Origin: an uncultured SAR116 cluster alpha proteobacterium
Lineage (GTDB): Bacteria > Pseudomonadota > Alphaproteobacteria > Puniceispirillales > Puniceispirillaceae
Assembly (NCBI GenBank): GCA_902547925.1
Contig: CACCQD010000003.1
Coordinates: forward strand, 29,884-93,883
Direction: 5' to 3'
DNA length: 64,000 nt
The position numbers and the translations under genes are program-made. Below the pieces are notes generated by a model. It was given only the letters and a program-made list of their open reading frames with translations, had not been told where the DNA came from and searched no databases. This document shows positions 1 to 64,000 of this stretch, piece after piece (position 1 is the first letter of the stretch; each line of letters opens with the position of its first letter).

Positions 1-633
1 CCGGGTGCGGCGGATAAGACTCAGCCGTTTTGGATCATTGGTCAGTCCCACAACAATGATGTTCAAACCATCGAGATGGTGAATCGGAAATGGAGTTCCA
101 GGTACCAACGCGTAATTCGCAACCTTGTAGCCACGGTGAGCAAGATACATTGAGGTCGGTGTCTTTGAGGAGCGTGACACACCAACAAGCAGAATATCAG
201 CATCCTTCAACGCACCCATATTCATCCCATCATCATGGCTGACGGCAAAATCTATCGCCGCGATCCGGCGATAATAATCACCATCAAGTTGACGCTGACC
301 ACCGGGTTTGTTTCGTGAACTTTGGCCAAGAACAGTGCCGAAAAGATCGACCACTGGATCAAGAACCGAAACATGTGGTACAAGTAGAGAATCGCATTTT
401 TCTTCGATCTTGCTTCGCAGGTCGGTGTCTAGAATGCTCATCAGCAATATCCCATGATAGCGCTCAAGGCTGGTAAAAATAGCCTCGAGATGTTGCTGGC
501 TACGCACAAGTGTCCAAACATGCTCGGTTGTTTTAACGTCAGGGAATTGTGCCAGACACGCCCGCGAAATTTGATGAACAGTTTCACCTGTTGAGTCGGA
601 CACAAGGTGAATATGAATTTTTGGTGTCGCCAT
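1..633 (-). CDS. ppsR: Pyruvate,phosphate dikinase / PEP synthase regulatory protein (PpsR/PDRP family), C-terminus runs off the window
   Basis: Manual minus-strand translation from ATG at 633: MATPKIHIHLVSDSTGETVHQISRACLAQFP...VGVSRSSKTPTSMYLAHRGYKVANYALVPGTPFP...; typical HLVSDSTGET and GVSRSSKTPTS motifs. Missing from the ORF track because it is open at the window edge. Confidence 0.85.
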   Translation of the reverse strand, partial: MATPKIHIHLVSDSTGETVHQISRACLAQFPDVKTTEHVWTLVRSQQHLEAIFTSLERYHGILLMSILDTDLRSKIEEKCDSLLVPHVSVLDPVVDLFGTVLGQSSRNKPGGQRQLDGDYYRRIAAIDFAVSHDDGMNMGALKDADILLVGVSRSSKTPTSMYLAHRGYKVANYALVPGTPFPIHHLDGLNIIVVGLTNDPKRLSLIRRTR

Positions 634-720
634 CATTCGCAAAAATTATCCTCTCCTCAACATCTTGTCACCCCGATTCATCGTCTTTAAAAATCAGCCT
701 TCACTCAGGCCACGACATCT

Positions 721-1029
721 TGTGTACAAACCTGGTAAAAACTCAGGTATAACCCGATCGGCTGTGGGGATGAAATGCCAGAGATTTAATGAAAGACTGG
801 TTTATCCACATATATCCTGATGTTTAACAACTGTGGACAGAAAAATCACACCGAGATCCTAATGTCGCGATTAACATCGCATATTGTTGAAAAATATGTC
901 TATTCTTAGCAAAAAATGGGGATAAAGCTGTGGATAAATAGCGATTTTTTGGTCAAGGGCTGTTATTCACAAGCACTACTACAACATCTAACTATATATA
1001 CTAATATCTACTTAGTAATTGAGAACCTG
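721..1029. other. Candidate chromosomal replication origin (oriC)
   Basis: Intergenic region between ppsR and hemE. Perfect DnaA boxes TTATCCACA at 803-811 (+) and 929-937 (-); one-mismatch boxes at 917-925 (TGGGGATAA) and 963-971 (TTATTCACA); a weaker TGTGGACAG at 833-841. AT-rich stretch ~988-1022 (atctaactatatatactaatatctacttagtaatt). hemE adjacency to oriC is known in alphaproteobacteria such as Caulobacter. Confidence 0.75.
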
Positions 1030-2058
1030 ATGACATCATCACCTCTACTGAACGCATTGGCAGGTAAAAAATCCTCACGACCACCGCTTTGGATGATGCG
1101 ACAGGCGGGCCGATATCTTGCAGAATACCGGGCGGTCAGACAAAGCCAGTCAGACTTTATCTCCTTCTGTCTTAATTCAGAAAAAGCCTGTGAGGTAACG
1201 TTACAACCGATCCAGCGATTTGATTTTGATGCCGCTATCATATTTTCTGACATTTTGATGATTCCTTGGGCACTCGACAGGAATGTACATTTTATTCCTG
1301 GCACCGGTCCTAAGCTGACACCTTGGACTATAGATATACCACTCGATAACACACTGCTTGATAAAATAAGCACACGCCTAGCACCCATTGGAAAAACTGT
1401 TCAATTGACAAGATCAAAGCTGGCCGCTGAGAAGGCCTTGATTGGCTTTGCCGGGGCCCCTTGGACTGTTATCACCTACATGATTGAAGGTGGATCCTCA
1501 CGTGATTTTACTGACACAAGACAATGGCTTTGGTTCCATCCAAAAAAATTTGAAGCGCTTCTTGATTATGTGACAGAAGCAACAATTCATTTTTTAGTGG
1601 TGCAGGCCAGAGCAGGTGCTGACGTGCTAATGTTGTTTGACAGCTGGGCAAACGCGGTACCCGCAGAACGACGTGAGCAAATTGTTGTTGCGCCAATCCG
1701 CAGAATTATACGAGCATTGCGCAAACTAGGCTTAAAACAGCCAGTAATCGGTTTTCCAAAAGGTATTGGTGAAGGGATCATCAATTATGCAGAAGAAGCC
1801 GAAATCGACGCGTTAGCAATTGACCATATGACTGATGCCGCGTGGGTTAACAAAATCCTACCGAAAAACATGCCGGTACAGGGAAATTTGGATCCACTCA
1901 GTTTGCTTGTGGGCGGCTCTAAAATGACAAAATCAATCGACCATATACTTGATAGTTTCAAGGATCGGCCGCATATCTTCAACCTCGGACACGGAATTAC
2001 GCCGCCAACACCAATCTGTAACGTCGAACGGATGGTTCAATGGGTTAGAAAGTCATAA
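1030..2058 (+). CDS. hemE: Uroporphyrinogen decarboxylase
   Basis: PPLWMMRQAGRYLAEYR, GFAGAPWTVITYMIEGGSSRDF, VQGNLDP, FNLGHGI motifs. ATG at 1030 preferred over the 916 ORF start, which extends into the DnaA-box region. Confidence 0.96.
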   Translation: MTSSPLLNALAGKKSSRPPLWMMRQAGRYLAEYRAVRQSQSDFISFCLNSEKACEVTLQPIQRFDFDAAIIFSDILMIPWALDRNVHFIPGTGPKLTPWTIDIPLDNTLLDKISTRLAPIGKTVQLTRSKLAAEKALIGFAGAPWTVITYMIEGGSSRDFTDTRQWLWFHPKKFEALLDYVTEATIHFLVVQARAGADVLMLFDSWANAVPAERREQIVVAPIRRIIRALRKLGLKQPVIGFPKGIGEGIINYAEEAEIDALAIDHMTDAAWVNKILPKNMPVQGNLDPLSLLVGGSKMTKSIDHILDSFKDRPHIFNLGHGITPPTPICNVERMVQWVRKS

Positions 2059-2059
2059 A

Positions 2060-2488
2060 ATGGGATATGAATACATTAAAGCATTCCATCTGATCGCGGC
2101 TATGAGCTGGATGGCTGGTTTGCTCTATTTACCACGTCTTTATGTCTACCATGCTGAGACGGATATTGGCTCTGTGCAAGCTGAAACTTTTAAGGTCATG
2201 GAACGACGTTTGCTCAAAGCAATCATGAATCCGGCGATGATTGTAACATTTGGTCTTGGGGCCTGGATGCTTGTCCTGAATCCCAGCTTGTTATCTGAAG
2301 GTTGGATGCATGTGAAAATTTTTAGTGTTGCGCTGATGGCGGCATGCCACGGAAAATTTTCAAAAATGCGGCGTCTGCTCGAAAATAATGAGAAACCATT
2401 ATCCTCAAAAAACTATCGGATCTGGAATGAGGTGCCGACAGGGTTAATGGTGATCATCGTGATCATGGCGGTGGCCAAGCCAATTTGA
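2060..2488 (+). CDS. hemJ: Protoporphyrinogen oxidase HemJ-like membrane protein
   Basis: In-frame start at 2060: MGYEYIKAFHLIAAMSWMAGLLYLPRLYVYHAE...; follows hemE. Confidence 0.85.
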   Translation: MGYEYIKAFHLIAAMSWMAGLLYLPRLYVYHAETDIGSVQAETFKVMERRLLKAIMNPAMIVTFGLGAWMLVLNPSLLSEGWMHVKIFSVALMAACHGKFSKMRRLLENNEKPLSSKNYRIWNEVPTGLMVIIVIMAVAKPI

Positions 2489-2619
2489 TTTTGGTTTGTT
2501 GACATCTTCGTGGCAAAGATTACTATCTAGCTGCCTGCGTGCTTGGTGTAGGCGTGATGGATAGTCATTCAGTTCTGTCCTGTTTTCCCTCCACGTCCAT
2601 TATCCATTGAGTTGATGTC

Positions 2620-3879
2620 ATGCATCTCCAGGAACTTAAACAAAAGTCGCCGGCTGACCTTTTGGCATACGCTGAAGAGGTGGAAGTTGAAAATGCAAGC
2701 ACACTGCGCAAGCAGGATATGATGTTTGCCATTCTAAAGCAGCTCGCTGACAATGATGTGGCAATATATGGCAGCGGTGTGCTTGAAGTTTTGTCAGACG
2801 GTTTTGGGTTTTTGAGGGCTCCGGAATCGAATTATCTGCCGGGCCCAGATGATATCTACGTATCACCAAGCCAAGTGCGGCGTTTCGGTTTGCGCACAGG
2901 AGATACGGTTGAAGGCGAAATTCGCGCCCCTAAAGACGGCGAACGGTATTTTGCGCTGCTAAAAGTTGAAACAATCAATTTTGAAGAACCAGGCGCGGTT
3001 CGGCACCGAATTAATTTCGATAATCTCACGCCGCTCTATCCTGAAAATAAACTGACGCTGGAGCTGGCATTCAATCCGGATAAAAAGGACAATACACCGC
3101 GCGTTATTGATCTCGTGTCACCGATGGGCAAGGGCCAGCGCGGTTTGATTGTGGCACCGCCACGAACCGGTAAGACAATGATGCTGCAGAGCATCGCGCA
3201 CGCAATTTCGGAAAATCATCCTGAGGTTTATCTGATCGTTTTGCTGATCGATGAGAGGCCTGAGGAAGTGACTGATATGCAGCGCTCCGTTCGGGGTGAG
3301 GTGATTTCCTCAACCTTTGATGAACCTGCATCGAGACATGTTCAAGTTACTGAAATGGTTATAGAAAAAGCCAAAAGACTGGTTGAGCATAAACGTGATG
3401 TTGTGATTCTTCTTGACTCCATTACCCGCCTCGCACGGGCTTATAACACGGTTGTGCCATCATCTGGAAAGGTTTTGACCGGTGGTGTTGACGCCAACGC
3501 ACTTCAGCGTCCAAAGCGGTTTTTTGGCGCCGCACGGAATGTCGAGGAAGGTGGGTCATTGACGATTATTGCAACCGCCCTGATCGAAACTGGATCACGG
3601 ATGGATGAGGTGATCTTTGAGGAATTCAAGGGAACCGGCAACAGTGAGGTTATTCTCGATCGGAAACTTTCAGACAAGCGTACTTTCCCAGCTATCGATA
3701 TTACCCGCTCTGGAACACGTAAGGAAGAGCTGCTTGTTGACAAGGGAACGCTTGCTAAAATGTGGGTCCTGCGCCGCATCTTGATGCAGATGGGGCCGGT
3801 TGACGCGATGGAGTTTCTCATTGATAAACTCAAGAACTCAAAGAGCAATGATGATTTCTTTGATCAGATGAACAGCTAG
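2620..3879 (+). CDS. rho: Transcription termination factor Rho
   Basis: [82 protein letters not shown]. Confidence 0.98.
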
Positions 3880-4376
3880 GAAAATTGGCTCTCAAGAGAA
3901 ATCAACGCCATTTTACAGGCAAGATTATCTGCATTATCAGGTGGCATCGAGCTTCCCCCGCCATAATGTCCGATTGTGCCATCTGATTTCACTACCCTGT
4001 GGCACGGATAAATGATCGGAATTGGGTTGGAGGCGCAGGCGGCACCAGCCGCGCGTGACGCCTTTGGTTTTCCCGCTGCAATGGCAAACTCCTTGTAGCT
4101 GAGAGTGCTACCATAGGGGATATGCATCATAATATCCAGCCAATGTCGCGCGGTTGCTGATTTTCCCTCAGGATTGATTGGCAAATCAAAACCAACTCTG
4201 TCGCCGGCAAAATATTCTTTTAGCTGGCCGATGGTTTCACGTGAAACATCATCGGGTTTGTCTGGATCGTCCCAACGGGTCTGATCCCAATCGAGGCGAA
4301 TGAGGGCGCAGCCGTTGCTGACTGCACGTATCCAGCCAAGGGGTGAGTGAAAACTTGTTTGATAATGGGTCATCAT
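3876..4376 (-). CDS. ogt: Methylated-DNA--[protein]-cysteine S-methyltransferase (Ogt-like)
   Basis: [18 protein letters not shown]...[30 protein letters not shown] active-site motif. Convergent with rho, overlapping by 4 nt. Confidence 0.88.
4233..4248. promoter_or_regulatory. parS: parS centromere site (1 mismatch to consensus)
   Basis: GGTTTCACGTGAAACA versus the canonical TGTTTCACGTGAAACA; inside the ogt CDS. Confidence 0.88.
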
Positions 4377-4515
4377 CACAATTTCCTGTTTGTGGGTAAG
4401 TGTGAGCCACCAATCAAGGAATAGCATCCAGACAAACAAACTTGCTGAAAGGTGAGATTAAAGATAAGTCTAGGCAGATTCGTAGCCCAGTGAAAGAGAA
4501 TTTGGAGCAACCCTG

Positions 4516-5853
4516 ATGGGGAGCGAGACCGACACTATTTTTGCGTTGGCAACGCCGCCTGGAAAATCGGCCATTGCTGTGATTCGTATCAGCGGTGATC
4601 AAGCGGCTGATGTTCCGGGTGCGCTGGCTGCAAAATGTCCTGAGCCTGGCTGTTTCTCTCTCCAGACATTGTCTGATGGGACAGGCGCAGTGATCGATCA
4701 GGCGTTATTGCTATTCATGGCTGCGCCACGTTCAAGCACGGGTGAGGATGTGGTTGAAATCCACTGTCACGGTGGCGTTGCCATTACCCAGACGTTGCTT
4801 GGTGTTTTGGTAAACCTTTCTGGACTAAGGCCGGCGGATGCGGGAGAGTTCACTCACCGGATGTTTCATAATGGCAAGATAGATTTGCTGGGCGCTGAGA
4901 GTCTCGCTGATATCATTAATGCTGATACACATCGGCAGTTGGTGCAGGCTTGGTCTCAGATGCGGGGTGCGTTACGTGATCCGGTGACAGGATGGCGGGA
5001 AGCTGTCATCAAGACCGCCGCCGAGCTGGAAGCCGTCATTGATTTTCCTGACGAGGAGATACCCCCATCTGTGGTGGCGTCAATCAGCAAGAGGGCTGAG
5101 ACATTAATTGATGAAATTTCTGACTGTCTTGACGACAACAGGATTGGCGAAATTGTTCGTGATGGTGTTCAGATCACGCTTTTGGGCCCGGTTAATGCTG
5201 GCAAATCAACCCTGCTAAATCGGATTGCCAACCGGCCTGTGGCCATTGTTTCGGATGAGGCTGGAACAACACGGGATCTTGTACCAGTCAGCCTTGACAT
5301 CGGTGGGGTCCCGGTAATGCTGACTGATACTGCGGGTATCCGTCAGAACACAGGCGCGGTGGAGGCAGAGGGTATATCCCGCGCACTGTCCGCCGCTGGT
5401 GATGCTGATTATACAATCATCGTTGTCGATGGATCACGCGATGAATGGCGAGGAGATTATGAAGCGCTTGCCGAAATTGCTGGGCACGAACATATTCTGG
5501 TTGTTAATAAAACGGATTTAGGGATTGTGGGGATGCCGCCTGCCAATGCGCTTCTGATGTCATTTGTCGATGACTGCGGAATTGATGAGTTTCTTGATTA
5601 TCTGGCCGCAAAGGTTGTACGGGCCAACAGCGCACAGACCAGTGCTATTATCACCCGGGCGCGCCATCGTCAGGCGTTAGAGGCGACCATACGTGGTCTC
5701 AAAGCAGGGCTGGTGCTAGATCTTGAACAGAACCCCGAACTGGTTGCAGAGGAATTTCGCTTGGCTGCGACGGCTCTTGGCCGGATTACCGGTGAAATTG
5801 ACGCTGAGGATCTTCTTGAGGCTATTTTTTCTTCCTTTTGCATTGGAAAATAA
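4516..5853 (+). CDS. mnmE: tRNA modification GTPase MnmE (TrmE)
   Basis: TIFALATPPGKSAIAVIRISG; GPVNAGKSTLLNRIA; C-terminal IFSSFCIGK. Confidence 0.97.
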   Translation: MGSETDTIFALATPPGKSAIAVIRISGDQAADVPGALAAKCPEPGCFSLQTLSDGTGAVIDQALLLFMAAPRSSTGEDVVEIHCHGGVAITQTLLGVLVNLSGLRPADAGEFTHRMFHNGKIDLLGAESLADIINADTHRQLVQAWSQMRGALRDPVTGWREAVIKTAAELEAVIDFPDEEIPPSVVASISKRAETLIDEISDCLDDNRIGEIVRDGVQITLLGPVNAGKSTLLNRIANRPVAIVSDEAGTTRDLVPVSLDIGGVPVMLTDTAGIRQNTGAVEAEGISRALSAAGDADYTIIVVDGSRDEWRGDYEALAEIAGHEHILVVNKTDLGIVGMPPANALLMSFVDDCGIDEFLDYLAAKVVRANSAQTSAIITRARHRQALEATIRGLKAGLVLDLEQNPELVAEEFRLAATALGRITGEIDAEDLLEAIFSSFCIGK

Positions 5854-5898
5854 CCCAAAGCTCGGCATAACACTGAATGTGATAGCCGATAGGACATA

Positions 5899-7806
5899 GT
5901 GATGAGCTACGATGTAATAGTTGTTGGGGGAGGCCACGCCGGCAGCGAGGCCGCTGCTGCTGCGGCACGGATGGGCGCGCGCGTGGCACTGGTCACCATG
6001 CACCTTTCAAAAATTGGTGAAATGTCCTGTAATCCTGCGATCGGAGGGCTTGGCAAGGGACACCTCGTCCGTGAAATTGATGCGCTTGACGGGCTGATGG
6101 GACAAGCGATAGACCGTGCCGGCATTCAATTTCGCATGCTGAACAAGTCTCGGGGACCGGCGGTGCATGGTCCTCGGGCGCAGGCTGACAGAAAGCTCTA
6201 CCGATCCGTCATTCAGGCGCTACTTTCTGAACAGGAAGGGATATCGTTCATTGAGGCCGCTGTTGGTGATCTTCATGTGGAGGCCGGCGAATGCCGTGGC
6301 ATTGTTACAGAGGCGGGTGCAATCATTCGCGGAGGTGCCGTTGTTTTGACAACAGGGACATTTCTTGACGGGTTGATTCATCTGGGAGCGGAAAAAACGC
6401 CAGCTGGCCGGATAGGCGAGTCCCCCTCTAAGGCTTTGGCTACGCGTTTGCGGGCGCTTGATTTACCGGTGGGGCGCTTGAAAACTGGAACCCCGCCACG
6501 CCTTGATGGCCGGACAATTGCTTGGAATTTGCTGGAAATGCAGCCAGCAGACAACCCGCCGATTCCCTTTTCAACGTTAACAAGCCAGATTAACGTGCCG
6601 CAGATCGAATGTGGTATCACCCGAACGACGGCTAAAACACATCAGATCATTGCCGAGTCGATTCACCTATCGCCGGTCTATAGCGGACAGATTTCGGGCC
6701 AGGGGCCACGCTACTGCCCATCAATCGAAGACAAGGTCCACCGTTTTGCCGAAAAAACCTCGCATCAGCTGTTTCTGGAGCCTGAGGGGTTGGATGATCC
6801 CACCGTTTATCCAAACGGCATTTCAACCAGCTTGCCGCGTGGCGTTCAGGACGCGCTGGTTACCTCAATCCCAGGGCTGGAGTCTACAAAGATCATGCAA
6901 TATGGCTATGCCATTGAATATGATTTCATTGATCCAAGAGCGCTTACCCGCACCCTTGGTCTGCGCCAATTGCCGACCTTGTTTTTGGCCGGTCAGATAA
7001 ATGGCACGACTGGATATGAGGAAGCCGCAGCGCAAGGACTGGTCGCTGGCGTCAACGCCAGCTTGGTGGCTGCTGGTGGCGTTGCTGATTTTGTTCTGGA
7101 TCGTTCTGATGCGTATATCGGGGTGATGATTGACGATCTGACAACCAAGGGCGCTCCTGAGCCATACCGAATGTTTACGTCACGCGCTGAATACAGGCTG
7201 CTATTGCGGGCCGACAATGCCGATCAGCGATTAACCGAACGTGGTGTTGCGCTTGGCTGTGTTGGCGCACAGCGCATCGCGGCATGGAGAGAAAAATCCT
7301 CGCGGCTTGGCAGGGCGCGGGATCAACTTGCCATGCTGTCGGCAACGCCAAAGATGCTGCGCTCGCATGATTTACCTGTGCCACGCGATGGGGCAGCGCG
7401 CTCCGCAGCCGAACTTCTCTCGCTTGAGGGCATTACATTATCACGATTGCAGGCAGTTTGGCCGGATCTTGGCCAAATCCCGGCCCAGCTTCATCAGCAG
7501 TTGGAAGCGGATTGCAGGTATGCCAGCTATGTGCAACGTCAACGAGTGGACATTGATGCGCTGAAGCGTGATGAGTCAATGAAAATCCCGGAGCATTTGG
7601 ATTTTTCTCTCGTTGGGGGCCTGTCAGCCGAAGCCCGTGATCTGCTGACAAGCCATCGTCCCGATACGATTGCTCAGGCGAACCGACTACCCGGTATGAC
7701 CCCGGCAGCTGTTCTTGCGGTGCTTCGTCACCTGAAACGGGTACCGCCTGCATCACCCAACACCTCGGGTGAGCTTATATCTCAATTAGCTGGCGAGGCG
7801 CAGTAA
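5899..7806 (+). CDS. mnmG: tRNA uridine 5-carboxymethylaminomethyl modification enzyme MnmG (GidA)
   Basis: YDVIVVGGGHAGSEAAAAAARMGA; CNPAIGGLGKGHLVREIDALDG; MFTSRAEYRLLLRADNAD. Confidence 0.98.
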   Translation: MMSYDVIVVGGGHAGSEAAAAAARMGARVALVTMHLSKIGEMSCNPAIGGLGKGHLVREIDALDGLMGQAIDRAGIQFRMLNKSRGPAVHGPRAQADRKLYRSVIQALLSEQEGISFIEAAVGDLHVEAGECRGIVTEAGAIIRGGAVVLTTGTFLDGLIHLGAEKTPAGRIGESPSKALATRLRALDLPVGRLKTGTPPRLDGRTIAWNLLEMQPADNPPIPFSTLTSQINVPQIECGITRTTAKTHQIIAESIHLSPVYSGQISGQGPRYCPSIEDKVHRFAEKTSHQLFLEPEGLDDPTVYPNGISTSLPRGVQDALVTSIPGLESTKIMQYGYAIEYDFIDPRALTRTLGLRQLPTLFLAGQINGTTGYEEAAAQGLVAGVNASLVAAGGVADFVLDRSDAYIGVMIDDLTTKGAPEPYRMFTSRAEYRLLLRADNADQRLTERGVALGCVGAQRIAAWREKSSRLGRARDQLAMLSATPKMLRSHDLPVPRDGAARSAAELLSLEGITLSRLQAVWPDLGQIPAQLHQQLEADCRYASYVQRQRVDIDALKRDESMKIPEHLDFSLVGGLSAEARDLLTSHRPDTIAQANRLPGMTPAAVLAVLRHLKRVPPASPNTSGELISQLAGEAQ

Positions 7807-7808
7807 GG

Positions 7809-8447
7809 GTGAGCGGCGCTGGGAAAATCCCGCTTGATCAGGGTGTGGTCGATCAACTTAATGTTTCACGTGAAACAATTGACCAATTGACACTATATTT
7901 GGCGCTACTGGAAAAATGGCAACCACGGATCAATCTTGTCTCCTCGTCGACGCTGGCCAATGCGTGGCGCCGGCATGTCCTTGATTCTGCGCAGCTGGTA
8001 TCTTTCCTTCCCGAAAATGATGCCCACATTCTCGACATTGGCAGTGGTGCAGGTTTTCCCGGGCTTGTGCTGTCAATCATCACTGGCAATAGGCTCACCT
8101 TGGTTGAAACAGACCAGCGCAAAACGGTCTTTCTGCAGACAGTCATACGCGAATTGGGTCTGACTGCCAGCGTCAAGAATGCCAGGATTGAGGAAATTCC
8201 GACATTGGGAGCCGATATTGTAACAGCACGGGCGTTGGCTTCTGTCGAACGACTTCTGAAATTACTGGAAAGACAATTGCCATCTGTTGAGAGATGTCTG
8301 TTTTTAAAGGGGGCATCGCTACAAGAGGAATTGACCGTTTTGCAAAGCTACCCCACTATAGACCATTGCATTTACCCAAGTGTAACGAGTGAGGATGGTG
8401 CGGTCCTTGAGCTCTACACGTCTCGCCACCCCAATACGGAGCTGTAA
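7809..8447 (+). CDS. rsmG: 16S rRNA (guanine527-N7)-methyltransferase RsmG (GidB)
   Basis: NVSRETIDQLTLYLALLEKWQPRINLVSSSTLANAWRRHVLDSAQL; HILDIGSGAGFPGLVLSI. Confidence 0.95.
   Translation: MSGAGKIPLDQGVVDQLNVSRETIDQLTLYLALLEKWQPRINLVSSSTLANAWRRHVLDSAQLVSFLPENDAHILDIGSGAGFPGLVLSIITGNRLTLVETDQRKTVFLQTVIRELGLTASVKNARIEEIPTLGADIVTARALASVERLLKLLERQLPSVERCLFLKGASLQEELTVLQSYPTIDHCIYPSVTSEDGAVLELYTSRHPNTEL
7862..7877. promoter_or_regulatory. parS: parS centromere site (perfect 16-bp palindrome)
   Basis: TGTTTCACGTGAAACA, exact canonical consensus, within rsmG and about 0.6 kb upstream of parA. Confidence 0.96.
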
Positions 8448-8448
8448 A

Positions 8449-9225
8449 ATGGCTGCCCCACTGCGAATTGTCGCTGTTGCCAATCAAAAAGGTGGCGTTG
8501 GCAAGACCACAACATCGGTCAATCTGGCAACAGCGCTTGCAGCTTGTGGGCGCAAGGTCCTGTTGATTGATTTTGACCCACAAGGCAACGCCAGCACCGG
8601 GCTTGGCATTGTTGACCGTAAATTCAACAGTTATAGGCTGGTCACATCCGGCTGTTCGGCGCGGGAGGCGGTTCAATCTACCCTTGTGCCGAGATTGGAC
8701 ATCATCCCGGCCGTCGTGGATTTATCCGCAGCAGAGGTCGAATTGACGGATATGGAACGCCGCGAATATCAACTGGCCGATGGGATTTCTGGAATTTGTA
8801 GTGAATATCAATATGTTATTATTGATTGTCCACCATCTTTGGGGATGCTCACAGTAAACTCACTGACGGCGGCAACCTCTGTCCTGGTGCCTTTGCAATG
8901 TGAATTTTATGCGCTTGAAGGTCTAACGCAGCTGATGCACACAATTGAGGCGGTTCGCGCTGGCCTCAACCCACATTTGTTAATGCAGGGTATTGTTCTA
9001 ACGATGTATGACACGCGTAACAGATTGTCATCGATGGTGGCCAATGATGTACGTGGTCATCTGGGGCATTTGGTCTATGACACGGTGATTCCGCGCAATG
9101 TGCGGGTATCGGAAGCACCATCCTTTGGCCAGCCTGTTTTGATGTATGATCTGAAATGCCCCGGATCACAGGCCTACGCGGCGTTGGCTGCTGAAGTATT
9201 GACGCAGGAAAGGCACGCCGCATGA
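8449..9225 (+). CDS. parA: Chromosome partitioning ATPase ParA (Soj)
   Basis: RIVAVANQKGGVGKTTTSVNLATALAACGRKVLLIDFDPQGNASTGLG (deviant Walker A). In-frame ATG at 8449 preferred over 8389, which overlaps rsmG. Confidence 0.97.
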   Translation: MAAPLRIVAVANQKGGVGKTTTSVNLATALAACGRKVLLIDFDPQGNASTGLGIVDRKFNSYRLVTSGCSAREAVQSTLVPRLDIIPAVVDLSAAEVELTDMERREYQLADGISGICSEYQYVIIDCPPSLGMLTVNSLTAATSVLVPLQCEFYALEGLTQLMHTIEAVRAGLNPHLLMQGIVLTMYDTRNRLSSMVANDVRGHLGHLVYDTVIPRNVRVSEAPSFGQPVLMYDLKCPGSQAYAALAAEVLTQERHAA

Positions 9226-10175
9226 CTGATAAAAAACAAACTAAAGACCCCGGCACTAAAAAAGGCAACACCCCAGCGAGCAACCGTGGGCTTGGTCGGG
9301 GTTTGTCATCTTTGCTCGGTGATGTGGGTGTGGCCGCTGCCGCTGGTATTGCTGTGTCAAATGGCGATGTGACGAATGCGGCCCCCGACAGGCTTACTGG
9401 TTTGAGTGAGATCCCGATCGAATGGATCAATACAGGCCCGTGGCAACCACGGCGTGTCTTTGCCCAGGATGCGTTGGTTGAATTGGCAAATTCAATCCGC
9501 CAGAAGGGGATCGTTCAGCCAATTCTGGTTCGTCCACGCCCCGATCGACCGACACGGTTTGAACTGATCGCAGGTGAGCGGCGATGGCGTGCGGCGCAGC
9601 TGGCACAGCTCCATGTTATGCCGGCTATCGTGCGGGAATTTTCGGATGTCGAGGCCTACGAAATTGCGCTTATCGAGAACATCCAACGGGCTGATTTATC
9701 GGCCATTGAAGAGGCGCAGGGCTATCAGAGATTATTGGATCACCATAAATATACACAAGAGCAATTATCTGAAATAATTGGAAAATCAAGAAGTCATATT
9801 GCCAACCACCTGCGCCTTTTGAGGCTTCCTGAAAAAGTTCAGGACATGGTGATCGAAGGCCTGCTTTCGATGGGACAGGTTCGCCCGATCATCAATCACA
9901 AGGATTGCGTGGCGCTAGCCCGGCAGATTGTGAAAAAGGGACTGTCAGCCCGCCAGGCTGAGGCGCTGGCAAAAAGGGGTGATGGATCACATGCTGCAAA
10001 AACCCGGCCAGAAAAATCTGCTGATATTCGAGATCTTGAGGATAAAGCAAGCGCCGCCACGGGTGTCTCTGTGATCATCGAGTGGGACGAGGACAGGGAC
10101 AATGGCTCTGTGCATCTGAAGAATTGCTCACGTGAACAGCTGGAGACCATTCTTCTCAATCTGGGCGCGATATAG
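9222..10175 (+). CDS. parB: Chromosome partitioning protein ParB (Spo0J)
   Basis: RGLGRGLSSLLG; WQPRRVF; RPTRFELIAGERRWRAAQLA; IGKSRSHIANHLRLLRLP; ATGA overlap with parA. Confidence 0.97.
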   Translation: MTDKKQTKDPGTKKGNTPASNRGLGRGLSSLLGDVGVAAAAGIAVSNGDVTNAAPDRLTGLSEIPIEWINTGPWQPRRVFAQDALVELANSIRQKGIVQPILVRPRPDRPTRFELIAGERRWRAAQLAQLHVMPAIVREFSDVEAYEIALIENIQRADLSAIEEAQGYQRLLDHHKYTQEQLSEIIGKSRSHIANHLRLLRLPEKVQDMVIEGLLSMGQVRPIINHKDCVALARQIVKKGLSARQAEALAKRGDGSHAAKTRPEKSADIRDLEDKASAATGVSVIIEWDEDRDNGSVHLKNCSREQLETILLNLGAI

Positions 10176-10186
10176 CGAAAAATGGA

Positions 10187-11212
10187 TCAGCGAAGGCTCT
10201 GTGCCCGCAACGACAATCCCAACAGACATTGCGAACAAATTACCCGATCATCAAGGCCGCCAGATTTAATTCTCAGCTCGGCGTCCTGAAGCCGGTTTAG
10301 CGCATCACCGCCATGGGGATCACGCCAAAGCTTTATCTGTTCTGCCATCTTTGCCTGTAATTTGAAATGGACTGATGGACGCAATGTCCGGATCGCCGCT
10401 GTCGCCGCCGCACCATTTGCCATTGCTAGCGCCGCCATTTCGATTTGCCGAAAATAACCCTGACAACCCCTCAGGACCATAATCGCGCTCATATCCTCAT
10501 GCCACGCCTTGGCAAGAGCCTGTTTCAGCATGGTGCTGTTGCTACCGGCCGCGGCACTGGCAATATCGGTGATGGTTAGGGCTGCGCTGTCGCCAAGAGA
10601 CAGCGCGACGTCGTCAAGCGAGAGCGACCCGCCCTGTCCAGCGAACAGCGCCAGCTTTTCTATTTCCATTCTAGAAGCCATGCGATTACTGCCCAGCCTT
10701 GAGGTGATCAAGCGAATAGCGTCATCGGCAATCGTGACTCTATCGCGTGTCATGATCTCGTGGACCAGTCCGGCAATATCGGCATCGCTGTCCTCATAGC
10801 AGCCAATTGCCGCGGCATTACTTGCTCCCTCAAAGAGCTTGACCAGAGTATGCCTTGTTGTTGTGTCGCTTGCCTCAACCACCACAAAAGATGCGCTGAG
10901 ATCCCCGGCCAACGTCAGTTTACAGGCTTCGAGCAACTCGCTACCCCGGCCCTTTACTATGACGAGGCGGAGGTCGCTGAACATTGCGATTGAGGCTGCA
11001 GAATCGGCGATCAGACCAGGCTGCCGCGCTACTTGATCACCCTCAAGACGGGTGACAGAAAAGACATCATCTGGATCGGTGGCATAGAACAGCGCCAGCG
11101 CTTTGCTACGTTCGGCGATCAGCCCGGCATCTGGTCCATGAAGCAGGGCCGCACGTATGTCAGCTGGTGGTTGTCTGAGAAAGCCCGGTATTTGCCGTGG
11201 TGGCACTTTCAT
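10187..11212 (-). CDS. holA: DNA polymerase III subunit delta
   Basis: LLHGPDAGLIAERSKAL...; C-terminal KLWRDPHGGDALNRLQDAELRIKSGGLDDRVICSQCLLGLS; located downstream of leuS and lptE-like genes. Confidence 0.88.
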   Translation of the reverse strand: MKVPPRQIPGFLRQPPADIRAALLHGPDAGLIAERSKALALFYATDPDDVFSVTRLEGDQVARQPGLIADSAASIAMFSDLRLVIVKGRGSELLEACKLTLAGDLSASFVVVEASDTTTRHTLVKLFEGASNAAAIGCYEDSDADIAGLVHEIMTRDRVTIADDAIRLITSRLGSNRMASRMEIEKLALFAGQGGSLSLDDVALSLGDSAALTITDIASAAAGSNSTMLKQALAKAWHEDMSAIMVLRGCQGYFRQIEMAALAMANGAAATAAIRTLRPSVHFKLQAKMAEQIKLWRDPHGGDALNRLQDAELRIKSGGLDDRVICSQCLLGLSLRAQSLR

Positions 11213-11703
11213 CAGTTATAACGGGTGATGAAAAACAGCTGCATCCGATTGGCAACACGATCAGCCAGAAGTTTTGCCAGCCTTTCCTGTCCCTGCGATT
11301 CGGATACATCCTGTCCATAATAGGAGGAAATGGAACCAAGCGTCGCCTTTGTTGAGATTGACTCAGTCAATTCCATTTTACCGGTAGTGAGGTTGGTCAG
11401 CGTGAACGACGCGGACATCGTCATTTTTTTCAGGTTTGAGGATGAGCCAACAACCGACAAGGTACTGGCCGAACTGACTGAAAGCTTTGATTTGAGCCGA
11501 TGGGTGGGGGTGATTACGGGATCGATCATCAACTGATCTTTGAGCTGGCGGGTGTAAATCTGTCCGATCCGTCCCGACGAGCCGACCACCTGAATGCTGG
11601 CAATCTTGTCAAACTCACCGCCTGACAGCGTGCGAACTTTGAAGTCGCCACAGCCGGCAACTGCCAACAGTAGTATAATAGATAATGCTTTAAACCACGA
11701 CAT
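11212..11703 (-). CDS. lptE: LPS-assembly lipoprotein LptE-like
   Basis: Signal peptide and lipobox ([11 protein letters not shown]); leuS-lptE-holA order; [18 protein letters not shown]. Confidence 0.7.
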
Positions 11704-14254
11704 TGATGATCCTATTGGGAACGACGATCACCCGTTTGGGAGCCTGTTTGTCAAGATATCGCACTATCGTGGGTGATGCCAGTGCCGCATCCTCGGCGTC
11801 CTGCTTCGGGCAATCGCGCGGCAGCGTGATGGTGTCCCGCAGCTTGCCATTAACCTGCACGGCAATCTCAATCACATTATCGGCAATCAGGCTTTCGTCG
11901 GCTGTGGGCCAGCCGCTGTCTGCCAGCATTGTCTGGTGCCCCAGTGCGTTCCACATCTCCTCAGCAATATGCGGCGCAAGTGGGGAAATCAGCTGCACCA
12001 ATGTCTCGATGGCGAAGCGGCGTGCTGCCGTGATAGAGGGTGACGCACCCTTGGTGTCGGTGATAGCGTTTGCCAATGTATGAAGCTGGGCAACGGCGCG
12101 GTTAAACCGGAGTCCCTCAATGTCCTGTGATAGACCATACATGGCTTTGTGGGCTGCACGCACCAACTCAATCCCTTCGCCTTCTGTCGGTGGCGTGGTC
12201 CCGGTGGCGGGCAGCGAGTCATCATTGGCCATGCGATAGATACGTTTGAGGAAGCGCGACGCACCCTCAACGCCCGACTCAGTCCATTCCATATCACGTT
12301 CTGGCGGCGAGTCTGACAGCATGAACAGGCGGGCGGTATCGGCACCATAAGTTTCAATGATGATTTCTGGGTCAACGACATTGCGCTTGGACTTGCTCAT
12401 CTTCTCAATTCTACCAGCCCTGACGGCCTCACCTGTCTCACCATGCCGCCAACTGTCACCATTCTGCGTGACCTCGGTGGGGAACAGCCATTTGCCATCC
12501 TTGTCCTGATAAGTCTGGTGACAGACCATTCCCTGTGTCATCAGTCCGGCAAACGGCTCGGCAAGGTCAAGATAGCCAACCTCACCCAGAGCGCGGGTGA
12601 AGAAGCGTGAATAGAGAAGATGCAGGACGGCATGTTCGACACCGCCGATATATTGATCGACAGGCATCCAATATTCTGCCGCCTCACGGCTGAACCCATG
12701 GGCGCTTTTTGGGTCCGCGTAGCGCAGAAAATACCAGGAGCTCTCAAAGAATGTGTCAAAAGTGTCCTGCTCACGGATTGCCGCTTTGCCACAGGATGGA
12801 CAGCTGGTGTGCTTCCAGCTTGGGTGGTTCGCTAATGGATTGCCTGGTTTCGAGAAATCGACATCTTCGGGCAAAGTGACCGGAAGATTTCCCACTGGCA
12901 CAGGAATAGCACCGCAGTCATCGCAATGGATGATGGGAATCGGACAGCCCCAATAACGCTGGCGTGAAACGCCCCAATCACGAAGGCGGAAAGTTGTTTC
13001 CCGTGTGCCAGCGCCAAGACCTTCAAGAGCGTCAAGGGCTACCTGCTTTCCGGACTCGACATCAAGCCCGTCCCAATCACCGGAGTTTATCAGCGTCCCC
13101 GGGCCGGTATAGGCCTCATCGGTGATGATAAAATCGGTAGGATCGGTATTTTCTGGCAAAACAACGGGTGTGACTGGCAGGTTATAGGCATTGGCAAAAT
13201 CAAGGTCGCGCTGGTCATGTGCGGGACACCCGAAAATGGCGCCAGTCCCATATTCCATTAGCACAAAATTGGCAATGTGGATGGGTAATGTCTTGCCGGA
13301 AATCAGGGGGTGCTCTACCGACAGGCCGGTGTCGAAGCCCCGTTTTTTGGCGGTTTCCACCGCAGCTTCCGATGTGCCCAGCTTGGCGCATTCGGCGATG
13401 AAATCGACTGCTTCCTTGCTGTTTTCAGCGACGGCGAGGGCAAGTGGATGGTTTGCCGCAACGGCTATGAAAGAAGCGCCAAACAATGTGTCAGGACGGG
13501 TGGTGAAAACCTCAATGGCGTCTAATGGCACAGTGTTGCCGCTCAGTCTGAATTCCACACGCGCACCTTCTGATTTGCCAATCCAGTTATGCTGCATCAA
13601 CCGCACCCGTTCGGGCCAACGGTCCAATGTCTCAATGGAGGCGAGAAGGTCATCGGCATATTCGGTGATTTTCAGAAACCATTGTGACAGGCGCCTTCGT
13701 TCAACAATGGCACCAGAACGCCAACCCCGTCCATCAACGACCTGCTCATTGGCAAGAACGGTATTCTCTTCTGGGTCCCAATTGACCCAGCTTTCCTTGC
13801 GATAGGCGAGGCCCTTTTCGAGGAATTTGAGGAACATCAATTGTTCATGCTGGTAATAATCTGGCTCACAGGTGGCAAATTCCCTATCCCAGTCATAGGC
13901 AAGTCCCATGCTTTTCAGCTGAACCCGCATGGAGGCAATGTTTTCGCGTGTCCAGCTTCCCGGATGGGCGCCGCGCTCGATAGCGGCATTTTCTGCTGGC
14001 AGGCCAAAGGCATCCCAGCCCATCGGGTGCAGCACATTGAAGCCTTTAGCACGGCGAAACCGTGCAACGACGTCACCCAGCGTATAATTGCGAACATGTC
14101 CCATATGTATCCGGCCTGACGGATAGGGGAACATCTCCAGCACATAATATTTCGGCTTTGTTATGTCCGACGAGGCAGCGAATGAATTTGCCTCTGCCCA
14201 GCGAGTTTGCCATTTTTTTTCAATGGCGGGCGCGTCATACTGAACCATGTTCAT
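11690..14254 (-). CDS. leuS: Leucyl-tRNA synthetase
   Basis: [44 protein letters not shown] (KMSKS). Confidence 0.98.
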
Positions 14255-14313
14255 TACCCCAAAAAGGCAGGTCTTGCAGGGGGCTGCCCAAACAGCCCTC
14301 TGCTAATTTCAAA

Positions 14314-14814
14314 CTATTCCACGTTGGCTTCAATCATTGAGGACCGTAACTCACGAGCACGAGTTAGAATCAAATCTTCAAGCTTTCTCTCAAGCTCTTC
14401 ATCCCGTCCTGATTGGACCCACAAGTCGTTAATTAGATTTTGCACATAAACCCGTGCTGATACAGCATCTGAACGTAATTCCCGCCCGACTATGAACACG
14501 GCTATTTTAATTCTCTGCGATGTATCGCTTGGTAAAGAGTGCCAGTCAGTAATAATTGAGCCTCCGAACGTGTCTACATCTTCGATAGGGACAAATGATA
14601 AGATATCTAATGCTGCACGCCACAAAAGAGCGTTTACCGGCATGCCAACGGTTTCTTGAGAATTACCAAAAAACTCCGAAATTTTGGTTCCACCGCTTTT
14701 GCCAGTTATTATTGATACCGGCCCATCGTCTTTCTTCGGGCTCGGAGGCTCTATTCCAGAGCACGCTGCGATTAGAGCGAGCAAGGGAAACAAAAGAGGC
14801 CCAAGATATGACAT
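14314..14814 (-). CDS. DUF3576-like lipoprotein
   Basis: LALIAACSG lipobox; VNALLWRAALDILSFVPIEDVDTFGGSIITDWHSLP...RIKIAVFIVGRELRSDAVSARVYVQ. Confidence 0.75.
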   Translation of the reverse strand: MSYLGPLLFPLLALIAACSGIEPPSPKKDDGPVSIITGKSGGTKISEFFGNSQETVGMPVNALLWRAALDILSFVPIEDVDTFGGSIITDWHSLPSDTSQRIKIAVFIVGRELRSDAVSARVYVQNLINDLWVQSGRDEELERKLEDLILTRARELRSSMIEANVE

Positions 14815-14837
14815 TGTTCGTTTTCTCCAAAAGTAAA

Positions 14838-14857
14838 GGGGGCTGCGGACAGCCCCC
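14838..14857 (-). terminator. Rho-independent terminator of the porin gene
   Basis: GGGGGCTG-tccg-CAGCCCCC on the minus strand followed by TTTACTTTT, just downstream of the porin stop at 14882. Confidence 0.8.
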
Positions 14858-14881
14858 TCACAGTAGTCTATCTCACATCAA

Positions 14882-15850
14882 TTAGAAAGAGATGTTGAGG
14901 TTCACGCTAGTACGGCTAGCTGAGGTGCTAGTCGTGACGTTAGCCGAGTTTTTAAGATCTTGATCGTTGTGTGTTACGTGCAACACCATACCAGGTGTAA
15001 CAGTGTAAGAGACACCAACGCCTGTGTCGGTCATTTCATATGCTGTGTCTTTATCGTCGTCGCCTGACGCTGTGTAGGCGGTCAGTGTAAGGTTGTCTGA
15101 CGCAGCAAAAGAAACGCCAACGCCTGTGCCAACCATTGATTCTGTCACAGTGTTACCAGTATCTTTCTCGTTTTGAGCCATTGTAATTGTTGCGTTTCCA
15201 AGACCAATTACGACACCAAGTGACTGAGCAGATACTTCTGTAGTCGCTGTTCCGGTGTCGTTTTCCATACTGGCGTACTTAAGAGTAACATTTGCGCCAG
15301 CTGCCTCGGTGACAAACTTTACGCCATAATATGTTTCCTCTGCTGCACCACTGTCACCACGGCCAACAGCGAATGAAAATCCGCCCATAGCTGGTGACGT
15401 GTATGTCACGTCTGGATCGCCAATTGACTCGTCTGCTGGAAGCACCTGGTATTCCAAAGCGTTTTGAGTCGCGTTTTGACCTGTCACCCATGTTGGCGTG
15501 CCTTCATCTGGGGTTACATCCACTGCAGTTGCAAAACCAGTCATGCTTTCACCGAGTGGTGCAAAACCAATTGTTCCGAAGTCACCTGAGACAGTTGCAC
15601 CAACTTCCTCAGTGCCAGCCTCGCTAGTGTTCACAGTGGCACCTACCGACATTCCGTTATCAAGTGTAGATGAAAAAGATATGGAGTAATCAAGATTGTC
15701 TGTGTTCAGCAAGTTTACGCTTGTTCCACCCGAGACGTCAGTTGAGAGGTATTGTGCCTCGTAACCGCCAGAAATTGACACATCAGCAGATGCTGCTGAA
15801 ACGCCACCGGCTGCCACCAGCGCAGTAGTTGCAAGAAGTACCTTACGCAT
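14882..15850 (-). CDS. Outer-membrane porin
   Basis: MRKVLLATTALVAAGGVSAASADVSISGGYEAQYLSTD signal peptide and beta-rich repeats; C-terminal aromatic residue (SVNLNISF). Confidence 0.85.
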   Translation of the reverse strand: MRKVLLATTALVAAGGVSAASADVSISGGYEAQYLSTDVSGGTSVNLLNTDNLDYSISFSSTLDNGMSVGATVNTSEAGTEEVGATVSGDFGTIGFAPLGESMTGFATAVDVTPDEGTPTWVTGQNATQNALEYQVLPADESIGDPDVTYTSPAMGGFSFAVGRGDSGAAEETYYGVKFVTEAAGANVTLKYASMENDTGTATTEVSAQSLGVVIGLGNATITMAQNEKDTGNTVTESMVGTGVGVSFAASDNLTLTAYTASGDDDKDTAYEMTDTGVGVSYTVTPGMVLHVTHNDQDLKNSANVTTSTSASRTSVNLNISF

Positions 15851-16104
15851 TAGAAATTCTCCCTTTAGAGATTGATCAACACAAATGTTGAGTAGAACTC
15901 TTAGACCCAATTGAATTTAAATGTTAGTAATTAGTTGCATTCTGAACACTATTTCTGAAGTGTGTGTTGTATATTTGCAACAAAACAACGAACAGTGGGT
16001 TAAGCAAAGGCTTTTACATATGTTTTTGCCAGATAAAACTGGGCTATATGAGGCCTAACTACCGCTAATAATGTAATTTGTCACATTTCGAAAATGGTCA
16101 TAAA

Positions 16105-17133
16105 ATGAAAATCGATGAACTTCTACAAAACAAATACTGGATGCCCAGCAACCTAAATTTTAATGACATGCTTTTTGAGGAGATTTCTGAACACACCCTA
16201 AAAGACTCACCTTTCCTTGACAGCCGGGCCGTTGGTAAGACTGGTAGAACAATTAAAATCCCAATCAGCCATTTGTTGGAGAAAAGACATGCAATCTCTC
16301 CTCAGGGATATTTGAATCATATTTTCCATATTTCTCACGTTGGATCTACATTTGTTGCGAGATTATTTGACACATTTTTCGAAGTAGATGTTTTTCGAGA
16401 ACCAACTATTTTCAAAGGCATAGCATTTTTATGCCGTGAGGCTCAAGATGGTGTGACACCATTTAGTGCTGAAGAGCTCTCTGTTTTATATGATTTAATA
16501 TGTCGGCTCTTAATGAGAGGTAAAAAAAATGCTATTGTAAAGCATTCAAGCCAGAACTTAATTATTCCAGATTTTGCCGAAACTACTGAAAGTGAGCCTA
16601 AACCAGTTTTGTTTATTTACACTTCGCTAATAAATTTTTTGTGCCATGGCTTATCTTCTTCAGGTGCACAATGGGATGCTATGAACGGAGCTGATGCGCG
16701 GATCAAATTTTTTAATCAAGTTTCTACACTCGATACAGTGGCACTTGTGACATTGAGCAAAATACAACTCATTGCACTTATTTGGGTTGTTGAAATGATC
16801 AAGATTTTGAACAGATTTGATGAGAGACGTGGTGACGAGCTATTTAATTTCGACAAAGTTTTGGAGACCCAGGATAGAATTTCTATAGTTGACAGCCTCT
16901 CAAAGACATTTCATCTACCCATTTCGATTTCCAATTCAACAGATATTAAAAGCGCTAATGTGTGGGAAACAAACTCCAAAGGACTTTCTCTGGGTGGCTT
17001 TGAAAAAAGGAAACAGAATATTGAAAAAACTGCTGTGGAACAAAACGACCTAATATCTGAGGGGATTGAATGGGTCCACAGTCTTTGCAATCGAAACGTC
17101 ATGTTTAGATCGCTATCTCAATACATAGAATAG
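16105..17133 (+). CDS. Sulfotransferase-like protein (divergent)
   Basis: HIFHISHVGSTFVARLFDTFFEVDVFREPTIF resembles the 5'-PSB loop region of bacterial sulfotransferase-like proteins; next to a clear TPR-sulfotransferase. Confidence 0.45.
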   Translation: MKIDELLQNKYWMPSNLNFNDMLFEEISEHTLKDSPFLDSRAVGKTGRTIKIPISHLLEKRHAISPQGYLNHIFHISHVGSTFVARLFDTFFEVDVFREPTIFKGIAFLCREAQDGVTPFSAEELSVLYDLICRLLMRGKKNAIVKHSSQNLIIPDFAETTESEPKPVLFIYTSLINFLCHGLSSSGAQWDAMNGADARIKFFNQVSTLDTVALVTLSKIQLIALIWVVEMIKILNRFDERRGDELFNFDKVLETQDRISIVDSLSKTFHLPISISNSTDIKSANVWETNSKGLSLGGFEKRKQNIEKTAVEQNDLISEGIEWVHSLCNRNVMFRSLSQYIE

Positions 17134-17218
17134 ATTTAAAGAATGTAGCAAACATCGCCAAGCAAAAAGCCTCATCGAACAAAAGAGATAGTTATCAGCG
17201 GAATGATGGAGCAATCCC

Positions 17219-19027
17219 TTGTCAAAAGTTTCAAGCAGAATTCTTAACTCCTTGCTGCAAGAATTACACGATGGCAAACAAACATCTGTGGTTTCTAAAA
17301 CGGAAACTTTGCTGGCAAAGGCCCCAGATTCTGTCGAACTTTTAAACTTAAGAGCTATTGCACTAGGAAATTGTAATAAATATGAAGCCGCCGTGCACTG
17401 TTTTAAAATCGCGATTGAAAAGTCACCTCTTAGCGAACTAACTTACTGTAATCTTGGAAACCTTTGTTTCCGTAATGGTGATCTAAATCAAGCAAAATTA
17501 AATTACCAGAAAGCTTTCCGACTAAATCCAAAAAATAGCCGTTTGGCAAACAATCTAGGCACCCTTTTTAAGGAAATGTCCGACTTCAGGGCAGCTGAAA
17601 AATTCTATTTAAAAGCCATCGACCTTGATAAAACTTACGCCGAACCGTACTACAATTACGGCGTGTTACAAAGGTTATTAAATAATGTAGGTAAAGCGGA
17701 GATAGCATATAAAAAAGCTTTAAGTCTCAGACCACAGTACCCTGAAGCTCTTAATAATCTTGCGACAATATATCGTGATTTTGAAAAAATAAATCAAGCC
17801 ATAGAGATGTATAAAAGGGCCTTAAAAAACAATCCGAATTTTGCACAAGCTTTCTTTAATTTATGTGAAGCATTTGAGAAAAAAAATTTGATTGTAGAGC
17901 TGAAGGATTTGCTCGACTCTGTGTCTAGCCCCACCTTGTTGGAGAAGGAAGATATAAAATATTACCATGCTCTGGTTAGTTTTCGGGAGAAAAAATACGT
18001 TAAATGCAAAGACCAATGCCAGAAGATTAATTGGAAAAAAATGTCAAAAAAACGGGTAACTGGGTTCTTACACTTGAAGGCAAAAGCATATGAAAATACG
18101 GGTGAATATCCGCTTGCTTTTTCTGCCTTTAAAGAAATGAACCAATTTTTTAGAAATTCACTAGAATATGATCATCAGAGCAAACAAGACTACTTAAATA
18201 GATTGATTAAGAGAAAAGCCGAGCTTAGGGAAATAGATTTAGTGCAGCTGCCTGTACAAAACAAAAAATCTCACAACCTCGTCTTTTTGGTAGGTTTTCC
18301 AAGGTCTGGCACTACGTTACTTGATACAATCTTGCGCTCGCACAGTGAAGTTCAAGTTTTGGAAGAAATGCCGACGGTTAGTAAAATGCAAACCGCTATC
18401 CCAGAAAAAAACACTGTGGAAAAAATCCTAACAATGACCATTGAAGACGTTGTTGTTGCACAGGAAGCGTATTTCGAGGAGTTACAAAAATATGTTGATT
18501 TACAGAATTCAAAAATTGTGGTGGATAAGCTACCTTTGAATTTGGTGGAGGCACCCCTAATTGCTAGAGTTTTTCCAAAGGCAAAGTTTGTCTTTGTATC
18601 CAGGCACCCTTTGGACGCAGTCCTTAGTTGTTTTATGCAAAATTTTAAACTAAACGAAGCTATGTCAAACATGCTTGATTTAGAAGATGCAGCAAAATTG
18701 TATGATAATGTGATGGAGATTTTTGATATTTCTCATCAAAAATTTTCTTTAGAAACACATTTTGTCAAGTATGAAGAATTAATTGAAGACATTGAAAGTG
18801 TTGTAAAAAACCTCCTCAATTTTTTAAACCTTCAATGGGATGATGCTGTCTTAGCTTACCAAAGAACGGCGCTCGAAAGGTCTGAAATTCGTACACCAAG
18901 CTATTCTCAAGTGATTCAGCCCATATATAACACAGCTAAGTTCAGGTGGACCAACTATGCGAATGAGCTCGAGAGTTGTACACCAATCCTTGCGCCTTGG
19001 GTGAAAAAATTTGGATATAGAATTTAG
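17219..19027 (+). CDS. TPR-repeat sulfotransferase
   Basis: N-terminal TPRs (e.g. PEALNNLATIYRDFEKINQAIEMYKRALKNNPNFAQAFFNL); PAPS-binding-like LVFLVGFPRSGTTLLDTILRSHSEVQVLEEMPTV; KFVFVSRHPLDAVLSCFMQNF. Confidence 0.9.
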   Translation: MSKVSSRILNSLLQELHDGKQTSVVSKTETLLAKAPDSVELLNLRAIALGNCNKYEAAVHCFKIAIEKSPLSELTYCNLGNLCFRNGDLNQAKLNYQKAFRLNPKNSRLANNLGTLFKEMSDFRAAEKFYLKAIDLDKTYAEPYYNYGVLQRLLNNVGKAEIAYKKALSLRPQYPEALNNLATIYRDFEKINQAIEMYKRALKNNPNFAQAFFNLCEAFEKKNLIVELKDLLDSVSSPTLLEKEDIKYYHALVSFREKKYVKCKDQCQKINWKKMSKKRVTGFLHLKAKAYENTGEYPLAFSAFKEMNQFFRNSLEYDHQSKQDYLNRLIKRKAELREIDLVQLPVQNKKSHNLVFLVGFPRSGTTLLDTILRSHSEVQVLEEMPTVSKMQTAIPEKNTVEKILTMTIEDVVVAQEAYFEELQKYVDLQNSKIVVDKLPLNLVEAPLIARVFPKAKFVFVSRHPLDAVLSCFMQNFKLNEAMSNMLDLEDAAKLYDNVMEIFDISHQKFSLETHFVKYEELIEDIESVVKNLLNFLNLQWDDAVLAYQRTALERSEIRTPSYSQVIQPIYNTAKFRWTNYANELESCTPILAPWVKKFGYRI

Positions 19028-19082
19028 CACGCCCTTTTCTCAACTCGGTGGTTATCTAAAAATCACGACTTGAATGAGAAAA

Positions 19083-19853
19083 TTAAATTTTCAATGTTGC
19101 CTTACCCTTTTTCAAAAGTTGGGATGGATTTGGTATAGTAGCAGTTGCCTTGTCCTTCCTCTGAAAAATTAAATTCCAAGCAATTGTTATGCGTTCCTCA
19201 TCTGTTTCATTAGGGTACACCGAATGTAATAGCGTAGATGGAAAGACGATCATGTCACCCTCGTTCGGGCGTAGTGAAATTTTTGGAGCAAATGCATTAG
19301 TGTTTAACTCTCGAAAGATGTGGTGATCAAATCTCGAGTTTACAAATTCAATCATGCCACTTTCGCCACTAACCACAGAGGGTTGTTTGACATAATAAAC
19401 ACCAGATAGGTGAAATCTACCATGAGTATGAATAGCGTTGTAACCACCTCTCTTATTTATATTTACCCATGCGTTTGCTTCAAAAGTATAATCAGCTAAA
19501 TCAATGTCAGAACCTACTTTTTTTACATATATAGCAGCTGCCTTTGGGAACATTGCTGATATCTCAGAAAATCCAGGTTCTGGCCTGGACAACAACCCGT
19601 CTGGGGAGTGCCAACTGTCACCTTTGTTTGACACATTAATACCTTGCGCAGTTTTGCGCCACAAACGAGCTTCCGACGAAATTTTCTTGTTTAGATTTTT
19701 ATACCCAGGAACCTGGAGCTTTAATATTGGACAAGAGAAAACATGATCTAGATCGACAAGCTTTAATTGTTCCATGATATTCTCCATTAAGTTCAGTCTA
19801 CGTGAGATAGCAAAGCATTGAAAGTACCGATGCGTTTTGCAAACCACTGGCAT
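19083..19853 (-). CDS. 2OG-Fe(II) oxygenase-like protein (TIGR02466-type)
   Basis: YNAIHTHGRFHLSGVYYVKQP...GDMIVFPSTLLHSVYPNETDEERITIAWNL; cupin-like His motifs. The likely start is an internal ATG (MENIMEQLKLVDL...). Confidence 0.7.
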   Translation of the reverse strand: MPVVCKTHRYFQCFAISRRLNLMENIMEQLKLVDLDHVFSCPILKLQVPGYKNLNKKISSEARLWRKTAQGINVSNKGDSWHSPDGLLSRPEPGFSEISAMFPKAAAIYVKKVGSDIDLADYTFEANAWVNINKRGGYNAIHTHGRFHLSGVYYVKQPSVVSGESGMIEFVNSRFDHHIFRELNTNAFAPKISLRPNEGDMIVFPSTLLHSVYPNETDEERITIAWNLIFQRKDKATATIPNPSQLLKKGKATLKI

Positions 19854-19873
19854 GCAAGAAACGAGGTTAATTC

Positions 19874-20551
19874 ATGACTTTAATTGCTAACAATATCGCT
19901 AACATAAAAAACAAAATAATTAAGGTGCAGAAAAGCTTAAACGATAGATCTGTAACTTTTCCAAAGTTAGTAGCCGTAAGCAAGCGTCAACCCCAATACA
20001 AGATTGATGAAAGTCTTTCCTCTGGGCAAAGGGTTTTTGGCGAAAATCGTGTGCAGGAAGCGCAGCACCGCTGGAAGCATCTGCGACCAGAATATCCGGA
20101 TTTGACACTGCATTTGATCGGGCCATTACAGACCAACAAGGCGGCAGATGCTGTTGCATTGTTTGATGTCATCGAGGTCGTTGACAGGTCGAAGCTGGCA
20201 AAAATCCTAGCTGCTGAAATGAAGCGCCAGAACCGACACTTGCCTTGTTTTGTTCAGGTAAACACCGGTGAGGAGCCGCAAAAAGCAGGCGTTATGCCTG
20301 GTGAAGCTGATGAGTTCATCCGCTTTTGCCGCGAGGATTGTGGGCTGGATGTTGTCGGTTTGATGTGTATCCCCCCTGCGGATGAGGAGGCGGCGATGCA
20401 TTTCGCGCTACTGCGTGAAATGGCGAAACGCAACGATTTGCCCGAACTGTCGATGGGAATGAGTTCGGATTTTGAGGAAGCGATCGCTTTTGGCGCCACA
20501 TCGGTGCGTGTTGGCTCAGCCATATTTGGTGCGCGTGAACCGCACCCGTGA
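19874..20551 (+). CDS. PLP homeostasis protein YggS/PROSC family
   Basis: LVAVSKRQP; RVFGENRVQEAQHRW; LHLIGPLQTNKA; LSMGMSSDFEEAIAFGATSVRVGSAIFG. Confidence 0.95.
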   Translation: MTLIANNIANIKNKIIKVQKSLNDRSVTFPKLVAVSKRQPQYKIDESLSSGQRVFGENRVQEAQHRWKHLRPEYPDLTLHLIGPLQTNKAADAVALFDVIEVVDRSKLAKILAAEMKRQNRHLPCFVQVNTGEEPQKAGVMPGEADEFIRFCREDCGLDVVGLMCIPPADEEAAMHFALLREMAKRNDLPELSMGMSSDFEEAIAFGATSVRVGSAIFGAREPHP

Positions 20552-20582
20552 ACAACAGTAGAGCGTTGGGCAAAACCGCCCG

Positions 20583-21704
20583 CTAGTCGATGAGATGGCC
20601 TGAACGGTCACGCTTGGTGTCAAGATATCGCTGATTATGTGCGTTGGCTTGGCTTGTCAGGGGCACGCGCTCACACACGGTGACCCCGGCGTCATCAAGC
20701 TGTGAGATCTTATCGGGGTTATTGGTGATCAGCCGCACCTCGTTGATTCCCAACTCGCGCAGAATCTTGCCGGCAGGCAGAAACAGCCGCTCATCGGACT
20801 GGAATCCCAGCGCATGATTCGCATCCACCGTGTCCAGGCCATTATCCTGCAGCGCATAGGCACGCATCTTGTTGAGGAGCCCTATGTCACGGCCCTCCTG
20901 CGCCAGATAGACAAGCACACCGCCACCATTGTTCGCCATGAAGGAAAGAGCGGCTTTCAACTGGTCACCACAATCGCATTTCAGGCTGCCTAGAACATCA
21001 CCAGTGATGCATTGCGAGTGTAAGCGAACCAGCGGCACTTTTTCTGGCACTTTGCCTCCGACAAGAACGGCGAAATGCTCCTCACCGCCAACATCGGCGC
21101 GGAACATGACAATTTCCGCCTCTGCAGCCACTGCCAACGGCACTTTTGCACGCGCTGCAATTTTCAGGCTTTCTGCCGCCTGTCTGCCATATTGCTCAAT
21201 GTCACGTGCCTCGATGACAAGGATATTTTGGTCCCGTGCGAGACGTTCCTGAAAGATTCTGTCGCGTGAGGGAATGCGGGCAAGCACTGCGCTGGGTATC
21301 AATTTGGCAGTTCGCAGCAGGCGCGTGGTCATATCGGCAAGTGAGTCGCGTCGCTCACCTACAATTGAGGCCTGCGCCCCCAAAATATCCGCGTCCGGCA
21401 CACTGATGGCGATGTCAACCAGAGTGGAGATTGTGTGGCCTGTCACTGGGATGGTTGCACAGCTATGTGTTTCACGAAGGGAGCGGCCAAGGCTGTTGAT
21501 TCGGTTGTCGGTCAGCACAAGCATCGCCCCTGACCCGCTCATTTGCGCCAATCTACTGGCATCACCATCACGCATTAACTCAACAGCACGAAACAGGCCG
21601 GCCTCGCCATTGGCAAGACGCAACATAACAATTCCGCCTCGCCGCAGCTCTGCTGATGCGCGGTCAATCCTCATGTAGGCTTTGCCATTTACTGGTTGTT
21701 TCAC
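20583..21704 (-). CDS. ribA: GTP cyclohydrolase II
   Basis: VRLHSQCITGDVLGSLKCDCGDQLKAAL; YLAQEGRDIGLLNKMRAYALQDNGLDTVDANHALGF. Confidence 0.93.
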   Translation of the reverse strand: MKQPVNGKAYMRIDRASAELRRGGIVMLRLANGEAGLFRAVELMRDGDASRLAQMSGSGAMLVLTDNRINSLGRSLRETHSCATIPVTGHTISTLVDIAISVPDADILGAQASIVGERRDSLADMTTRLLRTAKLIPSAVLARIPSRDRIFQERLARDQNILVIEARDIEQYGRQAAESLKIAARAKVPLAVAAEAEIVMFRADVGGEEHFAVLVGGKVPEKVPLVRLHSQCITGDVLGSLKCDCGDQLKAALSFMANNGGGVLVYLAQEGRDIGLLNKMRAYALQDNGLDTVDANHALGFQSDERLFLPAGKILRELGINEVRLITNNPDKISQLDDAGVTVCERVPLTSQANAHNQRYLDTKRDRSGHLID

Positions 21705-21723
21705 TGCACTGGCCCGTCAATGA

Positions 21724-22542
21724 TTGCAGAAAAACCATATTAGGTTTTTGCAATTTGGTTTATGCGGTTATTCTGGTCTTTCTTTAGAGCCTCCATGTAT
21801 TGAGTTGCTTATGAAAATGCAAGGTTTGTTAAATGATGTGGTCCGGGATTCGTCAATAAATGCGCGGCTGTTGATCGCTGATGATGACGCTTTTCTGAGG
21901 ACCACATTGCGGCAGCAGCTGGCAAGTGAGGGGTTCAATGAAGTCGTTGAAGCCTCAACCCTGCTTGAGGTTTTCGACAAACTGCCAGACGCCAACCCGG
22001 ATCTGATCCTTTTGGATGCTTGTCTTCAAGATGGAAATGGTGTGGAAATCTGTCGAAAACTGCGTGAGTGCGGCTTTACCAAGCCGATTGTCATGCTTGC
22101 GGGACAGAATTCAGAGGATGATATTGTCGCTGGCCTTGAGGCGGGCGCGAATGATTATATTGTCAAGCCGATGCGCATGGGCGAATTGCTGGCAAGGGTT
22201 CGCTCGCAACTCTGGCAGCACAAGGCCTCTGACACGGTAAGATTCTCGATATCCGGCCTCAGCTTTGTTCCCGCAAATAAATTGCTGAAATCGGTGGACG
22301 ACAGCAAGAAGGTCATCCTCACGGAAAAAGAGGCGACGATACTGAAATATCTCTATCGGGCGCACCCTGCCGGTGTGACGAAGGAAGAGCTGTTAACAGA
22401 AGTCTGGGGTTTCCAGACAGGGTTGAGCACACATACTGTTGAGACACATATTTACCGCCTGCGCCAAAAAATCCGCCGTATCTGCAAAAAGCCGGTCATT
22501 CTTACAACCCAGACAGGCTATTCACTGGCATCTGTTCCCTGA
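21724..22542 (+). CDS. OmpR/PhoB-type response regulator (no adjacent kinase)
   Basis: LLIADDDAFLRTTLRQQL; PDLILLDACLQDGNG; GANDYIVKPMRMGELLARVRSQL; winged-helix HTVETHIYRLRQKI. The start may be downstream of 21724. Confidence 0.9.
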   Translation: MQKNHIRFLQFGLCGYSGLSLEPPCIELLMKMQGLLNDVVRDSSINARLLIADDDAFLRTTLRQQLASEGFNEVVEASTLLEVFDKLPDANPDLILLDACLQDGNGVEICRKLRECGFTKPIVMLAGQNSEDDIVAGLEAGANDYIVKPMRMGELLARVRSQLWQHKASDTVRFSISGLSFVPANKLLKSVDDSKKVILTEKEATILKYLYRAHPAGVTKEELLTEVWGFQTGLSTHTVETHIYRLRQKIRRICKKPVILTTQTGYSLASVP

Positions 22543-22595
22543 TACCCAGCCTGTACAGGTATCATGCGGCCGGTGAACGTGTGGGGAAGACCGGA

Positions 22596-22670
22596 TGGCT
22601 GGGGCGGTAGGATTCGAACCTACGATACACGATACCAAAAACCGATGCCTTACCACTTGGCCACGCCCCA
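22596..22670 (-). tRNA. tRNA-Gln (anticodon TTG)
   Basis: TGGGGCGTGGCCAAGTGGTAAGGCATCGGTTTTTGGTATCGTGTATCGTAGGTTCGAATCCTACCGCCCCAGCCA; cloverleaf arms and encoded CCA visible. Confidence 0.95.
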
Positions 22671-22735
22671 ATCCGATCGGGTTGCAATCTAGCCGCCATT
22701 TTTCAGTCAATCAACCCATTAAATGACCCGCTGGA

Positions 22736-24886
22736 TCAGTTGATTTTGTAAACTCGGTAATGGGGATAGGCATCGATCAGTGGGGTAAAGTGATCCGGGT
22801 TGAAATCACCGTGATAGAATAGCCTGTTGAAGGTTGAATGATACAGTCGCGGATGGATTAGTTGGTCCGACCAGACCCTTCCGCCAAGTCGGTTGAACTG
22901 CAGATAAAAGCCGCTCGGGTTCGGGTAATCAATGCTGGCACCACGCCTGCCATCATCGGTCTGCACCGCGCCTGAAAGCACGGCCCTGCCATCAACCGTT
23001 CCTTCCTGTAGATTGTAGCGCCTACCACTGCAGTTGATCAGCGCGCCATTTCCATTGCAGGCAAGATCACTATAAAAGAGCTGGTTTGAGCCACGGTGGA
23101 CGGGCAGTGCTGTGCCGGTCTCGCTATCCCACAGACCAAGCGCGGTGATGGATGGCATCCATTGCGACATTTTATTGGTAAGGACAAGGTAGATATCCAA
23201 TCTGTCATTCGTTGGGCCGCGCAAAAAGGCCGCGGCAAGGGCGGCGTTACTGGCACTGTTCTGCGCAACGCCGTCGGTGCCATCATTGCCAATAAATTTG
23301 AGAATTCGTGCGCTTTCACCCTGATCGCGGGACATCAGCGCGCGCGCCAGAAGATGGGTCTGGGGTCCGCGCTGCGTTCCGCCATCGATAAGGGTGGGGA
23401 GCTTGCTGAACAGGCTGGCCGTGTAGCCGTAATCCCACCAGGTTGCAATTACAGGCTGGCGTTTATTTTCGGTTTGGCGCGCATAGTAACCTAAATACCT
23501 GAATCCCTCAACGACTTCGCGGGAAAAGGCGGTGTCTGGAACATAAGGTTTTGACAGCGGATTGAATGAGACAAAATAGGTTGTCGTAAGCATGACAAAG
23601 GCAAGACATGCCTGCACCCCGGCAAATCCCGTTGAGGGCGTTGTGATATTTCTCTGTATCAGACGACAAACAACATATCTGCCAGAGGTCAGCGCAAACC
23701 AGGCAAGGCCAAACCAGAATACCGGTGCAGCAAAGAAAACAACACGGTTGCCAAAAACAGTATTCATCGCTGCAAGGCAGATTGCCGGAATGAAGATTAT
23801 GGCAAAAACTGGCGAGACACAGACCCACCCTGCAATCCCAAGAATGGCAAGGCCCCCAAGCCAGACATTTCCCACCAAAGCACTCAGAAACTCGCCGGCT
23901 GAGAGAACTTCCAATTCGGCAATAGCGTCAAAAGTGTTTGGCAGCTTCATTTGGCCGAAAGAGGTGATTGTGGCCGTGAATTCACTGACATAAACGGAGG
24001 GCCCAAAATTGAGAGTGCTGATCAAGGCAAGATAGACCACGCCCAACAGGGCTGTGCGCGTCAATGACCGGCTGAAACAATAGGTAAGCCAGACAAGGCC
24101 AAGCAAATAAAACCAATTTAGAATGGGTTTTGGCCACCACCAATGAAACAGGTGCGTAACCGCCGCCGCCGCGCCACAAAGCATTAACGCCAGCCAGATG
24201 TTTTTTACCCTGCCTGCCCCTATAATCAGGGCAATGATCAGATAGAAAAATCCGAGATTGAGTTGGTCAGTGTCCAGTCTCCCTGCTGAGGTGCGCCCAA
24301 GAAAAGCGCTGGACAGTGAGCTGCCAAGCGCGGCGATGGCGCCTTCATTCCAAAAGCCAGCGGCACCGAAAGCAAGAATGACCGCTAAAGCCGTTAACAT
24401 CACAGAAATCGGAAGCAATCTGTGCGCCGTCATCGAGAGGGATTCGAGTGATGCGTTGGGAGACAGATAACTGATGAAAACGCCTAACAGCGGTTCATCT
24501 AGGATCGAACGTTCCAGTTCTGGCACATTATCAATAGAATCAGGATAGCTGCGGTACCGTGATAGATCTTTACTGGTGCCGTGAGTTTTGATTTCCTGCG
24601 CCACCAGAAGGAAATAGGCGGCATCAGTTGTCGAATAGGCCGGAAAACCCTCTACGTAATAGATATCCTGTGCATCACTCCACTGGTCATATTGCCAGAC
24701 CCGCATATGTGCGGATGCAAACAGGGCAAGACAAATCAAAACTGCGCTGGTGACATGGATTATTCGATGTCCAGACACCACGAGCCATGGCCTGTCCATG
24801 ACATGCCGGTGCCAAGAGAGCAGCCTTTCCAGATGTCCGCGATTAAACAAGTGGCGCGCCCTCACAAAAATCAAACATTGGCCCAA
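22736..24886 (-). CDS. STT3/PglB-like oligosaccharyltransferase
   Basis: 716 aa multi-TM protein; AYSTTDAAYFLLVAQEI in the first loop (compare the STNDGY region of PglB); IATWWDYGYTASLFSKLPTLIDGGTQRGPQTHLLARALM has the diagnostic WWDYG motif (codons at 23426-23440). Confidence 0.85.
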   Translation of the reverse strand: MGQCLIFVRARHLFNRGHLERLLSWHRHVMDRPWLVVSGHRIIHVTSAVLICLALFASAHMRVWQYDQWSDAQDIYYVEGFPAYSTTDAAYFLLVAQEIKTHGTSKDLSRYRSYPDSIDNVPELERSILDEPLLGVFISYLSPNASLESLSMTAHRLLPISVMLTALAVILAFGAAGFWNEGAIAALGSSLSSAFLGRTSAGRLDTDQLNLGFFYLIIALIIGAGRVKNIWLALMLCGAAAAVTHLFHWWWPKPILNWFYLLGLVWLTYCFSRSLTRTALLGVVYLALISTLNFGPSVYVSEFTATITSFGQMKLPNTFDAIAELEVLSAGEFLSALVGNVWLGGLAILGIAGWVCVSPVFAIIFIPAICLAAMNTVFGNRVVFFAAPVFWFGLAWFALTSGRYVVCRLIQRNITTPSTGFAGVQACLAFVMLTTTYFVSFNPLSKPYVPDTAFSREVVEGFRYLGYYARQTENKRQPVIATWWDYGYTASLFSKLPTLIDGGTQRGPQTHLLARALMSRDQGESARILKFIGNDGTDGVAQNSASNAALAAAFLRGPTNDRLDIYLVLTNKMSQWMPSITALGLWDSETGTALPVHRGSNQLFYSDLACNGNGALINCSGRRYNLQEGTVDGRAVLSGAVQTDDGRRGASIDYPNPSGFYLQFNRLGGRVWSDQLIHPRLYHSTFNRLFYHGDFNPDHFTPLIDAYPHYRVYKIN

Positions 24887-24943
24887 TGACCACCAGCATA
24901 ACCGGTATCGCTCGAGATAATGACCATAAGTTGGCGAATTCTG

Positions 24944-25816
24944 CTATATAATCCTCGTTGCAACCGCCCAGATCTTTTTCGCAAGAAGCTGGCTGGCCGC
25001 TGCCTCACAGGCGGTGTGTGAGGAGTAAATGGCAAAACAAGTCGCGCCACTACCCGACATGCCAACGGTGTCCGCACCCTCCTGTCCTGCCAGAGTGGTG
25101 AGCAGGGTTCCGATCTCGGGCATCAACTGACAAGCAGGTGTTTGGAGATCATTGCCATATCGCGCCAGTTCAGACGGGGTTGCACCATCTGGAGGAAGGT
25201 GTGAGGCAAGTCGGTCTCCGGTCATGCCAGCATCTGTTAGGGACTTGAAAACATCGCCTGTTGCCAGCGCTTTGCCGGAATTGGCAAGCAGGATGGAGCC
25301 GGCATTTTTAACATCTAATGGCGAGATGATTTCACCTATACCGCTCATATGTGCGGATGTCATGTTCAGGCAAACTGGCACATCCGCTCCCAATTGGAGT
25401 GCCAATCCATAGAGTGCATCAGGCGAAAGAGGTGTTGTTGCATGTTGGTTGAGGTGGCGTAGCAACGCCGCAGCATCGCTAGAACCACCACCAAGACCAG
25501 CACCAACTGGAATGTTTTTTTCAATCACAATTTTTAGAGGCTCAACGACCCCACCTGCCTGCCGGAACTTGCCCAAACAGGAAGCGCAGATATTACCGCC
25601 GCCGTCTTTGACGAGGTCACCCGCAAAAGGGCCGCTCAGGCAAATTTCATCCGCCGCGGCACGGTTAATGGTGATCCTGTCACCAAATTCAGTGAACACG
25701 ACACCGGACACAAGCGTGTGGTACCCATCAGTGCGCTTGCCGGTAATACGCAGAAAAAGATTGATCTTGGCAGCAGCATGGAGCGAGGCGGGAAACATAA
25801 GATCTTTGGCTGTCAT
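24944..25816 (-). CDS. ispE: 4-diphosphocytidyl-2-C-methyl-D-erythritol kinase
   Basis: AAKINLFLRITGKRTDGYHTL; IPVGAGLGGGSSDAAALLRHLN (GHMP); VGMSGSGATCFAIY. Confidence 0.95.
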   Translation of the reverse strand: MTAKDLMFPASLHAAAKINLFLRITGKRTDGYHTLVSGVVFTEFGDRITINRAAADEICLSGPFAGDLVKDGGGNICASCLGKFRQAGGVVEPLKIVIEKNIPVGAGLGGGSSDAAALLRHLNQHATTPLSPDALYGLALQLGADVPVCLNMTSAHMSGIGEIISPLDVKNAGSILLANSGKALATGDVFKSLTDAGMTGDRLASHLPPDGATPSELARYGNDLQTPACQLMPEIGTLLTTLAGQEGADTVGMSGSGATCFAIYSSHTACEAAASQLLAKKIWAVATRII

Positions 25817-27600
25817 TCCGACAAGCCATTGATTTCCGACGGCGGCACTCCGGTTTCAAGGCGAGCGCGAAATTTCTCCTTTTCGGCCTCTGTGTCGGCA
25901 AGGGTTATTGCCAGCCGCCATTTGAACCGTGCCTCGTTGCGTCGTCCCAAATGCCAATAGACATCGCCGAGATGACCTGTAATCTCGGAATCGGCCGGTT
26001 CCAGCTCGGTTGCCTGTTCTAGAAATTGAACTGCTGTTTCTGCATCACCTAGACGAAAATGGACCCAACCCAGTGAGTCGACGAAGTAACCGCTGTTTGG
26101 CCGTAGCTCTACCGCACGTTCAATCAATGCAATCGCCTCGTCAAGGTTGCGGCCTTGATCGGCCCACCAATAACCCAGATAGTTGAGGGCAAACGCATCG
26201 TCAGGATTCATTTCAAGTGCTATTTTAAGGTGCTTTTCTGCGGCCTGTGTCTGATCAAGGCGTTCCAGGGTTACACCCAGATTACGGTGAAGATTGCTGG
26301 TGCTGTGGCCTATCTCATAGGCGGTTTCATAGGCCTTCCGGCTGCGTTTGTAATCGGCATCACGGCGATGGCTGTCGCCGAGCAATTTATAGAGATAGCC
26401 ATCCTCAGGGTTGATGGCGATCGCCTGTTGCAATATCGAGGCCGCCTCTGAAAACTGCCTGTTTTCATTGGCAATGTCGGAAAGTGCTATCATTGCTGGC
26501 TGGCCAAGGGGGCCGGCACTGTCAATAGCAGACAGATTGTCAACGGCGTCGCTGTAAGTTGCTTTCTTTATCTGCTGCTGGGCAAGAAGCAGGCGGGGGA
26601 CATTGTTTTCAGGGTCAAGGAACCGTGCGAGCTGCAAGCGGGCGACAAGTGACTGCCCTTCGGAGCGATCTTGCGCCAGCAATGAGAAATCGACGATGCC
26701 ATGCACCATATTGGAGAGAAGCGAAATCGGCTCGTTCTGTGCTTCCTGCGACAGTAGTGCGAGGACGACTGTTCGGTTGAAATTGGTGTTGAGTCGCAGG
26801 CTAACCAGTGTCTCCGCCGCCTGTAATTCGCCATTACGCGCCAACAGCCCTGCAAGGTGTAGCGCGGCCAGAGGTGACATTGGTGTCTTGGCAAGTTGTA
26901 AACCCCGTCTGGCGGCTTCATCTGTCTGTCCAAGATATTCGGCCATCAAGGCAGCATGAAGCTCAATGTAAAGCGCTGGTAACGCACTGGCCTCTTCACC
27001 ATCGTCACGCATTTCTGTCAAATATGTGATGCCAGCATCACCCTGACCGGTGGCAACAAGCGCCCATGCTTTGATCAACCCGGCAAGCTGGCGTGAAGGA
27101 GAGTGCTCGCTCATAGTGTCGGTAAGCACCATGACCGCCTGCCAATCGCGATCTTGAATGGCGATGGCTGTTGCCGGTTCGGCGCTGAAAGCAGTGGAGA
27201 TGTTAAGCTGTTCCATCTGCCTGCCTAGAGCTGCTGCTTTGGTGATATTTCCCTGATAATATTGCGTCATGAAGGTCTGGCGAAGCAGATCAGCGTTGTC
27301 ACTGTTGTCTCGCAACGTTTCGAGGAAGAAATTCGCTGATTGATCAATATCATTGAAATAGAGCGCCTGACGCGCCGCCAGAAAATGACCAGCACCGCTC
27401 TCTGTTTTTGATTGTAGTTGGATGGGCGCGGTGGGGCTGGCAAGAACACCATCGCCCAGTTGATTACCCTCACATCCTGCAAGACCAACCATAAGCATGG
27501 ACAAGATGCCAAAATCCATCAGATGACGCGGGACAGACAAAGGCCTTGAGTTGGGCGCACTGATATCATCAGAGTATCCCAAAGTTCGCCATTGTCGCAT
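25813..27600 (-). CDS. TPR-repeat lipoprotein
   Basis: LMVGLAGCEGN lipobox; repeated TPR units (LNYLGYWWADQGRNLDEAIALIERAVELRPNSGYFVDSLGWVHFRLG). The real start is probably 27600 or 27519. Confidence 0.85.
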   Translation of the reverse strand: MRQWRTLGYSDDISAPNSRPLSVPRHLMDFGILSMLMVGLAGCEGNQLGDGVLASPTAPIQLQSKTESGAGHFLAARQALYFNDIDQSANFFLETLRDNSDNADLLRQTFMTQYYQGNITKAAALGRQMEQLNISTAFSAEPATAIAIQDRDWQAVMVLTDTMSEHSPSRQLAGLIKAWALVATGQGDAGITYLTEMRDDGEEASALPALYIELHAALMAEYLGQTDEAARRGLQLAKTPMSPLAALHLAGLLARNGELQAAETLVSLRLNTNFNRTVVLALLSQEAQNEPISLLSNMVHGIVDFSLLAQDRSEGQSLVARLQLARFLDPENNVPRLLLAQQQIKKATYSDAVDNLSAIDSAGPLGQPAMIALSDIANENRQFSEAASILQQAIAINPEDGYLYKLLGDSHRRDADYKRSRKAYETAYEIGHSTSNLHRNLGVTLERLDQTQAAEKHLKIALEMNPDDAFALNYLGYWWADQGRNLDEAIALIERAVELRPNSGYFVDSLGWVHFRLGDAETAVQFLEQATELEPADSEITGHLGDVYWHLGRRNEARFKWRLAITLADTEAEKEKFRARLETGVPPSEINGLSE

Positions 27601-27611
27601 GTTTCTGCCCT

Positions 27612-29243
27612 TTACATGTTCGGGTAATTCGGCCCACCGCCCCCTTCGGGCGTTACCCAAACAATATTCTGGGTCGGGTCCTTGATATCACAGGTTTTGC
27701 AGTGAACACAGTTTTGTGCGTTGATCTGTAACCTGGCATCACCATTATCACCCGTGACGATTTCGTAGACACCGGCGGGACAGTAACGCTGTTCCGGCGC
27801 GTCATACAGGGGAAGATTATGGGAAATAGGCACCGATGTGTCTTTGAGCGTCAAGTGTGCAGGCTGATTCTCCTCATGGTTTGCCCCGGACAGGTACACT
27901 GATGAGTTGCGATCAAAGCTGATTACATTATCTGGTTTTGGGTAAGTGATCCTCGGCGCTTCCGATGCTTTTTGCAGGGCCGAGTGGTCATGATGATTTT
28001 TCAGCGTCCATGGGGCGCGTCCGCGCAGCAGATAGGTGTCGATCGCCGCATAAGCGAGGCCAAGCCAAAGTCCCTTGCCGAATCCGGGGCGAATGTTTCG
28101 CACTTTGTAAAGCTCTGGCCAGAGCCAAGATTGCTGCAGCTTTTCGGGATAGGACACTGGCTCATGACCGGTAGACATTGTTTCGAGCGATTCAAAAATC
28201 GCTTCTGCGGCAGTCATTCCTGATTTCATTGCGGTATGTGTGCCCTTGATTTTTGGCACATTGAGGAAGCCAGCCGTGCATCCAACAAGACAGCCGCCCG
28301 GAAATGTCAGTTTAGGCACAGATTGAAATCCGCCTTCATTGAGCGCACGTGCGCCATAGGAAACACGGCGACCACCCTCAAAAACCGAGCGCACGGCTGG
28401 GTGCGTCTTGAAACGCTGGAACTCCTCAAAAGGAGAGAGGTGGGGGTTGCTGTAATCAAGCGCCACAACGTAGCCGACAGCAACTTGGTTGCCGTTGAGA
28501 TGATAGAGGAATGAGCCGCCATAGGTGTCTGAGGCAAGTGGCCAGCCAACAGAGTGCCACGCGAGACCGGGCTTTGCTTTCTCCGGGTCAACATCCCACA
28601 ATTCCTTGATACCAATGGCAAAGGTCTGAGGATCCTTGCCCTCGCGCAAATCAAATTTCTCAAACAGAGTCTTGGTCAGGTGTCCGCGACAACCCTCGGC
28701 GAAAATGGTCTGTTTGCCGACCAGTTCCATTCCCCGCACATAGCCATCAGTTGGCTCACCACCCTTGCCGATCCCCATGTCACCAGTGGCGATTCCCCGA
28801 ACAGCACCGGACTCGTCATAGAGAATTTCAGCAGCTGGAAAGCCGGGATAAATCTCAACGCCAAGTGCCTCGGCCTGTTCAGCTAGCCACCGGCAAAAAT
28901 TGCCAAGCGAGATGATGTAGTTGCCATGATTATTCATGCTGGGTGGCGTTGGCATGCGAACGGAGCCGGTTTCAGTGAGCAACATGAATTTGTCATCAGT
29001 CACTGGTGTGTCAAGTGGGGCGCCCCGCTCCTGCCAATCAGGGATCAACTCATTGAGTGACCGGGGCTCCAGCACAGCGCCTGACAGAATATGGGCACCG
29101 ACCTCGCTGCCTTTTTCGATCAGACAAACCTCGATGTCGCGACCGTCTTCTGCGGCAAGTTGCTTCAGTTTTATTGCCGCTGACAGGCCAGATGGCCCCC
29201 CGCCGACGATTACCACATCGAATTCCATGGATTCGCGTTCCAT
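27612..29243 (-). CDS. Electron transfer flavoprotein-ubiquinone oxidoreductase
   Basis: [59 protein letters not shown]-terminal 4Fe-4[38 protein letters not shown]. Confidence 0.97.
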
Positions 29244-29358
29244 TTCCCCAACCTCTGACTTTATCTATTTCGCTTTACGCTACAAATTCTAGTATTGTTT
29301 AGTATAAACAACATAGGCTTCATATAGGCTTTTTTGCCACAACCAAAACAACCGGAAT

Positions 29359-30231
29359 TTGACGGAAAGTTATATGTCTGCGAACTATCTGACCCGTGAC
29401 GAATTAATAGCCTGCCTTGACTGGCAGGTTGCGTGTGGCGCAGATGAGGCGATTGGCAATCAGGCAACTCATGATCAGCCCTTTGTTCCCCTCAAATCCT
29501 TTCTTTCGGCTTCGTCCGCCGCGGGGCAAGCCAACGTTGTTGGCGCACGCCAGAATTCGGTGCGACCTGCAATACTCCCGGTGGCTGCCCACTCATCCCG
29601 ATCACAAATCGCCACAAAACAACAAATATCACCGCCGTTGATCGAGCTTGCCGTGGATGAATTGGCCGCTATCACATCGCTCGACGCACTCCGTGTTGCG
29701 CTGGAGCGGCTTGAGGGCTGTGCACTCAAGAACACGGCTGGCAACCTGGTTTTCTGTGATGGAAATCCGGGCGCACGTGTGATGATCGTTGGTGAGGCGC
29801 CCGGCCGTGATGAGGATCGTGTCGGCTTGCCCTTTGTTGGCGCCGCTGGCCAGCTCCTTGACAGGATGCTGGCTAGCATTGGGCTGGACAGGTCGGCGGT
29901 CTATATCACCAACCTGTTGCCTTGGAGGCCCCCGGGGAACCGGACACCAACTGCTGAGGAAACACGGCTTCTTCTGCCCTATCTGCGTCGCCATATTCAA
30001 TTGGCAAAGCCCGAATATCTGCTGATTCTGGGTGGCTCGTCAGCAAAGGCGCTTCTTGGCACCAAGGACGGGATATTGAAGTTGCGCGGTGTTTGGCGTG
30101 ATGTTGATTTTGGTGATGGTGCCGCCCGGCCAACCCTTTGCAGTTTGCATCCGGCCTATTTGCTCCGCTCACCGGCGCAAAAACGCCTGTCTTTTGATGA
30201 TTTGCTTTCGCTGCGCGCTAGACTTGCTTAG
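29359..30231 (+). CDS. Uracil-DNA glycosylase, family 4
   Basis: ARVMIVGEAPGRDEDRVGLPFVGAAGQLLDRMLASIGLDRSAVYITNLLPWRPPGNRTPT; LCSLHPAYLLRSPAQKR. Confidence 0.93.
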   Translation: MTESYMSANYLTRDELIACLDWQVACGADEAIGNQATHDQPFVPLKSFLSASSAAGQANVVGARQNSVRPAILPVAAHSSRSQIATKQQISPPLIELAVDELAAITSLDALRVALERLEGCALKNTAGNLVFCDGNPGARVMIVGEAPGRDEDRVGLPFVGAAGQLLDRMLASIGLDRSAVYITNLLPWRPPGNRTPTAEETRLLLPYLRRHIQLAKPEYLLILGGSSAKALLGTKDGILKLRGVWRDVDFGDGAARPTLCSLHPAYLLRSPAQKRLSFDDLLSLRARLA

Positions 30232-30242
30232 GATTTAGCACC

Positions 30243-32132
30243 ATGCAACATTTTCACCACCGCAAATCATCCCGTCCGAGCCGGCCTGCCCTCTATCTGA
30301 TCAGGGGCTATCTGATCATGGGCATTGGCTGTTTGCTTGCGGGGCTTTTCATGATGTCTTCGCAGGCAGCATTTGCGCAACAGACACGTCCATCACTGCC
30401 ACGGCCGCTCAGTGACTTTGATGTTGGTCAGTATCAGCGGCTCTTTCAATTGCAGGAAGTTGGCCGGATGAAGCAGGCGATCCGCGAGGTGGGCCGTATC
30501 GAGAATGACATTTTGATGGGTCACCTGCTATCAAAACGTTATTTGCATCCAACAGCTTGGCGATCTACCTACAAGCAGCTCTATCGTTGGCTGCGCGTCT
30601 ATAACGATCATCCGGATGCAAGCCGCATTTATTGGCTGGCCAAACGCCGTCGACCGGGAAATGCAAAAGCGCCGACAGCGCCAAAGGCCGGGTATCTGAA
30701 CGGGTTCGGACTGATCTCGCAAAATGAGTACCGGCCATCGATGCCGCTTAGTTCGGTGGGTCGGGCATCGCCGCGGACAACAAGGCGTGTTGCTAGTGAA
30801 GTTCGCCGTGCAATTCGCCGCGGCTGGCCAACGGGCGCGCTGAAGGTCGTTAACGACCCGGAAAACAGGCGTTATTTGACGAAGATTGAGGAAGCGCAAC
30901 TGCGCGGTGAGATTGCCCACGCCTATTTCATTTTTGGCCTTGATCAAAAAGCAATTCGCGAAGCACGGCATGCGATTGGTGCTGGCCGCGAGTCAGCGTT
31001 TATGGGGTATTGGGCTGGGGGTTTGGCGGCATGGCGCAGCGGACAATATGATCTGGCTGGGCAGTTTTTCAGATCTCTCGCAGATCAAGAAACTGTCTTT
31101 GATGAGCTGCGGAGCGCTGCGGCTTTCTGGGCGCAGCGGGTGGCGCTGCGGCAAGGCAGGCCCGAGGAGGCTGCGCGCTTTCTTGATCTATCAGCAAGTG
31201 TACAGCAAGGGTTTTATGGTGTGATCGCCAGACAGGCCAGCGGCCAGCAGATTGATATTTCATTCAAGTTGCCGGCGTATGACCCGGGCTTTATGACCTG
31301 GCTCGAAGAGCAGAAGGGTGGCCAAAGGCTTTTTTCTCTGATGCAGATCGGCCTGATCAATGATGCCGAGCGTGAAATGCGTTATCTGTGGGCTGATATT
31401 CCAGTTCATTTGCTATCGTCAGCATTGCGCTTTGCGATTGATAACGGCATGGCTGGGCTCGCTTATCGTGCTGGCGCTCTGATGGGAAAGAATGAAGGAA
31501 AAACGTGGTATGGCGCACTTTATCCCGTGCCAAAGTTTGAAGCTGAATTCACCGTCGACCAAGCGCTTGTCTGGGCCATTGCGCGCCAAGAGTCAGGCTT
31601 TAACCCTCGCGCTAAAAGCCGGGCAAAGGCCGCTGGCCTGATGCAGGTCATGCCATCGACAGCGTCTTTCATCATGCGCAAACGCTCATACCGCTCACAT
31701 GAGCGCCACTTGCTGCTAAACCCAACAATCAACCTTGAGATTGGCCAACGTTATATTCGCCATCTTCTTGATGAACCGGTGATTGATGGCTCACTCGTCA
31801 AATTACTGGCGGCGTATAATGGTGGCCCGGGCAATCTCAGTAAATGGCTGCGAAAGGTTGACCATCAGGATGACCCGTTTCTGTTGATTGAGTCCATTCC
31901 CTCCCGTGAAACACGGTCCTACATAAAGAGTGTGATAACGAATTTGGCGATGTACAGGATGCAGTTTGGACAATCAGCACCAGCTCTGAAAGCGCTGGCT
32001 GCGGGACGGCGCGGAACCTTCGTGTCCCTGATTGATCAACCCATCGTCAGGACAGCGCGGTTACAAAGCAAGCTTTTGCAGGACAAACAGAGGCCGATGA
32101 CTGAGGGAGGCGAGACCTATGCGCAGCAATGA
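30243..32132 (+). CDS. Soluble lytic murein transglycosylase
   Basis: C-terminal SLT: VWAIARQESGFNPRAKSRAKAAGLMQVMPSTA...LEIGQRYIRHLLDE...LLAAYNGGPGNLSKW. Confidence 0.93.
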   Translation: MQHFHHRKSSRPSRPALYLIRGYLIMGIGCLLAGLFMMSSQAAFAQQTRPSLPRPLSDFDVGQYQRLFQLQEVGRMKQAIREVGRIENDILMGHLLSKRYLHPTAWRSTYKQLYRWLRVYNDHPDASRIYWLAKRRRPGNAKAPTAPKAGYLNGFGLISQNEYRPSMPLSSVGRASPRTTRRVASEVRRAIRRGWPTGALKVVNDPENRRYLTKIEEAQLRGEIAHAYFIFGLDQKAIREARHAIGAGRESAFMGYWAGGLAAWRSGQYDLAGQFFRSLADQETVFDELRSAAAFWAQRVALRQGRPEEAARFLDLSASVQQGFYGVIARQASGQQIDISFKLPAYDPGFMTWLEEQKGGQRLFSLMQIGLINDAEREMRYLWADIPVHLLSSALRFAIDNGMAGLAYRAGALMGKNEGKTWYGALYPVPKFEAEFTVDQALVWAIARQESGFNPRAKSRAKAAGLMQVMPSTASFIMRKRSYRSHERHLLLNPTINLEIGQRYIRHLLDEPVIDGSLVKLLAAYNGGPGNLSKWLRKVDHQDDPFLLIESIPSRETRSYIKSVITNLAMYRMQFGQSAPALKALAAGRRGTFVSLIDQPIVRTARLQSKLLQDKQRPMTEGGETYAQQ

Positions 32133-32682
32133 TGACCGGGTTGATAAATCCATCACTTTCCAACCTGTGAATATTGCCGTGATGACGGTGTCTGACACAC
32201 GCACGACCGGAGATGATCGGTCGGGTGATCTGCTGGCGTCACGTGTCATTGAGGATGGCCATGTGCTGGCAGACCGAGCAATCATTACTGATGATCAGCC
32301 AAAGATTGTAGCAAGGCTTGAAGAATGGATTGATGATCTGGCGGTTGATGCGGTGGTGGCCACGGGCGGAACAGGCCTCACCGGGCGTGATGTGACGCCG
32401 GAGGCTTTTCGGGCTGTTTTTGACAAGGAGATTGAAGGATTTGGCGAATTGTTCCGCTATCTCTCCTCTCAGAAGATTGGAACCTCGACAGTACAGTCAC
32501 GGGCGCTTGCGGGTGTTGCGGGTGGTACATATCTCTTTGCTTTGCCCGGGTCGCCATCTGGCTGTCGTGATGGCTGGGATGAGATCCTGCGCTATCAGCT
32601 TGATATTCGTCACAAGCCCTGCAATTTCGTCGAGATCATGCCGCGCTTGACCGAGTCGGTTATCCAGCGACGTCGAGGATAA
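32119..32682 (+). CDS. moaB: Molybdenum cofactor biosynthesis protein B
   Basis: IAVMTVSDTRTTGDDRSGDLL; VDAVVATGGTGLTGRDVTPEAF; FALPGSPSGCRDGWDEIL. Confidence 0.93.
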   Translation: MRSNDDRVDKSITFQPVNIAVMTVSDTRTTGDDRSGDLLASRVIEDGHVLADRAIITDDQPKIVARLEEWIDDLAVDAVVATGGTGLTGRDVTPEAFRAVFDKEIEGFGELFRYLSSQKIGTSTVQSRALAGVAGGTYLFALPGSPSGCRDGWDEILRYQLDIRHKPCNFVEIMPRLTESVIQRRRG

Positions 32683-33323
32683 TGCCCGATCTTTTGCTCG
32701 AAAATCGACACCTTGCGACAGGCCACGGTGTTGTCATTGGTATCGATGAGGCTGGACGCGGACCGTGGGCAGGCCCAGTGACGGCCGCCGCCTTCTGGCT
32801 CAACCCAAATTGCTTTGATCGGATCCCACCAGAGTTGAATGACTCGAAAAAGCTCAACCCAGCCAAGCGCGCTTCCGTTTACAACGCGTTGATCGGTGGT
32901 GAGCATGCATTTTCCGTGGTGTCGATAGCCGCTGCTGAAATAGACCAGATTGGTATTCTCGCCGCCACTTTTCTGGCCATGCGTCAAGCGACCACACAAT
33001 TACAGGAGCTTTTGATCAGCCGTCAGCATCTCGGTGTTGGGTTATGTCTTGTCGACGGCAATCTAGACCCCAACCTGGGACTGCCGACCAAGACAGTGAT
33101 CAAGGGAGACGCCCTATCTTGTTCAATTGCGGCCGCATCCATCATCGCCAAGGAAACCCGGGACAATCTGATGCGCAGCCTTGCGCGAGATTATGATGTT
33201 TACGGCTGGGACAGCAATATGGGCTATGGGACCAAAATCCATTCAGAAGCCCTGCAGGCGCATGGCGTCAGCGAACATCACCGCCGAAGCTTCGCGCCGA
33301 TCAAACGATTGCTGCAACTGTAA
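32682..33323 (+). CDS. rnhB: Ribonuclease HII
   Basis: VVIGIDEAGRGPWAGPVTAAAF; GDALSCSIAAASIIAKETRD; MGYGTKIHSEAL. Confidence 0.96.
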   Translation: MPDLLLENRHLATGHGVVIGIDEAGRGPWAGPVTAAAFWLNPNCFDRIPPELNDSKKLNPAKRASVYNALIGGEHAFSVVSIAAAEIDQIGILAATFLAMRQATTQLQELLISRQHLGVGLCLVDGNLDPNLGLPTKTVIKGDALSCSIAAASIIAKETRDNLMRSLARDYDVYGWDSNMGYGTKIHSEALQAHGVSEHHRRSFAPIKRLLQL

Positions 33324-33480
33324 ACGCTCTGCATTTTCCAACTTTTCACATCGGCGAATGACATCAGCATTTTTTTGCGACACACCTTTGTAACTGTATG
33401 GGTTTGGCCGTTCTGGTTGGCTGACTAAGCGTTTGGCCTAATGGCGACCCACTAGATGAATGCTGTCTGCCAGATATCAC

Positions 33481-33524
33481 CACAACATGTTGTGATCACT
33501 TTAACTTCGCCAGTTAACATGTTG
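33481..33524. promoter_or_regulatory. Candidate operator upstream of ccrM
   Basis: Perfect 14-bp palindrome CACAACATGTTGTG (33481-33494) and a second AACATGTTG (33516-33524), spaced 32 bp start-to-start. Confidence 0.4.
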
Positions 33525-33629
33525 ACTTTACGTTATAATGTGATTCTTTTAGGTGTCTCTCATCAAAAAACCCAACCGATTTGACAGATTTTTTTGGTGT
33601 TTGGGCGCAATTTTCAGCCGGTCTTTTAG

Positions 33630-34730
<1,101 letters not shown>

Positions 34731-34880
34731 AGTACCACTCTGCACCGATCGATAAAAATTCAGGGCTATTCCAGATAGCGCTCGACCAGTCTATTATGTG
34801 TTTTTCGATCAACGCGGTTTAACTTCCACCACATTAGAAAATTCTGTTATTGTCTGTCTGGAAAACTTCACTGAATTGAA

Positions 34881-36170
34881 ATGGTATCGTCACTTCAATC
34901 AACTCAACAGGTTGCACAGATTCGTCACCGTGCAGGGCGGCGGCAACTGGTGAATATTGGCCGAATGTTGTTGTCGCTATTTTGTCTTGTTGCTTTTGAA
35001 ACAATCCTCTCATTGCTTTTGGAAGGCCGCTATCTGCTCAGTGCCTCTGACACGATCAGAGTGTCAGCGCTGCTGATCACGGGCATTTACCTGATTATAT
35101 TTCTAGTTGCCTTGCGTCTCTCAAGATGGATACGCTTTCGCATTGGGGAACAGCTTTTGTCAGTGTGGTTGATTTTAGGCCTTGCCGGCACGCTCGGCTT
35201 GATGATGTTTCGCCTTCCTTACTCGGTTACGTTCCTGGGTTTGATTTACCCAACGGCAACCGTTATTCTGTTGCTGTTTGCCAAAGGACTCTCACAACGC
35301 TCAAGCATGCGTCTTGGGGTGCCGGCGCGGTTAATCGACCAGATTGACAACAGTACCGGTGCGTTCGTTCCTATGGACAGCGCATCGCTTCCAGAAGACG
35401 CAATCGATGCAGTGCTTGTTTCAGAAGAGCAACTGTCCGACTCGGGTTGGACGCCCTTTCTGTCTTGGTGTGCGCTGAATGCTGTACCCGTAATCATGCT
35501 TCGTGATTACATCGAAGCAGAAACAGGCTGTGTGGATCTAAAAAATTTTACCTTCACCGAACTTTTGCATGTCCGGTCGTCTGATACTTATTTGTTTGTA
35601 AAACGGGTGTTTGATGCAGTGTGCAGCCTGCTACTCTTGTTCGTTTTTAGCATTCCAATGGCTCTGGTGGTGGTGGTGATCAAGCTTGAAACCACTGGCC
35701 CGGCCATTTTTGCACAGCAACGTATTGGTCTGGGGGGTGTATCCTTTACCATGTATAAATTCAGATCGATGGTGACCGATGCTGAAAGAGGTGGTGCACA
35801 ATTTGCCGCCACGGGTGACAAACGTGTGACGCGTGTCGGTAAATTTATCAGAAAATACCGGATTGATGAATTACCACAGCTTTGCAATGTGTTGCGTGGC
35901 GATATGAGCCTGATTGGGCCGCGCCCTGAACAAAAAAATTTGCTCGATGAGCTTGTCAAAGAGATCCCGCTTTTTCCTTTCCGCCATTCAGTAAGGCCTG
36001 GAATTACGGGGTGGGCACAGGTTTGTCAGGGATATGCCTATGATGTCGACAGTAGCAGTGAGAAAATCACCTACGATCTGTTCTACATCAAAAATCTGTC
36101 TTTTCTGCTTGATATGACGATCATTGTCCGCACGATCAGGATTATGCTCACAGGCTTTGGGTCGCGTTAA
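34881..36170 (+). CDS. Polyprenyl-phosphate sugar-1-phosphate transferase (exopolysaccharide initiation type)
   Basis: KRVFDAVCSLLLLFVFSIPMALVVVVIKLETTGPAIFAQQRIGLGGVSFTMYKFRSMVTDAE; RIDELPQLCNVLRGDMSLIGPRPE. Confidence 0.93.
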   Translation: MVSSLQSTQQVAQIRHRAGRRQLVNIGRMLLSLFCLVAFETILSLLLEGRYLLSASDTIRVSALLITGIYLIIFLVALRLSRWIRFRIGEQLLSVWLILGLAGTLGLMMFRLPYSVTFLGLIYPTATVILLLFAKGLSQRSSMRLGVPARLIDQIDNSTGAFVPMDSASLPEDAIDAVLVSEEQLSDSGWTPFLSWCALNAVPVIMLRDYIEAETGCVDLKNFTFTELLHVRSSDTYLFVKRVFDAVCSLLLLFVFSIPMALVVVVIKLETTGPAIFAQQRIGLGGVSFTMYKFRSMVTDAERGGAQFAATGDKRVTRVGKFIRKYRIDELPQLCNVLRGDMSLIGPRPEQKNLLDELVKEIPLFPFRHSVRPGITGWAQVCQGYAYDVDSSSEKITYDLFYIKNLSFLLDMTIIVRTIRIMLTGFGSR

Positions 36171-36694
36171 TATTCATATGTCTGCAGGGCAGCAACCGGA
36201 CAGTCAAGCCGGTCACGACCCTTCAGGCCTGTCAGCTCAATGATACAGACAGCTCCGGCCAGAACGCCACCGGCCTGCTTCACGAGCCGTGTTGCAGCAA
36301 ACAGAGTTCCCCCAGTTGCCAGAAGATCGTCGCACAGAACAATGCGTCGGTTGTGGAGTTGTCGGCTTGCCTGAAGCGACAACCGCGCCTCGCCATATTC
36401 GAGCGTGTAGGATTGCTCCAGAACCTTACCGGGCAACTTGCCGGCCTTGCGAACCATGATAGCCCCGCAATCTAGCTCCATAGCCAATGGCAAGGCAAAA
36501 AGAAAGCCGCGTGCATCGATGCCGGCGATGACGTCTGGCTTCATTGGCTGCGCGAGACCACACAGAGCAGACATTGCCGCTTTGACAATCACCTTGTCTT
36601 CGAGAATCGGGCTTATGTCATAAAAGGTGATGCCCTCTTTGGGGAATCCGGGTGTTTTCGAAATAAAGCTGTCGAAGTTAACTGGCATTGGCAT
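36167..36694 (-). CDS. apt: Adenine phosphoribosyltransferase
   Basis: [56 protein letters not shown]. Start within the longer ORF (36694 or 36688). Confidence 0.94.
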
Positions 36695-38849
36695 CAAGTG
36701 CCTTTCTTTCAAGTCGCCGGCGGTGTAGCACAGGTTCGGTATATCCTGATGGTTGTGCCCGCCCTTCAAAAACGAGATCGCAGGCAGCCTGAAAAGCAAT
36801 GGATGCTTCAAAATCATCTGCCATTGGCCGGTAGAGAGGATCACCCTCGTTCTGTCGGTCAACTACCGCCGCCATTTCCTTCATCACCTCCATCGCGAGC
36901 TGCTGTGAGCAGACACCGTGATGAATCCAGTTGGCAATATGTTGCGAGGAAATCCGAAGGGTTGCCCGGTCTTCCATAAGACCAACATCGTGAATGTCAG
37001 GAACTTTTGAACAACCGACACCCTGATCGACCCATCTTACAACATAGCCGAGAATGCCCTGGGCATTATTTTGCAATTCCTGGCGGATATCATCGTCAGA
37101 CCAGTTTGGACGGGATGAGATAGGCACGGACAGGATTTCCGAGCGGTTTGCCGGGGTGCGCTTGGCGAGCTTTTTCTGCTGATCGCATACATTCACCGTG
37201 TGATAATGGAGAGCATGAAGCGTTGCTGCGGTTGGTGAGGGCACCCATGCGCAATTGGCGCCGGACAGGGGATGATTGATCTTCTGTTCCATCATGTCGG
37301 CCATGCGATCAGGCATCGCCCACATTCCCTTGCCAATTTGAGCCTTGCCACCAAGGCCACAGGCAAGACCGACATCGACATTTCTGTTTTCGTAGGCCGT
37401 GATCCACGCAGCATTTTTCATGTCACCCTTCCGGATCATCGCCCCGGCCTCCATTGAGGTGTGGATCTCGTCACCTGTGCGGTCAAGGAATCCTGTATTG
37501 ATGAACACGACCCGCTCGCTTGCAACACGGATACATTCCTTCAGGTTGATGGTTGTGCGGCGTTCCTCATCCATAATCCCCATCTTGATGGTGTTGGTAT
37601 CCAGACCCAAAACATCCTCGACAGCAGCAAAGATTTCCGTGGCAAAGCGCACCTCATCTGGCCCATGCATCTTGGGTTTCACTATGTAAATTGATCCGTT
37701 AGCTGAATTTGCTCTCCGCTGTAGATCAGGAAGCGCTCCCGCAACTGTCATGAAAGCGTCCATGATGCCTTCAGGAATCTCGCTGCCATCTGCAAGATGG
37801 ATGGCGGGATTGGTCATCAAATGCCCAACATTTCGGACCAGCATCAACGCACGGCCGTGCAACACCGCCTCATCCCCATCTGGCGTGGCATAGATAATGT
37901 CATCGACTAGTTTGCGGGTGACCATCTTGCCGGCTTTTTGAAAATTGTCTTGAAGCGTTCCCCGCATCAGCTGGTTCCAGTTGCTATAAGCCAGGATTTT
38001 GTCCGTCGCATCGACAGCAGCAATTGAGTCCTCACAATCCATGATGCTTGAGATCGCGGCCTCGGCGCGAACGTCGTTGATGCCAGCAGGATCGTCTTTG
38101 CCAATGGCGCCGCCGCGATCGATCATGATCTGCAGATGCAGTCCATTGTTATTAAGAATGATCGATCGTGGGTCTGCTGAAGTGCCTGTGTAGCCCGTGA
38201 ACTTGCTTGTATCGACGAGGGTCGTTTTGCTGCTTTCACATTTGACCTCTAGCGTGTCACCAACAATGGCGAGGTTCGTGACATCGGTCCATGAGGCGTT
38301 GGCCAGCGGTGTCACCGTGTCCATTATTTTGTGCACATAGGCGATGACCTGTTGGCCCCGCGCCAAATCATAACCAGATGTCTGCGCCTTGGCGCTTGCC
38401 TGAGGAATCACATCGGTTCCGTAGAGCGCGTCATAGAGGCTGTTAAAACGGGCATTTGCAGCGTTTAGCGCATAGCGGGCGTTGGTGATTGGCACGACTA
38501 GTTGAGGTCCGGCTACTTGGGCAATTTCGGCATCGACGTTTTCTGTCGTGACCTGAAAATCAAGCCCTTCATCAAGCAGATAGCCTATATCCTTCAAGAA
38601 CCCCTCATAGGCGTTCTGATCAATGCCGTTTTGCGCGTTGTCTTTAAGCCAGTCATCAATTTGATCCTGCATTGTCTGTCTGATGACGAGCAGCTCTCGA
38701 TTGCGCGGTGCCAGCGCATGAACCGCTTTATCAAACCCTGCCCAGAAATGGTCAGTGCATATCGAGGTGCCTTTAAGAAGCTTATCATTGACAAAATTAT
38801 ATAGTTTCGTATTGACGGTTAGGTTTCCATAATTTGTGAAATTGGACAT
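36678..38849 (-). CDS. glcB: Malate synthase G
   Basis: [84 protein letters not shown]. Confidence 0.96.
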
Positions 38850-39038
38850 GAGTTCACTCCGGAGTGAGAGGCGCGGAAATAAATAAGAGAAAAGCACGTT
38901 TGAATACAGTCAAACATTGCGGCAGAACAAGCATAATCAGCGCTAACATGGCGAAAAAAATTCGTTAGTCTAACTTACTCCCAATTCAGCCCCATTGGTA
39001 CGGGGATGGCAGGTTTGTGTAGTGTGGTTTTTCCCAAC

Positions 39039-40424
39039 TTAGCCAAAGGACCAGCTGAGACCGGCACCAGCTAACGCGGCCTCAATCTGCGATATGAGCT
39101 GTTTCAGAGCTTCTGGGCTGTCAGCCTCGGCCCGCGCGACCAACGCGGCTTCGGTGTTTGACGCACGAACCAGCCACCACCCGGTGGAACAAGTCACGCG
39201 GACTCCATCAATGGTGTTGATGGCATCTGCCTCATAATTTTGTGAGACGATTGATTGAAGTTTTTCCATCATAGAGAATTTTCTGCCATCTGTGCAGTCG
39301 ATCCGCAATTCCGGTGTTGCATGCTGGTCTGGCAAGCTGTCCATAAAGGCGGTGATGGATTGGCCGCTGCGAACCATTTGGGTAAGGATGCGCAACGCAA
39401 CGTAAATGGCATCGTCAAAACCAAAGTAATCATCGGCAATGAATATGTGGCCAGACATTTCACCGGCCAGGGGTGATCCTGTTTCAGCCATTTTCTTCTT
39501 CATATGGCTATGTCCAGTTTTCCATATTGCGGCGTTTGCCCCTGCAGCAGATAGCATGTCCACTGCCAACTGTGATGATTTCACATCAAGCAGCATCGTT
39601 CCACCCGGGTGTCGCTTGGCAACATCTTGGGCAAGGTAAGCTGTCAGAAGATCGCCCGGCACCTGCCGACCCTTGGCGTCTATGATACCAATCCGATCGC
39701 CATCTCCGTCAAAGCCAATTCCTAGATCGGCATCTTTTGATTTGACGGCTGCTCGCAGAATTTCGAGTGTTTTGGGATCCACCGGATTGGGGTGATGGTT
39801 GGGAAAGCTGCCGTCAATCTCAGAAAACAGAACTTCATGCTGTCCCGTCAGCCGCTCGACCACAGCATCGGTTACCGACCCGCTGGCACCATTGCCGCAA
39901 TCCCAGACAACCGACAGATCGCCAGCGTCAGCGGATTGTAAAAGTCTGGTTACATATTCGTTGAAAACTGATCGGGTCTCGCAGCCGCCACCACTTTGCG
40001 AGGGAACCCCTGCAGCGCATGAGGCACCGAGCTCAGTGATCTCTGCACCAAAAAATGATTTTCCACCCATCACCATTTTAAAACCGTTATGTGTCGGGGG
40101 GTTGTGGCTACCGGTCACCTGGATTGCTCCATCGGCATCAAGATGTGTTGCGGCAAAATACAACATCGGTGTTGGCCCACAGCCGATATCTGTCACCGTT
40201 GCGCCGCCATCAACCAATCCGTCAATCAGCGCTTTAGAGAGTTGTGGGGATGAGAGGCGACCATCACGCCCAACAACCACTTTATTTCCAAGAGACTTAC
40301 TGGCAAGGCAAGCGGCAAAGGTGCGGCCAATTGCTGTGGCGTCTGCGGGGCTGAGGGTTTCATCACAAATGCCACGGATGTCATAGGCACGAAGGATGCT
40401 GGGATGAAGAACATTAGCGTTCAT
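39039..40424 (-). CDS. Phosphomannomutase/phosphoglucomutase
   Basis: LRAYDIRGICDETLSPADATAIGRTFA; AIQVTGSHNPPTHNGFKM (active Ser); LGIGFDGDGDRIGIID. Confidence 0.94.
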   Translation of the reverse strand: MNANVLHPSILRAYDIRGICDETLSPADATAIGRTFAACLASKSLGNKVVVGRDGRLSSPQLSKALIDGLVDGGATVTDIGCGPTPMLYFAATHLDADGAIQVTGSHNPPTHNGFKMVMGGKSFFGAEITELGASCAAGVPSQSGGGCETRSVFNEYVTRLLQSADAGDLSVVWDCGNGASGSVTDAVVERLTGQHEVLFSEIDGSFPNHHPNPVDPKTLEILRAAVKSKDADLGIGFDGDGDRIGIIDAKGRQVPGDLLTAYLAQDVAKRHPGGTMLLDVKSSQLAVDMLSAAGANAAIWKTGHSHMKKKMAETGSPLAGEMSGHIFIADDYFGFDDAIYVALRILTQMVRSGQSITAFMDSLPDQHATPELRIDCTDGRKFSMMEKLQSIVSQNYEADAINTIDGVRVTCSTGWWLVRASNTEAALVARAEADSPEALKQLISQIEAALAGAGLSWSFG

Positions 40425-41275
40425 GAAAAACGATCCTTCATCCAGCTTCGCAGATCAGGTGCAAGCGTCTCATTCGCCATGGCAAAGGCAATATTTGCCT
40501 GCAGAAACCCCATTTTTGAGCCGCAGTCAAACCGTTCTCCAGAAAACCGCAATGCGTAGAAATCAGATTTTCCAATTTGTTGGGCAAGCGCATCTGTCAG
40601 CTGGATTTCATCACCGGCACCACGCTCGCCGTTGGACAGAGTCTGGAATATTGCCGGGTCGATTATGTAGCGGCCGACGACAGCAATGTTCGATGGCGCG
40701 TCTTCGGGTCTTGGTTTTTCCACAAGGCCTGTGACCTCGACAAGTTTGCCGTCATCAGCACCCGGTGTGATGATTCCGTAGGCATGGGTCTGGTCTTTTG
40801 GCACATTCATTGCCGCGACCATATTGCCGCCACGGTAACAATCTGCCATTTCTGCAATACAGCTGTGACCAAGGATCAGATCGTCCGCCAACAATATGGC
40901 CACTGGTTCATCATGGACCATGTTGCGGGCGCACCAGACGGCATGCCCCAGACCCGCAGGATCCTGTTGTCTGACATAGCTCACTGATCCCGGTTTGTGA
41001 ATCATGTCATGCACTATGGCAAGTGCATCAGTTTTGCCTTTGGCGATAAGTGTCTTTTCCAACTCATAGGAGTGATCGAAATGGTCTTCGATGGCGCTTT
41101 TGTTCCGTCCTGTTACAAAAATGAATTCTTCTACACCGGCCTCGGCAGCCTCTTCAACGGCATATTGAATCAGAGGTTTGTCCACAACGGGAAGCATTTC
41201 CTTGGGCAGGGCCTTGGTCGCAGGTAAAAATCTGGTACCCAGGCCACCAACAGGAAAAATGGCTTTTTTGATCAT
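40421..41275 (-). CDS. galU: UTP--glucose-1-phosphate uridylyltransferase
   Basis: KKAIFPVGGLGTRFLPATKALPKEMLPVVDKPLIQYAVEEA. Confidence 0.96.
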   Translation of the reverse strand: MIKKAIFPVGGLGTRFLPATKALPKEMLPVVDKPLIQYAVEEAAEAGVEEFIFVTGRNKSAIEDHFDHSYELEKTLIAKGKTDALAIVHDMIHKPGSVSYVRQQDPAGLGHAVWCARNMVHDEPVAILLADDLILGHSCIAEMADCYRGGNMVAAMNVPKDQTHAYGIITPGADDGKLVEVTGLVEKPRPEDAPSNIAVVGRYIIDPAIFQTLSNGERGAGDEIQLTDALAQQIGKSDFYALRFSGERFDCGSKMGFLQANIAFAMANETLAPDLRSWMKDRFS

Positions 41276-41371
41276 CGGACAACCTTCAATAGAGAGCAAA
41301 TAGTTTGGCTATTGATAAACATGGAGTACCGCCCCATAAAGAGATGGTCAAGTAACAGCAGGTGACAAAGG

Positions 41372-41962
41372 GTGGGATCGATGTCCGCACAAGCAATCTC
41401 CAACATTTTGACCCAATCCGCCGCTGTCAAATTGGCTACGGCTGAACAATGTAGCTCTGCGGCCTTCGCGGCAAGCCAAATGATCGCAACAGCGTTTCAG
41501 AGCGGGGGCAAATTGATGCTCTGCGGAAATGGTGGCTCCGCTGGTGATGCGCAACATTTGGCAGCAGAATTTGTTGCTACCCTTGACCACCAGCGGCCAC
41601 GTGCGGGACTCGCTGCGATCGCCTTGACTACGGACACCTCATTTATCACGGCCTATGCCAACGATTTTGGCTTTGATGGCATTTTTTCACGCCAAGTGGA
41701 AACGCTTGGCAGGACGGAAGATGTTCTGATTGGCATTTCAACCAGTGGAAATTCGAAAAATGTTGTTGGCGCAATGCAGGTAGCGCGTGCCGCAGGCATT
41801 GGCACGATTGCCTTTAGCGGCGAGGCAGGCGGTGAGATCTGCAGCCACGCCGACATCGCTATCTGTGTTCCCAGTCGAAAAATAATGTATGTTCAAGAAG
41901 CCCATATAGCGCTTGGCCACGTCATCACACTCACCGTTGAACAAATTCTTGGTCATCAGTGA
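41372..41962 (+). CDS. gmhA: Phosphoheptose isomerase-like SIS protein
   Basis: GGKLMLCGNGGSAGDAQHLAAEFV; LIGISTSGNSKNVVGAM; VQEAHIALGHVI. Confidence 0.88.
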   Translation: MGSMSAQAISNILTQSAAVKLATAEQCSSAAFAASQMIATAFQSGGKLMLCGNGGSAGDAQHLAAEFVATLDHQRPRAGLAAIALTTDTSFITAYANDFGFDGIFSRQVETLGRTEDVLIGISTSGNSKNVVGAMQVARAAGIGTIAFSGEAGGEICSHADIAICVPSRKIMYVQEAHIALGHVITLTVEQILGHQ

Positions 41963-42025
41963 TATGGTGCGAAAAGGCACAGGCATGGCGGTAACATCAA
42001 TCATTGGTCAGCAAAGGACGGCAAA

Positions 42026-43330
42026 GTGAAGATCGCGATAGTTGGTACCGGTTATGTTGGATTAGTGTCTGGCGCGTGTTTTTCAGAATTTGGCTTTGAT
42101 GTCACCTGTATCGACAATGATGCTGAAAAAATTGCAAAAATTGGTGATGGCATGATGCCGATTTATGAGCCGGGATTGGAGGATTTGGTTGCGCGCAATG
42201 TCGAAGCCGGCAGGCTGCATTTTTCCACCGACATTGGCCCGGCTGTGGCAGCAGCGGATGCCGTCTTCATTGCTGTTGGCACCCCCACGCGCCGTGGTGA
42301 TGGGCACGCCGATCTTACCTATGTCTATGCGGTAGCTGAGGAGGTTGCCGCCTATCTGACTGGCTATACTGTTTTGGTCACCAAATCGACAGTTCCTGTT
42401 GGCACGGGCCGAGAGGTAAGCGCAATTATCCGCCAAGCCAATCCCAACGCGGATTTTGACATTGCCTCAAACCCGGAGTTTCTGCGTGAAGGCGCGGCGA
42501 TTGGTGATTTCATGCGGCCCGACCGGGTGGTGGTTGGCGCCGAAACTGACCGCGCTAGGGAGGTCATGCGGGCGCTGTACCGCCCCCTTTTTCTGATCGA
42601 GACTCCAATCATGTTTACCGGCCTAGAGACATCAGAGCTGATCAAATATGCGGGCAATGCCTTTCTTGCTGTCAAAATTTCCTACATCAACCAGATGGCA
42701 GATTTGTGTGAGGTGGTCGGCGCGAATGTGCATGATGTTGCCAAGGGCATCGGCCTTGATAAACGTATCGGCAGCAAATTTCTTCACCCGGGACCGGGAT
42801 ATGGTGGATCATGTTTCCCCAAGGACACTCTGGCCCTTGTCAGGACTGCACAGGACCATGATGTCCGCATAGGCATCGTCAATGAAGTTGTTGGCTATAA
42901 CGACGCGCGCAAACAATCAATGTCGCGGCGGGTTAGCGATGTAATGGGTGGCGAGGTTAAGGGCAAGACCATCGCGATATTGGGTCTCGCCTTCAAGCCG
43001 GAAACAGACGACATGCGGGACAGCCCATCATTGGATATCATCTCACACCTTTTGGCCGCGGGCGCAAACATCAGTGCCTATGATCCAAAGGCCATGGATG
43101 AAGCAAAGCATCTCTTGCCAGAAACTGTCCATTTTACGAACAGCGCGGAGGATTGCATTACTGATGCCGATGCTGTTGTTTTGGTTACCGAATGGAATGA
43201 ATTTCGGGCCTTGACCCCGGAGCGATATCTAGCCGCAATGAAGGGCAGGGTCATGGTTGATTTGCGCAATATCTATGCGCCAGAGGAAATGACAGATGCC
43301 GGGCTGCGTTATAGCTCAATCGGTCGTTAG
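42026..43330 (+). CDS. ugd: UDP-glucose 6-dehydrogenase
   Basis: MKIAIVGTGYVGLVSGACFSEFGFDVTCIDND; GPGYGGSCFPKDTLAL; GLAFKPETDDMRDSPS. Confidence 0.97.
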   Translation: MKIAIVGTGYVGLVSGACFSEFGFDVTCIDNDAEKIAKIGDGMMPIYEPGLEDLVARNVEAGRLHFSTDIGPAVAAADAVFIAVGTPTRRGDGHADLTYVYAVAEEVAAYLTGYTVLVTKSTVPVGTGREVSAIIRQANPNADFDIASNPEFLREGAAIGDFMRPDRVVVGAETDRAREVMRALYRPLFLIETPIMFTGLETSELIKYAGNAFLAVKISYINQMADLCEVVGANVHDVAKGIGLDKRIGSKFLHPGPGYGGSCFPKDTLALVRTAQDHDVRIGIVNEVVGYNDARKQSMSRRVSDVMGGEVKGKTIAILGLAFKPETDDMRDSPSLDIISHLLAAGANISAYDPKAMDEAKHLLPETVHFTNSAEDCITDADAVVLVTEWNEFRALTPERYLAAMKGRVMVDLRNIYAPEEMTDAGLRYSSIGR

Positions 43331-43584
43331 GGGCAGGTGAAAACACTCCACTTCAGCCGGTCGCCGCGGAGTGTTTTGCAGGACTCTTCGGAGTCCAGAC
43401 CTTGATCCAGTCTTGTGATTGATTTGAATTTTGATGTCTGCTGGATGAAATGGAAATGCCAGCTCTGGTTGACCTCAGCGCATTTGCACTGATCATTTTC
43501 AGGGTGATGGCTCAAAAAATGTGCTTGTGCCAGTGAAGGCATGCCGAACAAATTCAAAGCGATTGCTATAATTACAGGTTTCAC
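43327..43584 (-). CDS. Small putative secreted Cys-containing protein, unknown function
   Basis: GTG start gives VKPVIIAIALNLFGMPSLAQA|HFLSHHPENDQCKCAEVNQSWHFHF..., a convincing signal peptide; C-terminal half of the 169-aa ORF. Confidence 0.45.
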   Translation of the reverse strand: MKPVIIAIALNLFGMPSLAQAHFLSHHPENDQCKCAEVNQSWHFHFIQQTSKFKSITRLDQGLDSEESCKTLRGDRLKWSVFTCP

Positions 43585-44643
43585 CGTGGCGAGCCTCACT
43601 GTCTTTCTTCTGTCTGTTTCGGCTGCAGGTTTGGGATTGTTCCCAAAGCACCCTATCAATGCGATAACGGCCGCTGCCTGCGCAACACAAAGCCCGTTCA
43701 TTATACCGATCCTGACCAATAACGTCACATGGGCATATATTTTTAGAGTTGTGTAAAAATTTTGGCAAAGCCTGTTTTCAATTATGTTAAGTTTTTGAAC
43801 GACCGCTGAAGCTACATCCTTCATTTGCCTAGTCATTGGGCGTACCCATTACTGCGAGACCAGTGTTTTCTTTATCCAAAAATCAAGGAAATCCACTTCA
43901 AGCGATAAAAGTTCTCGTCTTCATATTCGTATAGCTGCCAAAACCTCAGCGATTTCCTCCAAATGTAAATTGTTTTTGGGTATACTTGAAAAAGTTCACA
44001 GCTTTGTTTCAATTTAAGAAAATTATGTTGGCGCATGAAAAACCCTCGCTACGGGTTAAAAAACCTTCACGTAGTGAAGGCCAGAAATATTTTCCCATTT
44101 TAATTACTGCTTTTAGGGGATCTTTAGTTTCCGCCATACCCATATCCATTGGGCAAACAGACCGCTTCCAGGGATTGATAATAAAATTTCTATAAAAATT
44201 AAATTAAATAATAACGTAAAGGCCATACAGTAATTATCTAATTTCAGTTATTAATATTGCTCGCTATCACAATGGGGACGGAGATCTTCAATTACTTTTT
44301 TGACCCCATGTTAAAAGGAATTTTGAGAAAAAGCCGTTATTGATTATGTTAAAGCACACGTTCTGGGTCGTAACCTCGCGCATTTTGAGCATCTCGAAGG
44401 ATCCGAACCTTTGGTAAAGTTAATTTACTAGATTTATAGTTTGCGTGTTTATATCTCAATCCTTTTCTATTGGCTGCGCTAAATTCAAAAAGTGATCTGG
44501 AAGCGCTATGATTGAAATTAAATGTGACTTTAATGTTTGCTTCCGTGCTCTTCCGTTAAAATACAACGGCGTTAATTCGATGGTTCAGGTGGATATTTCA
44601 AGTGCCTACAAATTATCATTTACTTTTTTATGGCAGTTAAAGA

Positions 44644-46668
44644 ATGAACGCTGACCAATTTATACGAAAAGCAATGTTGTTATCTAAAAAAGGTGAGACA
44701 GCAAAAGCGTTGGCATTATTTAGAGAAGTGCTAATCAAATTCCCCTCAAACAAGAGAGCCCAAGATGGTATCCGTAAACTATTTGTTAATTTAGATCATG
44801 AGCAAATGTCTCACCCTCCAAAAGCTGCGATTGATGAAATCATTGATTGCCACAACCGTAACGAATTCATGTTTGCTATCAAAAGATCTGAATACTTGCT
44901 CGAGAGTTTCCCGTATTCATTCTTTCTGTGGAATTTGCTGGGGGTGTTGTACAAAAAAACCGGAGAAAAAAGAAAATCTTCAGATGCTTATAAAATTGCT
45001 TTGCAAATCAACCCCAATTATGCGGAGGCACATTTTAATTTTGGCAATTCACTTATTCTTGAGGGTTTGATTGAAGAAGCGGAAAAAGCATTTGTAAAAG
45101 CCGCTGAACTTCAGCCAAAAAACGCCAAAATTTTCTTCAATTTAGCCTATGTTAACAACGAAAAAGGCAACACTGAAAAATCTGAAAATTATCTCAAAAT
45201 ATCATTAGAACTCGATGAAAATTATGCTGAGGCCCTGCATTTATTAGCTCAGATTTACCGTAAAAAAGGCCACGCCAAACTGGCGTTAAGCAAGTTCGAA
45301 AAATGTATACGCTTAAAACTAGATTATGCCGAAGCATATAATAATATGAGCAATGTTCTGTGGGAGTTGGGTAGATCAGAAGAGGCCATTGAAGCTCTTG
45401 AGAAAGCGGTGGGGCTACAGCCCAACTTGTTTGGCGCAGCTAGCAAAAAAGCATACTTCATCGCTAGTAAAAACACCTTTGGAAATCAAAACTACCTAAA
45501 ATCGCTGGTTCAACTTAATGAAAGCATCAAAAAAACAAATCCGAAACAGTTTACAGACTGGCAGAAAAAATCACCAGATGGATGTTTGAGAGTAGGTTTT
45601 GTATCGGCAGATTTTCGGGACCATCCGGTTGGGTACTTTTTAGAGAATTTGTTAAAAGAAATAAATCTAGAGAAATTGGAATTAATGGCCTTCAGTAATT
45701 CGGAAAAAGAAACAGAATTGACTTCTAGAATTAAACCATTTTTTCAGAAATGGCATTCTATCTTTGAGATTAGGGATGAAGAAGCAGCTGAACTGATTTA
45801 TCACACAGCGCCTGATATTTTGATTGATTTATCGGGCCACACTGGTGGAAATAGATTACCTATGTTTTTTCTCAAGCCGGCACCAATTCAAGCAACGTGG
45901 CTTGGTTATTTTGCTTCTACAGGTATAGAAACCATCGACTTCATAATAGGTGATCAGTTTGTGACTCCACATTTTGCCAGTGATGAATTTACAGAAAAAA
46001 TCATACGAATGCCCAGGGCATATTGTTGCTTCTCAGCGCCCGATCTTGAACTAGAGGTCACCGAGAGCCCCGCTGTCAACAAACGGGGCATCACCTTTGG
46101 CTGCTTAAACAGAGCAGATAAATTATCAAGAGAACTGATCAAGGTGTGGAGTAAAATCTTGAAACAAGTCGTGGACTCGTCAATGTATTTTCGGGGTGCT
46201 GGTTACGATAAACCCATTAAAGATATAATAATCAATGATTTTGAGAAAAATGGCGTGAAAAGAGATCGTTTGTTTTTCGCTGAAAAAACAAATCGCAAAG
46301 ATTTTCTCGCTTCGTACAATAATGTGGACATTTGCCTCGATACTTTTCCCTATCCGGGCGGAACCTCTACATGTGAGGCCTTGTGGATGGGGGTTCCAAT
46401 TATCACAAAAAAAGGGGCGAATTTTCTTTCAAGGGTTGGTGAGACTATAGCAAATAATTCTGGAAATGAGAATTTTTGTGCAAAGAATGAAGAGGAATAC
46501 ATCTCATTTGCAGTGCAATTGACAAAAGATATACCGATGCTGAATAAACTTAGGATGGAAAGACGAGAAAAAACGTTAAACAGTCCCTTGTTTGATGCAA
46601 AGCTGTTCGCTTCTGATTTTGAAAAACTGTTATTTAAAATGTATCAAACAAAAAAAGAGAAGAGTTGA
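44644..46668 (+). CDS. TPR-containing O-GlcNAc transferase-like glycosyltransferase (GT41/SPINDLY type)
   Basis: TPRs then LRVGFVSADFRDHPVGYFLENLLKEI; DILIDLSGHTGGNRLPMFFLKPAPIQATWLGYFASTGIETIDFIIGD; DICLDTFPYPGGTSTCEALWMGVPIIT. Confidence 0.92.
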   Translation: MNADQFIRKAMLLSKKGETAKALALFREVLIKFPSNKRAQDGIRKLFVNLDHEQMSHPPKAAIDEIIDCHNRNEFMFAIKRSEYLLESFPYSFFLWNLLGVLYKKTGEKRKSSDAYKIALQINPNYAEAHFNFGNSLILEGLIEEAEKAFVKAAELQPKNAKIFFNLAYVNNEKGNTEKSENYLKISLELDENYAEALHLLAQIYRKKGHAKLALSKFEKCIRLKLDYAEAYNNMSNVLWELGRSEEAIEALEKAVGLQPNLFGAASKKAYFIASKNTFGNQNYLKSLVQLNESIKKTNPKQFTDWQKKSPDGCLRVGFVSADFRDHPVGYFLENLLKEINLEKLELMAFSNSEKETELTSRIKPFFQKWHSIFEIRDEEAAELIYHTAPDILIDLSGHTGGNRLPMFFLKPAPIQATWLGYFASTGIETIDFIIGDQFVTPHFASDEFTEKIIRMPRAYCCFSAPDLELEVTESPAVNKRGITFGCLNRADKLSRELIKVWSKILKQVVDSSMYFRGAGYDKPIKDIIINDFEKNGVKRDRLFFAEKTNRKDFLASYNNVDICLDTFPYPGGTSTCEALWMGVPIITKKGANFLSRVGETIANNSGNENFCAKNEEEYISFAVQLTKDIPMLNKLRMERREKTLNSPLFDAKLFASDFEKLLFKMYQTKKEKS

Positions 46669-47601
46669 ATGAAATCTGTAACGCTTGTAAGCGGGGGAGC
46701 CGGTTTCCTCGGCTCCCATCTTTGTGATCGTCTTCTGCTCCAGGAAAAAAACGTGATTTGTCTCGACAATTTTCAGACCGGTAGGCGTGAAAATATTGCC
46801 CATTTAATCGAAAACCCCGGGTTTAATATACTTGAGCATAATATTTGGGAGCCAATAAATATAAATGTCGACCAAATCTTTAATTTGGCATGTCCAGCAA
46901 GTCCGATTGCTTATCAAAAGGACCCTGTATCGACAATCAAAACAGCCGTACTAGGCGCGATAAATATGTTAGATGTAGCCAAAATATCAAAAGCCCCAAT
47001 CTTTCAGGCATCAACCTCTGAAGTTTACGGGGACCCAAGTATTCATCCGCAAGAGGAGAGCTATTGGGGTCATGTAAACCCAATTGGTGTAAGGGCTTGC
47101 TACGATGAAGGAAAACGATGTGCTGAAACCTTGTTTTTTGATTATCGCAGGCAGTTTGAAGTAGATGTAAAGGTGGGTCGGATTTTTAACACTTACGGAC
47201 CAAAAATGCAGATTGATGATGGGCGTGCAGTAAGCAACTTCATTGTCCAAGCCCTAACGGGAGCCGATATCACTGTCTTCGGAAATGGCAACCAAACGAG
47301 ATCGTTTTGTTATGTAGATGATTTAATAGATGGGATTTTAGCCTTTGACGCCTGTGGGCCTGTTGCTACACCATTTAACTTGGGCAACCCGCATGAGGTG
47401 AGTGTTTTGGAATTAGCCGAATTAATCTGCAGATATACAAAATCAAACAGCAGAATTGTTCTAAAGCCTCTACCCATGGACGATCCAACTAAACGGCAAC
47501 CTGATATCGGCAAAATTCAAAAACTAACTGGGTGGTCCCCAAAAGTGACGCTGGAGGACGGTCTCAAAGAAACAATCAAATATTTCCAGCGAGTTGTTTA
47601 A
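46669..47601 (+). CDS. UDP-glucuronate decarboxylase-like NAD-dependent sugar epimerase/dehydratase
   Basis: [85 protein letters not shown]. Confidence 0.88.
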
Positions 47602-48806
47602 TGGGCAATAATATGAAAAATTGCCCTACTTGTCGCTCTTCCTTGTCAGTACCTTTTTTTGATGGTGGTTCAAAGCCTTTAGCGTTAGTTGGCTGGCCAT
47701 CTTCAAAACAAGAAGCCGTTGACATGGATGTATTTCCATTGCGCTATGTCCAGTGCGTCCATTGCAGCCACATCTGGAACAAAGAATTTAAGTATGAGGA
47801 TATTCCTTATGAAGAAAAGCCCAATAGAATGTACAACAGCGGAAAATACTGGGATGAGTATCTTCAACGGGTTCGCTGTGAACTAATGCAATATTTGCCA
47901 GAAAATCCTACAGTGATAGATATTGGTTGTGGAGAAGGACATTTTATTAGAGGTCTGGCAAACCTTTTTAAAAACAACGGCAAATTTGTTGGATTTGATC
48001 CGAACATTTCCAGTGAAAGTGGGCGTGGGATTGAATTTGTACCGAGTTATTTTTACCCAGATAAAGATGTTCAAAAATTCGCACCTGACCTGATAATTAT
48101 GAGGCATGTTTTGGAACATTTAACGGAACCGACGACATTCATAGAGCAGCTTGCGAATAGCGCTATCGAGGTAGACAAACCGATTTATTTTTTCGCTGAA
48201 ACACCCTGTATCGACTTAGCGATTGAAAATCAGCGTGCCGTTGATTTTTACTACGAGCACCCTTCACAATTTACGGAGAAGTCTTTTAAAAAGATGATGC
48301 TAGCTGGGGGTGATTTGCTCCAATTTGAAACCGCATATGGCAAGGAGGTGGTTAGTGGTGTAACTCAATTGGGATTGTCAAAAAATATGCGTAATCAAAA
48401 AAAATCTGCAGAAAATTTTTTTCAAAAAACTGAAACGAACGTTTCGGCAATGAAATCGCAGTTTCAAAAACTCTCCAAATTGAGCGGCTCTGCTGTAATT
48501 TGGGGCGGTGTTGGAAAAGCTGCTACCTTCATTCAGCATTATGGTTTAACAGATAACACATTCCCTCTTGTGGTAGACTCTGACGAAGACAAGGTTGGCA
48601 CCTATGTTCCGGGGATGGGCCAACTAATACAGTGCCCATCGATACTACAAAACAAATCTTGGGATTTGATTTTCATCCCCTCTCAGTGGAGAGCTCTTGA
48701 TATTGTTAGTGAGATAAAAGAAAGAAACATCGAATATTCCAGCATACTTATTGAGTTCAAAGGCAAACTCGTTGATTTCGAGCTTGATGAGCATCCTTAT
48801 CGATAA
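47601..48806 (+). CDS. Zn-ribbon class I SAM methyltransferase, sugar C-methyltransferase-like
   Basis: NCPTCRSS...CVHCSHIWN zinc ribbon; PTVIDIGCGEGHFIRGLANLF; GSAVIWGGVGKAATFIQHYGL C-terminal domain. ATG at 47601 overlaps the upstream stop (TAATG). Confidence 0.8.
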   Translation: MGNNMKNCPTCRSSLSVPFFDGGSKPLALVGWPSSKQEAVDMDVFPLRYVQCVHCSHIWNKEFKYEDIPYEEKPNRMYNSGKYWDEYLQRVRCELMQYLPENPTVIDIGCGEGHFIRGLANLFKNNGKFVGFDPNISSESGRGIEFVPSYFYPDKDVQKFAPDLIIMRHVLEHLTEPTTFIEQLANSAIEVDKPIYFFAETPCIDLAIENQRAVDFYYEHPSQFTEKSFKKMMLAGGDLLQFETAYGKEVVSGVTQLGLSKNMRNQKKSAENFFQKTETNVSAMKSQFQKLSKLSGSAVIWGGVGKAATFIQHYGLTDNTFPLVVDSDEDKVGTYVPGMGQLIQCPSILQNKSWDLIFIPSQWRALDIVSEIKERNIEYSSILIEFKGKLVDFELDEHPYR

Positions 48807-48871
48807 AGAAAAAATAATAGAAACTGGCTGAAATGCTTGTCTGAATTCAGATGATGGATCAAGAGAGGGGC

Positions 48872-48991
48872 TTCGAATCCCTTCACCCGCTCTAAACGCC
48901 GGTAAAAACGGCGACAGATCATCTATATATTTCAATTAGATACAAGCATTTGAATGTGTTTGTAACTGTGAGAAGTAGGTCAAAATCCTCC
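48872..48991 (+). repeat. Inverted-repeat copy of tRNA-Gly 3' end plus downstream flank (att-like remnant)
   Basis: TTCGAATCCCTTCACCCGCTC...AAACGCCGGTAAAAACGGCGACAGATCATC...GTAGGTCAAAATCCTC; about 95% identical to the reverse complement of 54442-54573, apart from a 12-nt gap. Confidence 0.9.
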
Positions 48992-49802
48992 CCACACTTA
49001 CCGCAAAGATGATGTCTTTTACTACTGCCGCAGAATTCCAAAAGATCTTCTGAGCCGGTACTACGAGACTCGCATTGTTATGTCTTTGCGAACAAAAAGT
49101 AGCAAAGCAGTTAGACGATCAGCTGCTGCGATAACTAGTTGACTTGATGACTACTGGATGTCCCTCCGTATCGCTGATTTGCAAATCCCATCGATCATTT
49201 GCGGGACAGATCACCACGATAGACACGTAGCAATTACGCTGTCTGAGGCGTTAGAGAAATACCACGCGCTTCGAGGCATTGGAAAAGATGAACTGTTCTT
49301 TCGTGCCTCATCGCGCTTTGTGAAATATGAGATTGAGGAGTTAGGTGATCGGAATGTTGCTGACTATTCATCGCTGGACGCGGCTACATATAGAGACCGG
49401 TTGTTTGATCGTGGTCTCTCATCAAGCAGCGTCAAACGAACCTTTTCCTCAATACGCTCTATTGTGAACTTTGCCATCAGAGAGAACGGGCTGAACTGTC
49501 CCAACGCTTTCTCCAATGCCTTAATCCCCGACAAAGATGACCAAACACGTCGGATCCCAATACCCACTGATTATCTGAAGAAAATACAATCTGAGTGTGT
49601 AAAGCTTGATGATGAAGTGAGGTGGCTAATCGCACTAATTAGCGACAGCGGTATGCGCTTAGCTGAAGCAGCTGGACTTTCGAAAACAGACCTTGTTCTC
49701 AAATGCGATTACCCGCACATCGATTTGAAACCGCATAAATGGCGGCAACTGAAAACCAAAAACAGAAAAAGGAAAATACCACTTGTTGGCAACAGTCTAT
49801 GA
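48975..49802 (+). pseudogene. Tyrosine-type site-specific integrase, degraded
   Basis: Frame reads VGQNPPHTYRKDDVFYYCRRIPKDLLSRYYETRIVMSLRTKSSKAVRRSAAAITS*LDDYWMSLRI...; in-frame TGA at 49140-49142, no ATG upstream, and truncation soon after the first catalytic Arg region (ALISDSGMRLAEAAGL). Confidence 0.85.
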
Positions 49803-50082
49803 GCGACAAAGTGTATTTTGGATAAGGCTTAGGTGCGCATGGGGGACCATTAGTGCGATTTACAAAAACTTAAAGGTCGCTGGTTAAACTAATCGACATC
49901 TGAAATTACAGCAGCTAATCATTATTCTCTTTTTGCCTTTGTTTGGTTGTCGTTAATAACCTTTTTCTTCCGGAGACGGACAAAATTTTGTAGCGTATCA
50001 TTTGATGATTTTGATTTTAAAAACTAGATGTATTAGAATAAACGTAAAAAAGTGAGACACTTGCAGGGTTGGTAAATAGTAA

Positions 50083-52221
50083 ATGGAACTAACCATCGAA
50101 CAGACACTGCAACGCGGTATCGAAGCTCATCAGAAAGGAAATCTCAGAGAAGCCGAGAAGCTTTATAAAACTATACTGCGCTCCAGGCCAAAGCATCCTC
50201 AAGCCAACCATAATCTAGGTTTGATAGCAGTTTTGTTAAACAAAAATGAAGATGCTCTTGCTTTGCTAAAAAATGCAATAGACGAAAGTCCACGGAATGA
50301 GCAGTTCTGGATAAATTATGTCAACACACTATTAAAACTCAAGCGTTTCACGCAGGCACAAAAAGCAATATTGAGTGTTAAAAAGAATAGTATTGTCTCA
50401 AAGGAGTCTGCGACACAGTGGATTCAGTTGAAAAAAGTAGCTGATGGAATAGAACCTTCCCAATTTGACATTTCAGATTTATTGAGTTTTTTCAACACTG
50501 GGCAATTTGAATCCGCTGAAAAACTAGCGTTGTCTATGACAAAAAAGTACCCAGAGCATCAGCTTGCCTGGAAGGTCCTGGGTGCAGTGATGAAACGAAC
50601 AGGCCGGCTAAAAGAGTCTCTGATACCCAATGAAAAAGCCGTTGAATTGTCCCCTGGAGATGCCGAGGCCCACACAAATTTAGGTATTACTCTTCAAGAA
50701 TTAGGACGGCTTCAGGTTGCCGTCGCGAGTTATGAGCGGGCGATAGAACTGAAATCAAAATCCGCAAAAACACACAATAATTTAGGCGTTATCAAAAAAC
50801 AATTGGGTGAAACAGAGGTAGCAGAGGCAAACTACCGACGAGCGATAGAGTTGCAGCCTACTTATGCTGAAGCGCACAACAATCTCGGTGTAATTTATCG
50901 AGAACAAGGACAGGTAGAGGCAGCCGAGACAAGTTATCGGCGAGCGGTAGAGTTGCAACCAAATTACGCTGAAGCGCATAACAATCTTGGTATAACTCTG
51001 CATGAAATGGGTAGGTTACACGATGCAGAGACGAGCCTAAAGCAGGCCGTGTCGCTCAAATCTAAATATGCAAATGCACATCTTAATTTAAGCAGAGTTT
51101 TAAGAGAATTGGGTGACGTAGACGCCGCGTTTGTGAGTTGCAAAAATGCAATTTCGTCGCGAGAAAGTTTACCAGAGGCTCATCAGTGTCTGGGAAATTT
51201 GTTCAGGCAGATTGGTAATTTAGCGGACGCTAAATCCTGTTTTGAAAAGGCCATACTTTTACAGCCTGATTATGCAGGTGCTTATGACGATTTGGGTGTT
51301 GCTCTTCAGGAGATGAGTCTGACTGAGGAAGCTGAGGAATGCTATAGACAATATGCGTTACTTGAACCGGTTCACGCCCCAAAAATGATCAGCAAAGCAG
51401 GGATATTTTATGAGCAAGGAAAATATGAAAAGGCCCTAGAACTTTTTGATAGTTATAACACCCATTATAGTCGATTGCATTCACTAGAATGTTTGTTCTC
51501 ACTTGGAAAAACTGATGATATTTATCAGCGCCTGGAGGAAACGGCCGATTTGGACGCTCACAATCTGGGAGTAGCAGCATTCGTTTCATTTATGCAGGGA
51601 ACGCAGAAAAAAGCTTTTCAAAATAAATTCTGCAGTGACTCGCTTAACTATTTATATTTCTCAAACATCTCAAAACATGTGAGAAATGCAAAATCTTTTG
51701 TCACAAAAGTTATCGAGGATTTGGATGCTGTTCCAAAAGTATGGCAACCAAAGGCGCAATCGGTTCGAGGGGGGTTTCAAACATCGAGTAATTTATTTAA
51801 TTTTCCAAAAGAAAACGTCATTGCCTTAAAGACAATCATTTATGATGAAATCGACATGTACCGCAAAAAATTTAGGGGACACGACTGCACATTTATAAAC
51901 GATTGGCCGGATCAAAAAAAAATAAGGGGATGGCACGTTGTGCTTAGAGAACAAGGCTACAATACAATGCACATACACCAAGACGGTTGGTTAAGCGGTG
52001 TCATCTATTTAAAAGTCGTTCCTTCATTGGATAAAGATGAAGGAGCTATAAAATTCAGCCTTGGTAATCCAAAATTCCCCGACATCGTTGCGCCTGCAGT
52101 AATTCACAATCCAAGTATGGGTGACATAGTTCTTTTTCCATCATCGCTGTATCACGAGACGATCCCCTTTTCGACAAACGATGAGCGAATCATCGTCTCG
52201 TTCGATTTGATACCTAGATAG
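50083..52221 (+). CDS. TPR-repeat protein fused to a C-terminal 2OG-Fe(II) oxygenase-like domain
   Basis: N-terminal TPRs (YRRAIELQPTYAEAHNNLGVIYREQGQVEAAETSYRRAVELQPNYAEAHNNLG); C-terminal YNTMHIHQDGWLSGVIYLKVVP...GDIVLFPSSLYHETIPFSTNDERIIVSFDLIPR. Confidence 0.85.
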   Translation: MELTIEQTLQRGIEAHQKGNLREAEKLYKTILRSRPKHPQANHNLGLIAVLLNKNEDALALLKNAIDESPRNEQFWINYVNTLLKLKRFTQAQKAILSVKKNSIVSKESATQWIQLKKVADGIEPSQFDISDLLSFFNTGQFESAEKLALSMTKKYPEHQLAWKVLGAVMKRTGRLKESLIPNEKAVELSPGDAEAHTNLGITLQELGRLQVAVASYERAIELKSKSAKTHNNLGVIKKQLGETEVAEANYRRAIELQPTYAEAHNNLGVIYREQGQVEAAETSYRRAVELQPNYAEAHNNLGITLHEMGRLHDAETSLKQAVSLKSKYANAHLNLSRVLRELGDVDAAFVSCKNAISSRESLPEAHQCLGNLFRQIGNLADAKSCFEKAILLQPDYAGAYDDLGVALQEMSLTEEAEECYRQYALLEPVHAPKMISKAGIFYEQGKYEKALELFDSYNTHYSRLHSLECLFSLGKTDDIYQRLEETADLDAHNLGVAAFVSFMQGTQKKAFQNKFCSDSLNYLYFSNISKHVRNAKSFVTKVIEDLDAVPKVWQPKAQSVRGGFQTSSNLFNFPKENVIALKTIIYDEIDMYRKKFRGHDCTFINDWPDQKKIRGWHVVLREQGYNTMHIHQDGWLSGVIYLKVVPSLDKDEGAIKFSLGNPKFPDIVAPAVIHNPSMGDIVLFPSSLYHETIPFSTNDERIIVSFDLIPR

Positions 52222-52490
52222 ATTCAAAAAGTATCAGGTTAAGGTCAAATAAAAAGTCACAGCGCACAAAAGTACTGGGCTACCTCACTGGATGTGTAAC
52301 CCCAAACTAACAGGCGACCAAAACCATCCAACTTTAACGGCAATTCCTGAAATGACGGCGCAGCAAGATAGACTGTTTCTTATCCACCTTAAAGGAGCGG
52401 TGAATGGATATTAGAGTGTCAACGAATTTGAACGACGCAACAGCAGTCAACTCCCCAAAAAACTTGGATGGGACGCTGCCTGCATTCAAC

Positions 52491-54200
52491 TCACTTCCCC
52501 TCAAATTTGAAGGTCACTGCATCGGTCAAGCCACCTGACGCGTATAGACTTTGCATTTCCATTAAGCCAACCGGGTTTTGAGCCGTTGCGGACGCTGTAA
52601 AGCTACTCTTGCCGTTGAGAAAACCGCTGATCGCAGCCTTCAACTGCTCAGCTTGCTCAGGATACTGACCGAGAACCATATCAATCTGCATTCCACTCGT
52701 ATTCACCAACTGGTCTGTGTCAGGGGCTTTTGCAAGCGCTGTGTCTGCGAGGTTTTCATCCGCATATTCCAGCTTTATCGAAGCCATTTTCAGGTCCTCA
52801 GACATCTCGCTCCAGAGACTCATGAGCTCGAAGAAATCAGTTAGCTGGCTAGCCTTGCTGAGTTTTGCGATATCAAGACCTACGAGGCCCAAAGCAATCT
52901 TTACTTTTGCAAAACCTTCTGCACCGAAATCTATTTCCGTATCGAATGTGCCTTTTGCGGTGTCAAAGTCAACAGCATTGGACAGGGATAGAACAAAATC
53001 CTCAGCACCAGTAATGTCACGTATTGTGCGAGCTGTTGAGCGGTCCATCTCACTAATGAGGGTTAAGGGTATCCTGAGACCGTCAATTGATGTCTTGCCC
53101 TTAACCATGATTCCATTCTCGATAGCTACTTCGCTGAGGCTGAAGTCTTTAATACCAATCTCATCCCCGGCATTATTGAAAGACGCATCCCTAATCCCGA
53201 TGTCGGTCATTCCATAAAGCCGCGCGGCGTTTTCAGTTATGGATGTCTCCGACGTGAAATCAACGCTTAGATCAAGCCCCTTGAAATACGCCTCGCCAAC
53301 CTGTGTTGTAACTTCGTCATTGGCGCTAACAAAATCCAACCCTTTGAGACTAAATTCCTTGATGACACTATCTGCGATCTCAATGCTGCCATTTGCCAGC
53401 TCAGCTGATACGCCTTCATCTGGAACTTTGAATTTTAAGCCTTCAATAGTGACATCACTGATACCAAAGACTTGTGCCAGTTGGTCCGCAGTAGGTGACT
53501 GCGTAATCAATGCATCGAAAAGGTCGACAAACCGAACGGCGGACATATTGAATTTCGCAAGATCGCCGTTGAAGGCCTTTCCATTCATTACGCCAAGCTT
53601 ATCTTCCAGAGATCCGGAAACAGAGAGGGTCTCCACAATGCCGTCTTTTACACCGGAAATTTGTATCTGGCCAGTTGCGGTTAATGCTTCGCGCCCCTCA
53701 CGGTCAACGCCCTTAAGCGACATATCCGAAAGTGCAAATTCCCCTATCGAAAGGCTGTTCAGCGATGCGATGGCCCCTGCTGGATCGGCCTTTGTAGCTT
53801 CGATGAAGGTCTTCAACGCAGCGATGTCAGCGTCCCCTAGAGCGAGGTTACTGGCACCATATGTTACCTTGTCACCTGCGGCTGCATAAGACCCCTTGAT
53901 GCCAATGAGTTCGGCGCGCTTGATGGTGATGTCATCACCTGCGATAACGAGTGCCTCAGCCGTCAGAAGAGGAGTTCCTTTAACCTTTAGGGCTAAGTTT
54001 GAGACGGTCGCAGCATTTGCGAGCATATCTGCCTTAACTTCACCAAAAGTAAAGTCGGAGTTTGGAACTCCAGCCTCTATTTCTTTCTCAATCGTGGCAA
54101 CGGCATCTTCCGCAGCGGATTGCGCACTGCTGGATAGAAATACGTATCCGCCGCCTAGCGCAGCAATGGCTAAAACGCCACCGACTATTATTTTTTTCAT
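52491..54200 (-). CDS. Large periplasmic/membrane-anchored protein, DUF945-like
   Basis: MKKIIVGGVLAIAALGGGYVFLSSSAQSAAEDAVATIEKEI N-terminal anchor; repetitive beta-like sequence. Confidence 0.5.
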   Translation of the reverse strand: MKKIIVGGVLAIAALGGGYVFLSSSAQSAAEDAVATIEKEIEAGVPNSDFTFGEVKADMLANAATVSNLALKVKGTPLLTAEALVIAGDDITIKRAELIGIKGSYAAAGDKVTYGASNLALGDADIAALKTFIEATKADPAGAIASLNSLSIGEFALSDMSLKGVDREGREALTATGQIQISGVKDGIVETLSVSGSLEDKLGVMNGKAFNGDLAKFNMSAVRFVDLFDALITQSPTADQLAQVFGISDVTIEGLKFKVPDEGVSAELANGSIEIADSVIKEFSLKGLDFVSANDEVTTQVGEAYFKGLDLSVDFTSETSITENAARLYGMTDIGIRDASFNNAGDEIGIKDFSLSEVAIENGIMVKGKTSIDGLRIPLTLISEMDRSTARTIRDITGAEDFVLSLSNAVDFDTAKGTFDTEIDFGAEGFAKVKIALGLVGLDIAKLSKASQLTDFFELMSLWSEMSEDLKMASIKLEYADENLADTALAKAPDTDQLVNTSGMQIDMVLGQYPEQAEQLKAAISGFLNGKSSFTASATAQNPVGLMEMQSLYASGGLTDAVTFKFEGK

Positions 54201-54441
54201 AATAGTTACTCCAAATCTAAAGATTAACCCCCCGATTTTGGGACCAAAATTGGAGATTGCAAACAAATTACATGATAGTTTGTAGTTTTATGAAGCTTGG
54301 CGCCCCTGAGTCTGGCGACCAAATATAGATGCTTGATAACCTAAAATTGATGGTTCAACTAGCATGAGGATTAGCCAAAAACTCCAAAAAACTGGGTGTC
54401 GTTTGGTTTCTCTCACCGTTCGCTATCTTCGGAATCAAGGG

Positions 54442-54573
54442 TGAGGATTTTGACCTACCATTTGACCTGCTTCTCACAGTTATAAACACATTCAAATGCT
54501 TGTATCCTATTGAAATATATCGATGATCTGTCGCCGTTTTTACCGGCGTTTGGAGCGGGTGAAGGGATTCGAA
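54442..54573 (-). repeat. Inverted-repeat partner at the intact tRNA-Gly 3' end
   Basis: Reverse complement matches 48872-48991; retains ATGGTAGGTCAAAATCCTCACCCTTGA, i.e. a start codon aligned with the integrase N-terminus. Confidence 0.9.
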
Positions 54574-54625
54574 CCCTCGACCCCAACCTTGGCAAGGTTG
54601 TGCTCTACCACTGAGCTACACCCGC
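54551..54625 (-). tRNA. tRNA-Gly (anticodon GCC)
   Basis: GCGGGTGTAGCTCAGTGGTAGAGCACAACCTTGCCAAGGTTGGGGTCGAGGGTTCGAATCCCTTCACCCGCTCCA. Confidence 0.96.
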
Positions 54626-54918
54626 ACGCACCGAGGTGCTATAAGCATCTGTTTTTGGTAACAAAATTACCTCTAACCTAACCAAAATGGGTTGGTTCTG
54701 AGGGTACTATTTCCCCATCGCCCATCAAACTAGGTAGGACAAATATGCCGAAACGTAATCACGTTCTAAAACCAACACATATAAATCGCGAACCGCTGAG
54801 GTTTTTATAATCCAAGCATTGCCTGCTTGCAAGTGGCAAATGAGCCCGCTTTTGAGAGATGCGCTTGCTTCTGTAATAACCCCAGTTTCTTCTCGTGATT
54901 TCTGACGTGAAGATGGAC

Positions 54919-56055
54919 TTACACTTCTGTCCCAAGGGCGTCTTTCAATGCAGCGACGATCACATCTTGTGAATCCGCCTCCAAATAGGGGTGCATTGGC
55001 AATGCCATGACGCATTTGCTCAGCCTGTCTGTGGTGTGCAGACCTTCACCAGCAACCGGAAAATCCCGATAGGGTGGCTGGCAATGCATAGGCACCGGAT
55101 AATAGATCGCGGTGGGGACGCCGGCAGCCTGCATTTTGCTGCAGACGGCATCACGATCAACGTCAGCTGGAAGCTTGATGGTATATTGGGCCCAGCTGGA
55201 TGATGCGCCAGCGGCAAGCTGCGGTGTCTCAGCGCTGTTGCCAATTTTATCGTGATATCTGTCAGCCACCTGTTGGCGCAGCGCCAGCTCTTCGGCAAAA
55301 ATATCCAGCTTGGCATCAAGAACCACCGCTTGCATCGTATCAAGCCGTCCGGTCATGCCAATTCTGACATTCTGATATTTGTCCTTGCCCATGCCATGAA
55401 TCCGGCACGACCGGATTATTTCGGCGATGTCATCATCATCAGTAAAGACAGCCCCACCATCGCCGTAACAGCCAAGCGGCTTTGCCGGGAAAAAGCTGGT
55501 GCAGGTCACATGCGCAAGCGTACCAACCTTGCGATGATTCAAGGAGGCGCCAAAACTCTGCGCAGCATCGTCGATGAGCCATAGATTGTTCGCCGCCGCA
55601 AAGCGCATCAATGCCTCGTAATCGGCGGGTTGGCCAAAAAGGCCGATGCCGATGATGCCAACTATTTCAACGCCCGCATCTCTGGCCGCCGTGCAGGCGT
55701 CATCGAGCTGAGTGGGTTCAATGTTGAAGGTTACCGGGTCAACTTCGGCGAACACCGGAACAGCGCCCATGATTGGCATGACCTCGGCGCTTGCTGCGAA
55801 GGTGAAAGAGGGCACGATGACGCCCTGCCCCGGCTTTAGGCCAAGTCCATGCAACGCAAGTAGCAACGCATCCGTTCCAGAGGAGCACGAGATATTGTGT
55901 TTGGCGCCAGACCATTCAACAAGCCGTTCCTCCAACGCTGTGATTTCTGGCCCCATGATATAGGCACCATGGTCCAGAACAGCAGCAAGACCGGAATCGA
56001 TCTTGTCACGAATGCGGGCTTGCTGGGATTTCAGGTCAATGAAGGCAATGCTCAT
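54919..56055 (-). CDS. DegT/DnrJ/EryC1/StrS-family sugar aminotransferase
   Basis: ISCSSGTDALLLALHGLGLKPGQGVIVPSFTFAASAEVMPIMGAVPVFAEVDP; WLIDDAAQSFGASLNHRKVGTLAHVTCTSFFPAKPLGCYGDGGAVFTDD. Confidence 0.94.
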   Translation of the reverse strand: MSIAFIDLKSQQARIRDKIDSGLAAVLDHGAYIMGPEITALEERLVEWSGAKHNISCSSGTDALLLALHGLGLKPGQGVIVPSFTFAASAEVMPIMGAVPVFAEVDPVTFNIEPTQLDDACTAARDAGVEIVGIIGIGLFGQPADYEALMRFAAANNLWLIDDAAQSFGASLNHRKVGTLAHVTCTSFFPAKPLGCYGDGGAVFTDDDDIAEIIRSCRIHGMGKDKYQNVRIGMTGRLDTMQAVVLDAKLDIFAEELALRQQVADRYHDKIGNSAETPQLAAGASSSWAQYTIKLPADVDRDAVCSKMQAAGVPTAIYYPVPMHCQPPYRDFPVAGEGLHTTDRLSKCVMALPMHPYLEADSQDVIVAALKDALGTEV

Positions 56056-57053
56056 TCAGCTGGTCCTATTGGGGGGTGGGTCGTTGCGGTTTTTCCCATA
56101 TCAAGCAATGCTGCCTGCATGGCTTCCAAAGTGCGTTGCACGGCCAACGCCTCGTCAATATTGCTGGGAACCGGTTTGCCGGTAAGACAGATATCGACGA
56201 AAGCGCGCATCTGATCTTTGAGTGGTTCTGCCTCAGCGACCGGAAGCGCCACTGGACTAGCGCGCTCGATGATGAAGCTCTCATTGTCGGGGCGGATGTG
56301 ATCCTGAAACAGCACCAGCTTTTCAGGCCAGGGCTTGGTGTCGTCAAAAACAAGTGATCCTGTCGTGCCACTGACGGTGAAACGATGTTCCTTATAGGGA
56401 GACATCCAAGAGGTGTGCATGGTCGCAGAGATGCCGCCGGCAAAACCTAGCGTTGTCGCCAATGTATCAACGATGTCGGGGGTGACATGGCTGGCACCGG
56501 CGCAACTGACCTTCGTCGGCTCGGATCCGGTCAGCGCCTGGATGAGAGAGAGGTCATGTGGACACAGATCAAAAAGGACAGATTCGGTGTTGCGGATTCG
56601 TCCCATGGCAAGCCGGTTTGCTTGAATATGGCGCAATGTCCCAATGGCGCCGACGCGAACCTGTGCTTGCAGCTCGATGAAAGCGGCGTGATAGCGGATC
56701 AGGTGGCCAACCATCACCTGCCGGTCATTCTTTTCGGCGGCAGCGGCGATTTTCTGGGCACCGATGAGGGTCAGTGCCAGTGGCTTTTCGACGAATACAT
56801 GCTTACCGGCATTTAGAATGCGGATGGCGAGATCGACATGGCTTGGCGCTGAGGTGGCAAGAACGATGCCGGTGATATCCGTATCCTCAAGCAACGCGTC
56901 AATGGCTTTGGCGGTAACGGCAAACTGGGTGGCAAATTCCTCGGCTTTGGCCTGCGTTTTGTCCGAAACGGCAGCCAACGCCCCCATCTGCGCCAGATTG
57001 CGTGCCAGATTGCGACCCCACATGCCGCAGCCGATTAAACCTATATGTGACAT
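56052..57053 (-). CDS. Gfo/Idh/MocA-family oxidoreductase
   Basis: HIGLIGCGMWGRNLARNLAQMGALAAVSDK; GKHVFVEKPLALTLIGAQKIAAAA; 4-nt overlap with the aminotransferase gene. Confidence 0.92.
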   Translation of the reverse strand: MSHIGLIGCGMWGRNLARNLAQMGALAAVSDKTQAKAEEFATQFAVTAKAIDALLEDTDITGIVLATSAPSHVDLAIRILNAGKHVFVEKPLALTLIGAQKIAAAAEKNDRQVMVGHLIRYHAAFIELQAQVRVGAIGTLRHIQANRLAMGRIRNTESVLFDLCPHDLSLIQALTGSEPTKVSCAGASHVTPDIVDTLATTLGFAGGISATMHTSWMSPYKEHRFTVSGTTGSLVFDDTKPWPEKLVLFQDHIRPDNESFIIERASPVALPVAEAEPLKDQMRAFVDICLTGKPVPSNIDEALAVQRTLEAMQAALLDMGKTATTHPPIGPAE

Positions 57054-57201
57054 GCGGTACCGCGTTGTTCTTTGCTGACATGGGTGTACGGCGACACCGG
57101 ATTTGCGTCAATAGTTGCATTTTGTAACATTCTGTTGAGGATGGGAGGCAGCGCTAATAAGCCACTGCCTTTTTGAATCTGGCAAAATTAAGGGACTAAA
57201 G

Positions 57202-57720
57202 ATGGACGCCTCTTCCGCTTTCAAAGACAGCCTGCCAACAACACCCGAGTCGCTGATCGAAAAACTCGACTCTCTCGATATTGCGTTTACCGCACACCAC
57301 CATCCGCCATTGCGAACAGTCGAGGATTCAAAAGAGTACCGCGACAACATGCCGGGTATGCATGTAAAGAACCTCTATCTTCGTGATAAGAAAAAGCGCA
57401 ATTATCTGATTGTTGCCGAGGAGGATCGTATGATTGATCTCAAATCGCTGCACTCCACTATCGGCTCAGACCGGCTGTCCTTTGGCAGTGCCGACCGGTT
57501 GTTTGAGATGCTCGGTGTACGCCCGGGCGCAGTGAGCCCGTTTACCCTGATCAATGATACGGAACATCGGGTAAGTCTCTCGATAGATGCTGAGCTGATG
57601 ACAGCGGGCAGTCTCTATTTTCACCCTTTGGTCAATGATATGACGTTGGGGGTGACACCTGAGGGGCTGTCGCGATTCCTCGCGGATACGGGGCATCAGC
57701 CGCAGCTAATCAATTTCTAA
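57202..57720 (+). CDS. YbaK/ProX-type aminoacyl-tRNA deacylase
   Basis: FTAHHHPPLRTVEDSKEYRDNMPGMHVKNLYLRDKKKRNYLIVAEEDRMIDLK; GVRPGAVSPFTLINDTEHRV. Confidence 0.9.
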   Translation: MDASSAFKDSLPTTPESLIEKLDSLDIAFTAHHHPPLRTVEDSKEYRDNMPGMHVKNLYLRDKKKRNYLIVAEEDRMIDLKSLHSTIGSDRLSFGSADRLFEMLGVRPGAVSPFTLINDTEHRVSLSIDAELMTAGSLYFHPLVNDMTLGVTPEGLSRFLADTGHQPQLINF

Positions 57721-57937
57721 GCGCCAAATTGTGGTGAGTGGAATTCGTGGTTGAAACAGATATCCATTGGATGGCTGGCCGACATTTCTTTGTCGCCTGA
57801 CAACCCTTGTTTCGCCAGTGTGGGCACCTAAATCTAGGGCATGGTATCTGCCAGCGAAGCGCTTTATATGGCCGTTAATATGTCAGACCTGTAGAGCGGT
57901 GAAAAGATTTCGCTGAAATTCAGATTTTGAGGGGAAA

Positions 57938-58837
57938 ATGGAACAGTTACTTTCGGGCGCAACGGCAACGACCATCGATGTGGACATGAACAATTTCATG
58001 GCTGAGGTGATTGAAGGATCCTCGAGTTTGCCAGTCATTGTCCAGTTCTGGGCACCGTGGTGTGGTCCATGCAAACAGCTTGGACCCGTTCTAGAAAAGG
58101 TGGTTGCTGGCAAGGGCAACAAGGTAAAGCTCGTCCGCATTAATATCGATGACAATCAACAGATCGCCCAACAGATGCGAGTCCAATCGGTTCCTACCGT
58201 CTATGGGTTTGTTGATGGACAGCCGGTCGATGGTTTTTCAGGGGCACAGCCCGAATCAGCGGTCACGCAGTTTGTTGAAAAACTGGCATCGATGGGTGGC
58301 GCTGGGGCTGATGTGGCGGAAATGCTGAGCGCAGGCGAGACGGCACTGGCAACGCAGGATTTTGATGCCGCCATGGGCCATTTCCAACAGGTCATGGGCG
58401 TTGAGCCGGAGTCGGTTGCGGCGCTTGCGGGTGTCGTTCGTTGCCTGACCGGCATGGGCGATGTGGCTGGTGCGCGCGAGGTGATTGACCAGCTCAATGA
58501 CGAGTTTCGCGAGGATGAGGCGATGCAGGTGGCAATCGCTGCTCTTGATTTGATTGAAAAGGCGTCGGAGTCGGCTGATGGGCTGGATGCCGCGCTCGCG
58601 GCCGTCGCAGCCGATGGAAACGATCTGGAGGCACGGCAGACGTTGGCGATGGCACTCTATGCCAGCGGCCAGCATGCCGAAGCCATGGACCAGTTATTGG
58701 AGTCCATCAGGGTCGACCGTGCCTGGAATGAGGAGGCTGCGCGCAAGCAGCTTTTGGAATTTTTTGCGTCACTGGGCGCCGCCAACCCTGATGTGATGAA
58801 GGCGCGCCGCAGGCTGTCAACGGTTCTGTTTGCCTGA
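57938..58837 (+). CDS. Thioredoxin-domain co-chaperone (YbbN/CnoX-like)
   Basis: PVIVQFWAPWCGPCKQLGPVLEKVV; C-terminal TPR-like region. Confidence 0.9.
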   Translation: MEQLLSGATATTIDVDMNNFMAEVIEGSSSLPVIVQFWAPWCGPCKQLGPVLEKVVAGKGNKVKLVRINIDDNQQIAQQMRVQSVPTVYGFVDGQPVDGFSGAQPESAVTQFVEKLASMGGAGADVAEMLSAGETALATQDFDAAMGHFQQVMGVEPESVAALAGVVRCLTGMGDVAGAREVIDQLNDEFREDEAMQVAIAALDLIEKASESADGLDAALAAVAADGNDLEARQTLAMALYASGQHAEAMDQLLESIRVDRAWNEEAARKQLLEFFASLGAANPDVMKARRRLSTVLFA

Positions 58838-58873
58838 TATCTTGTGCGCGTCACTCGGTTAAAATGAGGTTTT

Positions 58874-59521
58874 TTGATGAATCCACTGACGTTTGATCTT
58901 CGCGACCTACCGCCAACCTTGCCGCTGTTTCCGCTGCCAAGTGCCTTGCTGCTGCCGGGATCACAGTTGCCTTTGAACATTTTTGAGCCACGGTATCTGG
59001 CGATGATCGAGGATGCGTTGCAAACGCCCGAGCGGATGATTGGCATGGTGCAGCCACTCAATGATGATGGCACACTATTCGATGTCGGCTGTGCCGGTCG
59101 GATCAGCTATTTTCAGGAAAGCGGGGACGGGCGGTACATGATTGCCTTGACAGGTATCTGCCGGTTCACCCTGCAGGCAGAACAATTGACTGATCGTGGT
59201 TATCGCCGTGCAACGATTGACTGGGGCCGCTTTGCGGATGATCTGAAATCATCTGATGACAGGATTGCTGATCGGGACAAGCTGCTGGATGTAATGAAAA
59301 AATACTTCAGTGTGATGAGTTTTGAGGCAGATTGGACGCAGATTGAACAGTCTGGCAATGAGCAGATCATGAACACGCTGGCTGCTGTCTGTCCATTTGA
59401 CGTTGCGGAAAAGCAGGCGTTGCTGGAGGCACAGGGATTGGCCAAACGAGCCGATCTTCTGATTGCGATCATGGAAATGGCACTGCATGAAGAGGAAAGT
59501 GGCAATGACGCAAGACATTGA
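58874..59521 (+). CDS. LON substrate-binding domain protein
   Basis: [45 protein letters not shown]. Confidence 0.9.
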
Positions 59522-59753
59522 CGCCAAGGATGCCAAGAATACCAGGAATGCTGCGGATGATCCGGCGCAGCCCCTTGATAGTCGTTTACTCGCAGTTCTC
59601 GTTTGTCCGGTTACCAAAGGGCCTCTGGAATATGACGCGCCGAATAAAGAATTGATCAGCCGCCAACTTGGCAAGGCTTTTCCCATTCGCGCGGGCGTGC
59701 CAATTATGCTTGTTGATGAAGCGCGGGATCTTGAAACAGAGGGAAGCCAATAG
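59505..59753 (+). CDS. Trm112/UPF0434-family protein
   Basis: [51 protein letters not shown]. Confidence 0.9.
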
Positions 59754-59754
59754 G

Positions 59755-60135
59755 GTGCATGATCAGACTGGGAAGACCACCAGCCAGCGCTGGCCAACCG
59801 AAATCCGCCTGAGCAGCGATAAGCGCCGCCTGAATGTCAGCTTTGACGATGGATCGGCATCGTCGATAACAGCCGAGCTCTTGCGGGTCGAGTCACCCTC
59901 GGCGGAGGTTCAGGGGCATGGCGCCGGACAGAAGACAACGCCGGCTGGAAAGCGTAATGTAACGATCAGCCGCATTGATCCAGTTGGCAATTACGCTATC
60001 CGCATTGCTTTTAGTGACGGCCATGACACTGGCCTGTTCACATGGGAGATTCTGCATAATTACGGCCAGCGCCACGACAGTTTGATGGCCGATTATGAAA
60101 GTCGACTCAATGATGCGGGCCAGAGCCGCGGATAG
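59755..60135 (+). CDS. DUF971-family protein
   Basis: WPTEIRLSSDKRRLNVSFDDGSASSITAELLRVESPSAEVQGHG...VGNYAIRIAFSDGHDTGLFTWEILHNYG; in-frame GTG at 59755. Confidence 0.85.
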   Translation: MHDQTGKTTSQRWPTEIRLSSDKRRLNVSFDDGSASSITAELLRVESPSAEVQGHGAGQKTTPAGKRNVTISRIDPVGNYAIRIAFSDGHDTGLFTWEILHNYGQRHDSLMADYESRLNDAGQSRG

Positions 60136-60139
60136 GACC

Positions 60140-61378
60140 CTATTTTCGGTGTCTATTTCCCTGTGGCAATCTGCCGGCAAAAAGGTTAGCTGGAGCAAGC
60201 GTGCCGCCGCGTGCAATTGTCGAAAAAGCGGATTTGGCTGGCGACCGATTGAGTAGACTCATCCCCAACCCGGCGATCTTGGCAACGCCGGTCGGCATCG
60301 TACTGAATAGCGCGTTTAATCCTGTTGTAGTAAGGCTCATCGCCCCCACCTCAAGTCGCCGTTTTTGACGAAAATCGGTCAGCACCGAGAGATGACCTGC
60401 CGGCAGACCCCGTGCGAAGGTGTCGCATAGAATATCGAGCAACACCGCTGCATCACCAAGCGCCAGATTATATCCCTGACCAGCAAGTGGATGAATGACA
60501 TGCGCTGCGTCACCCGCAAGGATCAGATTATCAGCTGTCGGATTGGCAATGAAGGTTGGTTGCAGGGGCCAGACAAGGCGGTCTGATTGCAGCGTGAGGA
60601 ATCCGAGCTCGTCGCCAAAAGCCTTGGTACATGCTTTATTGAATGCATCAACATCACAAGCCTGATACTGCAGCGCCTCTTGTTTTGGCAGGGTCCAGAC
60701 AAGCGACATCAAATTGTCATCCATCGGCATCAGGGCGATCGGGCCGGAACCCAGAAACCGCTGAAACGCTGCGTTTTGATGAGGGCGTTCGGCAGCAATG
60801 AGCGCGACCACCGCCGTTTGCTTGTGGGGTAGTGCATGCTGCCTGATCCCGGCAGATTTGCGCAATGTGCTGTTGCGGCCATCGCACCCCACAACAAGAT
60901 CACATGTCACCTCGTCGGTCTCCCCCTTGTCATCGACAAGTGACAGGTTTGCCCGGTTGTTGGCGATGGTGAAATCAGCCACCGTTCTGTCGATCAGGGG
61001 TGTGACAGCCGCCGCTTGAATTTGCCTCTCAAGCGCTGATAACAGAGCGGCATTTGGCACGACAAAAGCCATCGGCTCATCCCCGTCTTGCCATTCAAGG
61101 CCGAACGCCTTGCTGCGCCGCGCTCTTACGCCGATTGTTGCCTCACCATCGGCAACCTTCAACGCCTCAATGGGTGTTGGCGGCGTGGCGAGGCGTTGCC
61201 AGACACCAAGCGTCTCCAGCATACGCTTGCCAGCGGCGCTGACCGTAGTTGTGCGGATTGTCTCACCACCGTCAATGGGCTGGTGACGCTGGATATGCAC
61301 CACCTGATAGGGGCTGTGGGAGAGTGTTAGGGCTGTCATCAGGCCGGTTAGACCTCCGCCAACAACAACAATATCCGG
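60140..61378 (-). CDS. UbiH/UbiF/VisC-type FAD-dependent monooxygenase
   Basis: PDIVVVGGGLTGLMTALTLS; DLVVGCDGRNSTLRKSAGI; NLILAGDAAHVIHPLAGQGYNLALGDAAVLLDIL. Confidence 0.92.
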   Translation of the reverse strand, partial: PDIVVVGGGLTGLMTALTLSHSPYQVVHIQRHQPIDGGETIRTTTVSAAGKRMLETLGVWQRLATPPTPIEALKVADGEATIGVRARRSKAFGLEWQDGDEPMAFVVPNAALLSALERQIQAAAVTPLIDRTVADFTIANNRANLSLVDDKGETDEVTCDLVVGCDGRNSTLRKSAGIRQHALPHKQTAVVALIAAERPHQNAAFQRFLGSGPIALMPMDDNLMSLVWTLPKQEALQYQACDVDAFNKACTKAFGDELGFLTLQSDRLVWPLQPTFIANPTADNLILAGDAAHVIHPLAGQGYNLALGDAAVLLDILCDTFARGLPAGHLSVLTDFRQKRRLEVGAMSLTTTGLNALFSTMPTGVAKIAGLGMSLLNRSPAKSAFSTIARGGTLAPANLFAGRLPQGNRHRK

Positions 61379-61391
61379 CATCAGGAACACC

Positions 61392-61931
61392 TCATCTGCA
61401 AGCTGGGACACGTAGGTTGGAAAAATGCTGGTTTATCACATGTTTTGCAAGCTCATGCAGATCCGTTCCGTCGAAAAGATAAGCATGACAGCCAGCCGCT
61501 CTGCCAGCGGCTACATCGCTGTCACGATCACCAATCATTACAGAAGTCGCAAGGTCAACTGACCATTTCTCTGCCAGACGGGTGATCATTTGGTGTCCGG
61601 GTTTACGGCATAGGCAGGGCGTTCGAAGGGTGCTGATAACAGCCTCCGGGTGATGCGGGCAGAACGCAATGTCCTTGATATGACCTCCTAGCGCTGCCGC
61701 TTCGGCGATCAGATGATCATTGAAGTGATGCATGTCACTTTCGGCGTACAGGCCGCGTCCAATCCCGCCCTGATTGGTGACAATAAAAACATCCAGCCCA
61801 ACCTTAGAAAACAATTTCAGAGCCTCAGGTGCCCCCCGCACCCAGTCAAAATCGGACACTTTATACGTATAACTCACATCGATATTCAATGTGTCGTCCC
61901 GATCAAGAAATATCGCTGGTTGTTTTTTCAT
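61392..61931 (-). CDS. gmhB: D-glycero-D-manno-heptose 1,7-bisphosphate phosphatase-like HAD phosphatase
   Basis: PAIFLDRDDTLNIDVSYTYKVSDFDWVRGAPEALKLFSKVGLDVFIVTNQGGIGRGLYAE; CLCRKPGHQM; MIGDRDSDVAAGRAAG. Confidence 0.88.
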   Translation of the reverse strand: MKKQPAIFLDRDDTLNIDVSYTYKVSDFDWVRGAPEALKLFSKVGLDVFIVTNQGGIGRGLYAESDMHHFNDHLIAEAAALGGHIKDIAFCPHHPEAVISTLRTPCLCRKPGHQMITRLAEKWSVDLATSVMIGDRDSDVAAGRAAGCHAYLFDGTDLHELAKHVINQHFSNLRVPACR

Positions 61932-62152
61932 CTTGTCTCTGTGTAAAAGCCTCGTGCACCGGGTGTGTGATAATGCCAGTCATCGATATGGCCGATCAAC
62001 GGTATCATTTTCAGTTTCGCTTTCTCAGCCGCATTGCTCCGATTCTACAGATGCGGTAACACTTGTCACAGTCACTTTCTTGCCGCATTGGTAAATTATT
62101 CGATCATCATGGTACACTTTGTCTGTCTGCGCCACGCATGGGGTTTAACGCG

Positions 62153-63361
62153 ATGAAACTTAACCCTGAATATCGCATGTTTGACGCCAACATGTTCTTG
62201 CAGCTTCGCGCCACACTTGAGGGTATCGTGGCACCAACCGGCATGGAAATGCTTGATCTGTCGATTGGTGAACCGCAGATTTCGGGCGGGTCCCTATTGA
62301 CTGACAGCGTTGCCGCTCACAATGGCGATTGGCAATTCTATCCCAAAGTTCCGGGAACACCGGCTTTTACCGATGCTGTCTGCGGCTACATTGGGCGGCG
62401 GTGGCCTGCCGCAGCAGGCCTTGCCAAACTGCGTACACAGATTTTACCCGTACCTGGAACACGTGAACCGCTTGCCCTGCTGGGAGGTCTGGTTCGCAAC
62501 ACAAAGCCAGATGCGGTAGCGCTTGTAACAAACCCATTCTACCACGCATGGCGCGCAGGGGCGCTGGCGAGTGGCGCAGAGATTACATTCATCGACAGCC
62601 ATCAGAGCAATGATTTCATTCCCGACCTTGCGGCACTAGCGCCTGATATTCTGGACCGGACAACATTGATGTATCTGTGCAGTCCGACAAATCCGCAGGG
62701 AAGTGTGATGGATATGAATTATCTGCGTCACGCCCTGAGCTTGGCGCGGCAGCATGATTTCCTGCTGATCATGGATGAATGCTATACAGATATCTGGCGC
62801 GCGGACAGGGTGCCGACCGGTATGCTTGAGGCGGCGGCAAGTCTTGCCGAGGGTGATGAGGATCCGTTGCGAAATCTGATTGTGGTGAACTCGCTTTCAA
62901 AGCGGTCCAGTGCGGCAGGGTTGCGGGCCGGTTTTATCATCGGTGATGCCAGCGTGATAACCCAATATGGCAAGATTGTCGCAAACGGGGGCTCGCTCGT
63001 TCCCACACCGCTCCTCGCGGTTGCGGCGGATCTTTATGCAGATGACAGCCATGTTGAGGTAATCCGCGCACATTATGATGAGTCCTTTGCCATTGCCAAG
63101 CGCCACCTTGGTATTGATCCACCGCCGGGTGGGTTTTTCCTGTGGCTCGAGGTTGGTGATGATGTCGCCTTTGTTCGCCAGTTGATGGCTGAGCAGGGGG
63201 TCCGGGCATTGCCCGGCCAGTTCATGGGGGCACCCGGTGCTGGGTCCAACCCGGCAGCTGGCTTTATCAGGTTGGCGCTGGTCCATGATCACTCAAAAAT
63301 TGAGGATGCCATGTCCCGGGTTGCGCGGCTCTGGCAAAATCATGAGCGAATGATGGTCTGA
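62153..63361 (+). CDS. Class I/II PLP aminotransferase (succinyldiaminopimelate transaminase-like)
   Basis: LNPEYRMFDANMFLQLRATLEGI; MYLCSPTNPQGSVMDMNYLR; IMDECYTDIW; VVNSLSKRSSAAGLRAGFIIGD. Confidence 0.85.
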   Translation: MKLNPEYRMFDANMFLQLRATLEGIVAPTGMEMLDLSIGEPQISGGSLLTDSVAAHNGDWQFYPKVPGTPAFTDAVCGYIGRRWPAAAGLAKLRTQILPVPGTREPLALLGGLVRNTKPDAVALVTNPFYHAWRAGALASGAEITFIDSHQSNDFIPDLAALAPDILDRTTLMYLCSPTNPQGSVMDMNYLRHALSLARQHDFLLIMDECYTDIWRADRVPTGMLEAAASLAEGDEDPLRNLIVVNSLSKRSSAAGLRAGFIIGDASVITQYGKIVANGGSLVPTPLLAVAADLYADDSHVEVIRAHYDESFAIAKRHLGIDPPPGGFFLWLEVGDDVAFVRQLMAEQGVRALPGQFMGAPGAGSNPAAGFIRLALVHDHSKIEDAMSRVARLWQNHERMMV

Positions 63362-63368
63362 CGGCAGT

Positions 63369-64000
63369 ATGGTTGATCCTGAAATTAAAAAACCGATCCT
63401 GTCGCCAATGCTGTCGCAATTTCTGCGCCGGCGGTTCATGGAGCTGCTCGGCGTCTTATTTATGCTGATTGGCACCTGCTTGCTCATTGCACTTTTTTCG
63501 GCCGACCATGGTGATCCGTCATTTGGCGTTGCGTCAACGAATGAAACTGTCAATTTGCTGGGGACCACTGGCGCCAACATCGCCAATGTTCTGGAACAAA
63601 TGTTGGGCCATGCCGCCTATGGGATCGCTCTGTTTCCATTGTGTTGGGGTTACAGGCTGATCCGCAAACAGAAAATTGGCCAAAAACGTGTCCGGTTGAT
63701 TATGGCGCCGATCGCATTGGCACTTCTTGCCACCGGCTTCTTTGGCATAGCCGGCGGCGACGCCGGGATCGAAGGCGGTGGCGAAACCAAGGATGGAGGT
63801 GCATTTGGCAAGATTTTCTTTGATTTCGTTGCGCCGCTTATTCCAGAAATTCCTTCCGTAGCAGGGCTTGCAACAACCCATTACATCGGCATCGGGTTTG
63901 GCCTGCTGGGGCTCATCATCTGGGCCTGGTCGGCAGCATTGTCGCGCGCCCAGCTTGTTCTTGTTGTCGCGCCAGTGGGATGGGTGTTTGCTGGAACAAA
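63369..64000 (+). CDS. ftsK: DNA translocase FtsK, N-terminal transmembrane part (runs off the window)
   Basis: FLRRRFMELLGVLFMLIGTCLLIALFSADHGDPSFGVAS...NLLGTTGANIANVLEQMLGHAAYGIALFPLCWGYRL; not in the ORF track because it is open at the window end. Confidence 0.88.
   Translation, partial: MVDPEIKKPILSPMLSQFLRRRFMELLGVLFMLIGTCLLIALFSADHGDPSFGVASTNETVNLLGTTGANIANVLEQMLGHAAYGIALFPLCWGYRLIRKQKIGQKRVRLIMAPIALALLATGFFGIAGGDAGIEGGGETKDGGAFGKIFFDFVAPLIPEIPSVAGLATTHYIGIGFGLLGLIIWAWSAALSRAQLVLVVAPVGWVFAGT

Follow-up and report, generated by a model that had tools for sequence, protein, structure and literature searches.

Identification of an STT3/PglB-type oligosaccharyltransferase gene in SAR116

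The window, i.e., the whole analysed stretch of 64,000 nucleotides, carries at 22736–24886 of the minus strand a gene which, as judged from profile searches and a structural model, is an STT3/PglB-type oligosaccharyltransferase (OST). Its product is very probably a single-subunit inner-membrane N-OST that was ancestral to SAR116 and was lost in many members of the group, with a donor that is probably O-antigen-like, and it most likely N-glycosylates exported proteins in the periplasm. Homology, predicted fold, the conserved catalytic set, ancestry, selection and gene linkages are backed directly by the data presented below.

The open reading frame is open and exact and encodes 716 aa from a TTG start, although the start codon is uncertain, as congener sequences would also permit translation to begin ~11 residues later. 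The single Pfam family matched was PF21436 (STT3-PglB_core; 1.5e-13, 51.9 bits against a cut-off of 23), whereas the match to the NCBIfam PglB equivalog ProtGlycPglB (NF050801; 8e-18, 64.3 bits) fell below its cut-off of 1300 bits. A search of the own genome with the PF02516 profile at 1e-3 found nothing. The top matches of a phmmer search of the PDB were C. lari PglB chains (3.6e-8), and a family profile recovered C. lari PglB at nearly full length (2.5e-39), with eukaryotic STT3 and archaeal AglB matched far more weakly.

The AlphaFold (AF2) model of the protein (pLDDT 88.5, pTM 0.89) comprised a GT-C membrane domain and a periplasmic domain with the OST fold. The best solved structures in a Foldseek search of the model were the PglB ternary complexes 6gxc and 5ogl (E ~1e-23, TM 0.71–0.73), followed by eukaryotic STT3 and archaeal AglB (TM 0.5–0.57). 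These belong to the same superfamily and share the WWD motif, but they possess a DK motif (PMC7226087) in place of the bacterial MxxI/MxxW. The fold and the single-subunit architecture are shared with PglB of Campylobacter lari and C. jejuni (3RCE, 5OGL, 6GXC), even though the identity in the structural alignment is only ~17%. The OST identity proposed in the preliminary description was thus upheld by both the HMM search and the fold comparison, and the phylogeny did not place the protein among non-OST GT-C proteins. A non-OST GT-C protein was rejected because of structural matches far weaker than those of PglB (best DPY19, 9e-6).

Distribution and ancestry of the SAR116 OST

The host of the window is a SAR116 (Puniceispirillales) alphaproteobacterium represented by a MAG that is 57.6% complete. 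An alphaproteobacterial origin had been suggested earlier, and in agreement with it the nearest OST relatives in named genomes were found in SAR116 MAGs (90% for MED-G116 and 73% for AG-916-C06). OST matches were detected in 32 of the 61 genomes of Puniceispirillales, representing 14 of 17 genera. In a class-wide sample of 387 genomes only three matches were obtained, all from SAR116 (one in the genome of the window itself and the others in two relatives), and a phylum-wide sample gave an OST match in four genomes outside the class. The scan of named genomes also gave Thermodesulfobacteriota, Aquificota, Campylobacterota and single MAGs of other phyla.

In an OST tree of 87 rows, a branch supported by 100% SH-aLRT separated the SAR116 sequences from all others, and families f1, f2 and f3 each grouped together; the tree came from a quick search and is unrooted, and it contains flagged long branches outside this part. 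The sister group of SAR116 (99% SH-aLRT) consisted of OSTs from Desulfurellales/Hippea, a Myxococcota-labelled MAG and a Nitrospirota MAG (L033, L037, L039–L041 and L056).

The preliminary description had named a tRNA-Gln and ispE as neighbours of the gene, and both were found. The tRNA-Gln(ttg) gene (22596–22670, minus strand) flanks the conserved site, and conserved neighbours of the OST are the ispE-like GHMP kinase gene (24944–25816, minus strand) on one side and a response regulator gene (21724–22542, plus strand) on the other. The order YggS, RibA, response regulator, OST, IspE, TPR protein and ETF-QO is kept in f1, f3 and one genome of f2 (G060), while in another genome of f2 (G037) the OST adjoins YggS, a few genes from the usual site, and in other SAR116 genera it is found elsewhere in the genome. 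The response regulator adjoins IspE, with no OST between them, in the OST-negative genomes G002, G015, G025 and G040 (G002 has a 90-aa ORF there), and in OST-negative G017 a PF00180 dehydrogenase occupies the site. The SAR116 OST is best explained by inheritance within the order, with repeated losses and occasional relocation, since the single clade, its family structure, the shared syntenic site and the matches of the class-wide sample, confined to SAR116, all argue for an old, vertically inherited and repeatedly lost gene and not for contamination.

In families f1 and f2, the syntenic neighbourhood of the OST also contains fast-evolving genes for TPR-sulfotransferases (PF13469; 17219–19027, plus strand, in the window; L109:5590–8940 and L124:1–2351). 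The TPR-sulfotransferase gene of the window adjoins a 351-aa ORF (16078–17133, plus strand) with no Pfam match at 1e-3 and 41% to 62% identity in congeners. A 2OG-Fe(II) oxygenase gene (PF13759) lies a few genes from the OST (19083–19853, minus strand) and also at L119:3962–4585; its homologue in G007 overlaps the OST start by 14 nt. The OST of G007 itself (L119:4572–6754) is split in two overlapping frames of 239 and 495 aa, reflecting a frameshift or an assembly error.

Catalytic residues and the acceptor pocket

The STTD, AIAELEV and WWDYGY segments pointed out in the preliminary description are present in the 716-aa frame, and the catalytic Asp and Glu, D88 and E324, are in place in the model. 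In the HMM alignment, D88 (codon 24623–24625; all codons are on the minus strand) corresponds to D56 of C. lari PglB (ClPglB), located in the first external loop and contacting the metal and the acceptor Asn, in 20 of 20 SAR116 rows. R198 matches R147, and D205 and D207 of the GRLDTD segment (residues 202–207, 24266–24283) match D154 and D156 of the metal site. E324 (23915–23917) is the equivalent of E319 in the TIxE loop and R381 (23744–23746) that of the pyrophosphate-contacting R375. WWDYGY (483–488, 23423–23440) aligns with ClPglB 463–468, comprising the +2 Ser/Thr reader and Y468, which contacts the N-acetyl group. Roles of the residues in PglB catalysis and in acceptor and donor contact were taken from PMC7226087 and PMC6215017. 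Across 44 bacterial OSTs the columns of D88, D207, E324, R381, WWDYGY and D501 were invariant; WWDYG (483–487) occurred in 20 of 20 SAR116 rows. The gene is under purifying selection (omega ~0.16 against two congeners).

Three positions of the window OST differ from Campylobacter PglB. W576 of the MSQW segment (573–576, 23159–23170) stands at I572, a residue which in PglB touches the methyl of the +2 Thr. Trp was found here in all 20 SAR116 rows (MxxW instead of MxxI), in contrast to other bacteria, where the position is mostly Ile or Lys, and to the sister group, where it is Lys (Asn in L056). A336 (23879–23881) stands at R331, the residue pairing with the acidic −2 residue of the acceptor (PMC7226087, PMC4894442), although the −2 rule was found not to depend on Arg331 alone (PMC4894442). 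The position is Ala in the window's genus and variable in SAR116, with Arg in 6 of 20 rows. W251 (24134–24136) stands at Y196, which contacts the pyrophosphate (PMC6215017); it is Trp in the window's genus and in five other bacterial OSTs, and the remaining 17 SAR116 rows have Tyr.

Because Ala replaces Arg331, the alignment argues against a D/E-X-N-X-S/T sequon in the window's genus. As far as their published description allows a comparison, the SAR116 OSTs resemble the PglBs of Desulfovibrio with relaxed acceptor choice, some of which have no Arg331 equivalent (Ser in DdPglB, Tyr in DvPglB) and accept sites that lack an acidic −2 residue (PMC4894442). The Trp pocket may warrant the status of a variant once tested. 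Tentatively, the SAR116 OSTs could form a distinct N-OST subclass with a Trp in the +2 pocket, placing an O-antigen-type glycan on exported proteins and reading the acceptor unlike PglB, a proposal that we regard as somewhat less likely than not.

From these residues, a mechanism can be proposed in which D88, R198, D205, D207, E324 and R381 would bind the polyprenyl-diphosphate glycan and a divalent metal at the periplasmic face, and the WWD motif with the clade-specific Trp would read the Ser/Thr at +2 in an N-X-S/T site. The amide of the acceptor Asn would be activated between D88 and E324 and would then attack the first sugar; the transferred glycan would probably be an O-antigen-like lipid-linked glycan also made by these genomes. 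Activity, N-linkage, sequon and donor of the SAR116 OST are in this respect what we infer.

Gene linkages and the putative glycan donor

According to the preliminary description, the OST is not embedded in a pgl-like operon. This is true of the window genome, where the gene has housekeeping neighbours and, unlike Campylobacter pglB, lies outside any pgl operon; in some relatives, however, the OST is linked to genes for lipid-linked glycans. In six genomes (G006, G008, G014, G018, G022 and G027) the OST match has a UDP-sugar 4-epimerase gene at most 131 bp away, and in G020 the distance is 3.3 kb. Within 5 kb, the epimerase was present in 7 of 26 genomes and a Wzy_C protein in 4 of 26 (G005, G031, G035 and G020), with 0.14 expected by chance in each case; the P values of these linkages treat related genomes as independent and so overstate the case. 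The epimerase linkage occurs in at least two distinct arrangements (before or after the OST), and the enzyme is, by its sequence, a putative UDP-sugar 4-epimerase. In one genome (G027), genes for a WecA-like PF00953 transferase and a TviB-like dehydrogenase come after the OST gene, and in G010 the epimerase, WecA-like, Wzy_C and TviB-like homologues form one cluster apart from the OST. As relatives place the OST by 4-epimerase, Wzy_C or WecA-like genes, these linkages point to a putative O-antigen-like lipid-linked donor. Epimerase and Wzy_C genes occur also in genomes without the OST, as a shared polysaccharide would predict.

Alternative explanations

The OST could be active on another donor, namely a separate dedicated glycan, perhaps monophosphate-linked, begun by the phosphoglycosyltransferase (PGT) encoded at 34881 or by an unrecognised transferase, which we consider rather unlikely. 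The preliminary description had offered this PGT and sugar genes at 39–48 kb as donor candidates, and both are present: a PF02397 polyprenyl glycosylphosphotransferase (34881–36170, plus strand), and PGM/PMM, nucleotidyl transferase and UDP-glucose dehydrogenase genes for UDP-sugar supply (39039–43330). In four genomes of the window's genus, ~10.7 kb separates a PF02397 PGT from the OST; a distance statistic for PGTs, based on a list picked by hand, was set aside. In near-complete G003, the orthologue of the 34881 PGT is the only PF02397 match and no WecA-type match was found, so that the PGT stays a candidate initiator for this genus. Moreover, neither PF02397 nor WecA-type PF00953 was matched in three OST-positive genomes at least 90% complete (G006, G018 and G021). 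However, the 34881 gene best matches EPS_sugtrans/WcaJ-type models, and among the genomes of the order no significant co-occurrence of the OST was observed with PF02397, WecA-type PF00953 or either (Fisher P 0.29–0.78; PF00953 matches were sorted into MraY and WecA types by hand from match length). PGT presence thus does not track the OST and the 34881 PGT is a candidate donor source only, while linkage to the OST recurs for two genes of an O-antigen-type module, 4-epimerase and Wzy_C. A search for Wzx-type PF01943 gave few matches and was uninformative.

It appears quite improbable that the protein is a GT-C enzyme which diverged within the OST lineage and modifies lipid, polysaccharide or Ser/Thr instead of protein Asn. 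The low identity to PglB would be compatible with such a change of target, as would the Trp residues W576 and W251 at positions that contact substrates in PglB, but WWDYGY and the equivalents of E319, D56 and the metal-site residues are retained in all SAR116 rows and non-OST GT-C structures are far behind PglB. A null sequon test fits this possibility too: the frequency of N-X-S/T in predicted exported proteins differed in no consistent way between two OST-positive and two OST-negative one-contig genomes, with ~400 kb sampled per genome and signal peptides called by a rough heuristic. This test neither supports nor refutes OST activity. Least probable by far is a decayed, recently acquired foreign or contaminating gene. 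The incompleteness of the MAG, the patchy presence across the order and the split frame in G007 could be read in this way, but the gene occupies the same site in other genera and families, one-contig genomes included, its sequences form a single supported clade and omega is low. Contamination of the MAG was rejected on the basis of the conserved site and the single SAR116 clade.

A probable protein-glycosylation pathway in SAR116

Bacterial N-glycosylation with a lipid carrier was thought in a 2016 survey to be confined to delta- and epsilonproteobacteria (PMC4973528), and a 2015 OST screen adds a few aquificae (PMC4894442). No paper describing an OST from SAR116 or any other alphaproteobacterium came up in text searches of the open literature, and glycosylation goes unmentioned in two recent papers on SAR116 genomics. 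An undescribed protein-glycosylation pathway probably exists in SAR116, because an inherited and apparently intact OST is present there, an enzyme type assigned to other bacterial groups in published surveys. Regarding the general N-glycosylation suggested in the preliminary description, the identity of the enzyme held; the pathway is what we infer, with sequon frequencies of exported proteins bearing no imprint. The key enzyme of N-glycosylation here goes back to the ancestor of a marine order of Alphaproteobacteria that is abundant. If it is active, surface-exposed proteins of SAR116 would bear N-glycans, with relevance to phage recognition and grazing, and OSTs with a changed acceptor pocket could be used in glycoengineering.

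In the same window, the gene at 44644–46668 (plus strand) encodes a TPR protein with a GT41 domain (PF13844, 2e-47), which weakly matches the N-glucosyltransferase model NF049992 and lies beside an epimerase and a methyltransferase gene. Together with the adjoining genes, it could possibly represent a second, cytosolic protein glycosylation unit.
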